Of a DNA stretch of 64,000 nt, positions 1 to 64,000 are shown one piece after another. The notes under the pieces are model-generated. The model had not been told where the DNA came from, ran no database searches, and saw only the letters and a list, made by a program, of their open reading frames with translations. Origin of the DNA: Chthoniobacterales bacterium (lineage in GTDB: Bacteria; Verrucomicrobiota; Verrucomicrobiia; Chthoniobacterales; DASVRZ01); contig JBDSQB010000017.1 of the NCBI GenBank assembly GCA_039930045.1, forward strand, positions 124,001 through 188,000, given 5' to 3'. Within the stretch, counting starts at the first letter, position 1; every line of letters begins with the position of its first letter. The translations under genes were made by a program, and so were the position numbers.

Positions 1-750
1 GAGCATTGGAACTCGCTTCCCATCGGACTCCGCGCCGCCACTGTCGGGCACGCCCTCGTCGGCACGCCTTACAAGGGATTTACCCTGGAGATCGACGACC
101 ACATCGAGGCTCCGTCGGTGAATCTGAACGGGCTCGACTGCTGGACATTTTTTGAGGCGTCACTCGCCTTTGCCCGGATGATCGCCGAGCCGCGTCCGAA
201 TTGGACTCCCGAGCGGATGCTGCACTACATCGAGTTGGATCGTTATCGCGGCGGCCAGTGCGACGGCACCTACCTTTCGCGCCTGCATTATTTGGAGGAT
301 TGGCTCTGGGATAACGACAAACGCGGACTCGTCGAGGACCTCACCCGGCGGCTCGGCGGCGTGCGCGTGATGAATATGGCCCGCGAAATGACCGTTGGCT
401 GGAAAAATTACCGCTATCTCTGCTGCAATCCCGACCTGCGCACCGGCATCGCCCAGCACGAGGCCCGCATCGCCTCGACCCCGTTTTATCACATCCCGAA
501 AAACAAGATCGCCAGCATCGAAAAATACCTTCAAACCGGCGACATCATCGGCATCACCGCGCGCGATGGTCCCGGCGTCGGCACGTCGCATGTCGGTTTC
601 GCCGTGCGCGATGAAAAGGGCGTCGTCCACTTCATGCACGCCTCGGCTCCGAGGAATTACGGACGCGTCGTCGTCGATCAGCGTCTCTCCGATTACGTCG
701 CGCATTACACCACCGACACGGGCATCCTCGTCGCCCGTCCGCTGCGCTAA
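1..750 (+). CDS. DUF1460 family NlpC/P60-like peptidase (5' truncated)
   Basis: The reading frame is open from base 1, so the N-terminus lies outside the window; 249 residues are visible. Sequence matches the DUF1460 family, papain-fold enzymes related to NlpC/P60 that are thought to act on cell-wall peptides or amides. The expected nucleophile is the Cys of LNGLDCWTF (visible residue 47), and the expected His is in VGTSHVGF (about residue 197). GDIIGI and FMHAS follow the family pattern. The stop codon abuts the ATG of the next gene, suggesting translational coupling. Family assignment is confident; substrate is unknown, and a signal peptide cannot be checked. Confidence 0.82.
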   Translation, partial: EHWNSLPIGLRAATVGHALVGTPYKGFTLEIDDHIEAPSVNLNGLDCWTFFEASLAFARMIAEPRPNWTPERMLHYIELDRYRGGQCDGTYLSRLHYLEDWLWDNDKRGLVEDLTRRLGGVRVMNMAREMTVGWKNYRYLCCNPDLRTGIAQHEARIASTPFYHIPKNKIASIEKYLQTGDIIGITARDGPGVGTSHVGFAVRDEKGVVHFMHASAPRNYGRVVVDQRLSDYVAHYTTDTGILVARPLR

Positions 751-2031
751 ATGACCGCGCTTCTTCTGGCGCTGGCTCTGGGGGCGAGCTGGATTTTTTT
801 CCTCTGGCGCTACGCCCTGCCCCTGCGCCGGTTGCAGGAAGAGTTGAGTTCCATTCGATTCGGGAAAAAACGGGGCGTGACCCTCGCGGGAGCGGCAGTC
901 ATTCGCGAAATCGCCGGAACCGTGGCCGAACTGCTCGATGAAAACGACGTTTCGCAACAACGCGCACGAGACGAGGGGCTGAACTTGCGGACGATCCTCG
1001 AAAGCATGCGGGAGGGGGTCGTTCTCCTCGACAACCAGAAGCGCATCCGGCTGGCGAACCGGGCGATTTACCGGCTGCTACCCGCCGGTTTATCGCCGGT
1101 GAACCGCACTTTGCTCGAGCTTTTTCGGAATCACGTCCTGCAACGCGCCATCGAAACGAGCTTCACCACGCCCGAGCCGCAGACCACCGAATACGTGGTG
1201 GATGTGAGCGAAAATGGACGCCTCGTGGCGAAGACATTGGAAGTCACCAGCATCGGAATCCCCGGGAGCGGCGGCGAAATCGTAGGCGCGCTGGCTGTTT
1301 TCCACGATCTCACGCGGGTGAAGGAACTCGAGGGGATGCGGAAGGATTTCGTGGCCAATGTCTCTCACGAATTGCGCACGCCGCTCTCGATCATCAGCGG
1401 CTACATCGAGACGCTGCTCGACGACGATCTGGAGGACGTGGAGTCGGGCCGGAAATTTCTGCGGATCATGCACCGGCATACACAGCGGTTGCATTTGCTG
1501 GTGGAGGATTTGCTCACGATCTCGGCGCTGGAGTCGCAGCGGGTGGCGCTGGAATTTCGCCCGGTCGAGTTACAGTCGAATCTACAAAAGATCGTCGAAC
1601 AACTCGAACCCGCCCTGTCCGCGCGCGACTTGCAGGTGAAGCTGGATTTTCCCGCAGACTTTCCCGAGCTGGAGGTGGACGCACGCCGCATCGATCAGGT
1701 GTTTTTTAATCTGCTCGAGAATGCGATCAAACACGGCCACGCCGGCGACGCTCCCATCGAGGTCATCGGCAAAGTGGGGCCGCAGGGCGTCTCTATTTCC
1801 GTGCGCGACCACGGGCCCGGCATCGCGGCGAAGGACCAGCCGCACATTTTCGAGCGTTTCTACCGGGTGGATGAGGCCCGCTCGCGCGAGGTCGGCGGCA
1901 CCGGGCTTGGGCTTTCCATTGTCAAACACGTCGTCCAGGCGCACGGCGGAACGGTGGAGGTGGCCAGCCGCCGGGGCGAGGGCGCGACCTTTGAGGTCAT
2001 CCTGCCGCTGCGCCAGACGATGCGGACCTGA
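751..2031 (+). CDS. PhoR-like membrane sensor histidine kinase
   Basis: A 426-residue sensor kinase. One N-terminal membrane segment (about residues 3-22) is followed by a PAS-like domain (about 80-185, starting LESMREGVVLL). Next come a HisKA domain with the phospho-acceptor in VSHELRTP (His206) and a HATPase domain (NLLENAIKH, DHGPGI, GTGLGLSIV). There is no sizeable periplasmic sensor domain, as in PhoR-type kinases. The ATG directly follows the preceding TAA with no gap. No response regulator is adjacent, so the partner is probably encoded upstream of the window or elsewhere. The phosphate-regulon role is inferred only from architecture. Confidence 0.85.
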   Translation: MTALLLALALGASWIFFLWRYALPLRRLQEELSSIRFGKKRGVTLAGAAVIREIAGTVAELLDENDVSQQRARDEGLNLRTILESMREGVVLLDNQKRIRLANRAIYRLLPAGLSPVNRTLLELFRNHVLQRAIETSFTTPEPQTTEYVVDVSENGRLVAKTLEVTSIGIPGSGGEIVGALAVFHDLTRVKELEGMRKDFVANVSHELRTPLSIISGYIETLLDDDLEDVESGRKFLRIMHRHTQRLHLLVEDLLTISALESQRVALEFRPVELQSNLQKIVEQLEPALSARDLQVKLDFPADFPELEVDARRIDQVFFNLLENAIKHGHAGDAPIEVIGKVGPQGVSISVRDHGPGIAAKDQPHIFERFYRVDEARSREVGGTGLGLSIVKHVVQAHGGTVEVASRRGEGATFEVILPLRQTMRT

Positions 2032-2062
2032 AACCATTTGACTCATCCGCCTGCGGCACCGT

Positions 2063-3922
2063 TTGTTGGCCGCGGTGAATGCCCTTCTTCTGTTTCTGCT
2101 CTTTCTCGGCACAGCCGCGATCCAAGTTTTCATCGGGGGAATGCGCCCGGTCTTCGCCATTCCGGCTTACCTGATCATCGCCCTCGCCGGGGCGACTTCC
2201 ATCGTTCTCATCCGCAGAAACCGCCCGCTGCCGTCGCTGGTTTGCCTGGGTAGCTCGCTCATTTTCTTCAGCTACATCCTCTGGCGGGCCTATCATTCGC
2301 CAGTCGAATATATTTCCCGCCCGGATCGTTACATGGTCCTGGCGTGCGTCGTGGTTTACCTGTCATTCGCGCTTTATCTCACCGACCCGAGGACGCGGCT
2401 CTGGCTTTTCTACGGGCTCTTTCTGCTCGCGCTGGGTCACATCGCCATCGGAGCGATTCAGTTTTCCAAGGGAGAAAACTTCCTCCCGTTCGGCTATCTG
2501 CGCGCCGATTACGGGCGGCGGGCGAGCGGCTTCTACGTCTGTCCGAACCATTACGCAGGCTTGCTGGAAATGCTCATCATGATCGCCGCCGCCATCGGCA
2601 GCTGGGCGCGGGTCGGGTTGAAAACCCGGATGGTGGTCCTGTATTTCGCCTTCATGGCGCTGGGTGGCCTCGCCATTTCCGGCAGCCGGGGCGGTTATCT
2701 GAGCGTGGCCATCGCGCTGGTGGTGCTGGCGACTTTGAGCGTATTCGTCGTGCGTCTGGCGCGTCCGGGAAAGACGCTTTTCGTCGCATCTGCCGTGGCG
2801 AGTTTCATTTTACTCACCGGACTCGCGGGCGTCGGCCTGATGAAGAAAGACATCCTCCTTTCCAACCGGATCAACGCCATTTCCGATCCGAAAAACATGC
2901 GCCTGCAACTCTGGGAGGCCGCGCTCCACCAGTATCGCACCCAGCCCGCGACCGGCACCGGAGCCGGGACGTATTTCTATCTGGGCCGCACATTTCGCGC
3001 TCCGTCGGTCCAGACCGACCCTGTCTGGGTGCACAACGATTACCTGCATCTCCTGGCCGAATACGGCTGGCTCGGAGCCGCCGCCTGCGCCCTGTTTTTG
3101 GGGAGTCACCTCTGGCACGGCGTTCTGGGTTTGAGGCAAATCATCAAGAAACGCCTCCTCGAAGGCGGCGACATGAGCAGCAACGCCCTCGCGCTGAACA
3201 TCGGCGCGCTCGCCGCCATCGCCGCGATTCTGGCGCATTCGGTCGTCGATTTTAACGTTCACATTCCCGGCAACGCCCTCGTGCTCGCCGCGCTCTTCGG
3301 CATGTTGGCGAATCCGCCCACCTTCCGGTCGCGCAAAGTCGAGTTGAGCCCGCATCTGGCACTCCCTTTCAAGCTCCTCATTCCTGTCTGCGCGGTGGCC
3401 ATCGCCGTCGATGCCGCGCCGCATCTGCGAGGCGAATGGTACTCCGAAAAAGCTCGCGTCGCCCTGCGCGACAACCGTTATCTCGCCGCCATGCGCGCCG
3501 CCCAGCTCGGCCTCGAAGTGGAGAAAACCAACCCCGACTTGCATTATTATCTCGGCGAATCGCGCCGGCTCCTGGGCAATTCCTGGTCGAGCGAGGCCGC
3601 CCGCGCCTCCATGAACGACGCCGCGCACAACGCCTTCATGGATTCCATCCGCCTCTTCCCGCAGGACGAGAAAGTCTGGGTGAAACTCTCCCAGTCGCTC
3701 GACATGCTCGGGCGTCACGAAGAAGCGTTCGCCAGTCTGGAAAAAGCACGCGAGTTAGACCCGAATCTGGCGGCGTTGAACACCTATTACGCCGCCCATT
3801 TCCAAATCCAGGGCGACAATAAAAAGGCGCTCGAGTACTATCAAAAAGCCCAGGAAAGCGAGCTGAACCGCAAGAGCCGCGATGCGCTTCTGCGCGAGAC
3901 CCAGCCCGACGGCGCACGCTAA
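2063..3922 (+). CDS. O-antigen ligase/polymerase-like membrane protein with C-terminal TPRs
   Basis: A 619-residue protein with roughly ten or more hydrophobic segments over residues 1-470, followed by a soluble tail with tetratricopeptide-like helices (about 470-610; motifs such as EAFASLEKARELDPN). Membrane part plus TPR tail is typical of Wzy_C-superfamily O-antigen ligases and polymerases that transfer or polymerise surface glycans at the inner membrane. A periplasmic loop holds the family-like SGSRGGYL and HNDYLHLLAEYGW motifs. The start is uncertain: TTG at 2063 is used here, with GTG at 2075 and an upstream CTG as alternatives. The exact acceptor and glycan cannot be told from sequence. 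Confidence 0.8.
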   Translation: MLAAVNALLLFLLFLGTAAIQVFIGGMRPVFAIPAYLIIALAGATSIVLIRRNRPLPSLVCLGSSLIFFSYILWRAYHSPVEYISRPDRYMVLACVVVYLSFALYLTDPRTRLWLFYGLFLLALGHIAIGAIQFSKGENFLPFGYLRADYGRRASGFYVCPNHYAGLLEMLIMIAAAIGSWARVGLKTRMVVLYFAFMALGGLAISGSRGGYLSVAIALVVLATLSVFVVRLARPGKTLFVASAVASFILLTGLAGVGLMKKDILLSNRINAISDPKNMRLQLWEAALHQYRTQPATGTGAGTYFYLGRTFRAPSVQTDPVWVHNDYLHLLAEYGWLGAAACALFLGSHLWHGVLGLRQIIKKRLLEGGDMSSNALALNIGALAAIAAILAHSVVDFNVHIPGNALVLAALFGMLANPPTFRSRKVELSPHLALPFKLLIPVCAVAIAVDAAPHLRGEWYSEKARVALRDNRYLAAMRAAQLGLEVEKTNPDLHYYLGESRRLLGNSWSSEAARASMNDAAHNAFMDSIRLFPQDEKVWVKLSQSLDMLGRHEEAFASLEKARELDPNLAALNTYYAAHFQIQGDNKKALEYYQKAQESELNRKSRDALLRETQPDGAR

Positions 3923-4375
3923 CTAGCGCAGGAAACGAGCGAGGTTTTGCGCCTCCCAGCGCTGGGCACGCGCGTAATGGCGGAACTTCTTTTCCTTCCG
4001 CTGAAACTCCTCCGTGTGCACCTTCCGCCGCCCCGAGGGATAAACGATATCCGGCACGACCGCGTGCAGCATTTCGTGATAAATGACGTATTCGAGGAAC
4101 CATTCCGGCACAAACGCCGCGTCGAGCAGCGGATGAATCCGGATCACGCGGTCCTCCTCCTGGATCGTGCCATAGACGAAATAGCTGACCGGACGTAGCC
4201 TCCGCCGCCGTCCCCAGACGATGCGATAGCCGGACAGCCGATGGCGAAAATGACGGCCATTTAGCCGGTTAAAGATGGCGCGAAGATCGAAGAAACGGCC
4301 CTCATGCGCGAGGGAAAGCTGACGCTGCACTGGCAGCGAGACTACGGCAACCTTGCGCTTGGCTTGTTTCTTCAT
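3923..4375 (-). CDS. SprT-like zinc metallopeptidase
   Basis: A 150-residue protein with the zinc-protease motif HEMLH in VIYHEMLHAVVPD and a plausible third ligand in HTEEF about 25 residues later, as in SprT/Spartan-like domains. The N-terminus is basic (MKKQAKRK). The ATG at 4375 is chosen because upstream in-frame codons look non-coding. The gene converges on the O-antigen-ligase gene with adjacent, non-overlapping stop codons. SprT-like proteins elsewhere cleave protein on DNA, but bacterial members are poorly characterised, so only the protease family is claimed. Confidence 0.72.
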   Translation of the reverse strand: MKKQAKRKVAVVSLPVQRQLSLAHEGRFFDLRAIFNRLNGRHFRHRLSGYRIVWGRRRRLRPVSYFVYGTIQEEDRVIRIHPLLDAAFVPEWFLEYVIYHEMLHAVVPDIVYPSGRRKVHTEEFQRKEKKFRHYARAQRWEAQNLARFLR

Positions 4376-4458
4376 GGCGTAGCAATCAGCACAAAAGACC
4401 ACCTTCCGCCGCGCTTGCAAATGCGAAAATAGGCCGCCTTCTGGCGGTGATTCCGCCC

Positions 4459-5631
4459 TTACTCGTCCCAGTTTTCGAAAACGATCTGACCGCCCACCCA
4501 TGTCTGCCGAATCTTGAAATCCGTGGAAAAGATCGCGAAATCAGCCCGGCAACCGGCTTGCAGACGGCCGATGTTTCGCTCGCGACGCAGCGCATTCGCC
4601 GGGTTCAACGTCGCCATTTGCACCGCCTCCACCAGCGGCACTTCGGCGAGTTCCACCAGGTTGCGGATGCCGTCGATCATGCGGCAGGTGCTGCCCGCGA
4701 TCGCGCTGCCGTCGGCGAGCATTCCGACGCCGCCCCGCACGACGCACTCGAACTCGCCCAGTTGGTAGCCGACGCCCTCCGCCAGTCCGGCACCGGCGCA
4801 CGCATCGGTGATGAGGCAGATGCCATCGGAGCCTTTCGCGCGGTAAAGCGCCCGCATTAAAGTGGGACTCACATGGCGGCCATCGGCGATCAATTCACAG
4901 AGAATCTCCGGCTCCGACAGGGCGTATTCCAGCAGACCGGCCTCGCGAAACGGCCCGCGTTTCCGCAGGGACGACATGCAATTAAACGTGTGCGTCACCT
5001 GCGACATGCCGTGAATTCGCGCCGCCTCCGCCTCCTCGGCCCAGCAATCCGAATGTCCGCCGCTGACGATGATTTCCAGCGCCGAAAGCCGCTCCATCAA
5101 AGGCAGCGCGCCCGGTAGTTCGGGCGCCAGCGTCATCTGCGTGACGACATCGCCAAAAGCCAGAATGCGATCCAACTCGTCTCTGTCCGTCGGCGGATGC
5201 AACAGCGCCGGATCGTGAGCGCCGGGTTTGTTGAGAGAAAAATAAGGTCCCTCGATGTGAATGCCCAAAACCTGCGCTCCAGCGTGGATGTTAGGAAAAG
5301 ACCGGGCCGCCTCCAGCACGCAGACGAGTGCCATTTCACTCGACGAAATCGTGGTCAGCGCCAGACTGCTAGTGCCGCCACTCGCATGGAACTCCGCGAT
5401 GGCCGCAAATGCCTCGTGCGTCGCCTCCATCGTGTCGCGATTCTGGGCTCCATGGACATGCAGGTCGATGAAACCGGGCGCGAGATAATGGCTCCTAACA
5501 TCGATCGTGATCGGGTCCGGTGGCGGTGTTCCCTGGCCCAGATCGAGAATAATTCCCTCGGGTGTAAACGAAATCCAGCCCTGCGGAATCAATCGACCCG
5601 GCAGGACCAGGATAGCATTGGCGAGAATCAT
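4459..5631 (-). CDS. nagA: N-acetylglucosamine-6-phosphate deacetylase
   Basis: A 390-residue amidohydrolase that removes acetate from GlcNAc-6-P to give glucosamine-6-P, in amino-sugar and peptidoglycan recycling. Visible motifs are the HxH metal site (GFIDLHVHGA), the metal-binding Glu in GIHIEGPYF, His residues in SGGHSDC and THTFNCMSSL, and the catalytic Asp in LITDACAGAG. The C-terminal NPANALRRERNIGRLQ stretch is family-typical. The ATG at 5631 overlaps the rnc stop by four bases (ATGA), so the two are probably co-translated. No nagB is present in the window. Confidence 0.95.
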   Translation of the reverse strand: MILANAILVLPGRLIPQGWISFTPEGIILDLGQGTPPPDPITIDVRSHYLAPGFIDLHVHGAQNRDTMEATHEAFAAIAEFHASGGTSSLALTTISSSEMALVCVLEAARSFPNIHAGAQVLGIHIEGPYFSLNKPGAHDPALLHPPTDRDELDRILAFGDVVTQMTLAPELPGALPLMERLSALEIIVSGGHSDCWAEEAEAARIHGMSQVTHTFNCMSSLRKRGPFREAGLLEYALSEPEILCELIADGRHVSPTLMRALYRAKGSDGICLITDACAGAGLAEGVGYQLGEFECVVRGGVGMLADGSAIAGSTCRMIDGIRNLVELAEVPLVEAVQMATLNPANALRRERNIGRLQAGCRADFAIFSTDFKIRQTWVGGQIVFENWDE

Positions 5632-6347
5632 GTTGGCACCGCCTCGTCTTGGGAATGCTCCCAAGGCGCTGCCCAGCGTTTGTTTACCATCGCATCCAAT
5701 GCGGCGGAGGTCTCTGCCAGCTTCTTGCTCAGACCAGCGCCGCGGCCCATCAAGATTCCTTCCCAATGCACTTCAGCGACGAAGGCTTTTTCATGCTCCG
5801 GTCCTTGCTGCGAGACGATGCGGTACTTCGGACTTTGCGGAGAGATGGCTTGAAGAATTTCCTGGAGCTGACCCTTCGGATTGATCTCGACCGGTTCGTC
5901 TAACACTGGAGCTAGATCCTCTTCGGTAATCTCCAGAATGACGCGTCTAACCTCGTCCAAATTGCTGTCGAGATAGATGGCTCCTAACAAAGCCTCGAAG
6001 GCGTCCGCGAGGATGGAGGCACGCTCGCGACCGCCGCTCGATTCTTCGCCACGGCCCATCATGAGATAGTTGCCCAACCCGATTTGCAGCGCGTGAACCT
6101 TCAAGCCTTCGCGCGAAACAATCCGCGAGCGCAGCTTGGTTAGTTGTCCTTCCGTGAACTCGGGAAACCGGTTGTAGAGATGCTGGGTGATAACGAGTTG
6201 CAGCACAGCGTCGCCAAGAAACTCCAATCGCTGATTATCGAAATGACGCTTGCGCGTTTCGTGTCCGAGACTGGAATGCGTCAGCGCCTCAGCCAGCAAC
6301 AGGCTGTTGCGAAACTTATACCCAATGCGCTCTTCCAGGGGGTTCAT
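5628..6347 (-). CDS. rnc: ribonuclease III
   Basis: A 239-residue double-strand-specific endoribonuclease that processes rRNA precursors and structured RNAs. The signature NQRLEFLGDAVLQL carries catalytic acidic residues, DAFEALLGAIYLD the second acidic cluster, and a C-terminal dsRNA-binding domain (about 165-230) contains GQLQEILQ and a Lys/Ala-rich helix. Start ATG at 6347 fits normal family length. It lies 5 nt after the 497-aa unknown gene and overlaps nagA by 4 nt. An era or lep neighbour, common elsewhere, is absent. Confidence 0.95.
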   Translation of the reverse strand: MNPLEERIGYKFRNSLLLAEALTHSSLGHETRKRHFDNQRLEFLGDAVLQLVITQHLYNRFPEFTEGQLTKLRSRIVSREGLKVHALQIGLGNYLMMGRGEESSGGRERASILADAFEALLGAIYLDSNLDEVRRVILEITEEDLAPVLDEPVEINPKGQLQEILQAISPQSPKYRIVSQQGPEHEKAFVAEVHWEGILMGRGAGLSKKLAETSAALDAMVNKRWAAPWEHSQDEAVPT

Positions 6348-6352
6348 GCTAG

Positions 6353-7846
6353 TTAGGTGACGGCTGGAACGGCATCGAGATAGCCATACAAGTGGCGTTG
6401 CTTGATTAGATCGGCGACGGGCTGCGGCACCATCTGCTCCCAAGTGGCGTCTTGCGCGGCGATTTTCTTGAGCACGTCGCGGGAGAAAACGTCGAGAATC
6501 GAGGTGTCGTAGCCGACGATGTTTTCGATATAACCATTCTCCAGCAGATGGAGATAGAGGTTGGAAAGATTGGAAGGAACTTGCAGGTTGGTCGCCTTGA
6601 TGAGGACCGTTTTTGTGAGTGCGTGATTGATGTTAGAAGCGGGTGAATCTTTCAACTCCTCTCCCTGCATTCGCGTGTAGTAGTCGTAGGCGCTCTGCCG
6701 CATGGGATAGACAAAAAGTTTGACGGCGTTGCGGAAGAGACGGCCGAAAGATTCGAGAATTCCGCCTTCGAGTGACTCGTAGTATTTCTCATTAAAGACT
6801 TCCAGTAGATTGTTAATTCCCAGCGCGACGCCGATCATTTCCTTGGTGTAGCGGCGGAAGTAGGAAGTAAGGCGATAGTATTCCGAGTAGTTGGAAATCA
6901 GGACGTTGTGTCCAAGTGCTGAAATGGCGTCCACACGAGCCAGAAAGTCCAGATGATCGAGTGATCCGAGCGACAGGAGATTGTGCATCGTGATCTCCAT
7001 CAAGACTTCCACCTTTGCGTCCTTCACGGCGGGTTCCTGAATGAATTGAGCCAGGGCGCAATCGAGCATGTCCATGTTAACATTCGTCACCGGACGGAAG
7101 CTGCCGCGTTCGACTAGGATCGCTTTCTTGTAGAGCAACTCGGATGGCTGGATAACATCGTGGTTGGGTCCGAAGAGCACGGCATTGGTGAGTCCGTGCT
7201 GTACTAACAAGAGCGACATCAGCCGGTTGTCCACACTGGTGAAGTCCGGGCCGCTGAACCGAATCATGTCCACTTCGATTCGCTCAGTGGAAAGATTGTC
7301 GATGAGCGACTTGATGAAAGTTTCCGGCTCATCGCGATAAAAAAATCCGCCGTAGATTAGGTTGACTCCCGCGATGCCGAGGGCTTGTTGTTGCAAGACA
7401 TTTTCGCGATCCCACATGCGGACATGGATGCAGATGTCGCTCGGCTCCGCGTGAGGGGCCTTCTGAAATCGGAAACCCATCCAACCGTGGCATTCATTTG
7501 TCCCTTTGAAGTTGCGGGCGGAAACGGTGTCGGCAAAGACGAAAAAAGTAGTGGTCGGACCACGCGTCTCGCCAAGTCGCTCGACGAGCAGTTCGTATTC
7601 TCGATCCAGCATCATGTCGAGCCGTTCGCGGGAAACATAGCGCGCCGATTTTCCGTAGATATCGTCGCTGAACTTCATGTCGTAGGCTGAGATCGATTTG
7701 GCGATCGTACCCGCCGCTCCGCCCGCCTGGAAAAAATAGCGGGCGACTTCCTGTCCGGCGCCGATCTCGGCGAGTGTGCCGTATTTTGCCAGATCCAGAT
7801 TAACCTGGAGCGCCTTGCGATTGGTGGTGAGCAGGTCCTTGTCCAT
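6353..7846 (-). CDS. conserved ~500-aa soluble protein of unknown function
   Basis: A 497-residue protein with no signal peptide or membrane helix. I recall similar proteins with the N-terminal pattern AEIGAGQEVARYFF followed by GTIAKSISAYD in Bacteroidetes and other phyla, often labelled TonB-dependent receptor or nicotinate-nucleotide adenylyltransferase. Neither label fits: there is no beta-barrel, plug domain or HxGH nucleotidyltransferase motif. Conserved-looking blocks are FFVFADTV, CHGWMGFRFQ, LGIAGVNLIYGGF, MIRFSGPDF, LFGPNHDVIQP and MEITMHNLLSLG. The second ATG (7846) is preferred because AAAGG lies just upstream. It appears to be in one transcript with rnc. Function is unknown. Confidence 0.7.
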   Translation of the reverse strand: MDKDLLTTNRKALQVNLDLAKYGTLAEIGAGQEVARYFFQAGGAAGTIAKSISAYDMKFSDDIYGKSARYVSRERLDMMLDREYELLVERLGETRGPTTTFFVFADTVSARNFKGTNECHGWMGFRFQKAPHAEPSDICIHVRMWDRENVLQQQALGIAGVNLIYGGFFYRDEPETFIKSLIDNLSTERIEVDMIRFSGPDFTSVDNRLMSLLLVQHGLTNAVLFGPNHDVIQPSELLYKKAILVERGSFRPVTNVNMDMLDCALAQFIQEPAVKDAKVEVLMEITMHNLLSLGSLDHLDFLARVDAISALGHNVLISNYSEYYRLTSYFRRYTKEMIGVALGINNLLEVFNEKYYESLEGGILESFGRLFRNAVKLFVYPMRQSAYDYYTRMQGEELKDSPASNINHALTKTVLIKATNLQVPSNLSNLYLHLLENGYIENIVGYDTSILDVFSRDVLKKIAAQDATWEQMVPQPVADLIKQRHLYGYLDAVPAVT

Positions 7847-7894
7847 TGATGCCTTTAAGCATGGCATTCACAAAGCGGCGTGAACAGGAATTTT

Positions 7895-9361
7895 CTAGCG
7901 GCGAAGCTGATAAAGCTGCAGCCCGGGGTGCAGGTTATAGACCATTCCGAGCGGCTCGCTCCAGCGCAGATCGGCCTGGGACTGGAGGTCCTGATAGAAG
8001 CTGCGCCGGCGGAGAAAGGTGGCTTGCGACGCGGCGCTGCCAGCCTGGAGCGGATTGTCGAATCGGCGGCATTCCACGTCGGCGACAGCGACCCAGGAGT
8101 AGCCCATTTTGCGCAACTCATCGAGCGTTCCGAGGTCGGCAACGTAGTCGGGTGGCGGCGTGCCTGCGGCAAACTGGCCTTGGTAAAAACCGGGCAAACG
8201 CGTCCAGAGACTGGTGGCTATTCGGTCGTTTTTAGAAAGGTGTGAGGCGGCCCACGCAGTGAGATCCGCGCGACTGTCCCCGCGAAAATCCTGGACCCAG
8301 CCGGCTAGCATGTAAACAGGGTGAAATCCGACGAGCGCGATCAGTATGGCGGTGACCCAAGGGCGGCTTTTCGGAGTGGCGAACCTGGCGAGAATATCGA
8401 CTCCGCAGGCTGCGAGATAGATGGTAATCGCCATGATTGGAAGAACGTAGCGATCGGAAATCTTGGGTGAGTAACTCATGAAGACCAAAATGACCAAGGC
8501 AGTAAATCCGAGGACAAACTCGACTGAAAAAAACTCTCCGTGGCGTTGAGTTAAAACCAATCCGAGCAGGGCGGTGATTAGCATGGGCCAGCCGTGCTGA
8601 TAGACTAGAATCTGCCAGTAGTCGGAGTGCGGAAATTCGCCGGAGACGCCGTCGTGACCGAGTGCCAGCATTCCGCTTTCGCGTCGGATGCCGGCGAACA
8701 ATTCTGGAATATGGGTTAGCCATTGCCAGTTGATCGCCAGCACTGTGAGAGTGACTGTTAGGAGAAATAAAAATGAGAGTTTGCGAGTCCGATGGAAGAC
8801 GACTGGAAGCAAGGCGACGATGAGAAGTGCGCCTGGATATTTGGCTGACGTGGCGATGCCCGCCGCCATGCCCAGAAAGATTACGTGGCGCACGTCTGGT
8901 GTGGTTAGGAAGTAGTCGAGCGCCAGCAAGCCGAGTGCAAGTCCCATGAAGAGAGCGGGGTCTTCCTTGCAGTAATGACTAACCTCGAAAAGCAGGGGGA
9001 GTGTTAGCAGTAGAAGGCCCGTGAGAATTCCCACCAGCGGCCCTTTTCTTCTCCAGGCAAATTGCACAAAGCAGACGACTCCCAGCGACGAGAAGAAGGC
9101 GGAAAGAGTGCGCCCCACCATGGTAATAAACTGGGCATTGTCTAGCTGGCCTGTAAGTTGTCCCAGCAAGCTAGTGGCGTTAAGCATCAACATCGGATGC
9201 CAATAGTTGCGATAGCCGTAAAGGAGTTGCAGCGCCTTGCTCTCCTCGTCACTATGATAAAAGTAGGGAAAGTGGTTGGCCCAGGTGTAGGCTAGAAAAG
9301 AGACTACAAAAAACAAGGCGAGTACCAGCCGGCTCTGGTGTGCTTCCAACTTGAATCTCAT
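7895..9361 (-). CDS. GT39/ArnT-like membrane glycosyltransferase
   Basis: A 488-residue polytopic protein with about 10-12 hydrophobic segments. The first extracytoplasmic loop carries the acidic motif FYHSDEESKALQLL, matching the DE-type motif of the PMT/ArnT superfamily, which transfers sugars from polyprenyl-phosphate carriers at the outer face of the inner membrane. The C-terminal soluble region (after about residue 380) is likely periplasmic. Start ATG at 9361 lies 8 nt after the stop of a second enzyme of the same type. Donor and acceptor are unknown; arabinose, mannose or other sugars are possible. Confidence 0.75.
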   Translation of the reverse strand: MRFKLEAHQSRLVLALFFVVSFLAYTWANHFPYFYHSDEESKALQLLYGYRNYWHPMLMLNATSLLGQLTGQLDNAQFITMVGRTLSAFFSSLGVVCFVQFAWRRKGPLVGILTGLLLLTLPLLFEVSHYCKEDPALFMGLALGLLALDYFLTTPDVRHVIFLGMAAGIATSAKYPGALLIVALLPVVFHRTRKLSFLFLLTVTLTVLAINWQWLTHIPELFAGIRRESGMLALGHDGVSGEFPHSDYWQILVYQHGWPMLITALLGLVLTQRHGEFFSVEFVLGFTALVILVFMSYSPKISDRYVLPIMAITIYLAACGVDILARFATPKSRPWVTAILIALVGFHPVYMLAGWVQDFRGDSRADLTAWAASHLSKNDRIATSLWTRLPGFYQGQFAAGTPPPDYVADLGTLDELRKMGYSWVAVADVECRRFDNPLQAGSAASQATFLRRRSFYQDLQSQADLRWSEPLGMVYNLHPGLQLYQLRR

Positions 9362-9369
9362 GATGGAGG

Positions 9370-10914
9370 CTAGCGTTCGCCGAGCACGAACAGAACGTGG
9401 GTTACATTGCCGCCTAGTTTGCGGGCATTCGGCCAATTTGTTGCGTCACTTCTCCTAACAATGAGATAGTTGCTGGGGGAGGCGGCAATTTCCGACTTCG
9501 ACTGGATGGTGTGAAGGCTCAAACCATGTGGCGCATAGAAGAGAAAGCTGCTGGCGGCGGGTAGTTGATCCGCCAGAAAAATCCGGGAGGAAGGCATGTA
9601 ACCCACCTCTACTTTTTTCCCGAAATCCTTCATCGTGCGCTGCCAGTCGTAGCGCGCCTTGGCGTCCAGCAAGTTGAATGCAAGTGGAATGGTAGACGCG
9701 GCGATAGTTAGGAGCGCGGCTCGGCTGTGACGGTAGAAAAGCGCGACCATCGCGGAGATGCAGAAGACAATGATGACGCCCAGCGAGAGCCACCAGATCG
9801 GCTGGAGCAGATTGAGCCATTCGCGGCCCGCAATGCGTCCGCAAAAGCCGAGACCCATAATGGCGAGCACGATGAGCAGCCCGACTCCTAACATTCGTAT
9901 GCGGCTGCTGGTTCGCTCCCAGATGATGCTGGAGAGCAGGGCGAAGATGGGACCGAGACACGCGCTGCTCGCGGGCCATTCGTCGGGTTTGGAAAAAAGC
10001 AAAACCCAACTCGTGCCGAGGACGAACAAACACCAGAGCACCGACTCGGCTGGCGTGAGTTCCTTGAGCCGCAGCACCTTGCGAATGCGGCAGAAAAACG
10101 GCGGCAGCATGACGATGGACCACGGGAAAAGCATCCAGAACACGCGGCCTGCATTCGCCGGAGCCCACGTGGGGAGCACGATCCAATGACTGTGAAAAAA
10201 GAGGATTAGCACGGCGAGAAAAAGTAGGTTGCAAGTGATCCACCACGGGAGTCGCAGTCGAATGCGTGCCTCACGAAAAAACGCAAACGGCGCCCAGACG
10301 CTGGCGATGCTGAGGATGGCAGCCGCCGGTTGGCCGAGGGCGAGCAGACCGCCCGCCGAGCACCAGTAGAGCAGGTGCCATTGCGGTCGGCTTTTTTGCT
10401 CCAGCATTCGGACCGCAGCGTAGAAGGAAAGCGTGAGCCAAAGGACAGTGAGAGCCGAGCCTCCGCCATCGCGACCGTGGAGAATCGTCCCGCTCATGGT
10501 CGCTGCGATGATCCCGGATGAAAGCGCGCGCCAGAAGCCACCGATGCGTTCCGCGATGAGGAAAACCAGCGCGACGACCAGCAGATTCGCGATGGCAAAA
10601 GGCAGACGCGCGGCGAGTTCGTTGACATTGAAAATCTGGAAACTTTCCGCCGTGATCCATTGCACCGGGCCGGCCTGGACGGGCTGATTCCACAACTGGC
10701 TGATCTGCGCGGGCCGTAAGCCGAGGGCGAGTTCGCGAGCGATGGCGGCGTTCATTCCGTCGCTGCCGTTGTTGATCGGACCCCAGCCGCAGGTGGCGAC
10801 GTGGAGGAGCGCGGCGAGCGCCAGCATGAAGAAAATCATCAGCCGCCGCTGGGGCGGAAGGGCGATGGGGCCCGCGGTGATCACTTCGAGCGTGGCGGCC
10901 GTGGGTTGGCTCAT
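9370..10914 (-). CDS. GT39/ArnT-like membrane glycosyltransferase, second copy
   Basis: A 514-residue polytopic protein. Following the first hydrophobic segment (about 25-45) is GPINNGSDGMNAAIARELA, a divergent form of the DE...AREM loop of ArnT/PMT-like transferases; the usual DE pair is reduced to SD. About ten further membrane segments follow, with a polar tail after about residue 420. It starts 3 nt after the thioesterase stop and precedes the other GT39-like gene by 8 nt, so the two may act on the same lipid-linked glycan. The weakened acidic motif makes catalytic activity less certain than for its neighbour. Confidence 0.68.
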   Translation of the reverse strand: MSQPTAATLEVITAGPIALPPQRRLMIFFMLALAALLHVATCGWGPINNGSDGMNAAIARELALGLRPAQISQLWNQPVQAGPVQWITAESFQIFNVNELAARLPFAIANLLVVALVFLIAERIGGFWRALSSGIIAATMSGTILHGRDGGGSALTVLWLTLSFYAAVRMLEQKSRPQWHLLYWCSAGGLLALGQPAAAILSIASVWAPFAFFREARIRLRLPWWITCNLLFLAVLILFFHSHWIVLPTWAPANAGRVFWMLFPWSIVMLPPFFCRIRKVLRLKELTPAESVLWCLFVLGTSWVLLFSKPDEWPASSACLGPIFALLSSIIWERTSSRIRMLGVGLLIVLAIMGLGFCGRIAGREWLNLLQPIWWLSLGVIIVFCISAMVALFYRHSRAALLTIAASTIPLAFNLLDAKARYDWQRTMKDFGKKVEVGYMPSSRIFLADQLPAASSFLFYAPHGLSLHTIQSKSEIAASPSNYLIVRRSDATNWPNARKLGGNVTHVLFVLGER

Positions 10915-10917
10915 GGA

Positions 10918-11361
10918 TCAGCGAAGGTGGGCGTATTTTTCCAGCCAGGCGACCGGCATTCGGAGAATTTTCGCGCCGGGCATGGTGATGAGGGCCAGCA
11001 TTTGGCGGCAGGTGACGATTATTTTTTCGTCGCTCAGCCGCACGATTTGGAAGCTGCACCAAAACCGGCTGCGTTCCATTTTTTCGAGGGTGCCGCGGAC
11101 TTCCAATTTATCGCCGAGGACGGCGGGCGAGCGGTAGTCGATCTCGGTGCGGACGACGACGGGAAATTCCTTCGACTCCGACATTGTGCGCAGGCTCATG
11201 CCCATTTTTTCCGCGAGATGCGTCCGGGCGGTTTCGATGAAGCGCAGGTAGGCGATGTTGTGGACGACGGCGGCGCAATCCGTGTCGAAAAACATGACCT
11301 CGATGGGAGTCGTCACGCTGGGTGTCGGGCTGGCTGGATCGGCTGGCTGGCTCACGCTCAC
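10918..11361 (-). CDS. YbgC-like acyl-CoA thioesterase (hotdog fold)
   Basis: A 147-residue 4-hydroxybenzoyl-CoA-thioesterase-type protein. The signature FFDTDCAAVVHNIAYLRFIETAR matches YbgC/4HBT enzymes; the second Asp of DTD is the expected catalytic residue. YbgC hydrolyses acyl-CoA or acyl-ACP and is often linked to envelope functions. No ATG lies before the hotdog domain, so a GTG start at 11361 (or 11355) is proposed. It heads the minus-strand run leading to nagA and is divergent from the GT2 gene, with about 66 nt between for promoters. Confidence 0.8.
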   Translation of the reverse strand: MSVSQPADPASPTPSVTTPIEVMFFDTDCAAVVHNIAYLRFIETARTHLAEKMGMSLRTMSESKEFPVVVRTEIDYRSPAVLGDKLEVRGTLEKMERSRFWCSFQIVRLSDEKIIVTCRQMLALITMPGAKILRMPVAWLEKYAHLR

Positions 11362-11427
11362 AATCTGAATCCGGGATTCGTTTCTGGCAATCTTTGTTCC
11401 GGGCTTGCCGGGTCGGGCGGGGCGTTT

Positions 11428-12372
11428 ATGCTCGTGAAAATGTCCTTCCTGGCTGTCATTATTCCGCTCTTCAATCATGCCGCCTACATCGGAGCTGCAT
11501 TGCAATCGGTGCAGGCGCAAACACAGCCCGCGCAACGCGTAATCGTAATCGACGATGGCTCGACCGATGACTCATTTGCCATCGCACAGGCGGCGGCCGC
11601 GTCCGGCACGGAGGTGTTGCGTCAGGAAAATCGCGGCGCGCACGCCACACTGAATCGCGGGATCGAAATGGCTGCCGATTGCGATCTGGTCGCGATTTTG
11701 AACTCCGACGATCTCTGGCATCCGGAGCGGCTGGCGCGTTGCCGGAAGGCGTTCGACATGCGACCAGAGTTGGATGCGGTTTGCACTGGCTTGCATTTGA
11801 TCGATCCGGTGGGCGCTCGTCTTGCCGACGATGCTCCGAAAATGCGGCGTCATCTCAAAGTCTGGAGCCTTGTGGAAAAGGAAAACGATCCGCTGCTTTC
11901 GCTGGCCGTTTCCAACTTCGCCAAGACCACTAGCAACCTCGTCGCGCGTCGCTCGTTTCTTCTCGCGCACCCATTTGGCGGCTACCGCTACGTGCACGAC
12001 TACCATTGCTTTCTACAGGCGGCGCTGCCGGGAAAAATGGGCGTCGTTGCCGGGGATTTGCTCGGTTATCGGGTGCATCAAACGAACACGATCAAAGCCG
12101 ATGGACGCCGCGCAGTCGTCGCCGAAACCGTCCAAATGCATCTCGATCTGATGGCGAGTCTCGCGCCGGAACTGGCTGCCTCCGCCGCGCTGCGCCAGCG
12201 GTTCCGGCTTTATCTGCAACGGCTTTTCGGCAATCACACCGACTTCCGGGGCGAGATATTTCTGCAAGTCATCGCCGATGCGATTGCGAAAAATCCCGAG
12301 CTTTTTGCCGTCTCGGCTTTGGGCGATTTCGAGGAATTCGAGGGCAAATCCGCACCGTTGCCATCTGCCTGA
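11428..12372 (+). CDS. family 2 glycosyltransferase
   Basis: A 314-residue soluble GT-A glycosyltransferase. The N-terminal Rossmann-like domain shows LAVIIPLFNHAAYI, VIDDGSTDDS (nucleotide-sugar binding) and the DxD-like ILNSDDLWHPERL (metal and diphosphate). Sequence after about residue 210 is less conserved. The ATG at 11428 has a G-rich stretch just upstream; a second in-frame ATG at 11440 is equally placed. The open frame runs farther upstream but is then antisense to the thioesterase and GT39 genes, so that part was not accepted. Substrate is unknown; a role in surface glycan assembly is likely. Confidence 0.85.
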   Translation: MLVKMSFLAVIIPLFNHAAYIGAALQSVQAQTQPAQRVIVIDDGSTDDSFAIAQAAAASGTEVLRQENRGAHATLNRGIEMAADCDLVAILNSDDLWHPERLARCRKAFDMRPELDAVCTGLHLIDPVGARLADDAPKMRRHLKVWSLVEKENDPLLSLAVSNFAKTTSNLVARRSFLLAHPFGGYRYVHDYHCFLQAALPGKMGVVAGDLLGYRVHQTNTIKADGRRAVVAETVQMHLDLMASLAPELAASAALRQRFRLYLQRLFGNHTDFRGEIFLQVIADAIAKNPELFAVSALGDFEEFEGKSAPLPSA

Positions 12373-12394
12373 GTCGAGAGGAACTCGCCTCTGG

Positions 12395-12703
12395 CTAAGG
12401 AAAACTCACCGTCGCGGGCTCAGTCTCGTAGGCGTGCATTTCCTCTTCTTCCTGCACTTCCTCCACCTCGCGAAAACGCGACATGGCAAAGCCCAGTTCT
12501 GTGTTCAGCCCGCGCACGACATCGGGCGGATTGTGTAATTCGACGAGCAGGACTCCGGTCGCAGTTTTGTGGCCCGGCGTGCGGCCATCGTAAATGTGCC
12601 TGATGTGATAATGCGTGTCGCGCACCGGCAGCGCGGCGTAATCCTGCGCCACTTCCGGCGAAAACCGATCATCGATACAAACGACTTCTGTGCCCACATT
12701 CAT
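12395..12703 (-). CDS. small hypothetical protein with acidic tail
   Basis: A 102-residue protein without membrane segments. The N-terminal 70 residues (VVCIDDRFSPE, YHIRHIYDG, GVLLVELHNPPD) suggest a small beta-barrel of the SH3-like kind seen in short phage and bacterial proteins. The C-terminus has a run of glutamates (EVEEVQEEEE). It lies between a convergent GT2 gene and the ROK kinase gene, on the same strand as the latter. I do not recognise a named family, and no function is proposed. Confidence 0.55.
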   Translation of the reverse strand: MNVGTEVVCIDDRFSPEVAQDYAALPVRDTHYHIRHIYDGRTPGHKTATGVLLVELHNPPDVVRGLNTELGFAMSRFREVEEVQEEEEMHAYETEPATVSFP

Positions 12704-12745
12704 AGTGCGTGACGTTTGCCCATCTCGGCGAAGATTTCAACCCAA

Positions 12746-13654
12746 TCAGGCCAGCAATAAAGCCGCGCCGAAAACGCCCGCGCTATCGCCGAGCGTCGGC
12801 TTCAAAATCGGCGTTTCCAGAGTCGGGTTAAAGACGTATCGCAGGATGTCCTCGCGCACGGTGTCGGTGTAGAGCAGGTCGAGATTTCCCACACCGCCGC
12901 CGATCACGACCGTGTCGGGATCGAGGATGTTGATGATCGCGCCGAGGCCTTTGGCGAAGTAATGTTTCAGCCGCTCGATGGTGGCGACCGCGTGCTCGTC
13001 CTGGCCCGTTTCCGCGAGACGCACAATCTCGGGAAGCTTGCGCGATTGGCCAGAAATCTCGGCGTAATAACGCTGCAACCCGGTTCCGGAAATGACCGTC
13101 TCCACGCAGCCATTTTGCCCGCAATAACACGGAGCGCCGCCGGGTTCGATCACATTGTGACCCCACTCGCCGCCGATGCCATGGCGACCGCCGAGGGCGT
13201 GTCCATTCACGATCACACCACCGCCCGCGCCGGTGCCGAGGATCATTCCAAAGACGCAATATTCACCCTTCGCCGCGCCCAAAGTCGCCTCGGCGAGAGC
13301 GAAACAATTTGCGTCATTCGCCATCCGAACCGGAATTCCCAACCGGTGGGAAATGTCGTCGCGCACCGGTCGCTGGTTAAGGCAAAGCGTGTTGGAATTT
13401 TTCAGCAATCCCGTCTTCGGATCGAGCACGCCGGGAGTGCCAATGCCAATCCCAGCCGGAGTCAGACCGCTGTCTTCGCGCATTAGATTCACCAGTTTTT
13501 CGATCTGTGAAAGGATGTGCTCGTAGCCTTCGCCAGCCTCGGTCGGAACCCGGAGCCGGCTGCTATGGTCGCTCGTATTGGCTGAATGCAGGATCGCGCC
13601 CTCGATCTTCGTGCCGCCGAGATCGATACCCCAGAGTGGTTGGTTTATGCCCAT
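12746..13654 (-). CDS. ROK family sugar kinase (glucokinase/fructokinase type)
   Basis: A 302-residue ROK protein that phosphorylates a hexose with ATP. Motifs are the N-terminal phosphate loop [34 protein letters not shown] with the catalytic Asp, LGTGAGGGV, and the ROK zinc site [20 protein letters not shown] with its Cys cluster. There is no helix-turn-helix, so it is a kinase and not a ROK repressor. ATG at 13654 overlaps the comM-like stop by 10 nt. Glucose, fructose and N-acetylated hexoses are all possible substrates; nagA elsewhere in the window makes an amino sugar conceivable. Confidence 0.9.
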
Positions 13655-15177
13655 AAATTTCGGTCGAGTGTGCGATATTGGATCGCCTCGCTCAAGTGTT
13701 CGGTAGTGATGGATTCGCTCTCCGCAAGGTCGGCGATGGTGCGGGCGACTTTCAGGATTCGGTCGTAGGCGCGGGCGCTGAGATGGAGGCTGCTCATCGC
13801 CATTTTCAGGAGTTCGGTGGAATCCTCGCTGAGTGCGCAATGCGTTTTGATTTGGCGGGAACTCATCCGCGCATTGCACGTCGTCGAGCCGAGATAGCGC
13901 TTTTGCTGAATCGCCCGCGCAGATTCGACTCGCACTCGAATGTTTGCCGATGGCTCCGCCGTTTCCTGGCTGGCAAGTTCCTTAAACTCCACCGCCGGCA
14001 CTTCCACGTGAATGTCGATCCGATCCAGCAGCGGCCCGGAGATGCGCTGGCGGTAGCGCTCGACCTGGCCCGGAGCGCAGCGGCACGAGCGTTTGGGATC
14101 GCCAAAATAGCCGCACGGACAGGGGTTCATCGCCGCCACGAGCATGAACTCTGCAGGAAAAGTCATCGTCCCCGCAGCACGCGAGATGGAGACTTTTCCG
14201 TCCTCAAGCGGCTGGCGCATCACTTCCAAAGTCGAGCGTTTGAACTCCGGCAATTCATCCAGAAACAACACGCCATTGTGCGCCAGACTCACCTCGCCAG
14301 GCGTGATATTTGCCGAGCCACCGAGCAGGCCGACATCCGAAATCGTGTGATGCGGCGAGCGAAACGGACGCGTAGAGACGAAGTTGTGTTTCCCCTCCAG
14401 CAAGCCGCAAATGCTGTGAATCTTTGTCGTCTCGATTGCCTCCTCCAGCGTGAGCGACGGCATGATGCTCACGATCCGCTTGCTCAGCATCGACTTGCCC
14501 GATCCCGGCGGGCCGAGCATCAACAAATTATGGCCTCCCGCAGTCGCCACTTCGATGGCGCGCTTTACTTGCTGCTGACCCTTCACATCGGCAAAATCGT
14601 TTTCGTAAACCTCGTGATTCGCAAACACCGTCGCCAAATCCTGTGTCACCCGCTTCATCCCCGTGCCGTCTGTCAGAAACTCATAAAGCTGACGCAGATT
14701 CTGCACGCCATAGACCTCGATGTCCTCGACCACGGCGGCCTCCAGCGCATTCATTTCCGGAACGAACAAACGCCGTTTCCCCGCGCGTCGTGCCGCCAAT
14801 GCTATCGGCAAAATTCCCTTCACCGAACGCACCGCGCCAGTCAGCGCCAGTTCGCCGACAAACGTGCAGTCGTCCAGCTCCGGCGGCTCGCCTTCGCCTC
14901 CGCAAACCACGAGTCCAAGAGCAATCGGCAGATCGAAACTAGGGCCCTCTTTTTTGATGTCGGCGGGTGCGAGATTGATCGTCGTTCGATTCCGCGGCCA
15001 ATAGAATCCGCTGTTCGTGATCGCCGTCGTCACGCGATCCTTGCTCTCCTTCACCGCCGTGTCGGGCAGCCCCACGATGACAATGATCGGATCGCCCGAG
15101 CGCGCCACATTCACCTCGATCTCGACCTCCATCGCCTCCACGCCTTGCACGGCGGCTGAGTAAATTTTGGCGAGCAT
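13645..15177 (-). CDS. YifB/ComM-family Mg-chelatase-like AAA+ ATPase
   Basis: A 510-residue protein with the complete ComM layout: an N-terminal Lon-protease-like (ChlI) domain (about 20-150), a Walker A GPPGSGKS, a Walker [12 protein letters not shown], a four-cysteine patch [15 protein letters not shown], and a C-terminal helical lid. ComM is a hexameric helicase that promotes branch migration during natural transformation; non-competent bacteria also carry YifB homologues. ATG at 15177 is chosen for normal family length. It is divergent from the FAD oxidoreductase gene. Confidence 0.93.
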
Positions 15178-15298
15178 CGCAGCGAATCTGCCAACCTCCC
15201 CCGCCACGGGCGATAAAAATCGAAGTCCGCGCAAAAAAGCTCACGCACGCGCCGATTACGCTCTTAGTCATGAGCCATTAGGATTTAAACATTCTCCC

Positions 15299-16357
15299 AT
15301 GCACACCCTCATCGTCGGCGCGGGTCTCGCCGGGCAACTCCTCGCCCGCGCCCTTCTTGAGCGCGGCGAACGAGTGACCCTCGCCCACGACCCTGCCATC
15401 GCCGGAGCCAGCCGAGTCGCCGCCTGGATGATCAACCCCGTTACCGGCATCCGCTTCGTCCCCTCGTGGCGCGTGGAAACATTCCTGCCGAGTTGCATCG
15501 CCCTCTACGAGACGCTCGCCGCCGACATCGGCCAGCCCATCTGGCATCCGCTACCCATCATCCGCCTCTTCCAGGGCGCTGACGAACTCCCGCGCTGGAA
15601 CAAAAAACGTCTCCAGCCCGAGGTTCGCGGCTACGTCGCCCAAGAATTTCCCGGCGCGCCGAAACAGAGCGGAGTCACATTCGACTCAGCACCCAATCTT
15701 GGCGGCATCGAATTCCACTCCGGCGGCTGGGCCGACCTTGCACCTTGGCTGCAACATCACCTCGCACATCCGCCGATGGGAATGGAAGTCGTCCCTGAAA
15801 AAATCACCCGCTCCGACATCGAAAAAAACGGCCTCACTTGGTGCGGACACGCCTTCGACCGCGTCATCTTCTGCACAGGCTACGAACCCTCTCACGCCTC
15901 CCACACCCCGCTCCCCTGGAAACCGGCCAAGGGCCAGCTCCTCACCGTTCGCATCCCCGGGCTTGAGTTGGATTCCATTCTCCTGCGCGGCATCTTCGTC
16001 ATCCCGCTCGGACTCGACCGCTACCGCGTCGGCGCCACCTACGAATGGGATGATCTCACCCCTGATTGCACTCCGGCTGGGATCGAGTTTCTCCGTCAAA
16101 AACTCGCCGCCCTCATCCCGCTGCCCTTCGAAATACTGGACGCGCAGACCGCCATCCGCCCCATCCTGCAAGACGCGCGTCCCGTCATTGGCATGGAACC
16201 CAACACCCCCTTCGGCATCTGCAACGGCTTCGGGTCCAAGGCCGCCCTGATGGCCCCGTGGGTCTGCGACCACTTCGCCGATCACCTCGTCGCAGGCACC
16301 CCGCTCGACTCCGAGCTGAGTCTGAGTCGGCTTGCCTTGCATCGTTCTTTTGACTAA
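15299..16357 (+). CDS. FAD-dependent oxidoreductase, DAO family
   Basis: A 352-residue flavoprotein. The N-terminus LIVGAGLAGQLLARALLERG is a Rossmann GxGxxG FAD-binding motif, and later blocks (VIFCTGYE, KGQLLTVRIPG, AIRPILQDARPVIG, GFGSKAALMAPW) follow the D-amino-acid oxidase/glycine oxidase/MnmC-C fold. Such enzymes oxidise amines or amino acids and pass electrons to oxygen. The ATG at 15299 places the GxGxxG motif at residue 7, as expected. It precedes a small membrane protein gene by 11 nt. Substrate cannot be told. Confidence 0.8.
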   Translation: MHTLIVGAGLAGQLLARALLERGERVTLAHDPAIAGASRVAAWMINPVTGIRFVPSWRVETFLPSCIALYETLAADIGQPIWHPLPIIRLFQGADELPRWNKKRLQPEVRGYVAQEFPGAPKQSGVTFDSAPNLGGIEFHSGGWADLAPWLQHHLAHPPMGMEVVPEKITRSDIEKNGLTWCGHAFDRVIFCTGYEPSHASHTPLPWKPAKGQLLTVRIPGLELDSILLRGIFVIPLGLDRYRVGATYEWDDLTPDCTPAGIEFLRQKLAALIPLPFEILDAQTAIRPILQDARPVIGMEPNTPFGICNGFGSKAALMAPWVCDHFADHLVAGTPLDSELSLSRLALHRSFD

Positions 16358-16368
16358 ACCCTTCGATT

Positions 16369-16563
16369 ATGAGCCAAGGTTCCACTGGTAATGTCATTGC
16401 AGCCGTCTGTAGTTTCTTCATTCCCGGCCTCGGCCAACTGGTGCAGGGAAGAGTATTGGCGGCAGTCATCCAATTTGTGCTCGCGGGCGTCCTCTGGTTT
16501 ATCCTGCTCGGCTGGCTGGTGCATCTTTGGTCCATCGTTGATGCCGCCCGCTGGAAACCCTAG
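16369..16563 (+). CDS. small two-helix membrane protein (TM2-like)
   Basis: A 64-residue protein made almost entirely of two hydrophobic segments (about 8-25 and 30-55) separated by the turn IPGLGQLVQGR, a pattern seen in TM2-like and similar short membrane proteins. It ends with VDAARW. It follows the FAD oxidoreductase gene closely on the same strand. Role unknown. Confidence 0.65.
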   Translation: MSQGSTGNVIAAVCSFFIPGLGQLVQGRVLAAVIQFVLAGVLWFILLGWLVHLWSIVDAARWKP

Positions 16564-16571
16564 CTAAGACT

Positions 16572-17393
16572 TTAACTCCGAAGTGAATCAGCCGAGTGGC
16601 GGAGGATTTTGCGTTCGCGGCGCGTGAGGCTTTTCCAGCCTTGGCGGGTGATTTTTTCCAGAATCGGATCGACTTCCTGCACGATGAAAACGCGGTGGGC
16701 GAGGCGGTGCCAGCGTTGTTGTTGCTGGCGGCGTTCGTGGTGAAGGCGTTCCAGACGCGTGGGAAGTCCGTAGCCCAGCCAGCGGGCGTAAAGGTAGCCG
16801 ATCAAAAGAGCGGGCGGCAGGGTGATGAGCGAGCAATGCGGGATCCAGTCGGCGAGGATGGCGCAGGCGAGGACGGCGGGCAGCAGGCAGGTGAGGACGC
16901 GGAGGCGGACAATGAGGCGTCTGCGAAATAAGCGGGAGCGAAATTCGAGCAGCGGCATCATGGTTCCCAAGATGGCGAGCCAGCCGCAGACAGCGGGCCA
17001 GAGTCCCATCTGGCCATTGTCGGGTGGCCAGGCGAGTGAGAGCGCGCTGGACGGCAGAAGGGTGAGGAGGAAGGCTCCGGCGAGGCGGCGAGGGCCGAGG
17101 ATGGGCTCGAGTTCGCGGCCAATCAGAAAGAGCGGAATGAGGCTGGCGAGGAGCTGGCCGAGGGAGGAGGCGACGAGGGTGTGGGTGAGAAATTGCCAGA
17201 GGTAGCCGTGCCGAATGCCGTCGGAGCTGAGGGCGAGCCAGGCGGAAGCGGAACCGAGGCCAGTCTGGGCGAAAAAGAGTTCCTGCGAAGCGTGACAGGT
17301 GAGGAAGAAGGCAGTGAGCAGCGCGGTGAGGCTGATCGTCGGCGGAGTCCAGCGTTTGCGGGGCCCGGTCCGGCGGCTGTGTTTCAAGCGCAT
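16572..17393 (-). CDS. rhomboid-like membrane protein lacking the catalytic serine
   Basis: A 273-residue protein with about six membrane segments. The layout WQFLTHTLVASSLGQLL then LIGRELEPILGPRRL matches the rhomboid second and third helices (usual LWxFG-RELExxLG). Where active rhomboids have GASG the sequence reads WPAVCG, so no nucleophilic Ser is present, and the usual HxxxN helix is GQLLAS. A His at the start of a later helix (IPHCSLITL) may correspond to the retained catalytic His. The basic tail (about 210-273) is cytoplasmic. It is probably an inactive rhomboid-like protein; homology is inferred from pattern and not tested. Confidence 0.62.
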   Translation of the reverse strand: MRLKHSRRTGPRKRWTPPTISLTALLTAFFLTCHASQELFFAQTGLGSASAWLALSSDGIRHGYLWQFLTHTLVASSLGQLLASLIPLFLIGRELEPILGPRRLAGAFLLTLLPSSALSLAWPPDNGQMGLWPAVCGWLAILGTMMPLLEFRSRLFRRRLIVRLRVLTCLLPAVLACAILADWIPHCSLITLPPALLIGYLYARWLGYGLPTRLERLHHERRQQQQRWHRLAHRVFIVQEVDPILEKITRQGWKSLTRRERKILRHSADSLRS

Positions 17394-17493
17394 AAGGGAA
17401 TATGGAATGGAGAAATTGCGGTTTTGTCCAGTGGGGAATCCCGCCGGGGCGCTCCGGGAACGTCCTGATCTGCTGCTGAGGAAAAGGGATGGG

Positions 17494-18360
17494 TTATTTC
17501 GCCGGGGCGCAGACGCCGAGCTTCGTTTTGGCGATGGAGAACTCCACCGGCACGTCGAAGTCCACCTCACCGTCGAGTTCCACCGGCACCTCCTCCTCGC
17601 TGGTCACGCGCAGCGATGGCGTCTGGAAATAGTCCACGTCGGAGAGTTTGCTGAGGCCGCCGAAGAGGAGCGACTGGGTGTAGCGTACGATATCGAGGTA
17701 GCCGAGGTCGTGAAAAATGAGGACATCGAGGAGGCCGTCGTCGATCGCGGCATCGGAGAAAACGTGGAACGGCCCGCCGTAGTAACGCCCATTGCCGATG
17801 AGGACGAAGCAGCCGTTGCGCGTAGCGCCATCGGGGGTGTGGATCTCGAGTTTGGGCGGGATGCGCGCGGCGATTTGCGCTAGAGAAACGACGTAACTGA
17901 GCGGCCCGAAATGTTTGCGAAATTGCAGATCGGTCTCGCGCACGACCTGCGCATCGAGACCGACGCCGGCGAGCTGCACGAAATAACGATCGTTGGCCTT
18001 CGCGAGGTCGATGCGCTGGACGTGGCCATCGGTGATCACGCTCCAGCAGGCGGCGAGATCTTTCACCGGCAATCCCAGTTCTGCCGCGAGCACATTCATC
18101 GTCCCAACCGGGAGAATGCCGAGATTCACCCTGCTCTCGCCGATTCCATTGACGACCTCATTGATCGTCCCATCGCCGCCTGCCGCGACGACTGTTTTGT
18201 AACCCGACTGCGCCGCCTCCCGCGCGATCTTTTCCGCATCGCCGACGGCCGTGGTCAGGCGGATTTCGGCCCCGGCGGCGAGCTGCCCGATGCGCTCCAC
18301 AAAACGCGCCGCTTTCTCGCCTTTCGCGGCGGGATTCATGATGATCAGGGTGTCTTCCAT
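17494..18360 (-). CDS. diacylglycerol kinase family lipid kinase (YegS/DgkB-like)
   Basis: A 288-residue DAGK-catalytic-domain protein. IIMNPAAKG at the N-terminus, GGDGTINEVVNGI (nucleotide-binding GGDGT) and PVGTMNVLAAELG are diagnostic; the C-terminal beta-sandwich includes GNGRYYGGP and VELDGE. Members phosphorylate diacylglycerol, sphingoid or related lipids at the cytoplasmic face of the membrane. It is divergent from the AsmA-like gene, with 39 nt between starts. Confidence 0.9.
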   Translation of the reverse strand: MEDTLIIMNPAAKGEKAARFVERIGQLAAGAEIRLTTAVGDAEKIAREAAQSGYKTVVAAGGDGTINEVVNGIGESRVNLGILPVGTMNVLAAELGLPVKDLAACWSVITDGHVQRIDLAKANDRYFVQLAGVGLDAQVVRETDLQFRKHFGPLSYVVSLAQIAARIPPKLEIHTPDGATRNGCFVLIGNGRYYGGPFHVFSDAAIDDGLLDVLIFHDLGYLDIVRYTQSLLFGGLSKLSDVDYFQTPSLRVTSEEEVPVELDGEVDFDVPVEFSIAKTKLGVCAPAK

Positions 18361-18399
18361 TCTACTTCACTTTTGGTCGAGGTCGTTTAGCTTCACGTC

Positions 18400-19833
18400 G
18401 TGAAAAAGCATTTCCGGGTGATTGTTGCCGTTCTGAGCCTGGGAGTGCTCCTCTTCGCCGCGTTCATCCTTGCCGTCAACCTCTACGTGCAGTCGATGGG
18501 CATCCAAAACCGCCTCCGCACCGCACTCAGCCAAGCCGTCGGAATGCCGGTCGGTGTCTTTCGCACGACGTTTTCCCCGTGGGGCGGCTTCCGGCTCGAC
18601 CAGATCAAAATCACCTCCGATCTCCCACGGGCGAGCGCGAATTTTCTCACCGCCGACTGCCTCGAAGTCCGCTGCGAATTCATCCCGCTGCTGCAAGGCC
18701 GCATCGTCATTCGCCGCGTCGCGCTGGATGCGCCGCAATTCGTCTTTCAGAAAAATGACCGGGGCCAGTTTCGCTTCCCGCGCCATGCGACTTCCATGCC
18801 AATCGTCGTCGCACCTTCAGCGCGCGTGCCTCCCCGGGCGACTCTCCCCGAGGTCACTCACACGCCCATTGCCACACCGACTCCAGCGACCGCTCCGGCA
18901 GTCGCGACCGCGAAAAAAGCCCCGCTCCCCGACGCCGACATCCGCAAACTCCTCCTCCGCGACGGCACCTTCCGCTTCCTCGCGCAGGACGGCAGCGAGC
19001 TCATCCGCCTCGAAATGGTGCGCTGCTCGCTCAACGCCAGGACCGCCCCCGGCACCTTCATCGGCGTTCTGGAAATCAAAAAGGCCGTCATTCTCAACCG
19101 CTGGGAAATCGCCAATCTCGAAGCCGCCGTCACAGTCGAAAACCACCAACTCCACATCCAAAAACTCGCGGCCGACATGGGCGAGGGTCGATTGGAAGGC
19201 GGTGCCGACGCTGATCTCGCCGCCGAGGGCCAGCCCTATAGCGTGCATTTTCGCCTGAGCAAAGGAGAACTCGGGAAATTTTTCCCGGAGGATTCCGACA
19301 TGGCGCGCGAGCTCGTCGGGATGGTCCATGCGCGGCTGGAGTATGAGGGTTTCGCCACGCAGGAGGACAAAAACAAAGGCCACGCCGAGCTGAAAATTTC
19401 CAAGGCACGGGTCACGCATTTGCCCATTCTGGAACTCGCCAGCCAGCTAATGCGCTCCGACGATTTGAAAAAATTCAGCATTCGGAAAACAGAGATCAAG
19501 GCCGACATCACCGGACCACTCATTCACATCACGCCGTCCGCGATGGAGAGCGACCACATGAAAATCACCTTCTCGGGTCCCGTCGATGCGCGGCAGAACC
19601 TCGATCTGCGCGCGCAACTTTTGCTGGATGAAGCCCTCTTCAAAAAGCTGCCCAGCGAGGCGCGAGAAAATTTCGTCAAGCAATCCGACAGCGGCCAGCA
19701 GGCGCTCGATTTCGCGATCAACGGCACGCTCTCCGCGCCCGAAAGCAACTTCGTCAATCGGCTGATCGGCGAGAAATTGCAGAAGAAATTCAAAAACTTC
19801 CTCGGCAACTCCGAGCCCACGCCGAAGAAATGA
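18400..19833 (+). CDS. AsmA-like envelope protein
   Basis: A 477-residue protein with an N-terminal membrane anchor (about residues 7-27) and a long extracytoplasmic part rich in beta-strand patterns. A Pro/Thr/Ala-rich linker lies near 150-170. The C-terminal half resembles AsmA/TamB-like repeats (for example GEGRLEGGADADL and ITGPLIHITPSAM). AsmA-type proteins are thought to move lipids or assist outer-membrane assembly. The start is GTG at 18400. It overlaps rsmD by four bases, and rsmD overlaps waaA in the same way, giving a three-gene transcript. Confidence 0.72.
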   Translation: MKKHFRVIVAVLSLGVLLFAAFILAVNLYVQSMGIQNRLRTALSQAVGMPVGVFRTTFSPWGGFRLDQIKITSDLPRASANFLTADCLEVRCEFIPLLQGRIVIRRVALDAPQFVFQKNDRGQFRFPRHATSMPIVVAPSARVPPRATLPEVTHTPIATPTPATAPAVATAKKAPLPDADIRKLLLRDGTFRFLAQDGSELIRLEMVRCSLNARTAPGTFIGVLEIKKAVILNRWEIANLEAAVTVENHQLHIQKLAADMGEGRLEGGADADLAAEGQPYSVHFRLSKGELGKFFPEDSDMARELVGMVHARLEYEGFATQEDKNKGHAELKISKARVTHLPILELASQLMRSDDLKKFSIRKTEIKADITGPLIHITPSAMESDHMKITFSGPVDARQNLDLRAQLLLDEALFKKLPSEARENFVKQSDSGQQALDFAINGTLSAPESNFVNRLIGEKLQKKFKNFLGNSEPTPKK

Positions 19834-20372
19834 GAGTGGTCGCTGGCTGCGCGGGCGGCATTCCGCTGCAACTCCCCAAACACGATCTGCGTCCGACGAT
19901 GGACAAGGTGAAGGGCGCGATTTTTTCCAGTCTCGGCGAGGTCGTCACCGGAGCGCGCGTGCTGGATTTATTCGCTGGTTCCGGTGCGCTCGGGATCGAG
20001 GCCATGAGCCGGGGCGCGGCGCAGGCGACGCTGGTGGAGAGTCATGTCAAAGCCCTCGACGCCATCGCCGCAAACCTGCGCAAGACGCAACTCGCAGCCA
20101 CGGTTTGCCGCGAGGAAGTCTTCCATTTCCTGAAGCGAAACACAGGCGAGTTTGATTTGATTCTGGCCGATCCGCCGTATGCGAAAACGCCTGGCGCTAC
20201 GGATTTCGGCGAACAGCTTTTGCATTCGCCCGACCTCGCCCGCGCCCTCTCACCCGAGGGTTTTTTCGTCCTCGAACGCGCCCCGGCTTCGTTTTTGCCG
20301 ACGCCGCTTTTCCGGCTCATCCGCCAGAAAACCTACGGCGCGACCGAGGTGCTTTTGCTCGCCCATCCATGA
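19830..20372 (+). CDS. rsmD: 16S rRNA (guanine966-N2)-methyltransferase
   Basis: A 180-residue SAM-dependent methyltransferase. Start MRVVAGCAGG is the family N-terminus, DLFAGSGALGIEAMSRGA is the SAM-binding loop, and LADPPYA is the catalytic DPPY motif. It modifies G966 of 16S rRNA during 30S assembly. ATGA overlaps occur with both the preceding AsmA-like gene and the following waaA. No coaD, the usual neighbour elsewhere, is seen. Confidence 0.93.
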   Translation: MRVVAGCAGGIPLQLPKHDLRPTMDKVKGAIFSSLGEVVTGARVLDLFAGSGALGIEAMSRGAAQATLVESHVKALDAIAANLRKTQLAATVCREEVFHFLKRNTGEFDLILADPPYAKTPGATDFGEQLLHSPDLARALSPEGFFVLERAPASFLPTPLFRLIRQKTYGATEVLLLAHP

Positions 20373-21667
20373 AACGCGCGCTTCCTTCCGCCGTTGTTTT
20401 CCGGCTGGCGATCTATCGATTTCTCTTTCCGCTGATCCTGATTTTCCTGCTTCCGAGCATGATCCGGCGGATGGTGAAACGGGGAAATTTTCGGCGCAAT
20501 CTCGGCCAGCGTTTTGGGTTTTTCACAGCCGAGTTCCAATCGAGTCTGCGCGGGAAAAAAACCGTCTGGCTGCAATCGATCTCGGTCGGGGAAACGCAGG
20601 TTGCGCTCAAACTCGCCCGCGAATGGACGCTGCGGAAACCCGATTTGCAGATCGTGATTTCCGTGACGACCTCGACTGGATTCGATCTCGCCAGTCGCGT
20701 GGCTGGGAAAAACTTGCACGTCATTTACAATCCCATCGACCTCGCCGGGATCGTACGGCGGACTTTGAATGCGGTGCAACCCGCAGCGCTTGTTCTCATC
20801 GAAGGAACATGGCCGGTGCTGGTCGTCGAGTCGTGGCGGCGCGGGATTCCGGTCTCGCTGGTGGCACGACTTTCCCCGAGATCGGCTAGGCGGTTTCGGA
20901 AGTTTCGTGGATTCAGCGGCCCGATTTTTGCCTTGCTCGACCACGTTTTTGTCCAGGAGCCAGAGGAGAAAATCACTTGGGAAACGCTCGGGGCCAGAGT
21001 CGGCGCGATCCATTGCTGCGGAGCGATTAAATACGACGAACCGCCCGCGCCGATCAAAAAAAGGGCGGAGTTCCAATCGATTCTGGAAACGCTCGGCGCG
21101 ACTGAGTCGAGTTCCATTCTTCTCGCGGGCAGCACGTTTCCCGGCGAGGAACTGATTCTCGCGCGGACTTACCTGAAACTGCGGGAGTCGTTTCCCGATT
21201 TGTTTTTGATTCTCGTGCCGCGCCACGTCGAGCGCACGCCGGAGATATTATTGGAACTCGCCTCGCTGCCGCTGGAGGTCGCGCGGCGCACCGGACCGAA
21301 AAAAGCCGACGTGCTGCTGGTCGATACCACGGGCGAATTGCGCGACTGGTATGCTTTCGCGACGGTGGTTTTCATTGGCAAAAGTCTCGCGTCCACCGGC
21401 GGTCAGAATCCGGTGGAACCCGCCTTGCTCGGGAAGCCGGTCGTCTTCGGACCACACATGGAAAACTTCGCGCCGATTGTGCGTCAATGGCTGGCGACAG
21501 ATGCAGCGCTTCAAGTCGCAGACGAATCTGAGCTGGCAATCCAAGTTGAGCGACTCTTGGGAAATTCTGAACTTCGCCAGTCGTTCGCTGCGAAAGCCAT
21601 TGCATCGATCAGCGCCCACTTCGGCGCGACTAGACGCGTCGTTGAGCGGCTGCGATCTAGCCCTTGA
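20369..21667 (+). CDS. waaA: 3-deoxy-D-manno-octulosonic acid (Kdo) transferase
   Basis: A 432-residue inner-membrane-associated GT-B enzyme that adds Kdo from CMP-Kdo to lipid IVA, the first step of LPS core. An N-terminal hydrophobic anchor (about 12-32) is followed by the motif SVGET with the catalytic Glu, IEGTWP (usual xETExWP), KYDEPP, VPRHVER and the C-terminal GGQNPVEPALLGKPVVFGPHMENF signature. It implies an LPS-bearing outer membrane. Its last 11 bases overlap the convergent nuoA gene. Confidence 0.94.
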   Translation: MKRALPSAVVFRLAIYRFLFPLILIFLLPSMIRRMVKRGNFRRNLGQRFGFFTAEFQSSLRGKKTVWLQSISVGETQVALKLAREWTLRKPDLQIVISVTTSTGFDLASRVAGKNLHVIYNPIDLAGIVRRTLNAVQPAALVLIEGTWPVLVVESWRRGIPVSLVARLSPRSARRFRKFRGFSGPIFALLDHVFVQEPEEKITWETLGARVGAIHCCGAIKYDEPPAPIKKRAEFQSILETLGATESSSILLAGSTFPGEELILARTYLKLRESFPDLFLILVPRHVERTPEILLELASLPLEVARRTGPKKADVLLVDTTGELRDWYAFATVVFIGKSLASTGGQNPVEPALLGKPVVFGPHMENFAPIVRQWLATDAALQVADESELAIQVERLLGNSELRQSFAAKAIASISAHFGATRRVVERLRSSP

Positions 21668-22028
21668 AATCGAGCGCGCCCTTTTTGATGGCGTAGATGT
21701 AACCGACCAGCAGGATGCCGACGAAACTGCTCATGCTCACCAGGATGACGCGGCCGTGGTCGCGCAGGAAATCGCGGTAAACGACGGCCCACGGATACAT
21801 GAAAACGATCTCGATATCGAAGAGGATGAAGAGCATCGCCACGAGGTAAAATTTCACGCTGAACCGTGGTTGCGCCCCGGTCTCGGCAATCATGCCGCAT
21901 TCGTAGGCGGTCTCTTTGACGTCGTTCTTTTTGCCGACCCGTCCGATGAGGACGCTGAAAAGCAACGCGCCGCCAGCGAAGCCGAGTGCGATCACGATCT
22001 GGACGAGAATCGGGAGATATTGAATCAT
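21657..22028 (-). CDS. nuoA: NADH-quinone oxidoreductase subunit A
   Basis: A 123-residue, three-helix membrane subunit of respiratory complex I. The conserved loop KETAYECGM (Cys of YECG) and FDIEIVF match NuoA/ND3. Only this subunit is present: downstream is the convergent waaA, overlapped by 11 bases, and upstream is an AraC gene, so it is separated from the other nuo genes. Complex I is presumably encoded elsewhere, perhaps with a second nuoA. Confidence 0.93.
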   Translation of the reverse strand: MIQYLPILVQIVIALGFAGGALLFSVLIGRVGKKNDVKETAYECGMIAETGAQPRFSVKFYLVAMLFILFDIEIVFMYPWAVVYRDFLRDHGRVILVSMSSFVGILLVGYIYAIKKGALDFKG

Positions 22029-22080
22029 GTGTTTGGTCTAAGGCAGCATCGGGCGGGTGACAACGAAAAAACCGTATTTC

Positions 22081-22893
22081 CTAACGAGCACCCGCGCGCC
22101 ATTGCGTGGGCGTGACACCGGTCTGGCGGCGAAACCAGCGGGTGAAATAGTTCGGATCGGTGAACCCGGATTTCTCCGCGACGGTGGCGATTGGGTCGGT
22201 GCCCGCGAGCAATCCGTGGGCACGCTTGAGCGTCTCAGCCGCGCGCAACTGGCCGGTGGACATGCCGGTTTCGCGCCGCAAAATGCGCGTGAGATGATCG
22301 GGATGGTAGCCGACGATTTCGGCGACTTGCGAGACCGCGTTGGAACTCGGCTGGTTTTCACGAAACACTTCGCGGACTCTACGCACGACGGGCAAAGTGG
22401 CGTGCGCGACGGCGTTTTGCTGCAAGCCCGAGGTGCGCATGAGGACGTCGAGAATTTGCAACACCGCCGCCGCCTCGCGCGGGCGGACGTTTTCATTTCC
22501 TGGCTGCCAATCGTGCAACACGGAGAGCGCCTGGCGAATGATTTGCAGGTCGGCCTGCGTGAGATTTGCTCGAATGGCCTGGCTCGCGCCGGGCAATTCG
22601 AGGTCGAGCGTCAGGCAGAGCGGACGCCGACCATCGCCTTCGACGAAGGAATGTTCGCAGCGCGGCGGCAGGAAAAAGAATTTCCCCGGCCTCACTTCAT
22701 AGGTCGTCGCGCCGATGCGCTGACTGCCGTTGCCGGTGAGATAGAGCAGAAATTGGGAGTGCCGGTGTTTGTGGGCCGCGACCCAATCTTTCTCCGGCAG
22801 GTGACGATTCAAGTTGAACCGCCGCACGCGCAGCGGGCCGACGCGGATGTCCAGCGCCTGCGAGTAAATGTGGCGGACGTTTCGGATTTGCAT
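22081..22893 (-). CDS. AraC-family transcriptional regulator
   Basis: A 270-residue regulator with an N-terminal cupin-like sensor domain (HKHRHSQFLLYLTGNG, PGKFFFLPPRCEHSF) and a C-terminal double helix-turn-helix (about 175-268; NAVSQVAEIVGYHPDHLTRILRRE, then ATVAEKSGFTDPNYFTRWFRRQTG). ATG at 22893 is preferred because codons further upstream overlap the likely promoter. It is divergent from the uronide-catabolism operon, 110 nt from the SDR start, so it probably senses a uronate or sugar acid and controls that operon. nuoA follows on the same strand 52 nt downstream. Confidence 0.9.
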   Translation of the reverse strand: MQIRNVRHIYSQALDIRVGPLRVRRFNLNRHLPEKDWVAAHKHRHSQFLLYLTGNGSQRIGATTYEVRPGKFFFLPPRCEHSFVEGDGRRPLCLTLDLELPGASQAIRANLTQADLQIIRQALSVLHDWQPGNENVRPREAAAVLQILDVLMRTSGLQQNAVAHATLPVVRRVREVFRENQPSSNAVSQVAEIVGYHPDHLTRILRRETGMSTGQLRAAETLKRAHGLLAGTDPIATVAEKSGFTDPNYFTRWFRRQTGVTPTQWRAGAR

Positions 22894-23003
22894 CGGCGGA
22901 GATAGACTATTTTCGATGTTCCGAAAAAGAAAGTCGGATTTGTGCTGATTTCTGCGGCGTTTGTCCTCACGGCCTTTTTTCATGCGAGTTACATTCGACT
23001 CAC

Positions 23004-23795
23004 ATGAACCCCCTAAGTGTCATTCTCGTTACCGGCTCCAGTCGTGGTCTGGGCCGCGGTATTGCCGAATCCCTCGCGAAGCTCGGAGTCAGCGTCGCCA
23101 TTCATTATGGATTCAATCGCGCAGCAGCGGAGGAAACCGTCGCGCTCTGCCAAAAGGCGGCGATTTCTCCCGAGCAACGTTTCATTCCCGTGCAGGGCGA
23201 CATCGGGAAGGAAGAAGGCCGGACGCAGCTTTTTGATGCGACTTTGAGTGGATTCGGACGCCTCGACGCGCTGGTGAACAACGCTGGAATCGCCCCCCGT
23301 GTTCGCGCCGACATCACGGAAGCGACTGAGGATGTTTTTGATGAAGTGATCGATGTGAATCTTAAAGGCCCATATTTTCTCTCGCAAAAAGCGGCCAATT
23401 ATTTTCTGGCCCACCCCGGCGAATCTTTGCTGCCCGATGGCTACAAACTGATCTTCGTTTCGTCCCTTTCCGCCGCCGTGCCATCGCTGAATCGCGGCGA
23501 ATATTGCATCTCGAAAGCCGCGCTCGCGATGGTCACGCAACTCTGGGCCAACCGCCTTGCCGATCAGGGCGTCTCCGTTCTGGAACTTCGCCCCGGCATC
23601 ATGGCGACCGATATGACGGCGGGCGTAAAAGGCAAATACGACGCGCTGATCGAGAGCGGTCTTGTTCCGCAGAAACGCTGGGGCACGCCGGACGATCTCG
23701 GGCGCGCGGTCAGCAGTATTCTCGCGGGTCATTTCCCATTTTCCACCGGCGACGTGATCAATATCGACGGCGGTTTCCACCTCAGAAAACTCTAA
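23004..23795 (+). CDS. short-chain dehydrogenase/reductase
   Basis: A 263-residue NAD(P)-dependent SDR. The cofactor motif is TGSSRGLGRGIAE, the structural motif is VNNAGIA, and the catalytic residues sit in FVSSLSAAVPSLNRGEYCISK (Ser, Tyr, Lys). The C-terminal GDVINIDGGFHL is typical. In this operon it most plausibly reduces a keto-uronate: DKI to KDG like KduD, or DEH to KDG like alginate-monomer reductases. This is inferred from context; by sequence alone it is annotated as a generic 3-ketoacyl-ACP-reductase-like SDR. First gene of the operon, 6 nt before GH88. Confidence 0.85.
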   Translation: MNPLSVILVTGSSRGLGRGIAESLAKLGVSVAIHYGFNRAAAEETVALCQKAAISPEQRFIPVQGDIGKEEGRTQLFDATLSGFGRLDALVNNAGIAPRVRADITEATEDVFDEVIDVNLKGPYFLSQKAANYFLAHPGESLLPDGYKLIFVSSLSAAVPSLNRGEYCISKAALAMVTQLWANRLADQGVSVLELRPGIMATDMTAGVKGKYDALIESGLVPQKRWGTPDDLGRAVSSILAGHFPFSTGDVINIDGGFHLRKL

Positions 23796-23801
23796 CTCCC
23801 C

Positions 23802-25193
23802 ATGATCCAAATCGATTCGACTCTCACTCCCGCGTCGCTGGCCACGGCCGTCGCCGATGTCTTCGCCGTTTCCGCTCCGAAGATTCGCAAACTGCAAAAT
23901 CGCTGGGCCGATAAAAGTGGAACTCCCGTCTTCACCATCGCCGGTGAATACACCGCACGCGGCTGGACGGAATGGACGCAGGGCTTCCAATTTGGCGCGG
24001 CCATTTTGCAATTCGAGTTTGATGGAAATGAAGAATTTCTAACCATCGGTCGCCAGGGAACGCTCGATCACATGGCGTCGCATCTGACTCACATCGGAGT
24101 GCACGATCACGGTTTTAACAACGTCAGCACTTACGGAAATCTCCTGCGCCTGATGGCTCTCGGAAAAATCCCGCACAACGAATGGGAGAAAAATTTCTAC
24201 GAGCTTGCGCTGAAAACCACCGGCGCGATTCAAGCCGCGCGCTGGACCTCGCTTCCGGGCAATCTCGGCTACATTTATTCCTTCAATGGACCGCATTCGT
24301 TGTTCTCCGACACCGTTCGTTCGCTGCGCGCGCTGGCAGTGAGTCACCTGCTGGGACATCGTCTCATGCACGAAGGCGACAAGCCGGCGTCTTTGTTAGA
24401 ACGTCTCCTGCAACACGCCGAGACGACCGCGAAATATAACGTCTATTATGGCCAGGGCCGTGACTTTTACGACATCTCGGGCCGTACCGTGCACGAGTCG
24501 ATTTTCAATCTGAACGACGGCAATTACCGCTGCCCGAGCACGCAGCAGGGCTACTCGCCGTTCTCCACCTGGACGCGCGGATTGTCGTGGATTTTGCTGG
24601 GCTACGCCGAGGAGTTGGAGCTTTTCGACGTGATGTCTCCATCGGAGTTTGAGCCGTATGGCGGCAAGACAAAATGGGTCGACCGCTTCCTCGAACCCGC
24701 GCTCGCGACGGCGGATTTCTTTATCGAGCACACGCCGACCGACGGCATTCCTTATTGGGACACCGGCGCTCCTAACCTTCACAAGTTAGGTGATTATCTG
24801 AATCGTCCCGCCGAGCCCGACAACGACCATGAGCCGGTCGATAGTTCTGCGGCAGCGATTGCAGCGCAGGGTTATTTGCGGCTCGGAAAATTCCTCGAGA
24901 AACGCGGTGACACCAAACGCGGTCATCGGTATTTCCAGGCCGGACTCACCATCGCCCGCAGCCTCTTTGGCGGCACTTATCTCTCGCACGATCCGAATCA
25001 CGAGGGACTGCTGCTGCACAGTATTTACCATCAGCCGAATGGCTGGGATTACGTGCCGCCGGGCAAGAAAATCGCTCAGGGCGAATCCTCCATGTGGGGC
25101 GATTACCATGGCCGCGAACTCGCCATTCTCATCCAAAGTCTGATCGACGGAAAAACCTATCACCGCTTCTTCAACGGCGTCGCCAGCCACTAA
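23802..25193 (+). CDS. GH88-family unsaturated glucuronyl hydrolase
   Basis: A 463-residue (alpha/alpha)6-barrel glycoside hydrolase that releases 4,5-unsaturated uronic acid from the non-reducing end of lyase products. Hallmarks are VHDHGFNN (Asp102, matching the catalytic Asp of HDxGF), FSTWTRGLSWILLGYAEE (STWSRGQAW-type), IPYWDTGAPN and EPVDSSAAAIAAQGYLRLG. No signal peptide is seen, so it probably acts on imported oligosaccharides in the cytoplasm. The second catalytic Asp of Bacillus UGL could not be placed with confidence. Substrates could be chondroitin, hyaluronan, ulvan, pectin or microbial exopolysaccharide fragments. Confidence 0.83.
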   Translation: MIQIDSTLTPASLATAVADVFAVSAPKIRKLQNRWADKSGTPVFTIAGEYTARGWTEWTQGFQFGAAILQFEFDGNEEFLTIGRQGTLDHMASHLTHIGVHDHGFNNVSTYGNLLRLMALGKIPHNEWEKNFYELALKTTGAIQAARWTSLPGNLGYIYSFNGPHSLFSDTVRSLRALAVSHLLGHRLMHEGDKPASLLERLLQHAETTAKYNVYYGQGRDFYDISGRTVHESIFNLNDGNYRCPSTQQGYSPFSTWTRGLSWILLGYAEELELFDVMSPSEFEPYGGKTKWVDRFLEPALATADFFIEHTPTDGIPYWDTGAPNLHKLGDYLNRPAEPDNDHEPVDSSAAAIAAQGYLRLGKFLEKRGDTKRGHRYFQAGLTIARSLFGGTYLSHDPNHEGLLLHSIYHQPNGWDYVPPGKKIAQGESSMWGDYHGRELAILIQSLIDGKTYHRFFNGVASH

Positions 25194-25211
25194 CATAACT
25201 ATCTAACTCGA

Positions 25212-25658
25212 ATGACCATCACTGACCTCGCAAAAATGGAAGGCCGCCGTTATCCGGCGCGCCGCCGCACCCAAAATCTCGCTGGCGGAGTCGCCCCGAT
25301 TCAGGCGACGAATTTCGCCATGGGCAACGTCACACTCGACCCGAATGGCGGCCAGGTACCGTGGCATAATCAGGAGCAGGAGGAAGTCTATTTCATTGTC
25401 GAAGGCACTGGCGAAATGTGTCTCGGCGAAGAACGCCAGATCCTCACGAGCGGCCAGATGGCTTACATTCCATCGGGCATTTTTCATCAGCTCACCAACG
25501 TCGGCGACACGCCGTTGCGGATGATTTATTGCTACGGCCCCGCGGGAGATGTCGCACATTGGCGGCAGGAACTCGACGGCACTTTGCCGCCCGCCGGTGT
25601 CGGCGACACGCCTCCACTTCCACCCGGCGCGCAGCCGCAGTGCACCATTAAACCCTAA
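25212..25658 (+). CDS. small single-domain cupin, possible KdgF-like uronate ketonisation enzyme
   Basis: A 148-residue single cupin. Motif 1 is GGQVPWHNQEQEEVYFIVEG, where His, a downstream Gln and Glu could bind metal; the second His of the usual HxH is replaced. Motif 2 is MAYIPSGIFHQLTN with the conserved His. A C-terminal tail is Pro-rich. KdgF, a small cupin in pectate and alginate clusters, converts unsaturated uronates to the linear keto form. No kduI is present here, and this gene sits directly after GH88, so that role is proposed from position; sugar isomerase or sensor roles are also possible. Confidence 0.75.
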   Translation: MTITDLAKMEGRRYPARRRTQNLAGGVAPIQATNFAMGNVTLDPNGGQVPWHNQEQEEVYFIVEGTGEMCLGEERQILTSGQMAYIPSGIFHQLTNVGDTPLRMIYCYGPAGDVAHWRQELDGTLPPAGVGDTPPLPPGAQPQCTIKP

Positions 25659-25691
25659 CTCCCCTCAAACTTAGACTCGAATCCAACTCCT

Positions 25692-26843
25692 ATGAAAATT
25701 CACAAAATCGGCATCATCATGAACGGCGTCACCGGACGCATGGGCAAAAACCAGCATCTCATTCGTTCCATCGATGCGATCATCAAACAAGGCGGCGTCA
25801 AAATTAGCGCCGAGGAAGTCATCATGCCCGATCCGATCCTGGTCGGACGCAGCGAGACGAAGCTGAAGGAATTGTGCACCATGACGTCGGTCAAAAAATA
25901 CACGACCGACCTCGACAGCGTGATGAACGACCCGGCTTACCAGATTTATTTCGACGCGCAGAGCACGCTCCGCCGGTTCGACGCGGTGAAGCAGGCGGCG
26001 GAGGCCGGCAAGCATGTCTATTGCGAGAAGCCGACCGCGATCACGACCGAAAATGCTTACAAACTTTACGAGATCTGCCGCAACGCCGGAGTGAAAAACG
26101 GCGTCGTCCAGGACAAGCTCTGGTTGCCCGGCATGGTGAAATTTATGCGCCTGAAAGAGAACGATTTCTTTGGAAAAATCCTCAGCGTGCGTGGCGAATT
26201 TGGCTACTGGGTTTTCGAGGGTCACACTATTCCCGCGCAACGTCCGAGCTGGAATTATCGCAAGGAAGACGGCGGCGGCATGATCGTGGATATGCTCTGT
26301 CACTGGCGCTACGTGATCGACAATTTGTTTGGCAACGTGAAGAGCGTTTCCTGTCTCGCCGCGACGCACATCCCCGAGCGCGTGGACGAGGAGGGCAAGC
26401 CCTACGTTTGCACGGCGGACGACTCGGCGTATTCCACATTCGAGTTGGAGAACGGTGTGATCTGCCATTTCAATTCGAGCTGGAATGTGCGCGTTCGCCG
26501 CGACGACCTTCTCACGATGCAAGTCGATGGAACGAAAGGCAGCGCCATCGTCGGTCTGCGCGACGTCTGGATTCAACATTACGGCAACACCCCGAAGCCC
26601 ATCTGGAACCCTGACATCAAGCAACCCATCGACTTTTTCGACGGCTGGAGCAAAGTCCCCGAGCAGGAGACTTACGACAATGCGTTCAAGATTCAGTGGG
26701 AACTTTTCCTGCGTCACGTCGTGCTCGACGAGCCGTTCCGCTGGACGCTCCTCGAAGGCGCGAAAGGCGTGCAACTCGCCGAACTCGGCATCCAAAGCAG
26801 TGAGCAACGCAAGTGGCTCGATCTGCCCGAACTGACCGCTTAA
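25692..26843 (+). CDS. Gfo/Idh/MocA family oxidoreductase
   Basis: A 383-residue NAD(P)-dependent sugar oxidoreductase. The N-terminal Rossmann domain begins HKIGIIMNGVTGRMG, an atypical loop. The diagnostic GKHVYCEKPTA with catalytic Lys follows near residue 110, and GGGMIVDMLCHWRYVIDNLFG provides the usual DxxxH motif. The C-terminal alpha/beta domain forms the sugar pocket. No Tat signal is seen, so the protein is cytoplasmic. Within the operon it may oxidise or epimerise an additional uronate or modified sugar released by GH88; no specific reaction can be assigned. Confidence 0.86.
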   Translation: MKIHKIGIIMNGVTGRMGKNQHLIRSIDAIIKQGGVKISAEEVIMPDPILVGRSETKLKELCTMTSVKKYTTDLDSVMNDPAYQIYFDAQSTLRRFDAVKQAAEAGKHVYCEKPTAITTENAYKLYEICRNAGVKNGVVQDKLWLPGMVKFMRLKENDFFGKILSVRGEFGYWVFEGHTIPAQRPSWNYRKEDGGGMIVDMLCHWRYVIDNLFGNVKSVSCLAATHIPERVDEEGKPYVCTADDSAYSTFELENGVICHFNSSWNVRVRRDDLLTMQVDGTKGSAIVGLRDVWIQHYGNTPKPIWNPDIKQPIDFFDGWSKVPEQETYDNAFKIQWELFLRHVVLDEPFRWTLLEGAKGVQLAELGIQSSEQRKWLDLPELTA

Positions 26844-26874
26844 ACCCGATAACACTGGAACCGGAATCTAAAAT

Positions 26875-27540
26875 ATGACACCCGCCTTCGATCCGTCGCT
26901 CGCCGCCGAAATCCAGAAAACCGGCATCATCGCCGTGCTCATTGTTGACCGCGAAGACGACGCGGTGCCGCTCGCCCGCGCGCTCCTCGACGGTGGCGTG
27001 AATGTGATGGAACTCACCTTGCGAACACCCGCTGCGCTCGGAGCCTTGAAACGCATTCGCGCGGAAGTCCCCGAAATGATCGCTGGCGTCGGCACGATTC
27101 TGACGCTCGATCAACTCGCGCAAACGGTCGCTTCCGGGGCTGCGTTCGGCGTCGCACCTGGAGTGAATCCACGCATTCTCGCCGCCGCGCGAGAGGCCGG
27201 ACTATCGTTCGCGCCGGGCGTTTGCACGCCGACTGATATGGAACTCGCCATCGAAAACGGCTGCGAGTTGCTGAAGTTTTTCCCTGCTGAACCGATGGGC
27301 GGTCTTGCCTATTTAAAAGCAGCCGCCGCGCCTTACCTGCATCTCGGCGTGAAATTTGTCCCGCTCGGCGGCATCAACGGCAAAAACATGGCCTCCTATT
27401 TGTCCGACCCGCTCATCTCCGCGCTAGGCGGAAGCTGGCTCGCGCCGCGCGATCTCATCAATGCCCAGGATTGGAAAGGCATAACCGCTCTCGCTCATGC
27501 TGCCGTTACAGAGATACAGAGCGTTCGCGGTCCGAAATAG
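26875..27540 (+). CDS. eda: KDPG/KHG aldolase
   Basis: A 221-residue class I aldolase that splits 2-keto-3-deoxy-6-phosphogluconate into pyruvate and glyceraldehyde-3-phosphate. Motifs are VMELTLRTPAAL with the catalytic Glu, AGVGTILT, GVAPGVNPRI, and LKFFPAEPMGG with the Schiff-base Lys. The phosphate-binding GGI is in PLGGINGKNM. It acts after the PfkB-type kinase encoded at the end of the operon, completing the lower uronate pathway. Confidence 0.92.
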   Translation: MTPAFDPSLAAEIQKTGIIAVLIVDREDDAVPLARALLDGGVNVMELTLRTPAALGALKRIRAEVPEMIAGVGTILTLDQLAQTVASGAAFGVAPGVNPRILAAAREAGLSFAPGVCTPTDMELAIENGCELLKFFPAEPMGGLAYLKAAAAPYLHLGVKFVPLGGINGKNMASYLSDPLISALGGSWLAPRDLINAQDWKGITALAHAAVTEIQSVRGPK

Positions 27541-27601
27541 CTCTTCGAGTGGAATAGAATTCTAACTCGCAACGACGACGGCCAGGCATTATTTGTGAGT
27601 C

Positions 27602-28141
27602 ATGCTCTCCTCATTTACCCATAAAGTCGTCGCCAGTTTTCTGGTCGGATTCCTCTGCTTCAACACCAACGCTTTTGCCCTGAGCAAGATCGCACTCACC
27701 GTGCGGTCGATTCCCATTCAGCAAAAAAAAGCCGATCCCAAGGATAAAAAGAAAGATCCCGCCGACACCGACGAAAGAAAACTGGAGGCCACACTAAAAA
27801 ACACCTCCTCTGAAGCCGTCACCGGTCTGCAGGTTCACTATTATTTCATCGGCAAAAGCGCGGGCGCGAACGATCTGAAAGTGCTGGATTCGGACACCAA
27901 AACCCAAGACGTGGCCCCCGGCACACCGGTCGTTATTGAGTCGAAAGTCGCCACCGCCACCTTCACCCCGGCTCACCGGACCCTGCCGAAAAAAGGCTCC
28001 AAAGACAAACCAGAAAACGTCCACGCCGCCGGAGATAAATTCACCGGCTGGGCCGTCCAAGTCATTTCCGGGGCAGACCTCGTCGCAGAAGCGTATTCAA
28101 GTCCGGCGATGAAAGCCGTCGTGCCTGCACCCACCCCATAG
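27602..28141 (+). CDS. exported hypothetical protein
   Basis: A 179-residue protein with a signal peptide (about 1-27, ending near NAFA-LSK). The mature part begins KIALTVRSIPIQQ, then a Lys/Asp-rich stretch (KKADPKDKKKD), and two regions of beta-strand character resembling a small immunoglobulin-like fold (LEATLKNTSSEAVTGLQVHYYF). It lies inside the uronide operon between eda and the kinase gene, 61 nt and 47 nt from its neighbours. It could be a periplasmic accessory protein, but I recognise no family. Confidence 0.65.
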   Translation: MLSSFTHKVVASFLVGFLCFNTNAFALSKIALTVRSIPIQQKKADPKDKKKDPADTDERKLEATLKNTSSEAVTGLQVHYYFIGKSAGANDLKVLDSDTKTQDVAPGTPVVIESKVATATFTPAHRTLPKKGSKDKPENVHAAGDKFTGWAVQVISGADLVAEAYSSPAMKAVVPAPTP

Positions 28142-28188
28142 TTATCCAGGTCCCAGCGGACGCTTTCCCCCCCCATCTGATCCAACTT

Positions 28189-29211
28189 ATGAAAACCACC
28201 GTCACATTTGGCGAAGTCATGCTTCGTCTCGCCACTCCAGATCACCTGCGTTTCGCCCAAGCCAACGTTCTTGAAAAAACCTTCGGCGGCGGTGAGGCAA
28301 ACGTCGCGGTGTCCCTCGCGAACTACGGCTTGCCCGCGCGCTTCATTACGCGCCTGCCGAAAAATGAACTGGGTCAGGACGCAATCAACGGCCTGCGCGG
28401 CTTGGGCGTCGATACCACCAAGATCGTTCGCGCCGGCGAGCGCATTGGCATTTATTTCCTCGAAAGCGGCGCCGCCCAGAGGGGTTCCAACGTCCTCTAT
28501 GATCGCGCCAACAGTGCCATCTCCGAGATTAAAACGGGCGAGGTCAACTGGAGCGAAGTCTTTGCCGACGCGGGCTGGTTTCATTTCACCGGCATCACGC
28601 CTGCGCTCTCCGACAGCGCCGCCGCTGTCTGCCTCGAAGCCGCGCAAGCCGCCAAAGCCGCGGGCGTCCTAGTCAGTTGCGATCTGAATTTCCGCAAAAA
28701 ACTCTGGTCCTCGCAGAAAGCCAACGACGTCATGAGCGGCCTCATGCCTTACGTCGATTATTGCATCGCCAACGAAGAGGACGCCGAGAAAGTCTTCGGC
28801 ATCAAAGCTGGCGAAACTGAGGTGACTTCCGGTTCATTGGAGCACGACCGCTATGTAGACGTGGCCCGACAGCTCACCGATAAGTTTGGCTTCAAAGGCG
28901 TTGCGATTACACTCCGGGAAAGCTTTTCCGCCTCGCGCAACGGCTGGTCCGCGCTCTTTTACACCGATGGCCAGGACTATTTCAGCCGGCGCTACGAAAT
29001 CGAAATCGTGGACCGCGTTGGCGGCGGCGACAGCTTTGCCGGCGGCCTCATTTACGCCCTGCTCAATGGAAAATCCCCTGCCGACACGATCAATTTCGCC
29101 GTCGCAGCCAGCGCCCTGAAACACACCGTCAGCGGCGACTACAATTTGGTGACCCTCAAAGAAGTCGAAGCCCTCGTGGGCGGCGACGGCTCCGGTCGCG
29201 TGCAGCGGTAA
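28189..29211 (+). CDS. kdgK: PfkB-family sugar kinase, likely 2-keto-3-deoxygluconate kinase
   Basis: A 340-residue ribokinase-fold kinase. The N-terminus TFGEVMLRLATP and GGGEANVAVSLANYG are typical of KdgK. The C-terminal ATP and substrate site is DRVGGGDSFAGGLIYAL, with GGGD in place of the more usual GAGD, a variant known in KDG kinases. It would phosphorylate KDG to KDPG for the aldolase encoded two genes earlier. It is the last gene of the operon. Assignment to KDG rather than another sugar rests on N-terminal similarity plus context. Confidence 0.87.
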   Translation: MKTTVTFGEVMLRLATPDHLRFAQANVLEKTFGGGEANVAVSLANYGLPARFITRLPKNELGQDAINGLRGLGVDTTKIVRAGERIGIYFLESGAAQRGSNVLYDRANSAISEIKTGEVNWSEVFADAGWFHFTGITPALSDSAAAVCLEAAQAAKAAGVLVSCDLNFRKKLWSSQKANDVMSGLMPYVDYCIANEEDAEKVFGIKAGETEVTSGSLEHDRYVDVARQLTDKFGFKGVAITLRESFSASRNGWSALFYTDGQDYFSRRYEIEIVDRVGGGDSFAGGLIYALLNGKSPADTINFAVAASALKHTVSGDYNLVTLKEVEALVGGDGSGRVQR

Positions 29212-29317
29212 AATAGTCATACTGCCCCCTGCGGGCTCTGCCTCGACTTCCGTCTTGGTTAATTGAACTGTCGCATTTGGCCGAGCAGGCTAAATAACGA
29301 CTAACGCGACTAAAAAA

Positions 29318-29343
29318 TAGCCACTTACTTTCTTGAGTGGCTA
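29318..29343 (-). terminator. inverted repeat, possible minus-strand terminator
   Basis: An 8-bp perfect stem (TAGCCACT / AGTGGCTA) with a 10-nt loop. Read on the minus strand, the stem is followed by six T residues (AAAAAA at 29312-29317 on plus), the layout of an intrinsic terminator. No minus-strand gene is seen just to the right, so it may instead shield the upstream operon or be a protein-binding site. Confidence 0.4.
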
Positions 29344-29429
29344 AATGTTGCCGTTTCTGGGCGGCATGTGAACGATTAAATCAACTGATCTTCAAAGCGT
29401 TCGCGCCACTTTCCGTGTCTGGAACAGTT

Positions 29430-29445
29430 TGGCACATGCGCTGCT
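29430..29445 (+). promoter_or_regulatory. sigma-54-like promoter
   Basis: TGGCACATGCGCTGCT matches the -24/-12 consensus TGGCACG-N4-TTGCW, with the invariant GG and GC at correct spacing. It lies 84 nt before the ATG of the 156-aa gene, which overlaps the frame leading to the PEP-CTERM protein. Sigma-54 control by PrsK/PrsR-type systems is described for PEP-CTERM genes in other bacteria. No activator site was identified. Confidence 0.38.
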
Positions 29446-29529
29446 AAGGTTGCAGCAGATCGAGCGCGCACATCCAAACGTTGCCATTCGTCACTTTCAC
29501 AAAGTCCATCATCACCGTTCTGTTTCATC

Positions 29530-30000
29530 ATGTCCCAAAACCTTGCCAGCCTCAATCTAACCACAGCAGACAACGCCGCTCTCGATGCCCACCTTGCGGG
29601 CATCGAGTCTATTCTCGCGGGGTGCCTCGTCAGCCTCACTCCGCAGCAGCGGCAGAGCCTAATCAAGATGGGACCGAAAAGTCGCACCTTCTGCGAGCAA
29701 GCTGTCCCCGGCATTGCCGCTAATGCCGCCAGCATGACGCCCGATTTCGACATCCCCGCGCTCCAGCAGGACCTCGCCGACTTTGGAGCGCTCGACGCCT
29801 TTTACACCCGCTACCTCACGCTCGGGGAAAAACTTGACGACACCCTCAAGGCGCTTTCCAGCGACGTAATGACCAACACCATCATCGGCGTCACCTTCCT
29901 AAAAGCGCTCAACAAGCTCAAACCCTCTCTCGACGCCCTGCTCAAGGCTCTCGGCAGCGTCCGCCGCGCCAAACCGAAGGCCAAACCCGTCACTCCATGA
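29530..30000 (+). CDS. hypothetical helical protein
   Basis: A 156-residue soluble, mostly alpha-helical protein without signal peptide. The N-terminal part (LTTADNAALDAHLAGIESIL) and the block LTPQQRQSLIKMGPKSRTFCEQAV look like a conserved domain; the C-terminus is basic (RRAKPKAKP). I recall similar small proteins in Verrucomicrobia and Bacteroidetes without known role. It ends in an ATGA overlap with the long frame carrying the PATR/PEP-CTERM protein, suggesting co-transcription from the sigma-54-like site. Confidence 0.7.
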   Translation: MSQNLASLNLTTADNAALDAHLAGIESILAGCLVSLTPQQRQSLIKMGPKSRTFCEQAVPGIAANAASMTPDFDIPALQQDLADFGALDAFYTRYLTLGEKLDDTLKALSSDVMTNTIIGVTFLKALNKLKPSLDALLKALGSVRRAKPKAKPVTP

Positions 30001-30170
30001 TGCTTTCCACGCTTCGCCTAAAACTTACCACCCCAACACCTGAACGCCCTGCCGCCTTCGCAGGTGAGTTCCATAGCCTTCCCACGAACGCTCAGAAGCA
30101 CATGATTCTAGTGCCTACCACCCTTCGCTTCAACGCTCGACACCTTTTGCCCAACGCACACCACCACACC

Positions 30171-32618
30171 ATGCAACGCACCAAACCATTCCCCGCAACG
30201 TCCAAGACCATTCGCGCGAATGCCTCCAGCCATTCTGCAAACGTACCTAGAATTCAGGCAAACGCTTCTGGGCATTCGCGAGGATGGAGGGCGACGTTCC
30301 TAAACAATGGTATTTGGGGGATTTCGGAGAAAAGCCGCTTAACGTGGTGCGTAGGGCTGATCGCGTATGGAGTGGGGCTGGTGTTCTGCCCTTCGTCACA
30401 GGCAGCTACCAACACGCTTAAGCCCGGCACCAATTTAAGCTGGGGTGTTTCAGGAAATTGGAGCCTCGGCACCACCCCTGCTGCCACCGATGCTCTTTTA
30501 CTCGACGGGAGTTCTGCGACCACATCCGGTCTTGCCTCCTCACCGAGCGTTCAGACGCTCAGCTTTAATACTGGATCCAATGCGATCACAATAAATTCGA
30601 CCACCACCACCGCTACTGGCGGTCGAACCTTAACGCTGAATGGAGGAACGAATGCGCTCGGCAATACTGATCTTCTCGACCTTAGCAGCACGACAAACGG
30701 CTCGGTAACAATAGGAGGAACGACTTCGACGGGGCTAATTACGATCGCCTTTGGCGTCAGTGGTAGTATTAATGTTGAGAATGCAAATGCTACGCTGACC
30801 CTTGGTTCCCAATCTATTGTTTCCGGGAGCAGCAAGTCGCTGACGAAATCGGGAGCGGGGACCTTGATCCTCGGAGGGGCCAACACGTATTCCGGTGGAA
30901 CATTCCTCAGCGCTGGCGGACTAAATATTAGCGGATCAGGAACTTTGGGTAGCACTTCTGGAACCTTGAATGTTTCTGGCGGCACACTCAATTTGGGAAC
31001 GACAACCCAGACGACCGGGGCTGCGACCATCTCCGGCGGCACAATCCAAAACGGCACGCTGACAAGCACCTCTTATACAGCGACCAACGCGGGGAGTGCC
31101 ACTGTTAGTGCTATTCTCGCCGGAAGCGGAAGCTTATCCATGAGTGGAGCCGGGACATTAACACTGAGCGGGGCAAATACTTACGTGGGCGGCACAATTC
31201 TAAGTAGCGGCACGCTGGGGCTAGGCAGCAGCAGCGTGGGAACGGTGACATCAGGCCCGATCGGCACTGGAACCCTCACCCTCACCGGAGGCACGCTACA
31301 AGCCAGCGGGGGAGATCGTTCCATTTCCAATTCCGTTGCAATTAACAGCAGCGCGGGGGCAACGGTATCTGGTTCGAATAATCTTACATTTTCGGGAGCG
31401 TTTACTGTCACGAGCAATAGCTCCTCCCTAACAAATAGCTTGAACGCGGGGAAGGGCCTGACGTTGTCCGGAGATGTGTTCCTATCGAACTCAAGCGGCA
31501 CCGGTCGCTCTCTGACTATCGATGGTAATGGTGAAACGAACATCAGCGGGGTCATCGCGAACTTCAATGGTTCGGGGGCAAGCGGCAACGTGATCAAAAG
31601 TGGCGCAGGAACGCTGATGCTTTCTAATCAAGCCAATACCTACACAGGCACTACCACGATCAGTGGAGGTATTTTGAGCGTCACAAGATTGGCAGACGCG
31701 GGTTCGACCAGCAGCATCGGAAACCGTGGCGACGCTGGGGCGACGGGGCTAGTAATTGACAGTGGGACGCTTAAATTCATCGGCACAACCGGAAACGGTA
31801 GCACCAATCGACGTTTCACAGTTGGTGTCGGCGGCGCAACGATTGACGCTTCTTCCTCCGACAATACTGCACTTGTCTTCACAAACACCGGCGCGCTGGG
31901 AGCGTCTGGGACGGGCGACCGCACGCTAACGCTGCAAGGCAGCACATCGGCCGCCGCGCAAAATTCTATTTCGAGCGTGATTGCAGATCCTAGCGGCGGC
32001 AAAACCGCCGTGACTAAGTCCGGTTCGAATACATGGGTCCTGAGCGGCAGTAATACTTACACCGGCGTGACGACCGTGAATCAAGGCACCCTCTTACTTG
32101 GCAAAAACAACACGCTTCAAACTGGCACTAGCGATTCCACCCGCACAGCGGTAGCCCTCGCAGGGGGAAACTTGTCAACGGGCGGTTTTTCGCAAGGTTC
32201 TACTGGTACTCCCACAACTTTGGGAGCACTCACTCTTTCTGGTAATTCTTCCATCACCTTGGGTAGCATCGCTGGAATCGAAACGCTGGCTTTCAGCGAC
32301 TTGGCAACCGATCTGTCAACATTCACTGGGGTGCTGACCATTTACAATTGGGAAGGCACTCGTGGATCTGCCAGTGGTGGAGACAACATTTTCTTCGCCA
32401 ATCTAGCTGGAGCGAATACCACCGACACATTCACCAATATTCAATTCAACATTGGTGGGACTCTTTACGGATCGAGGTTCACAACTGTTACGAACGGATT
32501 CGAGTTGTATGCCGATACGATCGCCGTTCCCGAGCCTTCAACATGGATCGGCGGCGGGGTAATTTTTGGACTCGCCGCGTGGAGCCAGCGCAAGCGATTT
32601 GCCCGGCAAGAAGCCTGA
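30171..32618 (+). CDS. autotransporter-associated-repeat protein with PEP-CTERM anchor
   Basis: From the ATG at 30171 this is an 815-residue surface protein. After a long basic leader is a hydrophobic signal segment (SRLTWCVGLIAYGVGLVF, cleavage near SSQAA). The mature region is Gly/Ser/Thr-rich beta-helix with at least four PATR units (GTLILGGANTYSGGTFL, GTLTLSGANTYVGGTIL, LMLSNQANTYTGTTTI, WVLSGSNTYTGVTTV). The end is VPEPSTW, a hydrophobic helix and RKRF, a classic PEP-CTERM signal for exosortase processing. The frame is open from ATG 29997, but residues encoded before 30171 look non-coding and repetitive. Confidence 0.82.
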   Translation: MQRTKPFPATSKTIRANASSHSANVPRIQANASGHSRGWRATFLNNGIWGISEKSRLTWCVGLIAYGVGLVFCPSSQAATNTLKPGTNLSWGVSGNWSLGTTPAATDALLLDGSSATTSGLASSPSVQTLSFNTGSNAITINSTTTTATGGRTLTLNGGTNALGNTDLLDLSSTTNGSVTIGGTTSTGLITIAFGVSGSINVENANATLTLGSQSIVSGSSKSLTKSGAGTLILGGANTYSGGTFLSAGGLNISGSGTLGSTSGTLNVSGGTLNLGTTTQTTGAATISGGTIQNGTLTSTSYTATNAGSATVSAILAGSGSLSMSGAGTLTLSGANTYVGGTILSSGTLGLGSSSVGTVTSGPIGTGTLTLTGGTLQASGGDRSISNSVAINSSAGATVSGSNNLTFSGAFTVTSNSSSLTNSLNAGKGLTLSGDVFLSNSSGTGRSLTIDGNGETNISGVIANFNGSGASGNVIKSGAGTLMLSNQANTYTGTTTISGGILSVTRLADAGSTSSIGNRGDAGATGLVIDSGTLKFIGTTGNGSTNRRFTVGVGGATIDASSSDNTALVFTNTGALGASGTGDRTLTLQGSTSAAAQNSISSVIADPSGGKTAVTKSGSNTWVLSGSNTYTGVTTVNQGTLLLGKNNTLQTGTSDSTRTAVALAGGNLSTGGFSQGSTGTPTTLGALTLSGNSSITLGSIAGIETLAFSDLATDLSTFTGVLTIYNWEGTRGSASGGDNIFFANLAGANTTDTFTNIQFNIGGTLYGSRFTTVTNGFELYADTIAVPEPSTWIGGGVIFGLAAWSQRKRFARQEA
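30209..30222. repeat. 14-bp perfect palindrome inside a degenerate 42-nt repeat
   Basis: CATTCGCGCGAATG is self-complementary. It lies at the beginning of a stretch (about 30209-30295) whose two halves repeat loosely with a 42-nt period, encoding IRANASSHSANVP then IQANASGHSRGW in the frame of the PEP-CTERM gene. This is just before the signal-peptide region. Confidence 0.4.
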
Positions 32619-32739
32619 GTTTTATCCTACGGCATTCCAAAGGACGTCCAGTCGGACGTTTTCTGACTGCGTTCAATTCTATTTACAGTCATAAATAGGC
32701 AGAAAGGCGTAGCATAAGACACTGTTTTTCGTGCCGCTC

Positions 32740-34308
32740 ATGCCTAAAAATTCCACAGATTCCTACCACACGGACCTGGCCACTTTGCAGCATCTGGCGG
32801 ACACCATGCCGCAGATTGTCTGGATTAGTCGGCCCGACGGGTATCACGAGTATTACAACAAGCAGTGGTGGGATTTTACCGGGATGACGTGGGACGAAGC
32901 GCGCGGCGACGGGTGGAATCTTTTGTTGCACCCGGAGGATCGCGACCGGGCGATTGAACGCTGGCAGCATTCCCTGAAAACCGGCGAACCCTACGAGATC
33001 GAATACCGCTTTCTGCGTTCGCGCGATGGGGAGTATCGCTGGTTTCTCGGGCGCGCGATGCCTCAGAAGGACGCCGATGGGAAAATCATTCGCTGGTTTG
33101 GCACCTGCACCGAAATCCACGAGCAAAAACTGGTCGAGGAACAACTGCGCGCCGCCCGCGACGACATGGCTTCGGCCAACGAGCAGAAGGACCAGTTTCT
33201 CGCCCTGCTTTCGCACGAGCTGCGAACGCCATTGAACTCGATTCTCGGCTGGACGCGCCTCATGCAGGAGGGCCTGCTGGAGCCGGACGAACTCCCTGAG
33301 GCCATCGATTCGATCACAAACAACGCGAAGGCGCAGGCGCAGTTGATCGAGGACATCCTGGACATTAGCCGGATCATCAATGACAAACTCCGGCTCGAAA
33401 AACGCGTCCTGCAGCTCGCCGATGTCGTGAAAGCAGCGGCGGACGCCATTCGCCCCGTCGCCACCCAGGCCAAACTGCGCGTCGCCCACACCGTCGAGGC
33501 CACCGATTTACTCGTCGAAGCTGATCCCGGCCGACTCCAGCAAATCGTGGCCAATCTGCTCGCAAACGCGGTCAAATTCACGCCGCCGGGCGGTCGCATC
33601 GACTTGCGTCTCACCCGTGCGCAATCCTTTGCAAGCATCGAAGTGAGCGACACCGGACGCGGCATCGAGCCAGCGTTTCTGCCCTATATTTTCGACCGCT
33701 TCAAGCAGGCCGACAGCTCGAACACGCGGCAGGAAGGCGGCCTCGGCCTCGGTCTCGCCATTGTGCGCCACCTCGTAGAAATGCACGGCGGCATCATTCG
33801 CGCCGCCAGCGATGGACCGGGTAAAGGGTCCACTTTTACCGTGCTGCTGCCAGTGGTTGCGGTGGATTTGCGCTCCGCGAATAAAAGCCAGGAGGCGAAT
33901 CAGGTTTTACCCGCCGCAGAAGCGTTAAAAAACCTGCAAATCCTCATCGTCGATGATGACGAGAGCGCCCGGGAAATGATCGCGCTCACGCTGCGGAAAT
34001 TTGGTGCCCAAGTCGAGTGCGCCAGCAATGTTGCCGACGCGCTGGAATCGTTGGAAAAAGGCTTTCCGCAACTGCTCATCAGCGACATCGCCATGCCCGG
34101 CGCGGACGGCTATGAGCTGATCCGAGCCTTGCGAAAAATGGAGGCCGACCACGCGCGGCGGATTCCGGCGATTGCGCTCACTGCATTTGCCAGTGTGCAG
34201 GATCGCAGCCGGGCGATGGAACTCGGGTTTCATCTCCATCTGTCGAAACCGATCGAGCCACTCCAACTCATTCGCGCGGTGGCGGCGCTCGTGCCCAAAG
34301 GGGTTTGA
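32740..34308 (+). CDS. PAS hybrid histidine kinase/response regulator
   Basis: A 522-residue cytoplasmic hybrid kinase with no membrane segment. Order: PAS domain (about 15-135; PQIVWISRPDGYHEYYN, FTGMTWDEARGDGW), HisKA with LLSHELRTPLNS (phospho-His near residue 159), HATPase (NLLANAVKFTPPG, DTGRGIEP, GLGLGLAIVRHL), then a receiver domain from about 390 (LIVDDDES, phospho-acceptor in LLISDIAMPG, ALTAFAS, LSKPIEP). A GTG at 32731 is an alternative start. With no output domain, it probably works in a phosphorelay. It precedes the lipoprotein esterase gene by 38 nt. Confidence 0.9.
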   Translation: MPKNSTDSYHTDLATLQHLADTMPQIVWISRPDGYHEYYNKQWWDFTGMTWDEARGDGWNLLLHPEDRDRAIERWQHSLKTGEPYEIEYRFLRSRDGEYRWFLGRAMPQKDADGKIIRWFGTCTEIHEQKLVEEQLRAARDDMASANEQKDQFLALLSHELRTPLNSILGWTRLMQEGLLEPDELPEAIDSITNNAKAQAQLIEDILDISRIINDKLRLEKRVLQLADVVKAAADAIRPVATQAKLRVAHTVEATDLLVEADPGRLQQIVANLLANAVKFTPPGGRIDLRLTRAQSFASIEVSDTGRGIEPAFLPYIFDRFKQADSSNTRQEGGLGLGLAIVRHLVEMHGGIIRAASDGPGKGSTFTVLLPVVAVDLRSANKSQEANQVLPAAEALKNLQILIVDDDESAREMIALTLRKFGAQVECASNVADALESLEKGFPQLLISDIAMPGADGYELIRALRKMEADHARRIPAIALTAFASVQDRSRAMELGFHLHLSKPIEPLQLIRAVAALVPKGV

Positions 34309-34346
34309 ATTTCCATCCATACGACGCTGCCCACCGTATCAGTGGC

Positions 34347-35183
34347 ATGATTTCATGGATTCGACTTGCAGTGTTATCTCTGGCCTGTTTGGTGGTGGCG
34401 TGCGCGCCTTATGGATTGGCGAGGCCGAACGAAAAAATCGTCCGCAATGTCGAGTTCGCGACTCCGGGCGGTCAGTCGCTCCGGCTCGACATTTATCTCC
34501 CAAAATCCAACAAGCCGGTCCCCGTGGTCATGTGGATCTTTGGCGGCAGTTGGAAATTTGGGAGCAAGGGGTATCACGTCAATCTGCGTGACCTCACCCG
34601 CTCCGGCATCGCCGTGGCCTCGATCGATTACCGCCTCAGCGGCACCGCCGTTTACCCGGCCCAACTGGAGGATTGCAAGAGCGCGCTCGCCTGGCTGCGC
34701 GCCCATGGAGCGGAATACGGGATCGATCCGACACGCATCGGAGTCAGCGGCGAATCAGCCGGAGGCCATCTGGCGGCGCTGCTCGGAACCCTGGAAGGAA
34801 AATCGAAAATCAAAGCTGTCTGCGCGCTCTATCCGCCGACGAACTTGGTTTCTCTCGGCCGCAAATACAAGAACCCGGATCGCTGGAGCGACATCGAACG
34901 GCTGCTGGGCGGTCCGATTGAAACCAAACTCGCGCTGGCGAGAGAGGCGAGTCCGGTGAATCGGGTTTCAGCGGATGCGCCGCCGTTTTTGATCATTCAC
35001 GGAGCGCAGGACACGCTAGTGCCGATAGGGCAAAGCCACGAATTGGACCGAGACTTGAGACGAGTTGGAGTCGAATCACGGATTATCGTGGTTCCAGACA
35101 AAGGACACTGGTTTCAGTTGGATGAAACTCAACTCAAAGCCGTGGCGGAGTTTTTCCAGCGCCATTTTGCTACGGAGGAGTAA
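34347..35183 (+). CDS. alpha/beta-hydrolase lipoprotein (BD-FAE/esterase type)
   Basis: A 278-residue hydrolase. The N-terminus MISWIRLAVLSLACLVVAC ends in a lipobox-like VVAC, so it is probably a lipoprotein. The oxyanion motif is WIFGGSWKFGS (HGG-like with Phe for His), the nucleophile is in GVSGESAGGHLAAL, the Asp is in IHGAQDTLVP, and the His is in VPDKGHWFQL. This is the pattern of small carbohydrate esterases and lipases related to feruloyl and acetyl-xylan esterases. ATG at 34347 fits the signal peptide; an upstream TTG at 34305 is less likely. Confidence 0.82.
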   Translation: MISWIRLAVLSLACLVVACAPYGLARPNEKIVRNVEFATPGGQSLRLDIYLPKSNKPVPVVMWIFGGSWKFGSKGYHVNLRDLTRSGIAVASIDYRLSGTAVYPAQLEDCKSALAWLRAHGAEYGIDPTRIGVSGESAGGHLAALLGTLEGKSKIKAVCALYPPTNLVSLGRKYKNPDRWSDIERLLGGPIETKLALAREASPVNRVSADAPPFLIIHGAQDTLVPIGQSHELDRDLRRVGVESRIIVVPDKGHWFQLDETQLKAVAEFFQRHFATEE

Positions 35184-35211
35184 CGCCTCACGTGCTCCAG
35201 AAAACGCCCAG

Positions 35212-35946
35212 CTATTTCGGCAGCGTAGCGTCGGCTGGGATAGCCAGCAATTCGGCCTCGGTAAAGGAATCCGCATGAGCGGCGATCTCGGCACGAAGGG
35301 CTTTGATGCCAGCCTCGTTGACTTCGGGAGCCTTGTTGCCCCACTCCTGACGAATGTAAGTGAGGACATTAGCGATTTTTTTGTCGCTTAAAGACGCACC
35401 CCACGCAGGCATTTGGCCGTTGAAAGTGGCTCCTTTGACCTTTACCTGACCTTGCAATCCGTGGAGGAGAATCATGCCGAGGCGGCGTTCCGTGCCGAGC
35501 ACGTATTCGCTGCCGGCGAGCGGCGGATATTGTCCAGCGACGCCCAAGCCCGAGGCTTGGTGACAGGACTGGCAGTTGCCCGTGAAGACAATTTTCCCTA
35601 ACTCGACTGGCGTTTTTTCGACGGCGGCGACTTCGCCTGCCTTGCCTGCTTTTCCAGAAGTGAAATTGCCGGTCTCGTCATTGAAGACATCATTTTTAAA
35701 ACCACCGGAAAATGCCCCGAGATAGCCGCCCGACCAGAAAAGCAACACGCAGAAGATGGAAGTCAGCCAGCCGGGAATGGCTTTATTGACGCCACCGTAG
35801 CCGGGCTCGTTTTTTTCACGGCCGACCGCGCCATGCAGACGCGCGATGTCGGAGGATTCGTCGTAATCCATTTTTCCACCCATTTCATTCTTCGGATATT
35901 TCTGAGGAATGAGGAATTCGGGGATCTTATTGGTAGGCTCGTTCAT
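35212..35946 (-). CDS. membrane-anchored monoheme cytochrome c, CcoP-like position
   Basis: A 244-residue protein with a cytoplasmic N-terminus, one membrane helix (about 60-80, WLTSIFCVLLFWSGGYLGAF) and a periplasmic cytochrome c domain with one heme site, CQSCH, and an axial Met in GQMPAWG. It lies last in the ACIII operon, 4 nt after ccoO. The N-terminal YGGVNKAIPGW element resembles CcoP (YDGIxExDNPLPxWW), which normally has two hemes, so this is a shortened relative. It should pass electrons to or from the CcoO/CcoN-like pair. Confidence 0.85.
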   Translation of the reverse strand: MNEPTNKIPEFLIPQKYPKNEMGGKMDYDESSDIARLHGAVGREKNEPGYGGVNKAIPGWLTSIFCVLLFWSGGYLGAFSGGFKNDVFNDETGNFTSGKAGKAGEVAAVEKTPVELGKIVFTGNCQSCHQASGLGVAGQYPPLAGSEYVLGTERRLGMILLHGLQGQVKVKGATFNGQMPAWGASLSDKKIANVLTYIRQEWGNKAPEVNEAGIKALRAEIAAHADSFTEAELLAIPADATLPK

Positions 35947-35950
35947 GGCT

Positions 35951-36628
35951 TTACTTGGCCTTGGCTGGGGCGGGAGCACCTTTCATTTCGGGCACGTCGT
36001 GATTTTTGTTCAGGGAAAGCAGGTAGCCAACGAGGGCCTCAGCTTCCGGTGTGGGAACGATTTCGTAGCCGTCCGCCGCCGTGTAAGGGGCGGGCAGGTC
36101 GAGGGCTTTGTCGGAACGCTGGCCCTTGATTTTCTTGGTGTCGAAGAGATAGGAGAACGACGGCATGTTCGACTTCGGCTGCACGATCCGTGGGTTGTAG
36201 AGATGGACGAAATGCCACTGGGTATTCTTTTTGCGAGCCTCGACGGAGCCGAGGTCCTCGGCTTTGGTGCCTGCGACATCACGCGCACCGATGCCGCTCA
36301 AATCGGGGCCAGCCCGCAGCGAGCCAAGGAAAACGGCGTCCTCGTAAAGGTAATCGCGAGCCACGCTTTGGCGGGTGCCCCAGTGCCGATCCACGTCGGC
36401 TCCCATGTAGGCGGCGCGCACTTGCTGGGTGTGGCAGCTCACGCATCCGTTGGCGGCGTAAACGGCGCGGCCTTGCTGGGCGAGCCCGGAGACGTTGTAG
36501 GGATAAGGTTCGTTGGTGTCCGCATCGACGACAGGGTCGAGTTTGGCCAGACTGGCGTAAGGGATTCCTATCTGGACGAGCCAGCCGAGGAAAAAGGCTC
36601 CGAAGATGCCGGGAAAGAAATATTTCAT
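35951..36628 (-). CDS. ccoO: CcoO-like monoheme cytochrome c subunit
   Basis: A 225-residue membrane-anchored cytochrome. An N-terminal helix (about 3-22) precedes the heme motif CVSCHTQQVR; downstream, DRHWGTRQSVARDYLYED, LGSLRAGPDLSGIG, WHFVHLYNPR and SNMPSFSYLF (axial Met) follow the CcoO/FixO pattern. A Gly-Gly-Ala-Gly-rich Shine-Dalgarno-like stretch lies in the 3' end of the CcoN-like gene, one base away. The heme ligands are intact, in contrast to the neighbouring CcoN homologue. Confidence 0.92.
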   Translation of the reverse strand: MKYFFPGIFGAFFLGWLVQIGIPYASLAKLDPVVDADTNEPYPYNVSGLAQQGRAVYAANGCVSCHTQQVRAAYMGADVDRHWGTRQSVARDYLYEDAVFLGSLRAGPDLSGIGARDVAGTKAEDLGSVEARKKNTQWHFVHLYNPRIVQPKSNMPSFSYLFDTKKIKGQRSDKALDLPAPYTAADGYEIVPTPEAEALVGYLLSLNKNHDVPEMKGAPAPAKAK

Positions 36629-36629
36629 T

Positions 36630-38114
36630 TTAGTGAGCCTCCTCCGGGTGCAGCGGGGCGATGAGCGTGGGTTCGTCGCTGATCTGGCCGAGGCGCAGAA
36701 TCATCAGCAAGAAATGCAGGGCAAAAATGAGGTGGCCGCCGAGCAGGAGCAAAGCGCCGATGATCGAGCCACGGAGCAACGGCAGGGTGGTTTGCATGAC
36801 GGTGATGTTGTCGATCTGCGCGTTGCCCCAGTCTTTGCCTTGGAAAAGTCCGGCGATGGTCAGCGTGATAATGGTCAGACCGATACCGTAAGCCGTTCCC
36901 CAGAAATGGAATCGAATGAAGGTCGCGGAAACCCATTCGCGACCCACCAAACGCGGGACGATGAAGTAGATCGCGCCGAACATGATGAAGGTGAAAAACG
37001 CGTAAAGGACCAAGTGGCTCTGGGCGACGGTGACATACGTCAGACCTGCCTCCGAGGCGGCGGTGCGCAGCGACAGGATGATCGCAGTCAAAGAGGAAAC
37101 CGTGTAAGCCATCGCGCCCACTACAGTGAACCGCAGGGTCGGGCTGTAGTGCATCATCTGATGTGCGCCGCCAGCCATCGTGAGATGATGATTCACCGCC
37201 ACTGTCGCGACCGGGATGATGGTGAGAGCCGTGGCCACGATGTTCAAGGTGATCAGCCACGTCGGAATCGGGCCGCCGTTGTAGCGTTGCAGTCCGCCCC
37301 AGCCAGCGAGAAACGCGAAGGCCCAGAAGCCGAGGTTGGCCAAATAGTAGCTGTGAATCGGACGTCCCGTGACTTTGGGAATCAAGTAAAAGGCGGCTCC
37401 AAGTCCGATGGCGGTGAACCAGTAATGCGCGATGGCGCTGATGAACCAAGCGTTGTTAATCGCAATGATAACGCCGTGGACCCAAGGCATCGCGGCAAAA
37501 ATGTTGGCGGCCAGCAGTGTCCAGGCCATCCAGATGAAGGCGGCGGTGATGTAGGCCTGAGTGATGAAACCCGTGCCCTCCAGGCGATTGTAGAAAAGGC
37601 CGACGATCCAGATGCCGATGATGGAAAATCCACCCAACATGGTGAGTTGCGACCAAATCGGGAGTTCCATGGATTCCAGCGAACGTCCGTAGCCGAGATG
37701 AATCGCCACGAGCCCGGCGAAGAGGCCGCCATTCCAGATCAGGGTTCCGATGACGACAGCAAGCGGAGAACCGAGTTTAACTCGGCAGAGGCGGACCATC
37801 AGCCAAAGCGAGACGCCCATTCCGGCGCAGGACGCCCAGCCGTAGGTAAACATGCTGGTCGCGATGGGACTCAGCCGACCGAAAGTGAGGAAGCTGTAAT
37901 CGGAAAGAAAGTCGGGCGAGAGCAGTTTCCAAGTCAACACGAGATTGAGCACGCTCCAGGCGACGAGCCAGAGAATGCCGAAGGTGAAAAGGAGTGCGAC
38001 CGGACCGGAGGCGGAGGCGTCGAGTTCCGCACGGGCGCGCATGTCGGCCTCGCTAACCTTCGGATAGGAGGTCAGAGTCGGGGTCAAATCGGGTTCGGCA
38101 AGAATGGAACTCAT
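36630..38114 (-). CDS. CcoN homologue lacking nearly all heme-copper ligands
   Basis: A 494-residue polytopic protein clearly homologous to cbb3 oxidase subunit I: FGRLSPIATSM aligns with FGRLRPLHTNA, YLIPKVTGRPIHSYYL with YFVPKQAERPVYSYRL, and VTVAQSHLVL with TIGHVHAGAL. The low-spin-heme His is Ala85, the TM6 CuB His is Ser226, the CuB His pair is near Leu275-Gln276, and the high-spin-heme His is Gln365; only His367 remains. It therefore should not bind CuB or two hemes in the normal way. It sits among intact ActA-F, CcoO and cytochrome c genes, so it may serve as a structural or novel electron-transfer subunit. Confidence 0.9.
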   Translation of the reverse strand: MSSILAEPDLTPTLTSYPKVSEADMRARAELDASASGPVALLFTFGILWLVAWSVLNLVLTWKLLSPDFLSDYSFLTFGRLSPIATSMFTYGWASCAGMGVSLWLMVRLCRVKLGSPLAVVIGTLIWNGGLFAGLVAIHLGYGRSLESMELPIWSQLTMLGGFSIIGIWIVGLFYNRLEGTGFITQAYITAAFIWMAWTLLAANIFAAMPWVHGVIIAINNAWFISAIAHYWFTAIGLGAAFYLIPKVTGRPIHSYYLANLGFWAFAFLAGWGGLQRYNGGPIPTWLITLNIVATALTIIPVATVAVNHHLTMAGGAHQMMHYSPTLRFTVVGAMAYTVSSLTAIILSLRTAASEAGLTYVTVAQSHLVLYAFFTFIMFGAIYFIVPRLVGREWVSATFIRFHFWGTAYGIGLTIITLTIAGLFQGKDWGNAQIDNITVMQTTLPLLRGSIIGALLLLGGHLIFALHFLLMILRLGQISDEPTLIAPLHPEEAH

Positions 38115-38503
38115 GGTTGTGCGGCGGGTGTTGCGGCTGGAACTGGAGCGGCAGGTGCGGCGGCAGCAGCAGGTGCAGGAGTCGTGGCGACAGGATAAGC
38201 TGAATGCGGCTGGATTTTGGCCAAATCCCTGGCGGTCAAGGTGATGGCGGCTTTCAGCGGGAGCTGGTAAATGCCCTTGGCTTTATCGACCACGCCATAT
38301 TCGCCAATTTTTTTGGCGTTCTCGTCGTTCAGTTTTTTCAGGTTTTCGTAACGCTTAGTGGCGCGGGCGGGATCGTAAGTCGTTGTGCCGCGAGTCGCAT
38401 AGAGGATCAAGGCCACGATGACCGCCGCCGAGGCGAAAGCGAACAAGACGCGGAACGCGGTCAGGACGCCAGGTTTGTGATCGGATAATTCAGAAGAGAC
38501 CAT
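38111..38503 (-). CDS. small membrane protein of the ACIII operon
   Basis: A 130-residue protein with one membrane helix (about 15-38), a soluble segment with a recurring pattern (RATKRYENLKKLN, KIGEYGVVDKAKGIYQLPLKAAI) and an Ala/Pro-rich tail. I have seen the YxxVDxxxGxxxLP pattern in small proteins placed in oxidase and ACIII gene clusters of several phyla; it may aid assembly or subunit contact. It lies between actF (10 nt) and the CcoN-like gene (4-nt overlap). No cofactor site is visible. Confidence 0.75.
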   Translation of the reverse strand: MVSSELSDHKPGVLTAFRVLFAFASAAVIVALILYATRGTTTYDPARATKRYENLKKLNDENAKKIGEYGVVDKAKGIYQLPLKAAITLTARDLAKIQPHSAYPVATTPAPAAAAAPAAPVPAATPAAQP

Positions 38504-38513
38504 GGTGACAGGA

Positions 38514-39746
38514 TTAGTTGGTCAGTTTAAGGGATTCCACTAGTCGCGGGTCGCGAGCCGGGAAGAGGGAGCGTTTGCCGACTTCGTAGAGGAACGCGAC
38601 GATGAGGAAGCTGCCGATGGTGATCGGGCAGATCAGATCGAGGATGTGCGGCGCAAATCCAGTCGTGTGAATGTTTGGCAGCACGATGATGTAAATATCG
38701 AGGAAGTGCATGCAGAGAATCCAGATGGCGATCCAACTGAGGACCGTCGGAATCTTTTTCACAAACCGGAAGAGCAGCATCAGGAACGGGATGAAAAAGT
38801 GCCCGACGACGAGAGTGATGTTGAGCGTATTCCAACTCTCGGTATTGCGGAGGAGGAAGTATTCAGTTTCCTCGGGGATGTTTGCATACCAGATGAGCAT
38901 GTATTGCGAGAAGCCGATGTAGGCCCAAAAAATGGAGAACACGAGAAGGAATTTCCCCATGATGTGGTAATGCTCCATGTTCACGACTTGCAGGTAGCCC
39001 AGTTTGCGCAGCCCAGTGATCACGAGAATCAGGACCGCCATCGAGCTCAAAGCCGAGCCCGCGAAGATGTAAACGCCCCACATGGTCGAGTACCATTTGT
39101 AATTCAGAGCCATGATCCAATCGATGCCGGCAAAGGTGATGGAGAGGGCGAAAAACGGGAGGGCGCGATATGATTTCGTGCGCATTTTCAAGCTATGCTT
39201 GATGTCACCTGTGGCGTCCTGCGCTGCGGAATGGCTGCGGAAAGTGCGGGCGAAAAACGTAAAGAAAGCGAAGTAAAAAACCGAGCGAATCCAGAAGAGC
39301 GGGATTTTGACCCCGGCGATGACGGGATAGAAATACCAAGTCTTGCTCGCGAAGACCGGATCATGCTCCGGATTTACGTTGATCCATTCCCAAATCGTGG
39401 TGCGAAAAAGCACCAGCGGAATAAAGAAAATGGCCAGATAAGGCATCAAGGACGCTAGATTTTCCATCTGCCGACGCACTACGACCGACCAGGCGGCATC
39501 GGTGGCGTGATGGAGGATGACCCAAAAGAGCGATCCCGCCAGGATGGTGAAGAAAAAGAGGAAGCCAAAGAGCGCGGAAAAGGCAAACTGCTTGGCCAGC
39601 AGCACGTCGTGAGTCGCCCGGAACCCGTAAATCGCGGCAATAATCAGCCCCACGATTCCCACCACTGCGGCGGAAAAGCCGAGGCGGCTGGTGGTTTTGG
39701 AGTCAAATTGCTCCGCTTTCGGTAAGGTAATAGAATGGTCGCTCAC
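38514..39746 (-). CDS. actF: alternative complex III subunit ActF
   Basis: A 410-residue integral membrane protein with about ten helices, homologous to the NrfD/PsrC-type quinol-interacting subunits. In ACIII, ActF pairs with ActC. Recognisable stretches are SLFWVILHHATDAAWSVVVRRQMENLA, ITFAGIDWIMALNYKWYSTMWGVY and WYANIPEETEYF. It overlaps actE by 4 nt. Confidence 0.93.
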   Translation of the reverse strand: MSDHSITLPKAEQFDSKTTSRLGFSAAVVGIVGLIIAAIYGFRATHDVLLAKQFAFSALFGFLFFFTILAGSLFWVILHHATDAAWSVVVRRQMENLASLMPYLAIFFIPLVLFRTTIWEWINVNPEHDPVFASKTWYFYPVIAGVKIPLFWIRSVFYFAFFTFFARTFRSHSAAQDATGDIKHSLKMRTKSYRALPFFALSITFAGIDWIMALNYKWYSTMWGVYIFAGSALSSMAVLILVITGLRKLGYLQVVNMEHYHIMGKFLLVFSIFWAYIGFSQYMLIWYANIPEETEYFLLRNTESWNTLNITLVVGHFFIPFLMLLFRFVKKIPTVLSWIAIWILCMHFLDIYIIVLPNIHTTGFAPHILDLICPITIGSFLIVAFLYEVGKRSLFPARDPRLVESLKLTN

Positions 39747-40414
39747 TTGGCCTCCAATTTGGCTAGGACGTCGGCTGGGACGTCGGTTCTTGCAGCATTT
39801 TGCGCACGTTGCAGGGCGCGGACGTAAGCCACAATGGCCCAGCGATCCTCACGAGTGACCTTGTCGCCATAGGGCATCATGGTGTTTTTACCGTGTACAA
39901 TCGTGTTGTAAATTTCACCATCGGCCATGTTGCGCAGACGGTCTTGATGATAACTCGGGACGCCGACCAACCCGTATTGGGTGGTGATGCCGTTGCCAGC
40001 ACCCGTGGCTCCGTGGCAAACGGCGCAGTTGATCTGGAACCGCTGATGACCTCGATTCAGGAGCGCCTCATTCACAAGAAGAGGTATGCCGGTGCCCCAG
40101 TTGGCACCCATTTTACCGGTGTCGATGTATTCGTCACCCTGGCTGAATCCCTTGTAGAGACCAGGGCCGGTTTCCTGGCCGGGAGTGGGTTTGCGGGGTT
40201 CGTTATATCCGAACGGAACCGTGCCGGCGACCGGCGGGCGTTCGACGCGTCCATCGGCAAAGAACTCGCTCGTCTTCTGCGGCTTGTATTTAGCCTGACG
40301 ATCCATGTCGGGGAAAATCTCCGTGGGCGGTTTGCGGGAGATGTCCCCACGGAAACCTGCGCCAGCGACCACGCCGATGCCGACCAGAAGTAGAATGAGA
40401 AAAAAGTAACGCAT
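39743..40414 (-). CDS. actE: alternative complex III monoheme cytochrome ActE
   Basis: A 223-residue protein with an N-terminal hydrophobic signal or anchor (MRYFFLILLLVGIGVVAG) and a single c-type heme site CAVCHGATGAGNG, with an axial Met in NTMMPYGDKV. In ACIII, ActE accepts electrons from the pentaheme ActA and hands them to cytochrome c or an oxidase. The position between actD and actF is the standard order. Confidence 0.93.
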   Translation of the reverse strand: MRYFFLILLLVGIGVVAGAGFRGDISRKPPTEIFPDMDRQAKYKPQKTSEFFADGRVERPPVAGTVPFGYNEPRKPTPGQETGPGLYKGFSQGDEYIDTGKMGANWGTGIPLLVNEALLNRGHQRFQINCAVCHGATGAGNGITTQYGLVGVPSYHQDRLRNMADGEIYNTIVHGKNTMMPYGDKVTREDRWAIVAYVRALQRAQNAARTDVPADVLAKLEAK

Positions 40415-40420
40415 CGTCGT

Positions 40421-40975
40421 TTATTCGTGGATCAGGGTGATATCCTTGGCGCCCAGCTCGGCGAGGAGTTCCGAGGTTCCCTGTTCGGTAAATTTCGGAT
40501 CAGCGGCCTCGATGATCATCATGAAACCGTCGTCGCTAAACTGGCCGAAACCATCCCAATTAAAAACAGGATGATGCCAGCGAGGCAGTCCGTTCAGCAC
40601 CAGCATGCTCCCAACAGCAGTGAACGCTGAAAAAAGAATGGTGAGCTCAAACATGATCGGGAAAAACGCTGGCACCGTGAAGAGACCGGTCGGTTTTCCA
40701 TGAACGATGAGCGGATACAGGATTTTGGAAGGGATAAACTCCAAGCAAACAGCCGTGGTAAATCCCGTTATTCCGCCGCAGAAAACGATCTTACCCAAAA
40801 TGGAATGCCCGAGGCCCATGGCCGCATCCATGCCGTGCACCGGATACGGTGTATGCACGTCCCAGCGGCGAAAACCTTTGTCGCGGATTTTCTTGGCGGC
40901 TTCGTAAATCTCGGCGGCACTCGAAAAGCGCGCACCCAGTCCGTAAATTTTGCGTCGTTCAGCGATGGCGGCCAT
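40421..40975 (-). CDS. actD: alternative complex III subunit ActD (DUF3341)
   Basis: A 184-residue protein with a soluble N-terminal domain (YGLGARFSSAAEIYEAAKKIRDKGF, DVHTPYPVHGMDAAMG) and two membrane helices (about 60-85 and 105-130), followed by a soluble tail. This matches DUF3341/ActD. It has no cofactors and stabilises the complex on the membrane. Gaps to actC and actE are 4 and 6 nt. Confidence 0.94.
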   Translation of the reverse strand: MAAIAERRKIYGLGARFSSAAEIYEAAKKIRDKGFRRWDVHTPYPVHGMDAAMGLGHSILGKIVFCGGITGFTTAVCLEFIPSKILYPLIVHGKPTGLFTVPAFFPIMFELTILFSAFTAVGSMLVLNGLPRWHHPVFNWDGFGQFSDDGFMMIIEAADPKFTEQGTSELLAELGAKDITLIHE

Positions 40976-40979
40976 AAAA

Positions 40980-42470
40980 TTAGTAATGCAATCCCGTGGT
41001 GACAGGCTGGGTTTCGTGATCGCCCTTCTTCAGATGATAATGCGGGTCGGCCTCGGGCAGAACGCCTTTGACCTCGGAAATCGCAATCATCGGCAGGAAA
41101 CGAATGAAGAGCAGAAACAGCGTCATGAACAACCCAAACGTGCCGGTGAAAGTCCAGATATCAACCCAAGTCGGATGGAACATGCCCCAAGCGGATGGCA
41201 CGAAGTCGCGGTGAATCGAGGTGACGATGATGACGAAGCGCTCGAACCACATGCCGGCGTTGACGCACATGCAGACGGCGAAGACGACCCAGATGTTGTA
41301 GCGCATCCGCGGAATCCAGAAGATCTGGGGCGAGATGACGTTGAGCGACATCATGGCCCAGTAGGCCCACCAATACGGGGCGACCGGGACGTTGTAGAGC
41401 TTGCTGAAAATGTAAGGGTCGGCCATGCGGTTGCGCAGGAAGAGCCAGGTTTCATACGGATTGCCCGAATAGGCTGCCGTGAAAAATTCCATGCAATAGG
41501 CGTAACCCACAATGGTGCCGGTGAGCAGGATGATCTTGCACATCACATCGACGTGTTTCGGGGTGATCAGATCGTGCAACCCGTAAATCGCCCGCGCTGG
41601 AAGCATGAGTGTGAGCACCATGGCGAAGCCGCCAAAGATGGCACCGGCAACGAAATACGGAGGGAAAATCGTCGTGTGCCAGCCGGGAATGACGGAAGTC
41701 GCGAAGTCGAAGGACACGACCGAGTGCACCGAGAGCACGAGCGGAGTCGAGATGCCAGCGAGAATCAAATAAGCCAGCTCATAGTGGCGCCATTGGCGGT
41801 TGCCGCCGCGCCAACCGAGGGCGAGAAAGCCGTAGGCGAAACGGGAAATTTTGCTCGTGGCCCGGTCGCGCAACGTGGCGAGATCGGGAATCAGGCCGAC
41901 AAACCAGAACATCACGGACACGGTGAAATAAGTGGATACCGCAAACACGTCCCAGAGCAGCGGAGACCGGAAGTTGGGCCAGATGCCATTCGCATTCGGA
42001 ATCGGCGCAAGGAACCAGACCATCCAGATGCGGCCGACGTGAATGCCGGGGAAAATACCAGCGCAAACCACCGCGAAAAGGGTCATTGCCTCGGAAGCGC
42101 GGTTGATCGACGTGCGCCATTTCTGACGAGTCAGAAAGAGAACCGCCGAGATCAGAGTTCCGGCGTGGCCGATGCCGATCCAGAACACGAAATTCGTGAT
42201 GTCCCACGCCCAGCCGACGGGGTGATTCAATCCCCAGACGCCGACGCCTGTGGAAATCATGTAGGCGATGCAGGAGAAACAGACCAGGGCCAGCGTGCCG
42301 CAGATCGCTAGCGAGACAAGCCACCAGACAGGAGTCGGGCCTTCGACGATGCCGCAGATGCGCTGGGTGACCCAGGCCATCGAGCGGTTATTAAGGACGA
42401 GAGGAATGCGCGGAAGCGGTTCCTCGGCGGTGGGGTTGGGCCCCATGACAAGCATTTCGGAAGTAGCCAT
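40980..42470 (-). CDS. actC: alternative complex III quinol-binding subunit ActC
   Basis: A 496-residue NrfD-family integral membrane protein with about ten helices. The sequence [39 protein letters not shown] is highly typical, as is [32 protein letters not shown]. ActC is the site of menaquinol oxidation and probable proton handling. A Shine-Dalgarno-like AGGAG lies upstream. The start shares one base with the actB stop (TAATG). Confidence 0.95.
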
Positions 42471-45400
42471 TAGTGATGTGCTCCTGCGGGTTCGTGATTA
42501 GGATGCAACTCGTCCGGGTTTTTAGCGGGTCCATTTCCACCGGGAGCGCCCTGGCCGTGGAGAGACTCGTATTCGTCCGGATAAATGTCGGCCACTTTGT
42601 CAGCACCGGGCATTTTCGGGTTCGGGTTGCGAATGCGCGCCAGATAGCTGGTGCGCGTGCGAACGTCCAAATACTCCAGCAAACGATAGCGGCGCGGGTT
42701 GTCGAGCAGCTTGGCCACGGCACTGTCCGGATCGCGCAAATCGCCGAAGGTGATCGCGTCCGTCGGGCAGGCCTGCATGCAGGCAGACTGAATCGAGTCC
42801 GTTGGGATTCTCAATTTATCCGAAGCGCCCGCCTTGATGCGTGAGCTGATGCGGCCTTCCTCGATGCGCTGGATACAGTAAGTGCATTTCTCCATGACGC
42901 CTCGGATGCGGACCGTGACGTTCGGGTTTTTCTGCATCTTGGTGAGCTCCTCGGTGCCTTTCGGCGCGAGAGGTCCATAATAAAGACCGCTGGCCTCGGG
43001 CAGGATGCCGACCTTGATCTTCTCGATCGGGCGCTCGTTGTAGTTGAAGAAATTGAAGCGGCGCACCTTGAACGGGCAGTTGTTCGCGCAATAACGGGTG
43101 CCGATGCAGCGGTTATAGGCCATCACATTGAGGCCGTCCTCGCTGTGAACCGTGGCGTTGACCGGGCAAACCGTCTCGCACGGGGCGTTTTCGCAATGCT
43201 GACAACCCATCGGCTGCATCATCATTTCGGGTTCCGTCTCATTGTGCTCATCGCCAGCGGTGGCAAAGTAGCGATCAATGCGCAGCCAGTGCATTTCGCG
43301 GTTATTCATCACCTGCTGCTTGCCGACGATTGGAATGTTATTTTCCGCCTGGCAGGCAATCGTGCAGGTGCTGCAGCCGGTGCAGGTGTTCAGATCAATC
43401 ATCATGCCCCATTGCTCAGGCATGTTCAGAGGCGGCGATTTATAGAGCGAAATGTTCGGCGGAATGTGCCCGTCGATGTGCATCGTTTTGGCAAACTCTG
43501 GGTCCTCAGCAAATTTCTCAGCGGTAGCTTCGCGAACGAGCGCGCGGCCTTCCATCTGATTGTGCTCCTGGGTAAGGGCCAGCTTGTATTGTTTGCCAGT
43601 TCTTTCCACAGCCGCCACGGCGACATACGGAGCGGTGGAACTGATCAGCTGAAAGGCATTGAACCCGACTCCGGTGCCGATTTTGCCAGCGGTGCCGGGG
43701 GCATGACCATAGCCGCGAGGCAGGGTGATCGACTCGTCGGCATGTCCGGGGCAGACCAGAACGGGCACTTCCAGGCTGCGTCCATTCACCGTGATTTTTA
43801 CCACATCACTATCGAGGTGCGACTCGTCGGAACGCACTAGCGGATCGCTCGCGCGGGCGAGATCCAGATCCGTGGCCGTTTTGCGGCTGATGAGGGCCGC
43901 GTTGTCCCAAGTCAGCTTGGTGATTGGATCGGGCAATTCCTGAAGCCAGCCGTTGTCGATACTGTTGCCGTCGGGAATTTTGTAGTCAGGCGGGAAAACG
44001 ATCTCGATGCCCTTGTTTTCGGCCAAGGTGATGGCCGTCGCCGCACTGCGGAAAGCCAGCGGAGCCGCTGCGGGCGGGATGTCGAGATAACCGTTTTGGA
44101 GAAATTTTGGCCAGTCAGTTCCGGCAGCGAGCGTGTCGAAAGTCGCACGGACGAGTTCCGCTCCAGTCGGGGCAGGAAGCCCGGCGACCAGCGAAAGCAC
44201 ATCATTAATAGAAAGCCCGCCGAAAAGCGGCAGAATCATCGGCTGCACGGGAACGTAAGTCCCATCGGGAGTCAGGGCGTCATCCCAGCTTTCGAGAAAA
44301 TGCGTGCCGGGAACGTGCCATTTGGCGGCTTGCGCTGTGGCATCGGTGCGGAGGCCGACATGAATCACGTCGGGGACAGACTTGAGCAACTCGGCAAATT
44401 GGAAGTCGGCTGGAGCGGTGTAAACCGGATTGGACTCAAGAACGAAAAGCGCCGAAACCGTCTTAGCTTTGATGGAGGCTGCCAGATCGGCCAAGGTTCC
44501 AGCAGCGACTGGAGGAATCGCGACTCCGAGAAGTGTGGAGCCGACGTTGCCCAATGCCTGATTGATGGCAAACCCGAGCGCCTGCACTTCGACTGGCTGG
44601 CGGGGTCCGACGAAAACGAGACTCGCCCCTCTCGCCGTCAACAAATCGGCAGCGCATTCCTTGATCCAATCGGCGCTGGCTCCCAGATCGGCAGTGCCCG
44701 TCGCAGTGGCGGCGACTCCCAATTCCTTGGCAAGAGCCACGAGGAAGGCCGGAACCAGACCCGCCTTGAGACGCAGGCGATGGTCGGCCATGCCGCCAGT
44801 AATTGTGTAGCGATTTTCAACCGCGTAGAGGCGGTTCATTTTGCCAGCCGGATCGCGGCGGCGGGAAAATTGACGCGTCGCGTCCGTTCCTACGGCGTCG
44901 ATGCCGAGGAAATCGGAGTCCACGGCGAGGATGACGTTTGCCTTTTCGAGATTGTATTTCAGCGCGACGCCATCACCGAAAGACGCGGCGACTGCCTCGT
45001 GCCGGAGGCTGCCGGTGGGATCGTAAACGTGAAATTTCGCGCCGGGATATTTTGCGGCAATCTCCCGCTGGAGTCGGGCGCGCGTCGGCGAATTGCTGAC
45101 GTCGGAGAGGAAAGCCATTCCCTCGCCGGCGCCGGCTTTGCTGAGAAGATCCTTCAGATATGACTCAAACTCGGCTCGCTCGGCTTTTTGACCGTGGGCA
45201 ACAAATGTCCGGGAGCGCTCTGGGTTGTAGAGGTCGAGAATCGTCGCCTGCGCCTGTAAATCGGTCGAACCGCCAGTCGATGGATGCAGCGGGTTGCCCT
45301 CGATTTTGGTGGGACGACCGTCATTCGTGGTCACCATTAGCGGCATTGCGCCGCCGCGTCGCGGCATCGCGCTGGCATAGTAAAGCGCCTTGCCAGGAAT

Positions 45401-45679
45401 GCTCCATTCGACGCTCTTCGAGAGTGCGGCAAATTGGATTTCCGGACGACGGCAGCCACTGAATCCAAAACCGGCCAGCGCCAGCGAGGCGCCCATGATT
45501 TGCACGAAACTGCGACGGCTCAGCCCATCGGGTCCATCCAGTTCCAACTCGGCGGCGCCTTGGGGAAATTCACGCGCCAGCCAGCCGCGGAAGGAGGGCG
45601 TGTCGGCCAGTTCCTCGACGTTGCGCCAATATTTCTTGCCGGTCGCGGCCTCGGTTGGATGTTGTAAAATACGTTTCAT
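42470..45679 (-). CDS. actB: alternative complex III iron-sulfur subunit ActB
   Basis: A 1069-residue fusion of a molybdopterin-oxidoreductase-like domain (no cofactor in ACIII) with a C-terminal ferredoxin domain. A twin-arginine signal [23 protein letters not shown] near residues 53-75 ends in a lipobox-like Cys. The C-terminal quarter contains four Fe-S motifs: [38 protein letters not shown] and CTYCIQ with CMQACP. Electrons pass from ActC through these clusters to ActA. The ATG at 45679 fits the usual short leader and lies 11 nt after actA. Confidence 0.95.
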
Positions 45680-45690
45680 TGACCTGGTGA

Positions 45691-46353
45691 TTAGCGGTGG
45701 CAGCCCCCGCAGTTTTGCGGCGGGCGGATGGCCCATTCTTTCACGAGCTGGGTGCCGATTTCGTTTTGAGCTTTTTGCGGGTCCTTGCCTTCCGGTTTCC
45801 AGTCGAGGTTAAAGACTTGCTCCATCGGACGAATTTGTTTTTCGGGATTGCGATGGCAGTCGAGGCACCAGCTCATGCTCTGCGGCTGGTCGTGCTTGAC
45901 AACTTCCATTTGATTGATCTGGCCGTGGCAACTGACGCAACTGACGCCGCGATTGACGTGCACGGAGTGGTTAAAATACGCGTAGTCTGGCGCGTAATGG
46001 ATGCGCACCCAAGGCAGCGGCTGGCCGGTTTCCCAAGCAGTCCTCAGCGCGGCGAGTTTCGGGTTGTTTTTCTGGATCTGCGAGTGGCAGTTCATGCAGG
46101 TCTGCGCCGTGGGAATGTTGGAGTGCGCGGAGACTTCGACGTTGGAATGGCAGTAACGGCAATCCATCCCGAGCTGGTTGACGTGGATGTCGTGCTGGAA
46201 GGGCACCGGCTGGATCGGCTGATAACCGACGCGGGTGTATTTCGGGGTAAAGTAGTAGGCGACTCCGGCAGACACGGCTGCGCCAAGGACAGCTACGCAG
46301 ACGAGGACTTTGAGAGGTAGCTGATTCGACCAGCGTGGAAAAATATTGGCCAT
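45691..46353 (-). CDS. actA: alternative complex III pentaheme cytochrome ActA
   Basis: A 220-residue protein with one N-terminal membrane helix (about 12-32) and five CxxCH heme sites: CRYCH, CMNCH, CVSCH, CLDCH and the C-terminal CGGCH. This is the ActA hallmark. It heads the ten-gene minus-strand operon; the promoter must lie upstream of 46353 in the region that also carries a small plus-strand reading frame. Confidence 0.95.
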   Translation of the reverse strand: MANIFPRWSNQLPLKVLVCVAVLGAAVSAGVAYYFTPKYTRVGYQPIQPVPFQHDIHVNQLGMDCRYCHSNVEVSAHSNIPTAQTCMNCHSQIQKNNPKLAALRTAWETGQPLPWVRIHYAPDYAYFNHSVHVNRGVSCVSCHGQINQMEVVKHDQPQSMSWCLDCHRNPEKQIRPMEQVFNLDWKPEGKDPQKAQNEIGTQLVKEWAIRPPQNCGGCHR

Positions 46354-46363
46354 GACTTATTGA

Positions 46364-46516
46364 ATGGAGCCGCGGGACTCGACCGTGAAACACGCAAGCC
46401 CGACCGGGGAGCTGATGAAGGTTTGGCTGGTGGTTTTCACAATTGAGATGGTGTTTTTAGGCTGGCTCAGCAGAAGAATCAAGGAATCGCTTCAGTTGCC
46501 GCGCCAGAGATTATGA
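46364..46516 (+). CDS. possible 50-aa membrane peptide opposite the actA promoter
   Basis: A short frame (ATG 46364, TGA 46514-46516) encoding a peptide with one hydrophobic stretch (MKVWLVVFTIEMVFLGWL) flanked by basic residues (SRRIKES). It is divergent from actA, only 10 bases away. Small single-helix proteins often accompany respiratory operons, but there is no Shine-Dalgarno and no homology evidence, so it may be chance. Confidence 0.3.
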   Translation: MEPRDSTVKHASPTGELMKVWLVVFTIEMVFLGWLSRRIKESLQLPRQRL

Positions 46517-46687
46517 ATCCGCTTTTCATTATCAATAAAATTTCTTCCAAGATGGATTTTTCTTTTTTATTCCGGGCTCCTGCCGCCGGTCAATTTGAAA
46601 TACGGCCTCTTATTAAAGAATCTTATAGGCGGCAAATTTTTCGCCGGTAACTGGACTTCCATTCGATTCACGCCAAGGTTCCGCGCC
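46517..46687. other. AT-rich intergenic region between actA and the Mpv17-like gene
   Basis: Together with 46354-46516 this gives 334 bases without a firm gene. An AT-rich block at about 46518-46575 (several T runs and TTATCAATAAAATTTC) is the most likely place for divergent promoters for actA and the Mpv17-like gene. No operator was recognised. Confidence 0.5.
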
Positions 46688-47395
46688 ATGTCGTCCACGC
46701 CCGCTCCGATTCATCCGCTGCGAGCAGGATGGGAGGCGGCGCGAGCCACTTTTCTGCCCGGCCTGGTGGTGCAAAGCGTCATGATTTGTGTCGTGCTCGT
46801 CTATTATTTCGTGCCGACGGCGCGGCCTGTCTTTGATCAAATTGGGCTCTGGAAACTGCACGGAGGGCTGCTGTTCTCCTCCGTTTCGGCGATGATCGCG
46901 GGCGGCGTGCTGCCGGAGGTTTTGCGGGTGGTGTTCTTCCAAAAAGGCCGCGTGCTGCGCCGAAACTGGGCGAATCTCGCCTTCGCTGTTCCTTATTGGG
47001 GCGTTCAAGGTATCTGGGTCGATCTGCTTTATCGCGGCCAGGCCGATTGGTTTGGCAACGACGCCCATCCGCTCACGCTCTTGAAAAAAGTCTGCGTCGA
47101 TCAATTTCTCTACAATCCCCTGCTCGCCGCACCCTTCGGCGTCACGCTCTACGAATGGAAACATCGCGGTTACCGCTGGTCGCGGGAATTTCTTACATGG
47201 CACTGGTATCGTACCCGTATCTTTCCGGGTTTGATCGCGACCTGGAGCGTGTGGATTCCTGTTGTCAGCATCGTTTATTGCCTGCCGCAGATTCTGCAAA
47301 TCCCGATCTTCTGTCTGGCGCTGACGTTTTGGGTAACGATGTTTACCTGGATGACAGAAATCCTCGCGCCGAATGCGATGGAACTCCGCTCTTAA
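46688..47395 (+). CDS. Mpv17/PMP22-like membrane protein
   Basis: A 235-residue protein with four to five hydrophobic segments. Order and motifs resemble Mpv17/PMP22: an early polar segment with HPLRAGWEAARATFLPGLV, then KVCVDQFLYNPLLAAPFGVTLYEW (Mpv17 D-Q-x5-P), REFLTWHWYRTRIFPGL and WIPVVSIVYCLPQILQIP (W-x-P-x-Q-xx-N/P-F-like). The family is best known from eukaryotic organelles, where it forms small-molecule channels; bacterial members exist but are unstudied. ATG at 46688 is chosen over an upstream TTG frame. Confidence 0.68.
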   Translation: MSSTPAPIHPLRAGWEAARATFLPGLVVQSVMICVVLVYYFVPTARPVFDQIGLWKLHGGLLFSSVSAMIAGGVLPEVLRVVFFQKGRVLRRNWANLAFAVPYWGVQGIWVDLLYRGQADWFGNDAHPLTLLKKVCVDQFLYNPLLAAPFGVTLYEWKHRGYRWSREFLTWHWYRTRIFPGLIATWSVWIPVVSIVYCLPQILQIPIFCLALTFWVTMFTWMTEILAPNAMELRS

Positions 47396-47434
47396 AAAAG
47401 GTGGCGGCCACCCGGATCGCTCCGAATGGCCGCC
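47396..47434 (-). terminator. intrinsic terminator of rnpB
   Basis: An 8-bp stem (GGCGGCCA / TGGCCGCC at 47403-47410 and 47427-47434) is followed on the minus strand by ACC and six T residues. This is placed right after the rnpB 3' end. On the plus strand the same stem lies just after the Mpv17-like stop and is followed by GTTTTG, so it may also act there weakly. Confidence 0.75.
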
Positions 47435-47439
47435 GTTTT

Positions 47440-47845
47440 GTCCGACGATAAGCCGAATTTTGTCCAACTCCGGTTGCCCGCAGTCGTGACGATCATTTAT
47501 CTCAGCGGAACGAATCCCGCCGCTGAATCTTGCGATTCGAATGCGACTATTACCCGGAGATCCCGCCTTGCGGCGGATGGGCAGGCGGCCCGGTCTCCTG
47601 TTTTGTCTTGCACCGTCCGGGGTTTATCATGCGGCGCATTTTGCAACGCGCCCGGTGGGCTCTTACCCCGCCTTTTCACCCTGACCCCGACGACTGCTCG
47701 CTGGGGCGGTTTGTTTTCTGTGACACTTTCCGTCGAATCCAGCTTTCGCTGAAAACTCCCGCGCACTTTACGCGGCAGACTGCCTTGTGGTGTTCGGACT
47801 TTCCTCCAGCCCCGCTTGCGCGGAACCAGCGATCGTCTGTCGGAC
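47440..47845 (-). ncRNA. rnpB: RNase P RNA, bacterial type A
   Basis: About 406 nt on the minus strand carry the conserved elements in order: GGAGGAAAGTCCGAACACC near the 5' end (plus 47790-47815), ACAGAAAACAAACCGCC, GGTAAGAGCCCACCGG, CCCCGGACGGTGCAAGAC and TTCGGCTTATCG near the 3' end. The ends are set by the P1 helix, GTCCGAC (5') pairing with GTCGGAC (3'). RNase P RNA is the catalytic component that matures tRNA 5' ends. The 5' end lies only 4 bases from the DUF456 stop codon, and a terminator follows. Confidence 0.95.
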
Positions 47846-47849
47846 GGCG

Positions 47850-48344
47850 TTACTTTATCAGAAAAACCGCCGTTGCAAACACCGCCACCATTAACAAGGC
47901 GACCGTAAACTTGATCACCGCCCCCGCGACGCCGCCGAGGAATGTGCCCCAAGTCGATTTGCCAGCGGGCAGCAGCCCTTTGCCTCCGAGCAATTCCCCC
48001 GCGAGCACGCCGATCAGCGGACCCGCGATCATTCCGATCAGACCGAAAAACAGCCCGACGATCGTGCCGAAGATTCCACCCAGCGCGCCCCATCTCGTGG
48101 CTCCGAAATATTTCGCTCCCGCCGCGCCGCTCAGGAAATCCACCGCGAGTCCGACCAAGACCAACGCCGCTAAAATCGTGATCACGATCCAACTCACCCC
48201 GCGTTCGTGAAAGGCCAGCCGATGCACCACCGCGCCCGCCAAGATTAGCACGTGACCCGGAATCAGCGGCAGCAGCGTTCCTGCGACGCCGGCGAGCATC
48301 AGCAGGACGATCACGAGCCAGATCATGGGTTCCATCGGGTTCAA
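47850..48344 (-). CDS. DUF456 family membrane protein
   Basis: A 164-residue, highly hydrophobic protein with about four membrane segments and Gly-rich motifs: TLLPLIPGHVLILAGA at the N-terminus, and GGIFGTIVGLFFGLIGMIAGPLIGVLAGELLGG in the middle, typical of DUF456. Function unknown. rnpB follows 4 nt downstream on the same strand, so the rnpB promoter must lie inside this coding sequence, or rnpB is processed from a shared transcript. Confidence 0.85.
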   Translation of the reverse strand: MNPMEPMIWLVIVLLMLAGVAGTLLPLIPGHVLILAGAVVHRLAFHERGVSWIVITILAALVLVGLAVDFLSGAAGAKYFGATRWGALGGIFGTIVGLFFGLIGMIAGPLIGVLAGELLGGKGLLPAGKSTWGTFLGGVAGAVIKFTVALLMVAVFATAVFLIK

Positions 48345-48433
48345 ACTCCGATCTTTTTCCTGGCACGCAACGAAACGTTTTGCTTCTTCTGCGTGGCGAA
48401 TCAGCTAGCCTCGTCCCGTCGTCCCTCCCGAAA

Positions 48434-49270
48434 ATGAACCACCTCTGGCCCGTCTGCTGGCAGGAATGCCGCCGCCTGGCTGCGCGCTTCTCCTGGCGCT
48501 CGCAGCTTTGGCTCCTGCGTCGCCGGCTCTGTGTGGCGGAACGTCAACTCGGCGAACTCGGCTGGCAGCAAGCCGACTTTGATCCCAATGACCGCGGTGC
48601 GCGCGAATTGCAGGCTCAGGAGCAGGAACAGGCCCGGCTGGTTTTCGACATCGCCGAACTCAAGGAACAAATCGCCGAGCTAAAATCCGTCTCCCGCACC
48701 CGCCTCAGCGAGCTTCATCAGCAAATCGAAACCTGCGAAACCGACGCCGCTGCTCGTGAAGCTCACGCCCTGCGCCTCGCTCAAGTGCTCGAGGCCGAGC
48801 GCGCTCGCAAAGCCGCCCTTTACCTCATCGAGAGCGACGAAAAAGCCCTCGCTGCCGACGAGGCCGCCCTGCGCGATACCCGCGCCCGGCTGCAGAGCTT
48901 GCAGGAAATCCTCGCTCGCGACGAAGCCCACATTCGGACCGAACTCGACCTCCTCCAGACCAATCTGCGCACGCTCGAAGCCCAGCTCCGCGAGCTTCTC
49001 GAAAAGAAAACCATCCATTTCGGACACATCGGCCAGGAACTCGCCGACGTCGGCATCGCCCCGCTCAATCAGCCGGGAGTCCTCACCCAAGTCCTCGCGC
49101 TTCGCGAAAAAATCACCGACCTTGACTTCCAGCTCACCTATTCCCTCAGTCACCCGCCGACCCTCCGCATTCACCTCGCCGCACTCGCCCTCTTCACCTG
49201 CCTCCTGGTCGCCGCTCTCTTCGTCCTCCTCAGCGCCATCGCACTCGCTTGGAAAATGTGGCACCGGTAA
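48434..49270 (+). CDS. coiled-coil protein with C-terminal membrane anchor
   Basis: A 278-residue protein. An N-terminal basic segment (ARFSWRSQLWLLRRRL) is followed by a long Ala/Glu/Leu-rich coiled coil (about 35-215) and one C-terminal membrane helix (about 248-272; LALFTCLLVAALFVLLSAIALAW). It would be a tail-anchored or structural membrane protein. It lies 45 nt before transaldolase. No family recognised. Confidence 0.68.
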   Translation: MNHLWPVCWQECRRLAARFSWRSQLWLLRRRLCVAERQLGELGWQQADFDPNDRGARELQAQEQEQARLVFDIAELKEQIAELKSVSRTRLSELHQQIETCETDAAAREAHALRLAQVLEAERARKAALYLIESDEKALAADEAALRDTRARLQSLQEILARDEAHIRTELDLLQTNLRTLEAQLRELLEKKTIHFGHIGQELADVGIAPLNQPGVLTQVLALREKITDLDFQLTYSLSHPPTLRIHLAALALFTCLLVAALFVLLSAIALAWKMWHR

Positions 49271-49315
49271 AATTCCCTTTCCAGCCCCGTCATCCCACAT
49301 TAGTAAAGACCTCCC

Positions 49316-50269
49316 ATGAGCACAGCCACCGACCAACTTTCCGCCCTCAAAAACTTCACCACCGTCGTCGCCGACACAGGCGACTTCGAGTCCATTCGCG
49401 AATTTACCCCGCAGGACGCCACCACCAACCCCAGCCTCATCCTCGCCGCCGTTAGCAAACCCGCCTACGACCACCTCCTGCAAAAGGTCCTCAAAGACCT
49501 CGAAGCCCAGCACGCCTCCGTCGAAACCATCACCGACCACATCCTCGTCGCCTTCGGCTTGGAAATTTTGAAGATCGTCCCCGGCCGCGTCAGCACCGAG
49601 ACCGACGCCCGCCTTTCCTTCGACACCGAGGGCACCGTGAAAAAAGGCCGCGAACTCATTGCCCTCTACGAAAAAGCCGGCATCTCGAAAGATCGCATCC
49701 TCATCAAGATCGCCTCCACCTGGGAAGGCATCAAAGCCGCCGAAATCCTCGAACGCGACGGCATCCATTGCAACCTCACCCTCCTCTTTTCCCTCACCCA
49801 GGCCGTCGCCTGCGCCGACGCCAAAGTGCAGCTCATCTCCCCCTTCGTCGGCCGCATCTACGACTGGTTTAAGGCCTCCGAAAAACGCGACTACACCGGC
49901 GCCGAAGATCCCGGCGTGCAAAGCGTCACCACCATCTACAACTACTACAAAAAATACGGCCACAAGACCGAAGTCATGGGCGCCAGCTTCCGCAACAAAA
50001 GTCAAATTGTCGAACTCGCCGGCTGCGACCTCCTCACCATCAGCCCCAGCCTGCTCGCCGAACTCAAAGCCAGCACCGATCCGCTCACCGAGAAACTCAA
50101 CGAGTCCAACGCCAGGAGCCTCGACATCCCCGAAATCAAACTCGACGAGAAATCATTCCGCTTGCAGTTGAACGACGACGCCATGGCCACCGAAAAAACC
50201 GCCCAAGGCATCCGCGCCTTCTGCGCCGACATCGTGAAGCTGGAAAAACTCATCCAGGCCCGGCTTTAA
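49316..50269 (+). CDS. tal: transaldolase
   Basis: A 317-residue class I transaldolase of the TalB type, moving a dihydroxyacetone unit between sugar phosphates in the pentose phosphate pathway. Motifs are the N-terminal [12 protein letters not shown], the Schiff-base Lys in [15 protein letters not shown], and [17 protein letters not shown], followed by [10 protein letters not shown]. Full length for the family. The upstream sequence lacks a purine-rich Shine-Dalgarno. Confidence 0.95.
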
Positions 50270-50321
50270 GCGGCTGGTGTCCTTCTGGGACGTCGATGTG
50301 TAGCATCTCTGCTGGTTTATC

Positions 50322-50909
50322 GTGAGTCGTCCTGCCCTGAAGAAACAATGTCCTGAGTGTCAGCGGATGGTTCCAGTCGCTTTTCTTTTCTGCGACTGCG
50401 GATATGATTTTTCCCAAGCACCAAAACGCCCTGCCATAACGAGGCAAAGTGTTGGTTTTGGATGGGTGGCGCTTGTGTGTGGCGTGCTCCTTTTCGCTTC
50501 CATCGTCGTAAACCAATACGCTCCGTATTTCAGAGAGCCACGTGCGGTCACAATTGTAGTCGTGGATGAGAACAAACAGCCAGTTTGTCACGCAGTCGTT
50601 GCATATCAGGAGTTCGAGGTAGTTCCCATAATCACCTTAGTTCCCTTTGGCCCTTTCAGTACTATCCTTAAGGATCACACCGTCACGACTGACGACAATG
50701 GCAAAGCCGCTTTCACGATCCGATTTGCCACCAATGTTGCCCGCTCAGTCAGCCTCGCAGGAACTCCGCTAAAGGTAGTTTATTCGGAGACAACTGACTC
50801 TTATGACAATCAAACCAGGCGTTCGTATCTTGGGCAGCTACCGCAATGGGACGTGGGAGAAGGTTCTGAGGGACGTCATTGGCACAGCACTATCGTGGTG
50901 CACCAATGA
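50322..50909 (+). CDS. zinc-ribbon membrane protein with extracytoplasmic beta domain
   Basis: A 195-residue protein with a GTG start. Cys10, Cys13, Cys24 and Cys26 (CPEC...CDCG) form a short zinc-ribbon-like motif. A membrane helix follows (about 46-66), then a beta-rich region (VTIVVVDENKQPVCHAVV, TTDDNGKAAFTIRFA) like a carboxypeptidase-regulatory or Ig-like domain. GC content and codon use look lower than in the neighbouring tal gene, which suggests an accessory gene. No specific function is proposed. Confidence 0.6.
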   Translation: MSRPALKKQCPECQRMVPVAFLFCDCGYDFSQAPKRPAITRQSVGFGWVALVCGVLLFASIVVNQYAPYFREPRAVTIVVVDENKQPVCHAVVAYQEFEVVPIITLVPFGPFSTILKDHTVTTDDNGKAAFTIRFATNVARSVSLAGTPLKVVYSETTDSYDNQTRRSYLGQLPQWDVGEGSEGRHWHSTIVVHQ

Positions 50910-50917
50910 TGGCCCCT

Positions 50918-50942
50918 CGTTCCCAAATTCCATTTGGGAACG
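50918..50942. repeat. REP-like palindrome
   Basis: CGTTCCCAAAT - TCC - ATTTGGGAACG is an 11-bp perfect stem with a 3-nt loop, continuing into GCACTTGTCCCCGCAAC. I recall very similar GTTCCCAA...TTGGGAAC palindromes dispersed in intergenic regions of planctomycetes, verrucomicrobia and cyanobacteria. Only one copy is seen here, between the zinc-ribbon gene and the convergent 249-aa gene, where it could also act as a terminator. Confidence 0.6.
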
Positions 50943-50969
50943 CACTTGTCCCCGCAACTCTGTTGCCTC

Positions 50970-51719
50970 TTACGGCACCACCACGGGCGGCGTCACCACC
51001 GGAGTTGCAGCCGTATCGAAGAGATAGACCACGCCCCAGCGTTGGCATTTGGTTCTCCGGGAGCCATCGGATGGGTCTTTGCGGTAGAAGAATTCGATTG
51101 TGTCACAGAGGTCCACGGCCAATTCCTGCGCTTCGGGGTAGAGTTCACTCACGTTTTCGCGCTCCTGGTCGGTCTTCAGAGTGGCGGTTTGCGAGGCGCT
51201 GGCGGCGGCTTTGTAGGCGGTCAAAACTGAGCCGACTTCGGCTGCACTGGGCAGCGCCATCGCTTGGTAACTCGCCCCTTCGGCAGTCGCGCGCGCCGTT
51301 TCTCCATCGACGATCTTTTGCGCGGCCTCGGCCACGGCCACGTAGGTCGTGAGGTCGGGCAACGTGGTCGCGGTGATGTCGCGCCCATAGAACGTCCGCG
51401 CGCCGACGGCGAAATCGCCCCGCACGATGCCGAGGTCGAGCACTTGATGGAAGTGCGAGACGAAAAGCGTGAGGCGGGCCACTTTCACCGCGAGGTCGCT
51501 GCTGAGCGGAGCTTGGGCGGCGAGCGCGAGATCGACTTCGCTGGCTTCCTTCTTAAACCGGCTGAAAAGCGAGGTCGGCACGGTGAGATCGAGCTGGGCA
51601 AATTGCTCGGCAGTAATGGCGCGTTCGCTGGCGACGGGCGTCAGCAGATACGTGTCGTGGGCGGTCTGGAAGGTGCGGAGGACGGCAGGGGTGCTATTGG
51701 GCAGGCGACGATTGGGCAT
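50970..51719 (-). CDS. hypothetical helical protein with Pro/Val-rich tail
   Basis: A 249-residue soluble, largely alpha-helical protein. The N-terminal domain (FQTAHDTYLLTPVASERAITAEQFAQLD) and TFYGRDITATTLPDLTTYVAVAEAAQKIVDGE are the most regular parts. Near the C-terminus FFYRKDPSDGSRRTKCQRWGVVY is followed by a short Val/Pro/Thr tail (TPVVTPPVVVP). Proteins of this general type occur in Verrucomicrobia and Bacteroidetes; I know no function. Its start is 139 nt from a tandem-repeat region. Confidence 0.65.
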   Translation of the reverse strand: MPNRRLPNSTPAVLRTFQTAHDTYLLTPVASERAITAEQFAQLDLTVPTSLFSRFKKEASEVDLALAAQAPLSSDLAVKVARLTLFVSHFHQVLDLGIVRGDFAVGARTFYGRDITATTLPDLTTYVAVAEAAQKIVDGETARATAEGASYQAMALPSAAEVGSVLTAYKAAASASQTATLKTDQERENVSELYPEAQELAVDLCDTIEFFYRKDPSDGSRRTKCQRWGVVYLFDTAATPVVTPPVVVP

Positions 51720-52270
51720 GGTGTTTTTTGAGTTGGGTTAGGTTGAAATGACGAAATGGTTGTTTTGGGCGAAATGCAGCGGTTTGGACAAAGAATGGGC
51801 GAAAAAGTCCGCAGTCTGGACACGTTTCCTCCCACAAATGCAAGACCCGGCCACAGGAATGGCATTTTCCGTTTTGAAATGGGCCATCTGGCAGACAGGA
51901 ACGGTGCTTGCAGGATGGAAAGAGGCCATCTGCTCCAGCCGAACGGTGCTGGCAGGATGGAAATGCGCCGTCTGGCCGACCGGAACGGTGCTGGTGGGAT
52001 GGAAAGAGGTCATCTGGCCGGCGAGAAAGCCCCCGGTAAACTGAAAACCAGCGGAGTTGCATCCGATTCTGCCACTGGTGGCAGGGATGCCGGGGGCCGC
52101 CTTTACCGAACGGGACGTTTTGCACGAAAGCCATGGGCAGCCATGGCGCGCACGCTATCAGGCCCGACACTGGGGGGCGATGATTATTTGTCTGTTGAGG
52201 AAATAATTCGGCCAACAGCAGGCCACCGCCGCGATGGACGACTCCATCCAAGCCGATCCCGAACGCGTGC
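51720..52270. other. 551-bp region with tandem repeats and no firm gene
   Basis: Three frames stay open here because the repeat unit is a multiple of three, but none has codon bias, family similarity or a ribosome-binding site. The minus-strand frame near 51760-51850 encodes two CxxC pairs (CHSCG ... CPDCG) that resemble a zinc ribbon, and a minus-strand frame starting at 52013 encodes repeated FHPASTVP-like units. A short inverted repeat (TGCCAC-TG-GTGGCA) occurs near 52071. Confidence 0.5.
51858..52025. repeat. four tandem copies of a 42-bp repeat
   Basis: Copies begin at 51858, 51900, 51942 and 51984. The last three share AACGGTGCT, then (T/G)G, then GGATGGAAA and CATCTG or CGTCTG; the first is more divergent (AATGGCATTTTCCG). 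The period is exactly 42 bp (14 codons). The region lies upstream of the 249-aa gene on the minus strand. Confidence 0.88.
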
Positions 52271-52861
52271 CTACGGGAGTTCCCTTAAATAGGCGAGAAC
52301 TTGCTCCAGGGCGCGGGCGCGGTGGCTGAGCTGGTTTTTCGTGGCAGCGGGGAGTTCGGCGAAGGTCTGGTCAAATCCCTCGGGGACAAAGAGCGAATCG
52401 TAGCCGAAGCCGTGGCCGCCGCGTTCTTGGTGGATGATTTGGCCTTCGACCGCGCCGGAAAAACTCCCCAGCACCGCGTCGCCACGGGCCAGGACCATCA
52501 CGCAGCGGAAACGCGCCGAGCGCACTGCAACTCCGCTCATTTTTTCCAGAAGCAGCGTCCGGTTTTGCGCGTCGGTCGCCTTTTCCCCGGCGAAACGGGC
52601 TGAGAAAACTCCGGGCGCGCCCTCCAGCGCATCCACTTCCAGCCCGGAGTCGTCGGAAAGCACTAGCCCGTCGTAGATCGCGGAAATGCCGAGCGCCTTC
52701 AACGTGGCATTGTCCAAAAAAGTGAGCCCAGTTTCAGCGATATCGGGCCAGTCGGCGCGGGAGTTGAGATCCTCCACCACGAAGCCGCTGCCGAGCATCT
52801 GGCGGATTTCGTCCGTCTTGTGGGCGTTGCGGGTGGCGATTAAAAGGGGTTGCGCAGGCAT
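52271..52861 (-). CDS. rdgB: RdgB/HAM1 family dITP/XTP pyrophosphatase
   Basis: A 196-residue nucleotide-pool sanitising enzyme that hydrolyses dITP, ITP and XTP to the monophosphates. Motifs are the N-terminal [39 protein letters not shown] (metal-binding acidic residues), and the C-terminal [14 protein letters not shown] followed by [13 protein letters not shown]. Full length. Divergent from leuS, with 41 nt between starts. Confidence 0.95.
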
Positions 52862-52902
52862 GGCGGCACTTCTTTACTGAACCCCCGTCCATTTTACCAG
52901 CC

Positions 52903-55428
52903 ATGTCCTTCTCTGAAAAACGCAAACCGTATCCCTACGATCAATTTGAGCCGCGCTGGCAGGAGTTCTGGGAAACCAACGAGACCTTCAAAACGCCAAA
53001 CCCTGGCGAGCCAAGTTTCGATGCCGGCAAGCCGAAATACTACGTGCTGGATATGTTTCCCTATCCCAGCGGCGAGGGTCTGCACGTAGGTCATCCGGAA
53101 GGTTATACCGCGACCGACATCATCGCCCGATACAAGCGGATGCGCGGCTACAACGTCCTGCATCCGATGGGCTGGGATGCCTTTGGTTTGCCCGCTGAAC
53201 AATACGCAATCAAGACCGGACAACATCCGCGCATCACGACAGAAACGAATGTAGCTCGATTCAAAAAACAGCTCCAGCGCATCGGCTTCAGCTACGACTG
53301 GAGTCGTGAGGTTAACACCACCGATCCCAACTACTTCAAGTGGACCCAATGGATTTTCCTGAAGCTCTACAATTCATGGTTTAATCCGACGACTAACAAA
53401 GCCGAGCCGGTCGAGACTTACACCGGCACGGATGTTAACAATGTGCGCCTGGCCTACGTCGCCGAAGTTCCCGTGAACTGGTGCCCGGAGTTAGGCACGG
53501 TTCTAGCCAATGAGGAAGTCATCGATGGCAAAAGCGAGGTCGGCGGTTTTCCAGTAGTTAGAAAACCCATGCGCCAATGGATGCTGCGAATCACCAGCTA
53601 CGCCGAACGACTGATCGATGAGCTGGCTCCGCTCGACTGGCCGGAAGGAATCAAGCTCCTGCAAAAAAACTGGATCGGAAAAAGCGAAGGCGCACTGGTG
53701 GGATTCCAGATTCCAGATTGTGGTTTGCGCCTCTCGGTTTTCACAACTAGACCCGACACACTTTTTGGCGCGACTTACATGGTGCTCGCACCCGAGCACG
53801 CGATTGTCGATGCGATCACCACGCCCGAGCAGAAGGAAGCAGTTTCTAACTATCGCAAGTCCATCGCCGGTAAATCCGACATGGATCGCACGGAACTAGC
53901 CAAGGAAAAGACCGGAGTCTTCACCGGTAGCTACGCTGTGAATCCAGTGAATGAAGAACGCATCCCGATCTGGATCGCCGACTATGTACTAACAGGCTAC
54001 GGCACCGGCGCGATCATGGCCGTGCCCGCGCACGACGAACGCGATTGGGAGTTTGCAAAGAAGTTCGATCTACCCATTCGCTTCGTGGTCGGCCCTGTGG
54101 AAACCGAGGAGAAATGTTTCGCCGAGAGCGGAGTTGCATTCAATTCCAAGTTTCTCAACGGCAAACCCACCACCGAGGCGAAAAGCTTCATGACCACGTG
54201 GCTGGAAGGTCAGGGTCTTGGCAAACGCATGATCAACTACAAGCTGCGCGACTGGTTGTTTTCGCGTCAGCGTTACTGGGGCGAACCTTTCCCCATCGTC
54301 TGGGAAAATGGACAACATCACGCCCTAACTCCACTGGAACTTCCACTCACTCCTCCGCCGCTGGACGACTTCAAGCCGACCGGAAGTGGCGAGCCGCCGC
54401 TAGCCCGCGCAACTGACTGGATTCGTTATAGTGAAACGGCCACTCGCGAGACTAACACGATGCCGCAATGGGCGGGTTCGTGCTGGTACTATCTGCGTTA
54501 CTGCGATCCGACTAACAGTGAAATGTTTGTTAGTTCCGAAGCCGAAAACTACTGGATGCAGAATGGCGTCGATCTCTATGTCGGCGGCACAGAGCACGCG
54601 GTCTTGCATCTGCTCTACGCGCGTTTCTGGCACAAGGTTTTGTTCGATCTCGGTCATGTTAGCACGCGGGAGCCGTTTCAGAAGCTGGTGAACCAAGGGA
54701 TGATTCTCGGCACCGACGGACAGAAGATGTCGAAGAGCCGCGGCAATGTGGTCAACCCTGATGACATCATTTCCGAATACGGTGCCGACTCGCTGCGACT
54801 CTACGAAATGTTTATGGGCCCACTCGAACAAGTGAAGCCCTGGAGCATGAGCGGCGTGGAAGGCGTGCATCGTTTTCTAGCTCGCGTCTGGCGTCTCGTG
54901 ATGGAGGAAAACCAGGAAGGTCAATGGGAGCTGTCGTCATTGTTAGAAGACGTGGACCTAAACAGTCGCCAGCGCAAAGTAGTTCACGCCGGCATCAAGA
55001 AAGTAACGGAAGACATCGACGCGCTCGCTTTCAACACCGCGATCTCTGCGATGATGGTTTACACCAACGAATTCACTGGAACTGGAGTGCGCCCGCTTTC
55101 GGCAATTCGCACGTTGCTAGTATTGCTGAATCCATTTGCGCCGCATCTGAGCGAGGAACTCTGGCAGCGGCTCGGATTTGAGAAAACGGTTAGCGAACAG
55201 TCCTGGTCCGAGTGGAATGAAACTTACCTCATCGAGGATGAAGTGGAGATACCGGTGCAAGTCAACGGCAAGCTGCGGGATCGTCTCACCATCAAAAAGG
55301 ATCTGCCATCGCCGGAAATCGAGAAGCTGGCGTTGGAACTTCCTAAAGTGCTGGAGCATACGAATGGGAAAACCATTCGGAAGATCGTCGTCGTTCCCGG
55401 CAAGCTGGTGAACATCGTCGCCAGCTAA
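52903..55428 (+). CDS. leuS: leucyl-tRNA synthetase
   Basis: An 841-residue class I aminoacyl-tRNA synthetase. The N-terminal [23 protein letters not shown] contains the HIGH-type motif (HVGH). A CP1 editing domain occupies about 220-420 ([19 protein letters not shown]), and the KMSKS motif is in [15 protein letters not shown]. The C-terminal domain includes [10 protein letters not shown]. All expected regions are present at normal length. The pentamer CTAAC/GTTAG is unusually frequent within it. Confidence 0.97.
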
Positions 55429-55439
55429 CCACGTTCCAA

Positions 55440-55979
55440 CTAAGGAGTCGCGCTCGGCGACGGACTGGCGGCCGGAGTGGGCTCGGCGGCTTCTTTTTGA
55501 TAGGTGGCGATGACAGTTTTTTGCAACTCAGGGAGGCGTTCCTGGCGGCGCTTGTCCATTTCGGCGCGCAATTCTTCCTCGAGCTTGCGGCGCTCGCGTT
55601 TGTAAACTTCCGTGAACTTCACCTTTTGCGCGTCGTCGAGTTTCAAGCCGCTCGCCTGAATCGTGTCATCCACGGCCTGGCGGGCGCGTTTTTCACGCTC
55701 CTCCTGCATGAAACGGAAGTGCGCTTGCTCGTCGGCGGGCATCTGCTGCCATTTGCGAAATTTATCAAAAATCCGCTGCCGCTGCTCCTCGGGCATTTTC
55801 TCCAAACCCTCGCGCATTTCCCGGAAACGCGGATCGCGTCCCTGGCGTGGACGTTGATCGGGCGGACGAGCCACGGGACGCTCCACTGGCGTGGGAGTGG
55901 GAGTTTCCTGGGCACAAACGACCGACGAGAGCCAGGCCGCGCAGGCGGCGAGAGTTAGTAGGAAGCGGTGCCGAGCCAT
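55440..55979 (-). CDS. exported DUF3106-like helical protein
   Basis: A 179-residue protein with a signal peptide (MARHRFLLTLAACAAWLSSVVCA). The mature part has a Pro/Thr-rich linker (TPTPTPVERPVARPP) and a long charged helical region with REGLEKMPEEQRQRIFDKFRKWQQMPADEQ, the repeat pattern of DUF3106. It overlaps the 3' end of the preceding 129-aa gene by 25 nt. A periplasmic stress or envelope role is conceivable but not shown. Confidence 0.75.
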   Translation of the reverse strand: MARHRFLLTLAACAAWLSSVVCAQETPTPTPVERPVARPPDQRPRQGRDPRFREMREGLEKMPEEQRQRIFDKFRKWQQMPADEQAHFRFMQEEREKRARQAVDDTIQASGLKLDDAQKVKFTEVYKRERRKLEEELRAEMDKRRQERLPELQKTVIATYQKEAAEPTPAASPSPSATP

Positions 55980-56344
55980 AATTCGTTGTCGTCGAGGGAC
56001 GTATCCAAGTCGCCGAGGTCGGCCAGCTCGCCAGCCGGAACCGACGCGAGCAATTGCGACATCTCGGGCACGGCATTCTGCGCCAGGGCGCGAGTCTGAT
56101 TTTCCTGCACGGGGATCGCGGAAACGAGCAGCGCCACAGCCGCTGTCACACCGACGAGTACTTTCCAAGATTGCGCGAGCCAGAGGTGGAAGCTCCAGAC
56201 GGGTTCCATCGTTGCCTCCAGGCGAATCCGGCGCAGCACATCATTGGCAAAACTCCCCGGCACCCGCACCTCGTCCGCAGGATTCAGAGCGCGGTCGAGC
56301 AAGTCCCAAAGCGGGCGATCAGCGGGATCCTCATGAGGTTGCAT
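55955..56344 (-). CDS. single-pass membrane protein, anti-sigma-factor-like
   Basis: A 129-residue protein: cytoplasmic N-terminus (about 1-57), one membrane helix (about 60-80; VLVGVTAAVALLVSAIPV), and a polar acidic C-terminus (GDLDTSLDDNELW). In other genomes such a protein followed by a DUF3106 protein often belongs with an ECF sigma factor gene, but none is present here. The helical N-terminus lacks the zinc-binding HxxxCxxC motif of classical anti-sigma factors. It is divergent from the sulfotransferase-like gene. Confidence 0.6.
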   Translation of the reverse strand: MQPHEDPADRPLWDLLDRALNPADEVRVPGSFANDVLRRIRLEATMEPVWSFHLWLAQSWKVLVGVTAAVALLVSAIPVQENQTRALAQNAVPEMSQLLASVPAGELADLGDLDTSLDDNELWLGTASY

Positions 56345-56517
56345 ACGCCGGATATAACTGCAATCGCCCCTGAAAGTCGCAATAAATATTTAACTCCGAT
56401 CCAGCCAGTTCCCCGTCCATGCAGAAGAAACGAAGTGCCGTCTTGCCAGAAAGGGCATGTTCTGAAAAAACTCGCCTGCCATGGAGCTTCCGATGTGTTG
56501 CCAGATGAAAACCCCTT

Positions 56518-57309
56518 ATGCCACCAATTCAGGTTCTGCCCTCAACCAAGGCTAACCTGCATGAGCTGGCCAGAGAATCCGTGGTAATTTCCCTTATTCT
56601 TCCAGGCGTGAAACCCGCTTTGCTGGGAAATGCCCTGCGCGAAGCCTGCCCGGACGCCGAATTCCATTGGGCGAACGAAGGACTGCTCTCCAGCGACAAG
56701 CAGCGCGCCACGGCCATCGACCAGATCATCGGCTTCTGGGCCATCGTCAACCAATCCGGCGGGCACATCATTCATGGCCGCGAAGTGATGGGGTTCTGGC
56801 AGCTCTTCGCCGGCTCCTCGTGGATCACTTTTCTCGGCAATCCACTCTGGCGGGCGATGGACAGCTATCGCCACATTCTTCAGGACTCTAAACACCCGCT
56901 GCACGGGGAAATCTCCGGCGCGCAGCTCTCGATCGGGGAATTTTTTGCCTCCTCCATCTCCAAGCCGATACGCAACCGGCAAAGCAGCAAGCTCCTGACC
57001 ATCTCCGCCAGCCAGGAGACGGAACCCGCGTGGCTCTTCGAGCATGCGCGCCGGCGTCTGGAGCATTTCGCCTGGGTCGGCTTGGAGGGCATCGACATGG
57101 GACCGCAACTCCAGCTCGCGCGGACCTTGCGGACGGGCATTTTCAATGTTTCCCCGCCCATTGTCGCCCACCATCGCGGGCCGAAAACCTCTCTCAGCGC
57201 GGCGGACAAGCGCATCATTCGCGAGGCGAACATCGCCGATTTCCAGCTTTGGGAACTCTTCCGCCGTCGTCGTTACCTGAGCTTTCTGCGGAAAGGCCGT
57301 CACGCATGA
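56518..57309 (+). CDS. sulfotransferase-like protein with degenerate PAPS loop
   Basis: A 263-residue protein resembling the Sulfotransfer_2 family in its order of motifs: HIIHGREVMGFW, then ITFLGNPLWRAMDSYRHI (usual ITFLRDPVERxLSHYxH), EFFASSISKPIRNRQSSKLL, ARRRLEHFAWVGLEG, and DKRIIREANIADFQLWELF. Where active enzymes have a PAPS-binding PKTGGTS loop the sequence reads LPGVKPALLG, and the Arg of RDP is Gly. It may be inactive or use a different donor. The gene starts a three-gene run with 4-nt overlaps. Confidence 0.6.
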   Translation: MPPIQVLPSTKANLHELARESVVISLILPGVKPALLGNALREACPDAEFHWANEGLLSSDKQRATAIDQIIGFWAIVNQSGGHIIHGREVMGFWQLFAGSSWITFLGNPLWRAMDSYRHILQDSKHPLHGEISGAQLSIGEFFASSISKPIRNRQSSKLLTISASQETEPAWLFEHARRRLEHFAWVGLEGIDMGPQLQLARTLRTGIFNVSPPIVAHHRGPKTSLSAADKRIIREANIADFQLWELFRRRRYLSFLRKGRHA

Positions 57310-58838
57310 GCGCGCCCGAGGTCGCCGCCTCCAGTCTGCCCCGGCTCCTCTTCGTCACCGGCTCCACATCCGGCATCGAGGAATATTTCTATCTCTCCGG
57401 CGTCCTGCCGTGGGTCGATGGATTGCGGCATCACTTTCAAGTGGAAGTCGTGGCGGCGGCGCAGGATGTGATCCCGGCGGCGGAACGTTTCGCGCCCGAT
57501 CTCGTGCTGTTTTTCGGGGCCAAATACAAGCTTCTCTACGACGGCCCGGCCCACAATTTCCAGACTCTGCTCGGCATTCCCATCGCCGCTCTCACCTTGA
57601 TGGATGGCCACAGCCCGGCCAAGCAGCCCTTTTTCGAGCACGCCTGGCGGCTCGGTGTCGAGGCCGTCTTCACCATCGACACCGGCATGAGGGAGATGGC
57701 CGGCGACTTCGCGGAGCAGGTTTTTTATTGTCCGTGGTTCGTCAACGAGGACATGTGCCGCGATTTCGGCGAGAAAAAAGTCATCCCCGTCGCCCTCATT
57801 GGCGACGGATTCGTCTCCACGGGCAAAGACTGGCGCTACCCGTGGCGGCGCAACGTGGCCGCGCGTCTGCGTGAGGCATTTCCCGTTTTCAGTTCGCCCC
57901 GGCCCACGCGCGGCTACTCGCACCGCATGGTCGGCGAAGCCTACGCACGCATGCTCAACCGGAGTTCCATCGCACTCGCCTGCGGGGCGTCGCGGCATAT
58001 TTTCATGAAGAAAGACCTCGAGATTCCCGCTTCTCGAAGCTGCCTTCTCACCGAGCCAAACGACACGCTCATTCACCTCGGCTTCCGCGACATGGAGAAC
58101 TGCGTTTTTGCCGAACCCGACAACGTTGTCGAGAAATGCCGCCATCTTCTCGATCACCCAGACGCGCTCCAGAAAATCACCGACCGTGGCCGCGCCTTCG
58201 TCCTCGAGCGGCACAGCGCCAAAGCCCGGCGCGTCATCGCCGACTGGCTGGAACTCCGGAATCAGAAAAAACCGGGCGAGCGCATCATTCAGCCGGACGT
58301 CATGAATCGACTCGAACTCGTCCCCGCGGAGAGCGCGCGCACCAGCATTTTGCTCAGTTCGCATGCGCCCTTCACCGTGGCCATGCGCGAGGCGTCGGAA
58401 GCGTGGCGGCGAGATGATTTCGCCACCTGCCAAACCGCCGCCACAGCGGCCACCGACCTGCTCTCCTTCACCATCGAACCTCTGCTGTTACTGGCGTATG
58501 CGGCATTGAAAAAAGGCGACGCGACAGAAGCGTTGCAGCCGTTGAGAACCATCATTCTTCGCTGCATCCAATGGGGTGCGGCCAACCCCGACCCGCTCGT
58601 TTGGGCCGCGTATTTGCTGGGCTTGCATCTGTCTGGAAACACGGCCCAGTCGCAGTCGCTCAGCGAGACTTTCCCGGAGGTTCGCCATCCGGCTTTGGAT
58701 GCTGTCCGGCAGGCGATCCGGGGCGGTGAATCGACTGAAACTCCCCTCCACGCGACGCCTTCCGCCGTGCTGCCGCCGTGGCACAACACAGACGAGTTGC
58801 AGTCCTTTCTGGCTGCCGCTTACCAGACACGACCATGA
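57306..58838 (+). CDS. CgeB-like glycosyltransferase with C-terminal helical domain
   Basis: A 510-residue soluble protein. The first ~330 residues are a GT-B-type transferase of the CgeB/glycos_transf_1_2 kind: LLFVTGSTSGIEEYFYLSG, PDLVLFFGAKYKLLYD, and a nucleotide-sugar half with GASRHIFMKKDLEIPASRSCLLTEP and EKCRHLLDHPDALQKITDRGRAF. The final ~170 residues are alpha-helical, possibly TPR-like (AYAALKKGDATEALQPLRTI). ATG at 57306 overlaps the preceding stop (ATGA), and the next gene overlaps in turn, so the three are co-translated. Confidence 0.75.
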   Translation: MSAPEVAASSLPRLLFVTGSTSGIEEYFYLSGVLPWVDGLRHHFQVEVVAAAQDVIPAAERFAPDLVLFFGAKYKLLYDGPAHNFQTLLGIPIAALTLMDGHSPAKQPFFEHAWRLGVEAVFTIDTGMREMAGDFAEQVFYCPWFVNEDMCRDFGEKKVIPVALIGDGFVSTGKDWRYPWRRNVAARLREAFPVFSSPRPTRGYSHRMVGEAYARMLNRSSIALACGASRHIFMKKDLEIPASRSCLLTEPNDTLIHLGFRDMENCVFAEPDNVVEKCRHLLDHPDALQKITDRGRAFVLERHSAKARRVIADWLELRNQKKPGERIIQPDVMNRLELVPAESARTSILLSSHAPFTVAMREASEAWRRDDFATCQTAATAATDLLSFTIEPLLLLAYAALKKGDATEALQPLRTIILRCIQWGAANPDPLVWAAYLLGLHLSGNTAQSQSLSETFPEVRHPALDAVRQAIRGGESTETPLHATPSAVLPPWHNTDELQSFLAAAYQTRP

Positions 58839-59740
58839 GTTTGCCGCGCCTCCATTTGAGTCTAAGTCGAACCGGAAAGGATTTCTCCGGCGTCTGCGAC
58901 TGGCCGGTTCCGCCTGCGATATTGGCCGGGCTCACGGAGACGGCTGACTCGAATGCACTGGAACTCGTTCTCATTTCCCCCGATGCGGAGCGCGTGACGG
59001 AGAAATTGCCCGCAGAAACCCGCGCTGCCTGGCTCCCGCCGGACTCCGAGGGTCGCGTGAATGAGATGCAACTCCGCCTCGCCGCCGAGCTGGGTTGCAG
59101 TGCGATCTTCGCCGGCGACACCGCCCTGAAAACCAATGGTGCCATCCCGGTTTTTCACATTGCCAACTATCCCGGAATATTACGGAGAGAGGCTCGGGAA
59201 AAACCATTCCCGCTCGGCTTGGTCGGGCCCGATTTCCATTTTGCAGTCGAATCGGAGCACCCGTGGAGAAACCGGGTGGTGGAGCCGCTGATGAAGACGT
59301 TTCCGTGTCTGTCTTATCTCGAAAATTGCAGCCGCTCGGCACGGGAATATCGCGCCCAATGCGATCTAACTGCGCTCTGCGGCGGCAGCGAGGGACGTTT
59401 CGCGCCTGCATTTTTGGAGATCCTGCTGGATGGCAGTGGCTTGGTGACGGAACGCAGCGTGATCTTGGAGAAACTGGGGTTTGCCGACGGCGTGAATTGC
59501 CTGTTCATCACGCCGGAACAAGCCGTGGCCAAGTGCGCCGCGCTGCTCGCCGACCCGGAACGCCTGCGGCTGATTCAGGAGAATGGACGCCAACTCGGCC
59601 GAAAAATTCTCGCTCAATCCGGCGCTGGAATCGTCCGCGCCTGGTGGCTGGCGCAGGAGCAGGACCGGAAATTTACGTCCGAGCCGGGGCAGGATCATCG
59701 TCCACGCGGCGTGCTCGATTTTCTCTTCCACCGCCTGTAA
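58835..59740 (+). CDS. CgeB-like glycosyltransferase, shorter relative
   Basis: A 301-residue protein. The C-terminal half has the same pattern as its upstream neighbour: GRFAPAFLEILLDGSGLVTE, CLFITPEQAVAKCAALLADPERLRLIQENG (PF13524-like). The N-terminal half is divergent (LSLSRTGKDFSGVCDWPVPP). ATG at 58835 overlaps the preceding stop by 4 nt. Its 3' end overlaps the convergent fusion glycosyltransferase gene by 68 nt, in agreement with separate transcripts. Substrate unknown. Confidence 0.68.
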   Translation: MSLPRLHLSLSRTGKDFSGVCDWPVPPAILAGLTETADSNALELVLISPDAERVTEKLPAETRAAWLPPDSEGRVNEMQLRLAAELGCSAIFAGDTALKTNGAIPVFHIANYPGILRREAREKPFPLGLVGPDFHFAVESEHPWRNRVVEPLMKTFPCLSYLENCSRSAREYRAQCDLTALCGGSEGRFAPAFLEILLDGSGLVTERSVILEKLGFADGVNCLFITPEQAVAKCAALLADPERLRLIQENGRQLGRKILAQSGAGIVRAWWLAQEQDRKFTSEPGQDHRPRGVLDFLFHRL

Positions 59741-62700
59741 CGGGTTCGAGCGCACGGTAAATTTCCAGATATTCGCCAGTCATTTCAGCGACGGTTTTCT
59801 CCGGCATCTGGCGGATTTGCTCGCGCTTCTGCTCAAACTCTGCCGGGTTTTCCAGTGCCGCCAACATGCCGCGATACCACGCCTCGGCGCTGCGATGATC
59901 CAGCAGCCAGCCGCCGCCGTGCTGCTCGACGCGCTCCTGAAGCGTGCCGATGTTTGAGGCGAAAACGGGCAGCCCGACGGCCCACGATTCGGTGAGCGTG
60001 TGGCAGTAGGTTTCCGGCCAGATCGAGGAAACGATGGAGAACGACGGGCCGATTTTCCGGAGGTGATCGTTGAGCTGCTCGCGCTTGTATTTCCCGTGGA
60101 GAATGCCGCCGAGCGGCTCCAGATCGGTGATTTCCTTGGGCAAACTTCCAAGGAAATGGAACTCGAACCGGCCCGCGCCCGCCTGGTCGAGCGCCATAAT
60201 TTCGCGGATGAGATTCATGCCTTTCGGGACGCTCATATTGCCCAGACAAATGACCCGCGCGGGCTGTCCTGCCACCGGTGCGACCACGAAATCCTCGCGC
60301 TGAAGGTCGCGGCCATGCTCGATGACATGCAGTCGCGAGGCGATTTGAGGGAAGTGCTCGACGAATAAATTTCGCGAAAACAGCGAGGTCGTCACCAGTG
60401 CGTCGCAGTGCGAAGCGATGGCGTCGGACATCAATTTCCGATGCACATGCACATAGGCGTGCTTCAAAACCGGGCCGCTATTGTCGAACCAGCGCCCGCG
60501 CAATTCGCATTTTCCCTGCCCCGGAGTGCAATGGCCGCCGCAAAATTGGAGCTTCTCGTCGAGCAGCGTCGTCGTCGGGCAAATCGTGTAAAAATCGTGC
60601 AGCGACAGGACCACGCGCAGGCCTTTTTGACGCGCCACGGCGAGCGACTCCGGGCCATTGCCGACGAGGTGCCGGAAGTGGACGAGGCCGACTTTCATCG
60701 CACTCAGGATTTCCGCCCAGACGTCGAGCCGCTCGCCGTTGAGAGTCTGATAATACTCCCAGCGCTCGGCGAAATGATACCGCCGCAGCGGGGTCAATTT
60801 CGTGCGCGACGCCCTCAGCAGCGTCCAGTGGTATTCCGCCGTTTCCAGCAGGAGCACTTCGTAATGATCCATCATGCCGCGGATCAAATCCTCCGAGGTA
60901 AACCGCGTCCCGCCACCGCTGGCATGGATCACGTAGAGCAGCACCGGCTTCGTCTCCGGCTGGGGAAAGCCGGAGCGCCAGGGTGCTTTTTGCAGCTCCG
61001 CCCGCAGATCGTCCACGGGGTCATTTTTCAGCCATTGCTTGCGCAGTTCCTTGTAATCGGGATGCAACTCCTGGAGCTTGAGCTTGCTCGCCTCGAGCAG
61101 CGGAGCCTTCGCAGCGCCAAACGACGCCGTGCGCTTGTGATAAATGAAAGTCGCGTCGTCGATCAAACTGAGGAAGCCCAGCTTGCGTGCCCTCATGCAA
61201 AAATCATTCTCCTCGCCGTAGCCGCGCGGGAACGACACCTCGTCAAACGGCCCCACTTTTTCCAGCGCGGCGCGCAGCACAAACAGGCAAAATCCATTGC
61301 CGCATGGCACCACTGGACGCCGCCGCCGCGTCAGGCGCTCCACCCAGCCCGCGAGTTCGGACGGGCTCAGGTCGTCGGGCATCGGATTGTCGATTTTATT
61401 GAGGGGAACAGAGAAATTTCCAGCCGCATTCGACACTGCCGTCACCGTGGCCACATCGGCGCGACTGTAGGCGACGGCGGTCAATTTTTCCAGCCAGAAC
61501 GGAGTTACAATCGTATCGCTGTTCAGCAAAATCACATCGCAGGGCCGGGCAAACTCGCAGCCGATGTTTACCGTTTTCGTGTAGCCCAGATTTTTGCGAT
61601 TCCGAATCGCGCGAATGTGATCGTGTGCCCGCGCATACGACCGCAATTTCGGCCAGACGCGCTCGTCGGTACTGCGGTCGTCGATCAGGAGAATTTCGTG
61701 CGGATGCCGCGTGTGGAGGAGGAGGTTTTCGATGCAGGTGACGACTTCCTCGTAGGCGTTGAAGACCGGGATGACGACCGCCACGGGACGTGGTTTTTTC
61801 TGCCGGTTGCGCCGCGACTGCTCACTTTCCGACATCGAAATGGAACTGCTTTGCTGGATTTTGTAACGCTGATCCTCAATGCACGTTTCCAACTCGCGCA
61901 ACCGGCGGAGGCGCTTCGTGCGGCTGAGGATTTGCCAGCGAAAATGGAGCAAATTTCCCAAGATCCAAGGGAGCGCGTTGAGCGTTTTCAGGTGTTCCTG
62001 GCGGAAGGTTTCCAGGAGCGAAAGCGAGTCGTCGAGGTTGTTTTTGGCGGATTCCTGGAGCCGGGTCAGCTTCCAATGGGTTTTCCACGAAGTGCGGGAA
62101 GATTTCTGGACTTCGGCAAGTGTGCGCAAATTGGCCTGCGACGTGTTCCAGATGGTTTTTTGGAGGGCCAGCACCTCGGCGGCTCCCTCGGAAATGCGGG
62201 AAAAATCATCCGCCAGCGTCGACGACGGGTTTTGCATCGCTGAGTAGAGTGCGAGCTGTTTCTGGTTCAGAAAATCTCCGCTCTGCGATGCCAGATTCGA
62301 CTCCAACTCGATTCTGTTTTCCGGCGGTTGAAGGAAGCCTTCGATGCCGGCGGCTGCCAGTTGCTCGCCCAGACACGCCGGGTCACGCAGATCCTCGTAA
62401 CGCACAAAAATCTGCTGCAAACCGCGGGCATTTTGCAGGGCGGAAATCGTCGAAAGTTCCCAAAGCGCGAGGCCGTGCTGCAGGGTGAGCCCGTGGTGTT
62501 TTTTCAGTGCCGAGGCGACTTCCATGGGATTCCGCACGATGTGCAGGCAGACCGGGTTTTCCAAAAATGGCCGCCAGAATGGCAGGAGAAAACTCAAACT
62601 CGACTCTTGGAAAACCCAAGGCCGATGCGGCTCCAGTTCGTCCAATATTTCCCGAGCGCGATCCTGATACGACACCACTGTGGCGAGTTGGCGGGCGGCG

Positions 62701-62852
62701 GACTCGTCCATTTTCTGCCATTCGGTGCCGCAGGAATGCAGAATCTCCTCGTGCAGACGACGCAAGTCCGGTCGCTGCCCGCCCATTTGCCCGAGCCATT
62801 CCGCTGCGACTGAGGCGCCGGATTGGGGCATTCCGAGGACGAGAAGAAGCAT
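59673..62852 (-). CDS. sulfotransferase-GT2-GT4 fusion enzyme
   Basis: A 1059-residue soluble protein with three parts. Residues 1-230 resemble a sulfotransferase: LLVLGMPQSGASVAAEWL (5'-phosphosulfate loop) and HIVRNPMEVASALKKHH (3'-phosphate site). A helical linker follows (about 230-345). About 350-630 is a GT2 domain (VAVVIPVFNAYEEV, LIDDRSTDE, LLNSDTIVTPFWLEK, RGYGEENDFCMRARK). About 640-1045 is a GT4 domain (YVIHASGGGTRFTSEDLI, LSLHDFYTICP, VICLGNMSVPKGMNL, PETYCHTLTESWAVGLPVFASNIG). One polypeptide could extend and sulfate a surface glycan. Confidence 0.85.
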   Translation of the reverse strand: MLLLVLGMPQSGASVAAEWLGQMGGQRPDLRRLHEEILHSCGTEWQKMDESAARQLATVVSYQDRAREILDELEPHRPWVFQESSLSFLLPFWRPFLENPVCLHIVRNPMEVASALKKHHGLTLQHGLALWELSTISALQNARGLQQIFVRYEDLRDPACLGEQLAAAGIEGFLQPPENRIELESNLASQSGDFLNQKQLALYSAMQNPSSTLADDFSRISEGAAEVLALQKTIWNTSQANLRTLAEVQKSSRTSWKTHWKLTRLQESAKNNLDDSLSLLETFRQEHLKTLNALPWILGNLLHFRWQILSRTKRLRRLRELETCIEDQRYKIQQSSSISMSESEQSRRNRQKKPRPVAVVIPVFNAYEEVVTCIENLLLHTRHPHEILLIDDRSTDERVWPKLRSYARAHDHIRAIRNRKNLGYTKTVNIGCEFARPCDVILLNSDTIVTPFWLEKLTAVAYSRADVATVTAVSNAAGNFSVPLNKIDNPMPDDLSPSELAGWVERLTRRRRPVVPCGNGFCLFVLRAALEKVGPFDEVSFPRGYGEENDFCMRARKLGFLSLIDDATFIYHKRTASFGAAKAPLLEASKLKLQELHPDYKELRKQWLKNDPVDDLRAELQKAPWRSGFPQPETKPVLLYVIHASGGGTRFTSEDLIRGMMDHYEVLLLETAEYHWTLLRASRTKLTPLRRYHFAERWEYYQTLNGERLDVWAEILSAMKVGLVHFRHLVGNGPESLAVARQKGLRVVLSLHDFYTICPTTTLLDEKLQFCGGHCTPGQGKCELRGRWFDNSGPVLKHAYVHVHRKLMSDAIASHCDALVTTSLFSRNLFVEHFPQIASRLHVIEHGRDLQREDFVVAPVAGQPARVICLGNMSVPKGMNLIREIMALDQAGAGRFEFHFLGSLPKEITDLEPLGGILHGKYKREQLNDHLRKIGPSFSIVSSIWPETYCHTLTESWAVGLPVFASNIGTLQERVEQHGGGWLLDHRSAEAWYRGMLAALENPAEFEQKREQIRQMPEKTVAEMTGEYLEIYRALEPVTGGGRENRARRVDDDPAPART

Positions 62853-62908
62853 AAAAAACGACTAGAGTGTCACGCTCTCCGGGTCACATCAACGCGAAAC
62901 CAGCCAGT

Positions 62909-63409
62909 TCAATTTTCCGCCGAAGCCTCGCCGGGAGGCAGGGAATACCGGAACTCGCGATGCATGATTTTTCCCCCGGCAGACGCGGCCCACATGCCAC
63001 CCGCGACAGCGGCAGCACCCAGAAAAAGCGTGACCCAGAGAAAAAACAGACCGGACTTGGGGACGTATCTCGGGAGAAACAATCCGCCCGCCGCTGCGGC
63101 CGCCGTGGCGTAGAAAATCCAGCTCGTTTTCTCCGCGCGCTCCTCGTGTTCGTGGAGCCATTTGTGAGCGGGGCCGTCGAGGAGACTTTCGACATTGTCC
63201 TCGGCTTTTTCGCCATATTCCGTGACGGGGATGACGCTCAACGACATGAGAAAGATCACGCTGTAAGCCGCGATGGCGGTAGCCCGGCTTTTCTGAAAAA
63301 TGGCGATCACCAACACGAGCAAGCCCGCGAGGAGCCCGGTGATCGGCAGGTGGTTGAGAATGACGTGGACGTATTCAGGTTGCTGAAGGGCTTTGAGGAG
63401 GTCTTCCAT
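62909..63409 (-). CDS. DUF2231-like membrane protein
   Basis: A 166-residue protein with four hydrophobic segments. HVILNHLPITGLLAGLLVLV (HxP near the first helix) and later PAHKWLHEHEERAEKTSWIFY match the DUF2231 pattern; conserved His residues may bind heme or metal, but this is not established. It lies 18 nt after the 116-aa gene on the same strand. Confidence 0.7.
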   Translation of the reverse strand: MEDLLKALQQPEYVHVILNHLPITGLLAGLLVLVIAIFQKSRATAIAAYSVIFLMSLSVIPVTEYGEKAEDNVESLLDGPAHKWLHEHEERAEKTSWIFYATAAAAAGGLFLPRYVPKSGLFFLWVTLFLGAAAVAGGMWAASAGGKIMHREFRYSLPPGEASAEN

Positions 63410-63427
63410 TTGAGTTAGGCACTTATC

Positions 63428-63778
63428 TTAGCCGATGAGGCTGCGGGCGTATTTGGCGTATTTTTCGGGAATGGCGAAGGCGCGTCCGGCGACTTGGGCG
63501 TTGAGCAATTTCCCCAGCCAAGCACGCGATGCGGTGAATGAGCCGGCTGGCGCGGAGACTTGGGTGACACCGTCTTTTTCGACGATTTCATAGTCACGAA
63601 GGGTCACGTGGACCGGCGCATTCTCGCCTTCGAGACGGATTTCGACTTCGATGAGGTGATTTTTGGTGTCGATTTTGAATTGCTCGATCTTGCCGTAGCC
63701 TTCGAGTTTCGAGCCGAGAAATTGCCGCACGGTCGCACCTAAAGCCGTGTCTTTGAGGGAATTGAGCCAGCCAGCCAT
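63428..63778 (-). CDS. small conserved hypothetical protein
   Basis: A 116-residue soluble protein with no signal peptide. It shows alternating beta-strand character in the middle (HLIEVEIRLEGENAPVHVTLRDYEIVEKDG) and a helical C-terminus (ASRAWLGKLLNAQVAGRAFAIPEKYAKYARSLI). I recognise no family. It is the first of a two-gene run with the DUF2231-like gene. Confidence 0.6.
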   Translation of the reverse strand: MAGWLNSLKDTALGATVRQFLGSKLEGYGKIEQFKIDTKNHLIEVEIRLEGENAPVHVTLRDYEIVEKDGVTQVSAPAGSFTASRAWLGKLLNAQVAGRAFAIPEKYAKYARSLIG

Positions 63779-63859
63779 GTCGCATTATCCGCCGCCCGGA
63801 CCAAAAGGCAAAGCGCGCTAGAACGAAATTTCTGCAAAACCTCGCCATAAACCGCCGGG

Positions 63860-63875
63860 TGGCTTGCGAGTTGCT
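63860..63875 (+). promoter_or_regulatory. sigma-54-like promoter before a response regulator
   Basis: TGGCTTGCGAGTTGCT keeps GG at -24 and TTGCT at -12 with correct spacing relative to TGGCACG-N4-TTGCW (two differences, both in CAC). It lies 62 nt before the ATG of the response regulator at the window end. The motif is short, so a chance match is possible. Confidence 0.33.
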
Positions 63876-63937
63876 ATGTAAGAAGTGCTGCCGTGGCTGG
63901 AGATGGCTTCGACCGCGCAGATTTACTCCGAATTTAA

Positions 63938-64000
63938 ATGAGCACCTTACTTTTCGTCGATGACGACCTCGCCTTTCTGGAATCGGTCCAGCGCGTTTTC
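63938..64000 (+). CDS. response regulator receiver domain (3' truncated)
   Basis: Only the first 21 codons are in the window. They read LLFVDDDLAFLESVQRVF after the start, the N-terminal beta-strand and acidic DD pocket of a CheY-like receiver domain. The output domain lies outside the window. A sigma-54-like site upstream would fit an NtrC-class regulator but does not prove it. Confidence 0.75.
   Translation, partial: MSTLLFVDDDLAFLESVQRVF

Follow-up and report, generated by a model that had tools for sequence, protein, structure and literature searches.

The window, the whole 64,000-nucleotide stretch of DNA analysed here (C17:124001-188000), belongs to a verrucomicrobial genome of 3.52 Mb that is 99.88% complete. 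The near-consensus -24/-12 element of the original prediction is real: TGGCACATGCGCTGCT reads directly from the plus strand at 29430-29445. The element is separated by 84 nt from the start codon of a small gene, ORF1, and lies 551 nt upstream of an open reading frame for a PEP-CTERM protein. The locus comprises the following features.

29318-29343, no strand assigned: dyad TAGCCACT-N10-AGTGGCTA, a candidate activator site or a leftward terminator
29430-29445, plus strand: putative sigma-54 (-24/-12) promoter, TGGCAC-ATGCG-CTGCT, among the genome's 16 intergenic upstream sites
29530-30000, plus strand: ORF1, 156 aa, the first gene behind the putative promoter, of an uncharacterised family and helical in low-confidence models
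29997-32618, plus strand: PATR/PEP-CTERM ORF, 873 aa from its first ATG, with the last ATG before the signal peptide at 30171
30001-30320, plus strand: weak array of degenerate repeats of about 22 bp (period 22, score 0.41-0.42), located behind ORF1 and ahead of the signal peptide that the PEP-CTERM ORF encodes

The stop codon of ORF1 overlaps the ATG at 29997 by 4 bases, and for the layout of the reading frames the proposed two-gene unit ending in a PEP-CTERM protein is a fair description. The 873-aa ORF contains four PATR repeats and a C-terminal PEP-CTERM, which scores below the Pfam cut-off of 20.7 (16.3 bits as a protein and 19.5 in the genome search). The 5' end of this ORF is uncertain because, past the ATG at 30171, the next ATG, GTG or TTG codon is the GTG at 30372, which already lies inside the signal peptide. 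Scanning for terminator-like sites on the plus strand found none between the two ORFs and one hairpin inside ORF1 (29581-29607, 10 pairs with a T-rich tail), which counts weakly against read-through to the PEP-CTERM ORF; the scan gave 2 plus-strand sites in all where 1.6 were expected.

The letters at 29430-29445 are by themselves modest evidence for a sigma-54 promoter, because the site has two mismatches to the strict consensus TGGCACGNNNNTTGCW, and places with two mismatches occur in the window at chance level (9 against 12.5 expected). The relaxed pattern TGGCACRNNNNYTGCW, which was picked post hoc with the site already known, matches once in the window compared with 0.06 expected from shuffles. 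No sigma-70-like site was found on the plus strand between 29180 and 30420. By eye, a further dyad, GCTGC-TAAGGTT-GCAGC at 29440-29456, extends over the -12 box into the bases that follow and is a candidate repressor site.

What convinces more than the sequence is where such sites lie in the genome. The pattern TGGCAC-N6-TGCW has 23 matches, compared with 15 for the reversed control pattern, and of these 23, 16 lie between genes and are followed at 11-95 bp by a gene start on the same strand, according to gene calls from a simple codon model trained on the window. The other seven lie inside predicted genes, two of them (L037 and L043) at the gene end, where the next same-strand gene follows 27 or 87 bp on. 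When the boxes were kept and the spacer was made wrong (N7/N8), 27 sites were obtained, 26 of them inside predicted genes, some of which are weak predictions, and a single one intergenic. An intergenic position no more than 150 bp before a same-strand gene is thus taken by 16/23 N6 sites and by 0/27 N7/N8 sites (Fisher 5e-8); if the intergenic condition is dropped, the counts that close to a gene are 18/23 and 0/27, and the nearest control lies at 198 bp. About 0.029 of the bases per strand fall in such intergenic pre-gene places, and therefore about 0.4 of the 15 reversed-pattern matches would be expected there. At seven of the 16 intergenic sites the called start follows just 11-20 bp behind, leaving hardly any leader, so some called starts or some sites must be wrong.

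Within this set of 16, the -12 box of the window's site, CTGC instead of TTGC, is the commonest form (C in 9 sites, T in 5), as is the A/T after the box, and a leave-one-out ranking on the positions outside TGGCAC-N6-TGCW places the site 7th of 16. The 15 targets besides ORF1 include, by Pfam, P-II, two proteins with an N-terminal methylation motif (the type IV pilin motif), an ECF sigma factor, a C-methyltransferase, a PLD-like protein, a thioredoxin, a creatininase, a PAS protein, one PEP-CTERM protein and a transglutaminase-like protein just at the cut-off; four have no Pfam match at the thresholds used. P-II and pilins are classical sigma-54 targets. On contig C10 (210000-214000) a PEP-CTERM gene and a downstream PLD-like gene each carry a sigma-54-like site whose distance to the called start is 11-12 bp (L070, L040, L041), and the two proteins have similar N-termini (MAKLLSTSAT and MAKFLNTSAT), a likeness that would fit a copying of promoter and start together.

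The machinery is also present. The genome has one rpoN, as the earlier check had asked (427.7 bits against a cut-off of 277.35), and nine matches to PF00158 (Sigma54_activat), six of which are full domains with 221.7-250.9 bits. With this rpoN, the six activators and the 16/23 versus 0/27 placement that it shares with its 15 sister sites, the site at 29430-29445 is very probably a working sigma-54 promoter. It resembles established sigma-54 (RpoN) promoters in the motif TGGCAC-N5-YTGCW with its strict spacing, in the presence of rpoN and AAA+ activators, and in having sister sites at P-II and pilin-like genes; no difference in sequence was seen.

The original prediction went further and suggested that RpoN together with the PrsK/PrsR pair may control PEP-CTERM genes here as in other bacteria. 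The accessible portion of Haft 2006 (PMC1569441) describes for Proteobacteria a -24/-12 motif and, about 63 nt upstream of it, a second one, motif 1, whose last letters are TTTACA, with motif 1 standing 32-92 nt before the -24/-12 motif. These motifs precede 99 of the 167 PEP-CTERM genes from Proteobacteria, at a distance to the start of 71 (SD 38.5) nt, and the system further comprises PrsK, PrsR and PrsT. According to the same text the motifs are shared by Proteobacteria only; its table, in the portion available, credits Verrucomicrobium spinosum with 65 PEP-CTERM proteins and with none of the Prs genes. The locus resembles that arrangement in having a -24/-12 element at a similar distance, the 84 nt at ORF1 fitting the published range, before a unit containing a PEP-CTERM ORF. 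It differs from the system as described in that portion in that the first gene, ORF1, is not a PEP-CTERM gene, in that the motif 1 core is absent, in that neither PrsK nor PrsR is over its cut-off, and in that no PEP-CTERM enrichment is demonstrated. TTTACA, the six-base core to which the motif 1 test was confined (the full motif is a 17-nt logo), is missing from 29212-29429, where the sense strand holds nothing within one mismatch and the nearest sequence is TTCACA on the opposite strand, with one mismatch. A parallel in letters is the RpoN-dependent pepA of Aquincola tertiaricarbonis, for which the accessible part of PMC9850573 gives a -24 TGGCAC and a -12 CTGCTT, compared with TGGCAC and CTGCTA here; unlike here, the start mapped there is the PEP-CTERM gene's own, and PrsK/PrsR are present.

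Searches for the Prs partners ended below the thresholds. The best of 52 genome matches to PrsK (TIGR02916) reaches 105 bits against a cut-off of 300, and the six activators score 304-403 bits on PrsR (TIGR02915) against 502.6. For one activator, L058 (C3:189942-190433), PrsR is the top-scoring NCBIfam model with 400.7 bits, followed by AtoC with 398.8; a kinase domain at C3:190934-191524 (25.1 bits on PrsK) adjoins it, and no other place in the genome comes closer to a PrsK/PrsR pair. The hybrid histidine kinase encoded just downstream of the PEP-CTERM ORF (32731-34308) scores 77.2 bits on PrsK, below the cut-off, and shows no sigma-54 activator domain in Pfam.

A PEP-CTERM/exosortase system is present in the genome, with four exosortase matches (PF09721) in three places and 29 matches to PF07589, 22 of them over the cut-off. 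Twenty-seven PEP-CTERM genes are credible, after removal of C13:11148 and C5:61136, in which the motif is not C-terminal; one of the 27, C9:150655, runs off its contig and lacks its upstream region, so that it can count only as a miss. Around the first starts of these genes, sites scoring at least 10, by ad hoc position weights rather than ones fitted to published promoters, occur in three sense and three antisense regions. The sense regions are those of C10:211346, C14:47448 and C16:39805; the antisense sites include the pilin promoter L032, and the element at 29430-29445 lies outside this first-start scan, being 551 nt before its PEP-CTERM ORF. The enrichment at other PEP-CTERM genes that the earlier proposal called for is therefore not seen, in numbers that are small. 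With codon-chosen starts, a score of 12 is reached by 1/27 PEP-CTERM genes versus 4/119 other genes, a comparison in which the C14 start was misplaced and the background included both the site under study and genes adjoining PEP-CTERM genes; with the C14 start corrected and our own site removed, the counts are 2/27 versus 3/118 (Fisher 0.23). Seen from the sites, one of the 15 other strict intergenic sites precedes a PEP-CTERM gene where 0.12 would be expected (P 0.12), an expectation that rests on about 3,250 genes, estimated from 59 in the window. On these small numbers sigma-54 sites may have a mild preference for PEP-CTERM genes, and single PEP-CTERM genes may well be sigma-54 dependent. 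A class-wide PEP-CTERM regulon is unsupported: the counts show no enrichment, no PrsK/PrsR is over the cut-offs and the motif 1 core is absent.

ORF1 has no Pfam family at the cut-off and no match in NCBIfam, PHROGs or PADLOC, and two AlphaFold2 runs gave mean pLDDT values of 43 and 46. Its relative L108 found no match in solved structures and none in viral contigs. Searched with an HMM built on five members, 286 genomes of the class gave 27 family matches, spread over 19 genomes with this one among them. A 15-row HMM found matches in 6 of 387 genomes of a phylum-wide sample and four matches in one Nostoc genome; tblastn added one member on a Thiodictyon plasmid. A scan of genome contigs with ORF1 itself returned no relatives, the sampled relatives being no closer than order, and a contig scan with a relative returned just that relative and a Nostoc fragment. 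Upstream of the other 26 family matches (four of them partial, one with 137 bp of upstream sequence) no sigma-54 site reaches a score of 12, and as far as seen the promoter is local to the window's ORF1 copy. An ORF1 paralogue in the genome (C19:20967-21437; L092/L104) has a clear 21-bp array downstream, and its best upstream sigma-54 site scores 5.0, which is not strong. Within 1.5 kb of the other 26 matches, two motif strings detected no PATR or PEP-CTERM sign except one short match at L110, which is carried by no frame of 80 aa or more.

Degenerate 21-bp arrays, many of them palindromic, often adjoin genes of the ORF1 family in Verrucomicrobiota and Nostoc. With an array defined by a best period of 21 and a score of at least 0.44, one follows 14 of the 24 members that have 220 bp or more of downstream sequence (L105, L109 and L116, with less, are left out), and one precedes 3/26 (leaving out L102, with 137 bp). 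The arrays were first noticed beside the first five members; without these five, which gave rise to the idea, the downstream count is 10/19, and some array-bearing members share a genome or are near relatives and hence are not independent. Among 900-bp control segments the same definition is reached by 1/245 from other genomes and 2/196 from this genome. In Nostoc, two of three full-length members carry arrays (0.70 and 0.71), the third shows period 21 at 0.40 with 230 bp downstream, and the fragment L128 also has an array. The member on the Thiodictyon plasmid has none. In the window, the array at 30001-30320 is not significant alone, since 0.40 is reached by 16/125 control segments; it occupies the position where relatives carry their 21-bp arrays.

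The arrays hold from 10 units, the minimum of the method, to 25, and the unit differs from genome to genome (TTGACCnCTTTggGGTCAA in G188, tcGTcAgTccACT.ACg in G005). Tested against column permutations, 14 of the 19 arrays have a unit with an excess of palindromy (p < 0.05, uncorrected), and the other five do not reach that level; L114 shows no palindrome by a simpler consensus test and is palindromic by column permutation. A length of 21 bp corresponds to two helical turns. We considered the arrays as coding sequence and rejected this, as their open frames vary in strand and frame across genomes with no consistent pattern. In G188, a 21-bp palindromic CAGAATnATTCTG array (L174, about 9285-9600) follows an unrelated gene of 2443 aa with GEHGAG/GQDGAS-type repeats; such arrays are therefore not exclusive to the ORF1 family. 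We propose, tentatively and with slightly less than even confidence, that the family constitutes an undescribed gene-array system, in which the gene of a small protein would adjoin at least ten degenerate units, each a 21-bp palindrome, with letters particular to each genome, as if protein and operator array had co-evolved. One such unit would here be under sigma-54 control, and the protein may bind the array, for example as a nucleation or anchoring site. Against the pairing of gene and array, 10 of the 24 members lack a downstream 21-bp array by the definition used; the weakness of the window's array, the bare Thiodictyon member, the G188 array at an unrelated gene and the five arrays without significant palindromy count against it too. 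No description of a small family with attached 21-bp arrays was found in titles or abstract openings of the papers searched, and the pairing is a more novel lead than the promoter.

The element at 29430-29445 is, in our judgement, very probably a genuine, working sigma-54 promoter before the uncharacterised gene ORF1. What we infer is its mode of action: RpoN-RNA polymerase would bind the -24 GG and the -12 GC and stay closed until one of the genome's AAA+ activators, bound upstream and perhaps at the dyad 29318-29343, opened the complex. Transcription would start about 11-12 nt past the -12 GC, giving ORF1 a leader of roughly 70 nt. The dyad, with perfect 8-bp arms and a 10-base gap, starts 112 bp before the -24/-12 site, and its core (29319-29342) occurs nowhere else in the genome with one mismatch or less. 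Because six T follow it on the minus strand, a leftward terminator is a possible alternative reading. Among 18 upstream regions, one other contains a dyad of this geometry; it precedes L035, beside an activator gene, and starts 110 bp upstream.

Could the element be a chance match, with ORF1 transcribed from an ordinary promoter missed by the consensus scan? Its two mismatches to the strict consensus are not rare in the window and would allow this, but the spacing-dependent placement of the whole set of sites before genes argues the other way, and we regard a chance match as improbable. Still less probable, and in our view very unlikely, is that the element belongs to a PEP-CTERM regulon of the proteobacterial type, in which RpoN would act with partners resembling PrsK/PrsR. 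Such a regulon would account for strong sites at two other PEP-CTERM genes, C10:211346 (with CTGGCACTCGCTTTGCT 29 bp ahead of the ATG) and C14:47448 (with GTGGCATACATATTGCA 50 bp ahead of the first ATG), a moderate one (10.1) at C16:39805, the PEP-CTERM gene behind one of the 15 other strict intergenic sites, and the PrsR-like activator L058 with its adjoining kinase domain. It is opposed by the equal sense and antisense counts, the absence of a significant excess over other genes even after correction, the sub-threshold PrsK and PrsR scores, the missing motif 1 core on the sense strand, and the restriction of the motifs to Proteobacteria, with no Prs genes listed for V. spinosum, in the available text of PMC1569441. 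Of the original proposal, a sigma-54 promoter in a phylum other than Proteobacteria is supported, in a genome with rpoN and six activators; control of PEP-CTERM genes by PrsK/PrsR is unsupported.

A sigma-54 promoter for ORF1 is compatible with two views of the gene behind it. Transcription from this promoter may continue into the PEP-CTERM ORF, given the overlap of the two frames and a scan that detected no terminator-like site between them; co-expression with ORF1 is possible. Alternatively, and with a probability that we put only a little short of even, the promoter serves ORF1, with the repeat array, and no further gene, and the PEP-CTERM ORF starts on its own from a separate promoter or has a 5' end damaged where the unit of ORF1 and array meets it. 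The lack of a start codon from 30171 to the signal peptide, by which a long stretch read from the array precedes the PEP-CTERM ORF, would fit this separation, as would the flanks of the other 26 family matches, free of PATR/PEP-CTERM signs apart from the short L110 match, and the terminator-like hairpin inside ORF1; the 4-base overlap and the scan's lack of a terminator-like site between the ORFs speak against it.

Taken with its sister sites, the promoter before ORF1 gives a verrucomicrobial genome with a readable sigma-54 regulon, which covers P-II, pilin-like genes, an ECF sigma factor, a PAS-domain protein, ORF1 and at least one PEP-CTERM gene. This regulon is thereby set apart from the tempting, unsupported claim that PrsK/PrsR-style control of PEP-CTERM genes crosses phyla. 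A second outcome is a family of small proteins, found in Verrucomicrobiota and a Nostoc, whose genes often adjoin 21-bp arrays with a frequently palindromic unit.

Follow-up and report, generated by a model that had tools for sequence, protein, structure and literature searches.

The locus raises the question of whether a single bacterial protein both lengthens a surface glycan and sulfates it. The gene lies in a 64,000-nucleotide stretch of a Chthoniobacterales genome (hereafter, the window), where an open reading frame of 1059 aa runs on the minus strand from an ATG at 62852 to a stop at 59673 (59673..62852; G000:C17:183676-186852 in the whole genome). The start of the frame cannot be placed further upstream, since the ATG is preceded at a distance of 9 nt by an in-frame TAG, and the codon-position GC of the sulfotransferase-like domain is coding-like. 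The original prediction of a sulfotransferase-like part, a GT2 and a GT4 in one chain is confirmed in this order, with the first part now regarded as a putative pseudo-sulfotransferase that is followed by a predicted coiled coil.

The glycosyltransferase half looks intact, so that glycan elongation by this part of the protein remains plausible. The GT2 domain (residues 351-600; 61053..61802, minus strand) matches PF00535 over residues 359-533 (72.7 bits against a cut-off of 23.3, 4e-20) and keeps the motifs LIDDRSTD, LLNSDT and GYGEEND, together with D392, D446, E547, E548 and D550. The GT4 domain (residues 641-1037; 59742..60932, minus strand) keeps K877-G878 and E947-x7-E955, and is matched over residues ~650-1013 by PF00534 (38.2 bits, cut-off 26.4, 1.3e-9), PF13692 (32.2 bits, cut-off 27) and PF13439 (28.6 bits, cut-off 28.5, 1.7e-6). 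The GT2-GT4 core retains 60 of the 62 columns conserved (at least 95%) in 73 relatives, a figure that is inflated in favour of the window because those relatives were partly found with peptides taken from it.

With regard to the N-terminal part, the Pfam search that recovers GT2 and GT4 gives no match in residues 1-230, where the gathering cut-off of PF13469 was not reached, yet the same region scores 112 bits against a sulfotransferase-family profile made from 26 relatives, the window being left out. Blastp searches with residues 1-229 detected relatives with up to 34% identity (best E 3e-33), which themselves match PF13469 (Sulfotransfer_3), one of them (L032) above the cut-off (28.1 versus 27). 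An AlphaFold model of residues 1-345 (mean pLDDT 78, mostly 81-94 over residues 1-170) gave TPST-1, the CurM sulfotransferase, TPST-2 and Stf0 as its top Foldseek matches in the PDB (best E 4.5e-4), although the long coiled coil keeps the TM values normalised to the query low; these predicted long helices (residues 196-345; 61818..62267, minus strand) link the sulfotransferase-like domain to the GT2 domain. The original prediction had been staked in advance on a sulfotransferase fold in residues 1-230, and sulfotransferases are indeed the best PDB matches of the model. Judged by sequence and predicted fold, residues 1-190 (62283..62852, minus strand) are a true Sulfotransfer_3/TPST-like homologue by descent.

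This descent is accompanied by the loss of most of the residues for catalysis and PAPS binding. Sulfotransferase catalysis is carried by the loop Arg/Lys, the Lys of the KDP motif and an acidic base. When the family profile is aligned with human TPST-1, HRSGTS corresponds to PRSGTT, KDPR to NKDPF, and RxP...S to VRDGRASVHS, TPST-1 motifs in which the catalytic Arg, the catalytic Lys and the Ser of the 3′-phosphate site are located, the acidic residue between them being the base. An alignment of 50 sulfotransferase relatives revealed four motifs common to ~48 intact ones (HRSGTS, NxxGxxE, K[DE]PR and RxP...S...R), and the window differs at nearly all of the polar family-defining positions. It keeps 13 of the 24 columns conserved in at least 95% of the 48 intact relatives, mainly Gly, Ser, Leu, Trp and Pro plus R107, and has lost the other 11 (H9P, R10Q, T13A, the deleted N and G, E26Q, K82Q, P84S, R85S, S115A and R119H), which include the equivalents of the P-loop Arg and Thr, of the 3′-phosphate Ser, of both basic residues in KDPR (Lys and Arg) and of the NxxGxxE glutamate.

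The supposed PAPS-binding loop reads GMPQSGAS (residues 7-14; 62811..62834, minus strand) where the relatives have GMHRSGTS or GAHRSGTS (HRSGTS in 47-48 of the 48 intact ones, versus PQSGAS), and that assignment is not confirmed, most other PAPS and catalytic positions being lost as well. A deletion of ~19 residues at positions 25/26 (62775..62780, minus strand) removes a segment present in every intact relative, including the N and G of NxxGxxE, whose E is replaced by Q26; QESS (residues 82-85; 62598..62609, minus strand) stands in place of K[DE]PR; and the 3′-phosphate site (residues 107-119; 62496..62534, minus strand) keeps R107 and P109, with S115 changed to A and R119 to H. A frameshift or annotation artefact behind the missing NxxGxxE motif was considered and ruled out, because in-frame homology is found on either side of the deletion and the in-frame stop bars an upstream start. 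The retained positions are loop G7, S11, G12 and S14, together with R107, which may still allow weak binding of PAPS or PAP, and the structural W45, W93, L130 and W131. As compared with Sulfotransfer_3 (PF13469) and with TPST-1/2, CurM and Stf0, the nearest solved structures, the window domain shows homologous sequence and predicted fold and conserves the 3′-phosphate Arg and the loop Gly/Ser, but lacks the loop HRSGT, NxxGxxE, KDPR and the Ser of the 3′ site.

The two halves of the protein also differ when compared with each other. The 60/62 columns kept in the glycosyltransferases versus 13/24 in the sulfotransferase domain give a Fisher P of about 6e-6, an approximate and only indicative value because the columns are not independent. 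The terminal branch of the window measures 1.16 in the sulfotransferase tree (median 0.21) and 0.67 in the glycosyltransferase tree (median 0.40), a contrast that, with sparse sampling near the window, fits a relaxation of constraint.

Since the predicted fold is kept but the residues for PAPS binding and transfer are lost, the N-terminal domain can be regarded as a pseudo-sulfotransferase, and a protein whose sulfotransferase part lacks the needed residues most likely only adds sugars. The explanation that we consider clearly probable is that of a glycosyltransferase with two functions, to which an inactive pseudo-sulfotransferase domain is attached, sulfation at this island having probably been lost. 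According to its family and intact motifs, the protein would be a cytoplasmic enzyme whose GT2 and GT4 domains would each add one sugar, in succession, to a growing glycan, either of the envelope or exported. Homology shows that the N-terminal domain comes from a PAPS-dependent enzyme of the Sulfotransfer_3 type fused to a GT2-GT4 chassis, as in several other lineages; it would now be non-catalytic, and either serve in structure or assembly or be decaying. Human EXTL3, a two-domain exostosin that retains a GT47 domain in inactivated form (PMC9178029), offers a working analogy, as both are fused glycan-building enzymes that retain an inactive catalytic domain, although EXTL3 is unrelated to the window protein and its dead domain is itself a glycosyltransferase.

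The survey of domain order that the original prediction called for indicates that the fusion is not rare. The sulfotransferase-GT2-GT4 order occurs in Acidimicrobiales (L061, L088, L098), a Bacteroidia MAG (L096) and Magnetospirillum (L100), proteins that share the GT2-GT4 chassis of the window but keep intact sulfotransferase motifs. Elsewhere, for example in Pseudoxanthomonas, Luteimonas and Mesorhizobium, the sulfotransferase has an ORF of its own, located close to one that encodes GT2-GT4. Within the order of the window, the sulfotransferase profile matched in 80 of 213 genomes, many of the ORFs being of ~1100 aa, and three of the eight proteins analysed by Pfam are clear fusions of the same domain order with an intact sulfotransferase, those examined differing from the window in a more distantly related GT2-GT4 pair, as seen for the GT2. 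The fusion is therefore a common, recurring architecture, and the unusual feature is the loss of the sulfotransferase residues. A limited literature search found no paper describing bacterial fusions of this kind, and nothing direct on bacterial sulfotransferase-glycosyltransferase fusions or pseudo-sulfotransferases. Another genome of the order (G032) contains a fused sulfotransferase, GT4 and GT2 (L152:2130-5429, minus strand) with a partly degenerate sulfotransferase, which shows an HRGGPS loop and ADPR for KDPR, and keeps 17 of the 24 conserved columns.

The N-terminal regions of 67 GT2-GT4 relatives carry different domains: Methyltransf_24 in six, Sulfotransfer_3 in five and a pyruvyltransferase in two. 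The closest relatives of the window in its glycosyltransferase half are those with Methyltransf_24 (L023, L024, L028, L092) or PS_pyruv_trans (L022, 48% identity), L022, L023 and L092 being the nearest, all of which differ from the window in having a methyl- or pyruvyltransferase as the N-terminal decorating domain. The sulfotransferase domain groups elsewhere, with L106, L107, L137 and stand-alone gammaproteobacterial enzymes (support 0.92). Given these two affinities, the window protein looks like a product of domain shuffling.

On the opposite strand, a second sulfotransferase-like gene and two CgeB-like transferases had been proposed to complete a glycan-modification island, a description that stands in part. 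The former (56518..57309, plus strand) encodes a 263-aa distant homologue of HIPKTAGTT sulfotransferases of 273-301 aa, with 22-23% identity to these Sulfotransfer_2-like relatives, but it reads LPGVKPALL and FLGNP where they have HIPKTAGTT and FLR[DN]P, and has lost both the P-loop and the FLR arginine. A search of PDB sequences with this protein gave no match, and its structure model (pLDDT 41) was too poor to use. Neither for this gene nor for the fused one were closer relatives in the phylum seen with the same degenerate motifs. As for the CgeB-like pair, the 511-aa protein (57303..58838, plus strand) is confirmed by PF13524 (47.2 bits, cut-off 25, 2.8e-12), whereas the 302-aa one (58832..59740, plus strand) stays below threshold (12.8 bits, E 0.11); its gene converges on the fused gene, with 3′ ends that overlap by 68 bp.

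Such pairs recur, as relatives often have a second sulfotransferase nearby, and the clusters for the sulfated polysaccharides synechan (xss, PMC8205485) and of Actinoplanes (wps-1, PMC13390465) likewise carry two sulfotransferases of different families in one glycan island. In the window, however, the two sulfotransferases are degenerate, one of them forms part of a fusion with glycosyltransferases, and no adjacent Wzx/Wzy or ABC exporter was recognised. Because the second protein is degenerate like the first, sulfation at the island has probably been lost; with 11 of 24 sulfotransferase columns missing in the fused gene, and the P-loop and key Arg in its neighbour, the proposed coupling of elongation and sulfation is probably wrong.

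The genome itself can, judged by its APS kinase gene (C3:133979-134431), make PAPS. A single Sulfotransfer_2 gene above cut-off (C3:133146-133670) is found ~300 bp away, no match to PF00685 was found in the genome, and a PF13469 match at C19:40761 was not counted, as it is located inside a 443-aa ORF whose sequence reads NadR-like. The region G000:C3:133146-134431 (L182:7147-8432), which is distant from the window, has the look of a locus dedicated to sulfation, and any sulfation that the organism carries out is better attributed to this APS kinase/Sulfotransfer_2 pair than to the fused gene.

Other readings of the N-terminal domain deserve consideration. It could have been repurposed for a PAPS-independent task, such as the binding of a partner protein, a different nucleotide or the acceptor glycan, so as to guide the two glycosyltransferase domains. 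This would agree with the intact reading frame, the confidently predicted fold, the kept structural residues and the EXTL3 precedent, but a recent loss of constraint would look alike where close relatives are missing, and we regard it as rather unlikely. Equally doubtful is its extension to both degenerate sulfotransferases, which would then be pseudo-enzymes kept for a new function that needs no PAPS, such as glycan or partner binding that steers the GT2-GT4 polymerase, a repurposing which would recur in cases such as L152. It is very unlikely that all three domains are active and that the protein both elongates a surface glycan and sulfates it through an atypical PAPS site: the loss of the R10, K82, R85, E26 and S115 equivalents and of the 19-residue segment kept by all intact relatives outweighs, in our opinion, its sulfotransferase ancestry and predicted fold, the remaining S11, G12, S14 and R107, the PAPS supply of the genome and the intact motifs in relatives of the same domain order. 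A P-loop protein of a different kind, for instance a kinase of small molecules, would fit the missing Pfam match in the window sequence and the kinases lower down the Foldseek list, but is hardly credible given the 112 bits from a profile built without the window, the sulfotransferases as best fold matches and the relatives above the PF13469 cut-off.

The reading as a glycosyltransferase with an inactive sulfotransferase domain bears on annotation, as annotators guided only by sulfotransferase ancestry would expect the surface glycan to be sulfated, a prediction against which the motif test speaks. The GT2-GT4 chassis is widespread, with exchangeable N-terminal decorating domains (sulfo-, methyl- or pyruvyltransferase), and in the window member the decorating domain would be decaying while the sugar-transfer half is conserved. 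Such a decaying domain on a conserved chassis would constitute a natural test of a structural role beyond catalysis.

Some minor observations can be added. In one genus of the order, three sulfotransferase-family genes are found in tandem (G026:C12:71965-74798 and G197:C82:9166-12187), and relatives of these genomes have 4-5 sulfotransferase-family matches each. In the window, positions 51882-52020 hold a tandem repeat with a 42-bp unit in 3.3 copies, open on both strands, and a gene run at 38114-46353, which includes a 1088-aa iron-sulfur protein and a multihaem cytochrome, resembles by eye an alternative complex III respiratory operon.
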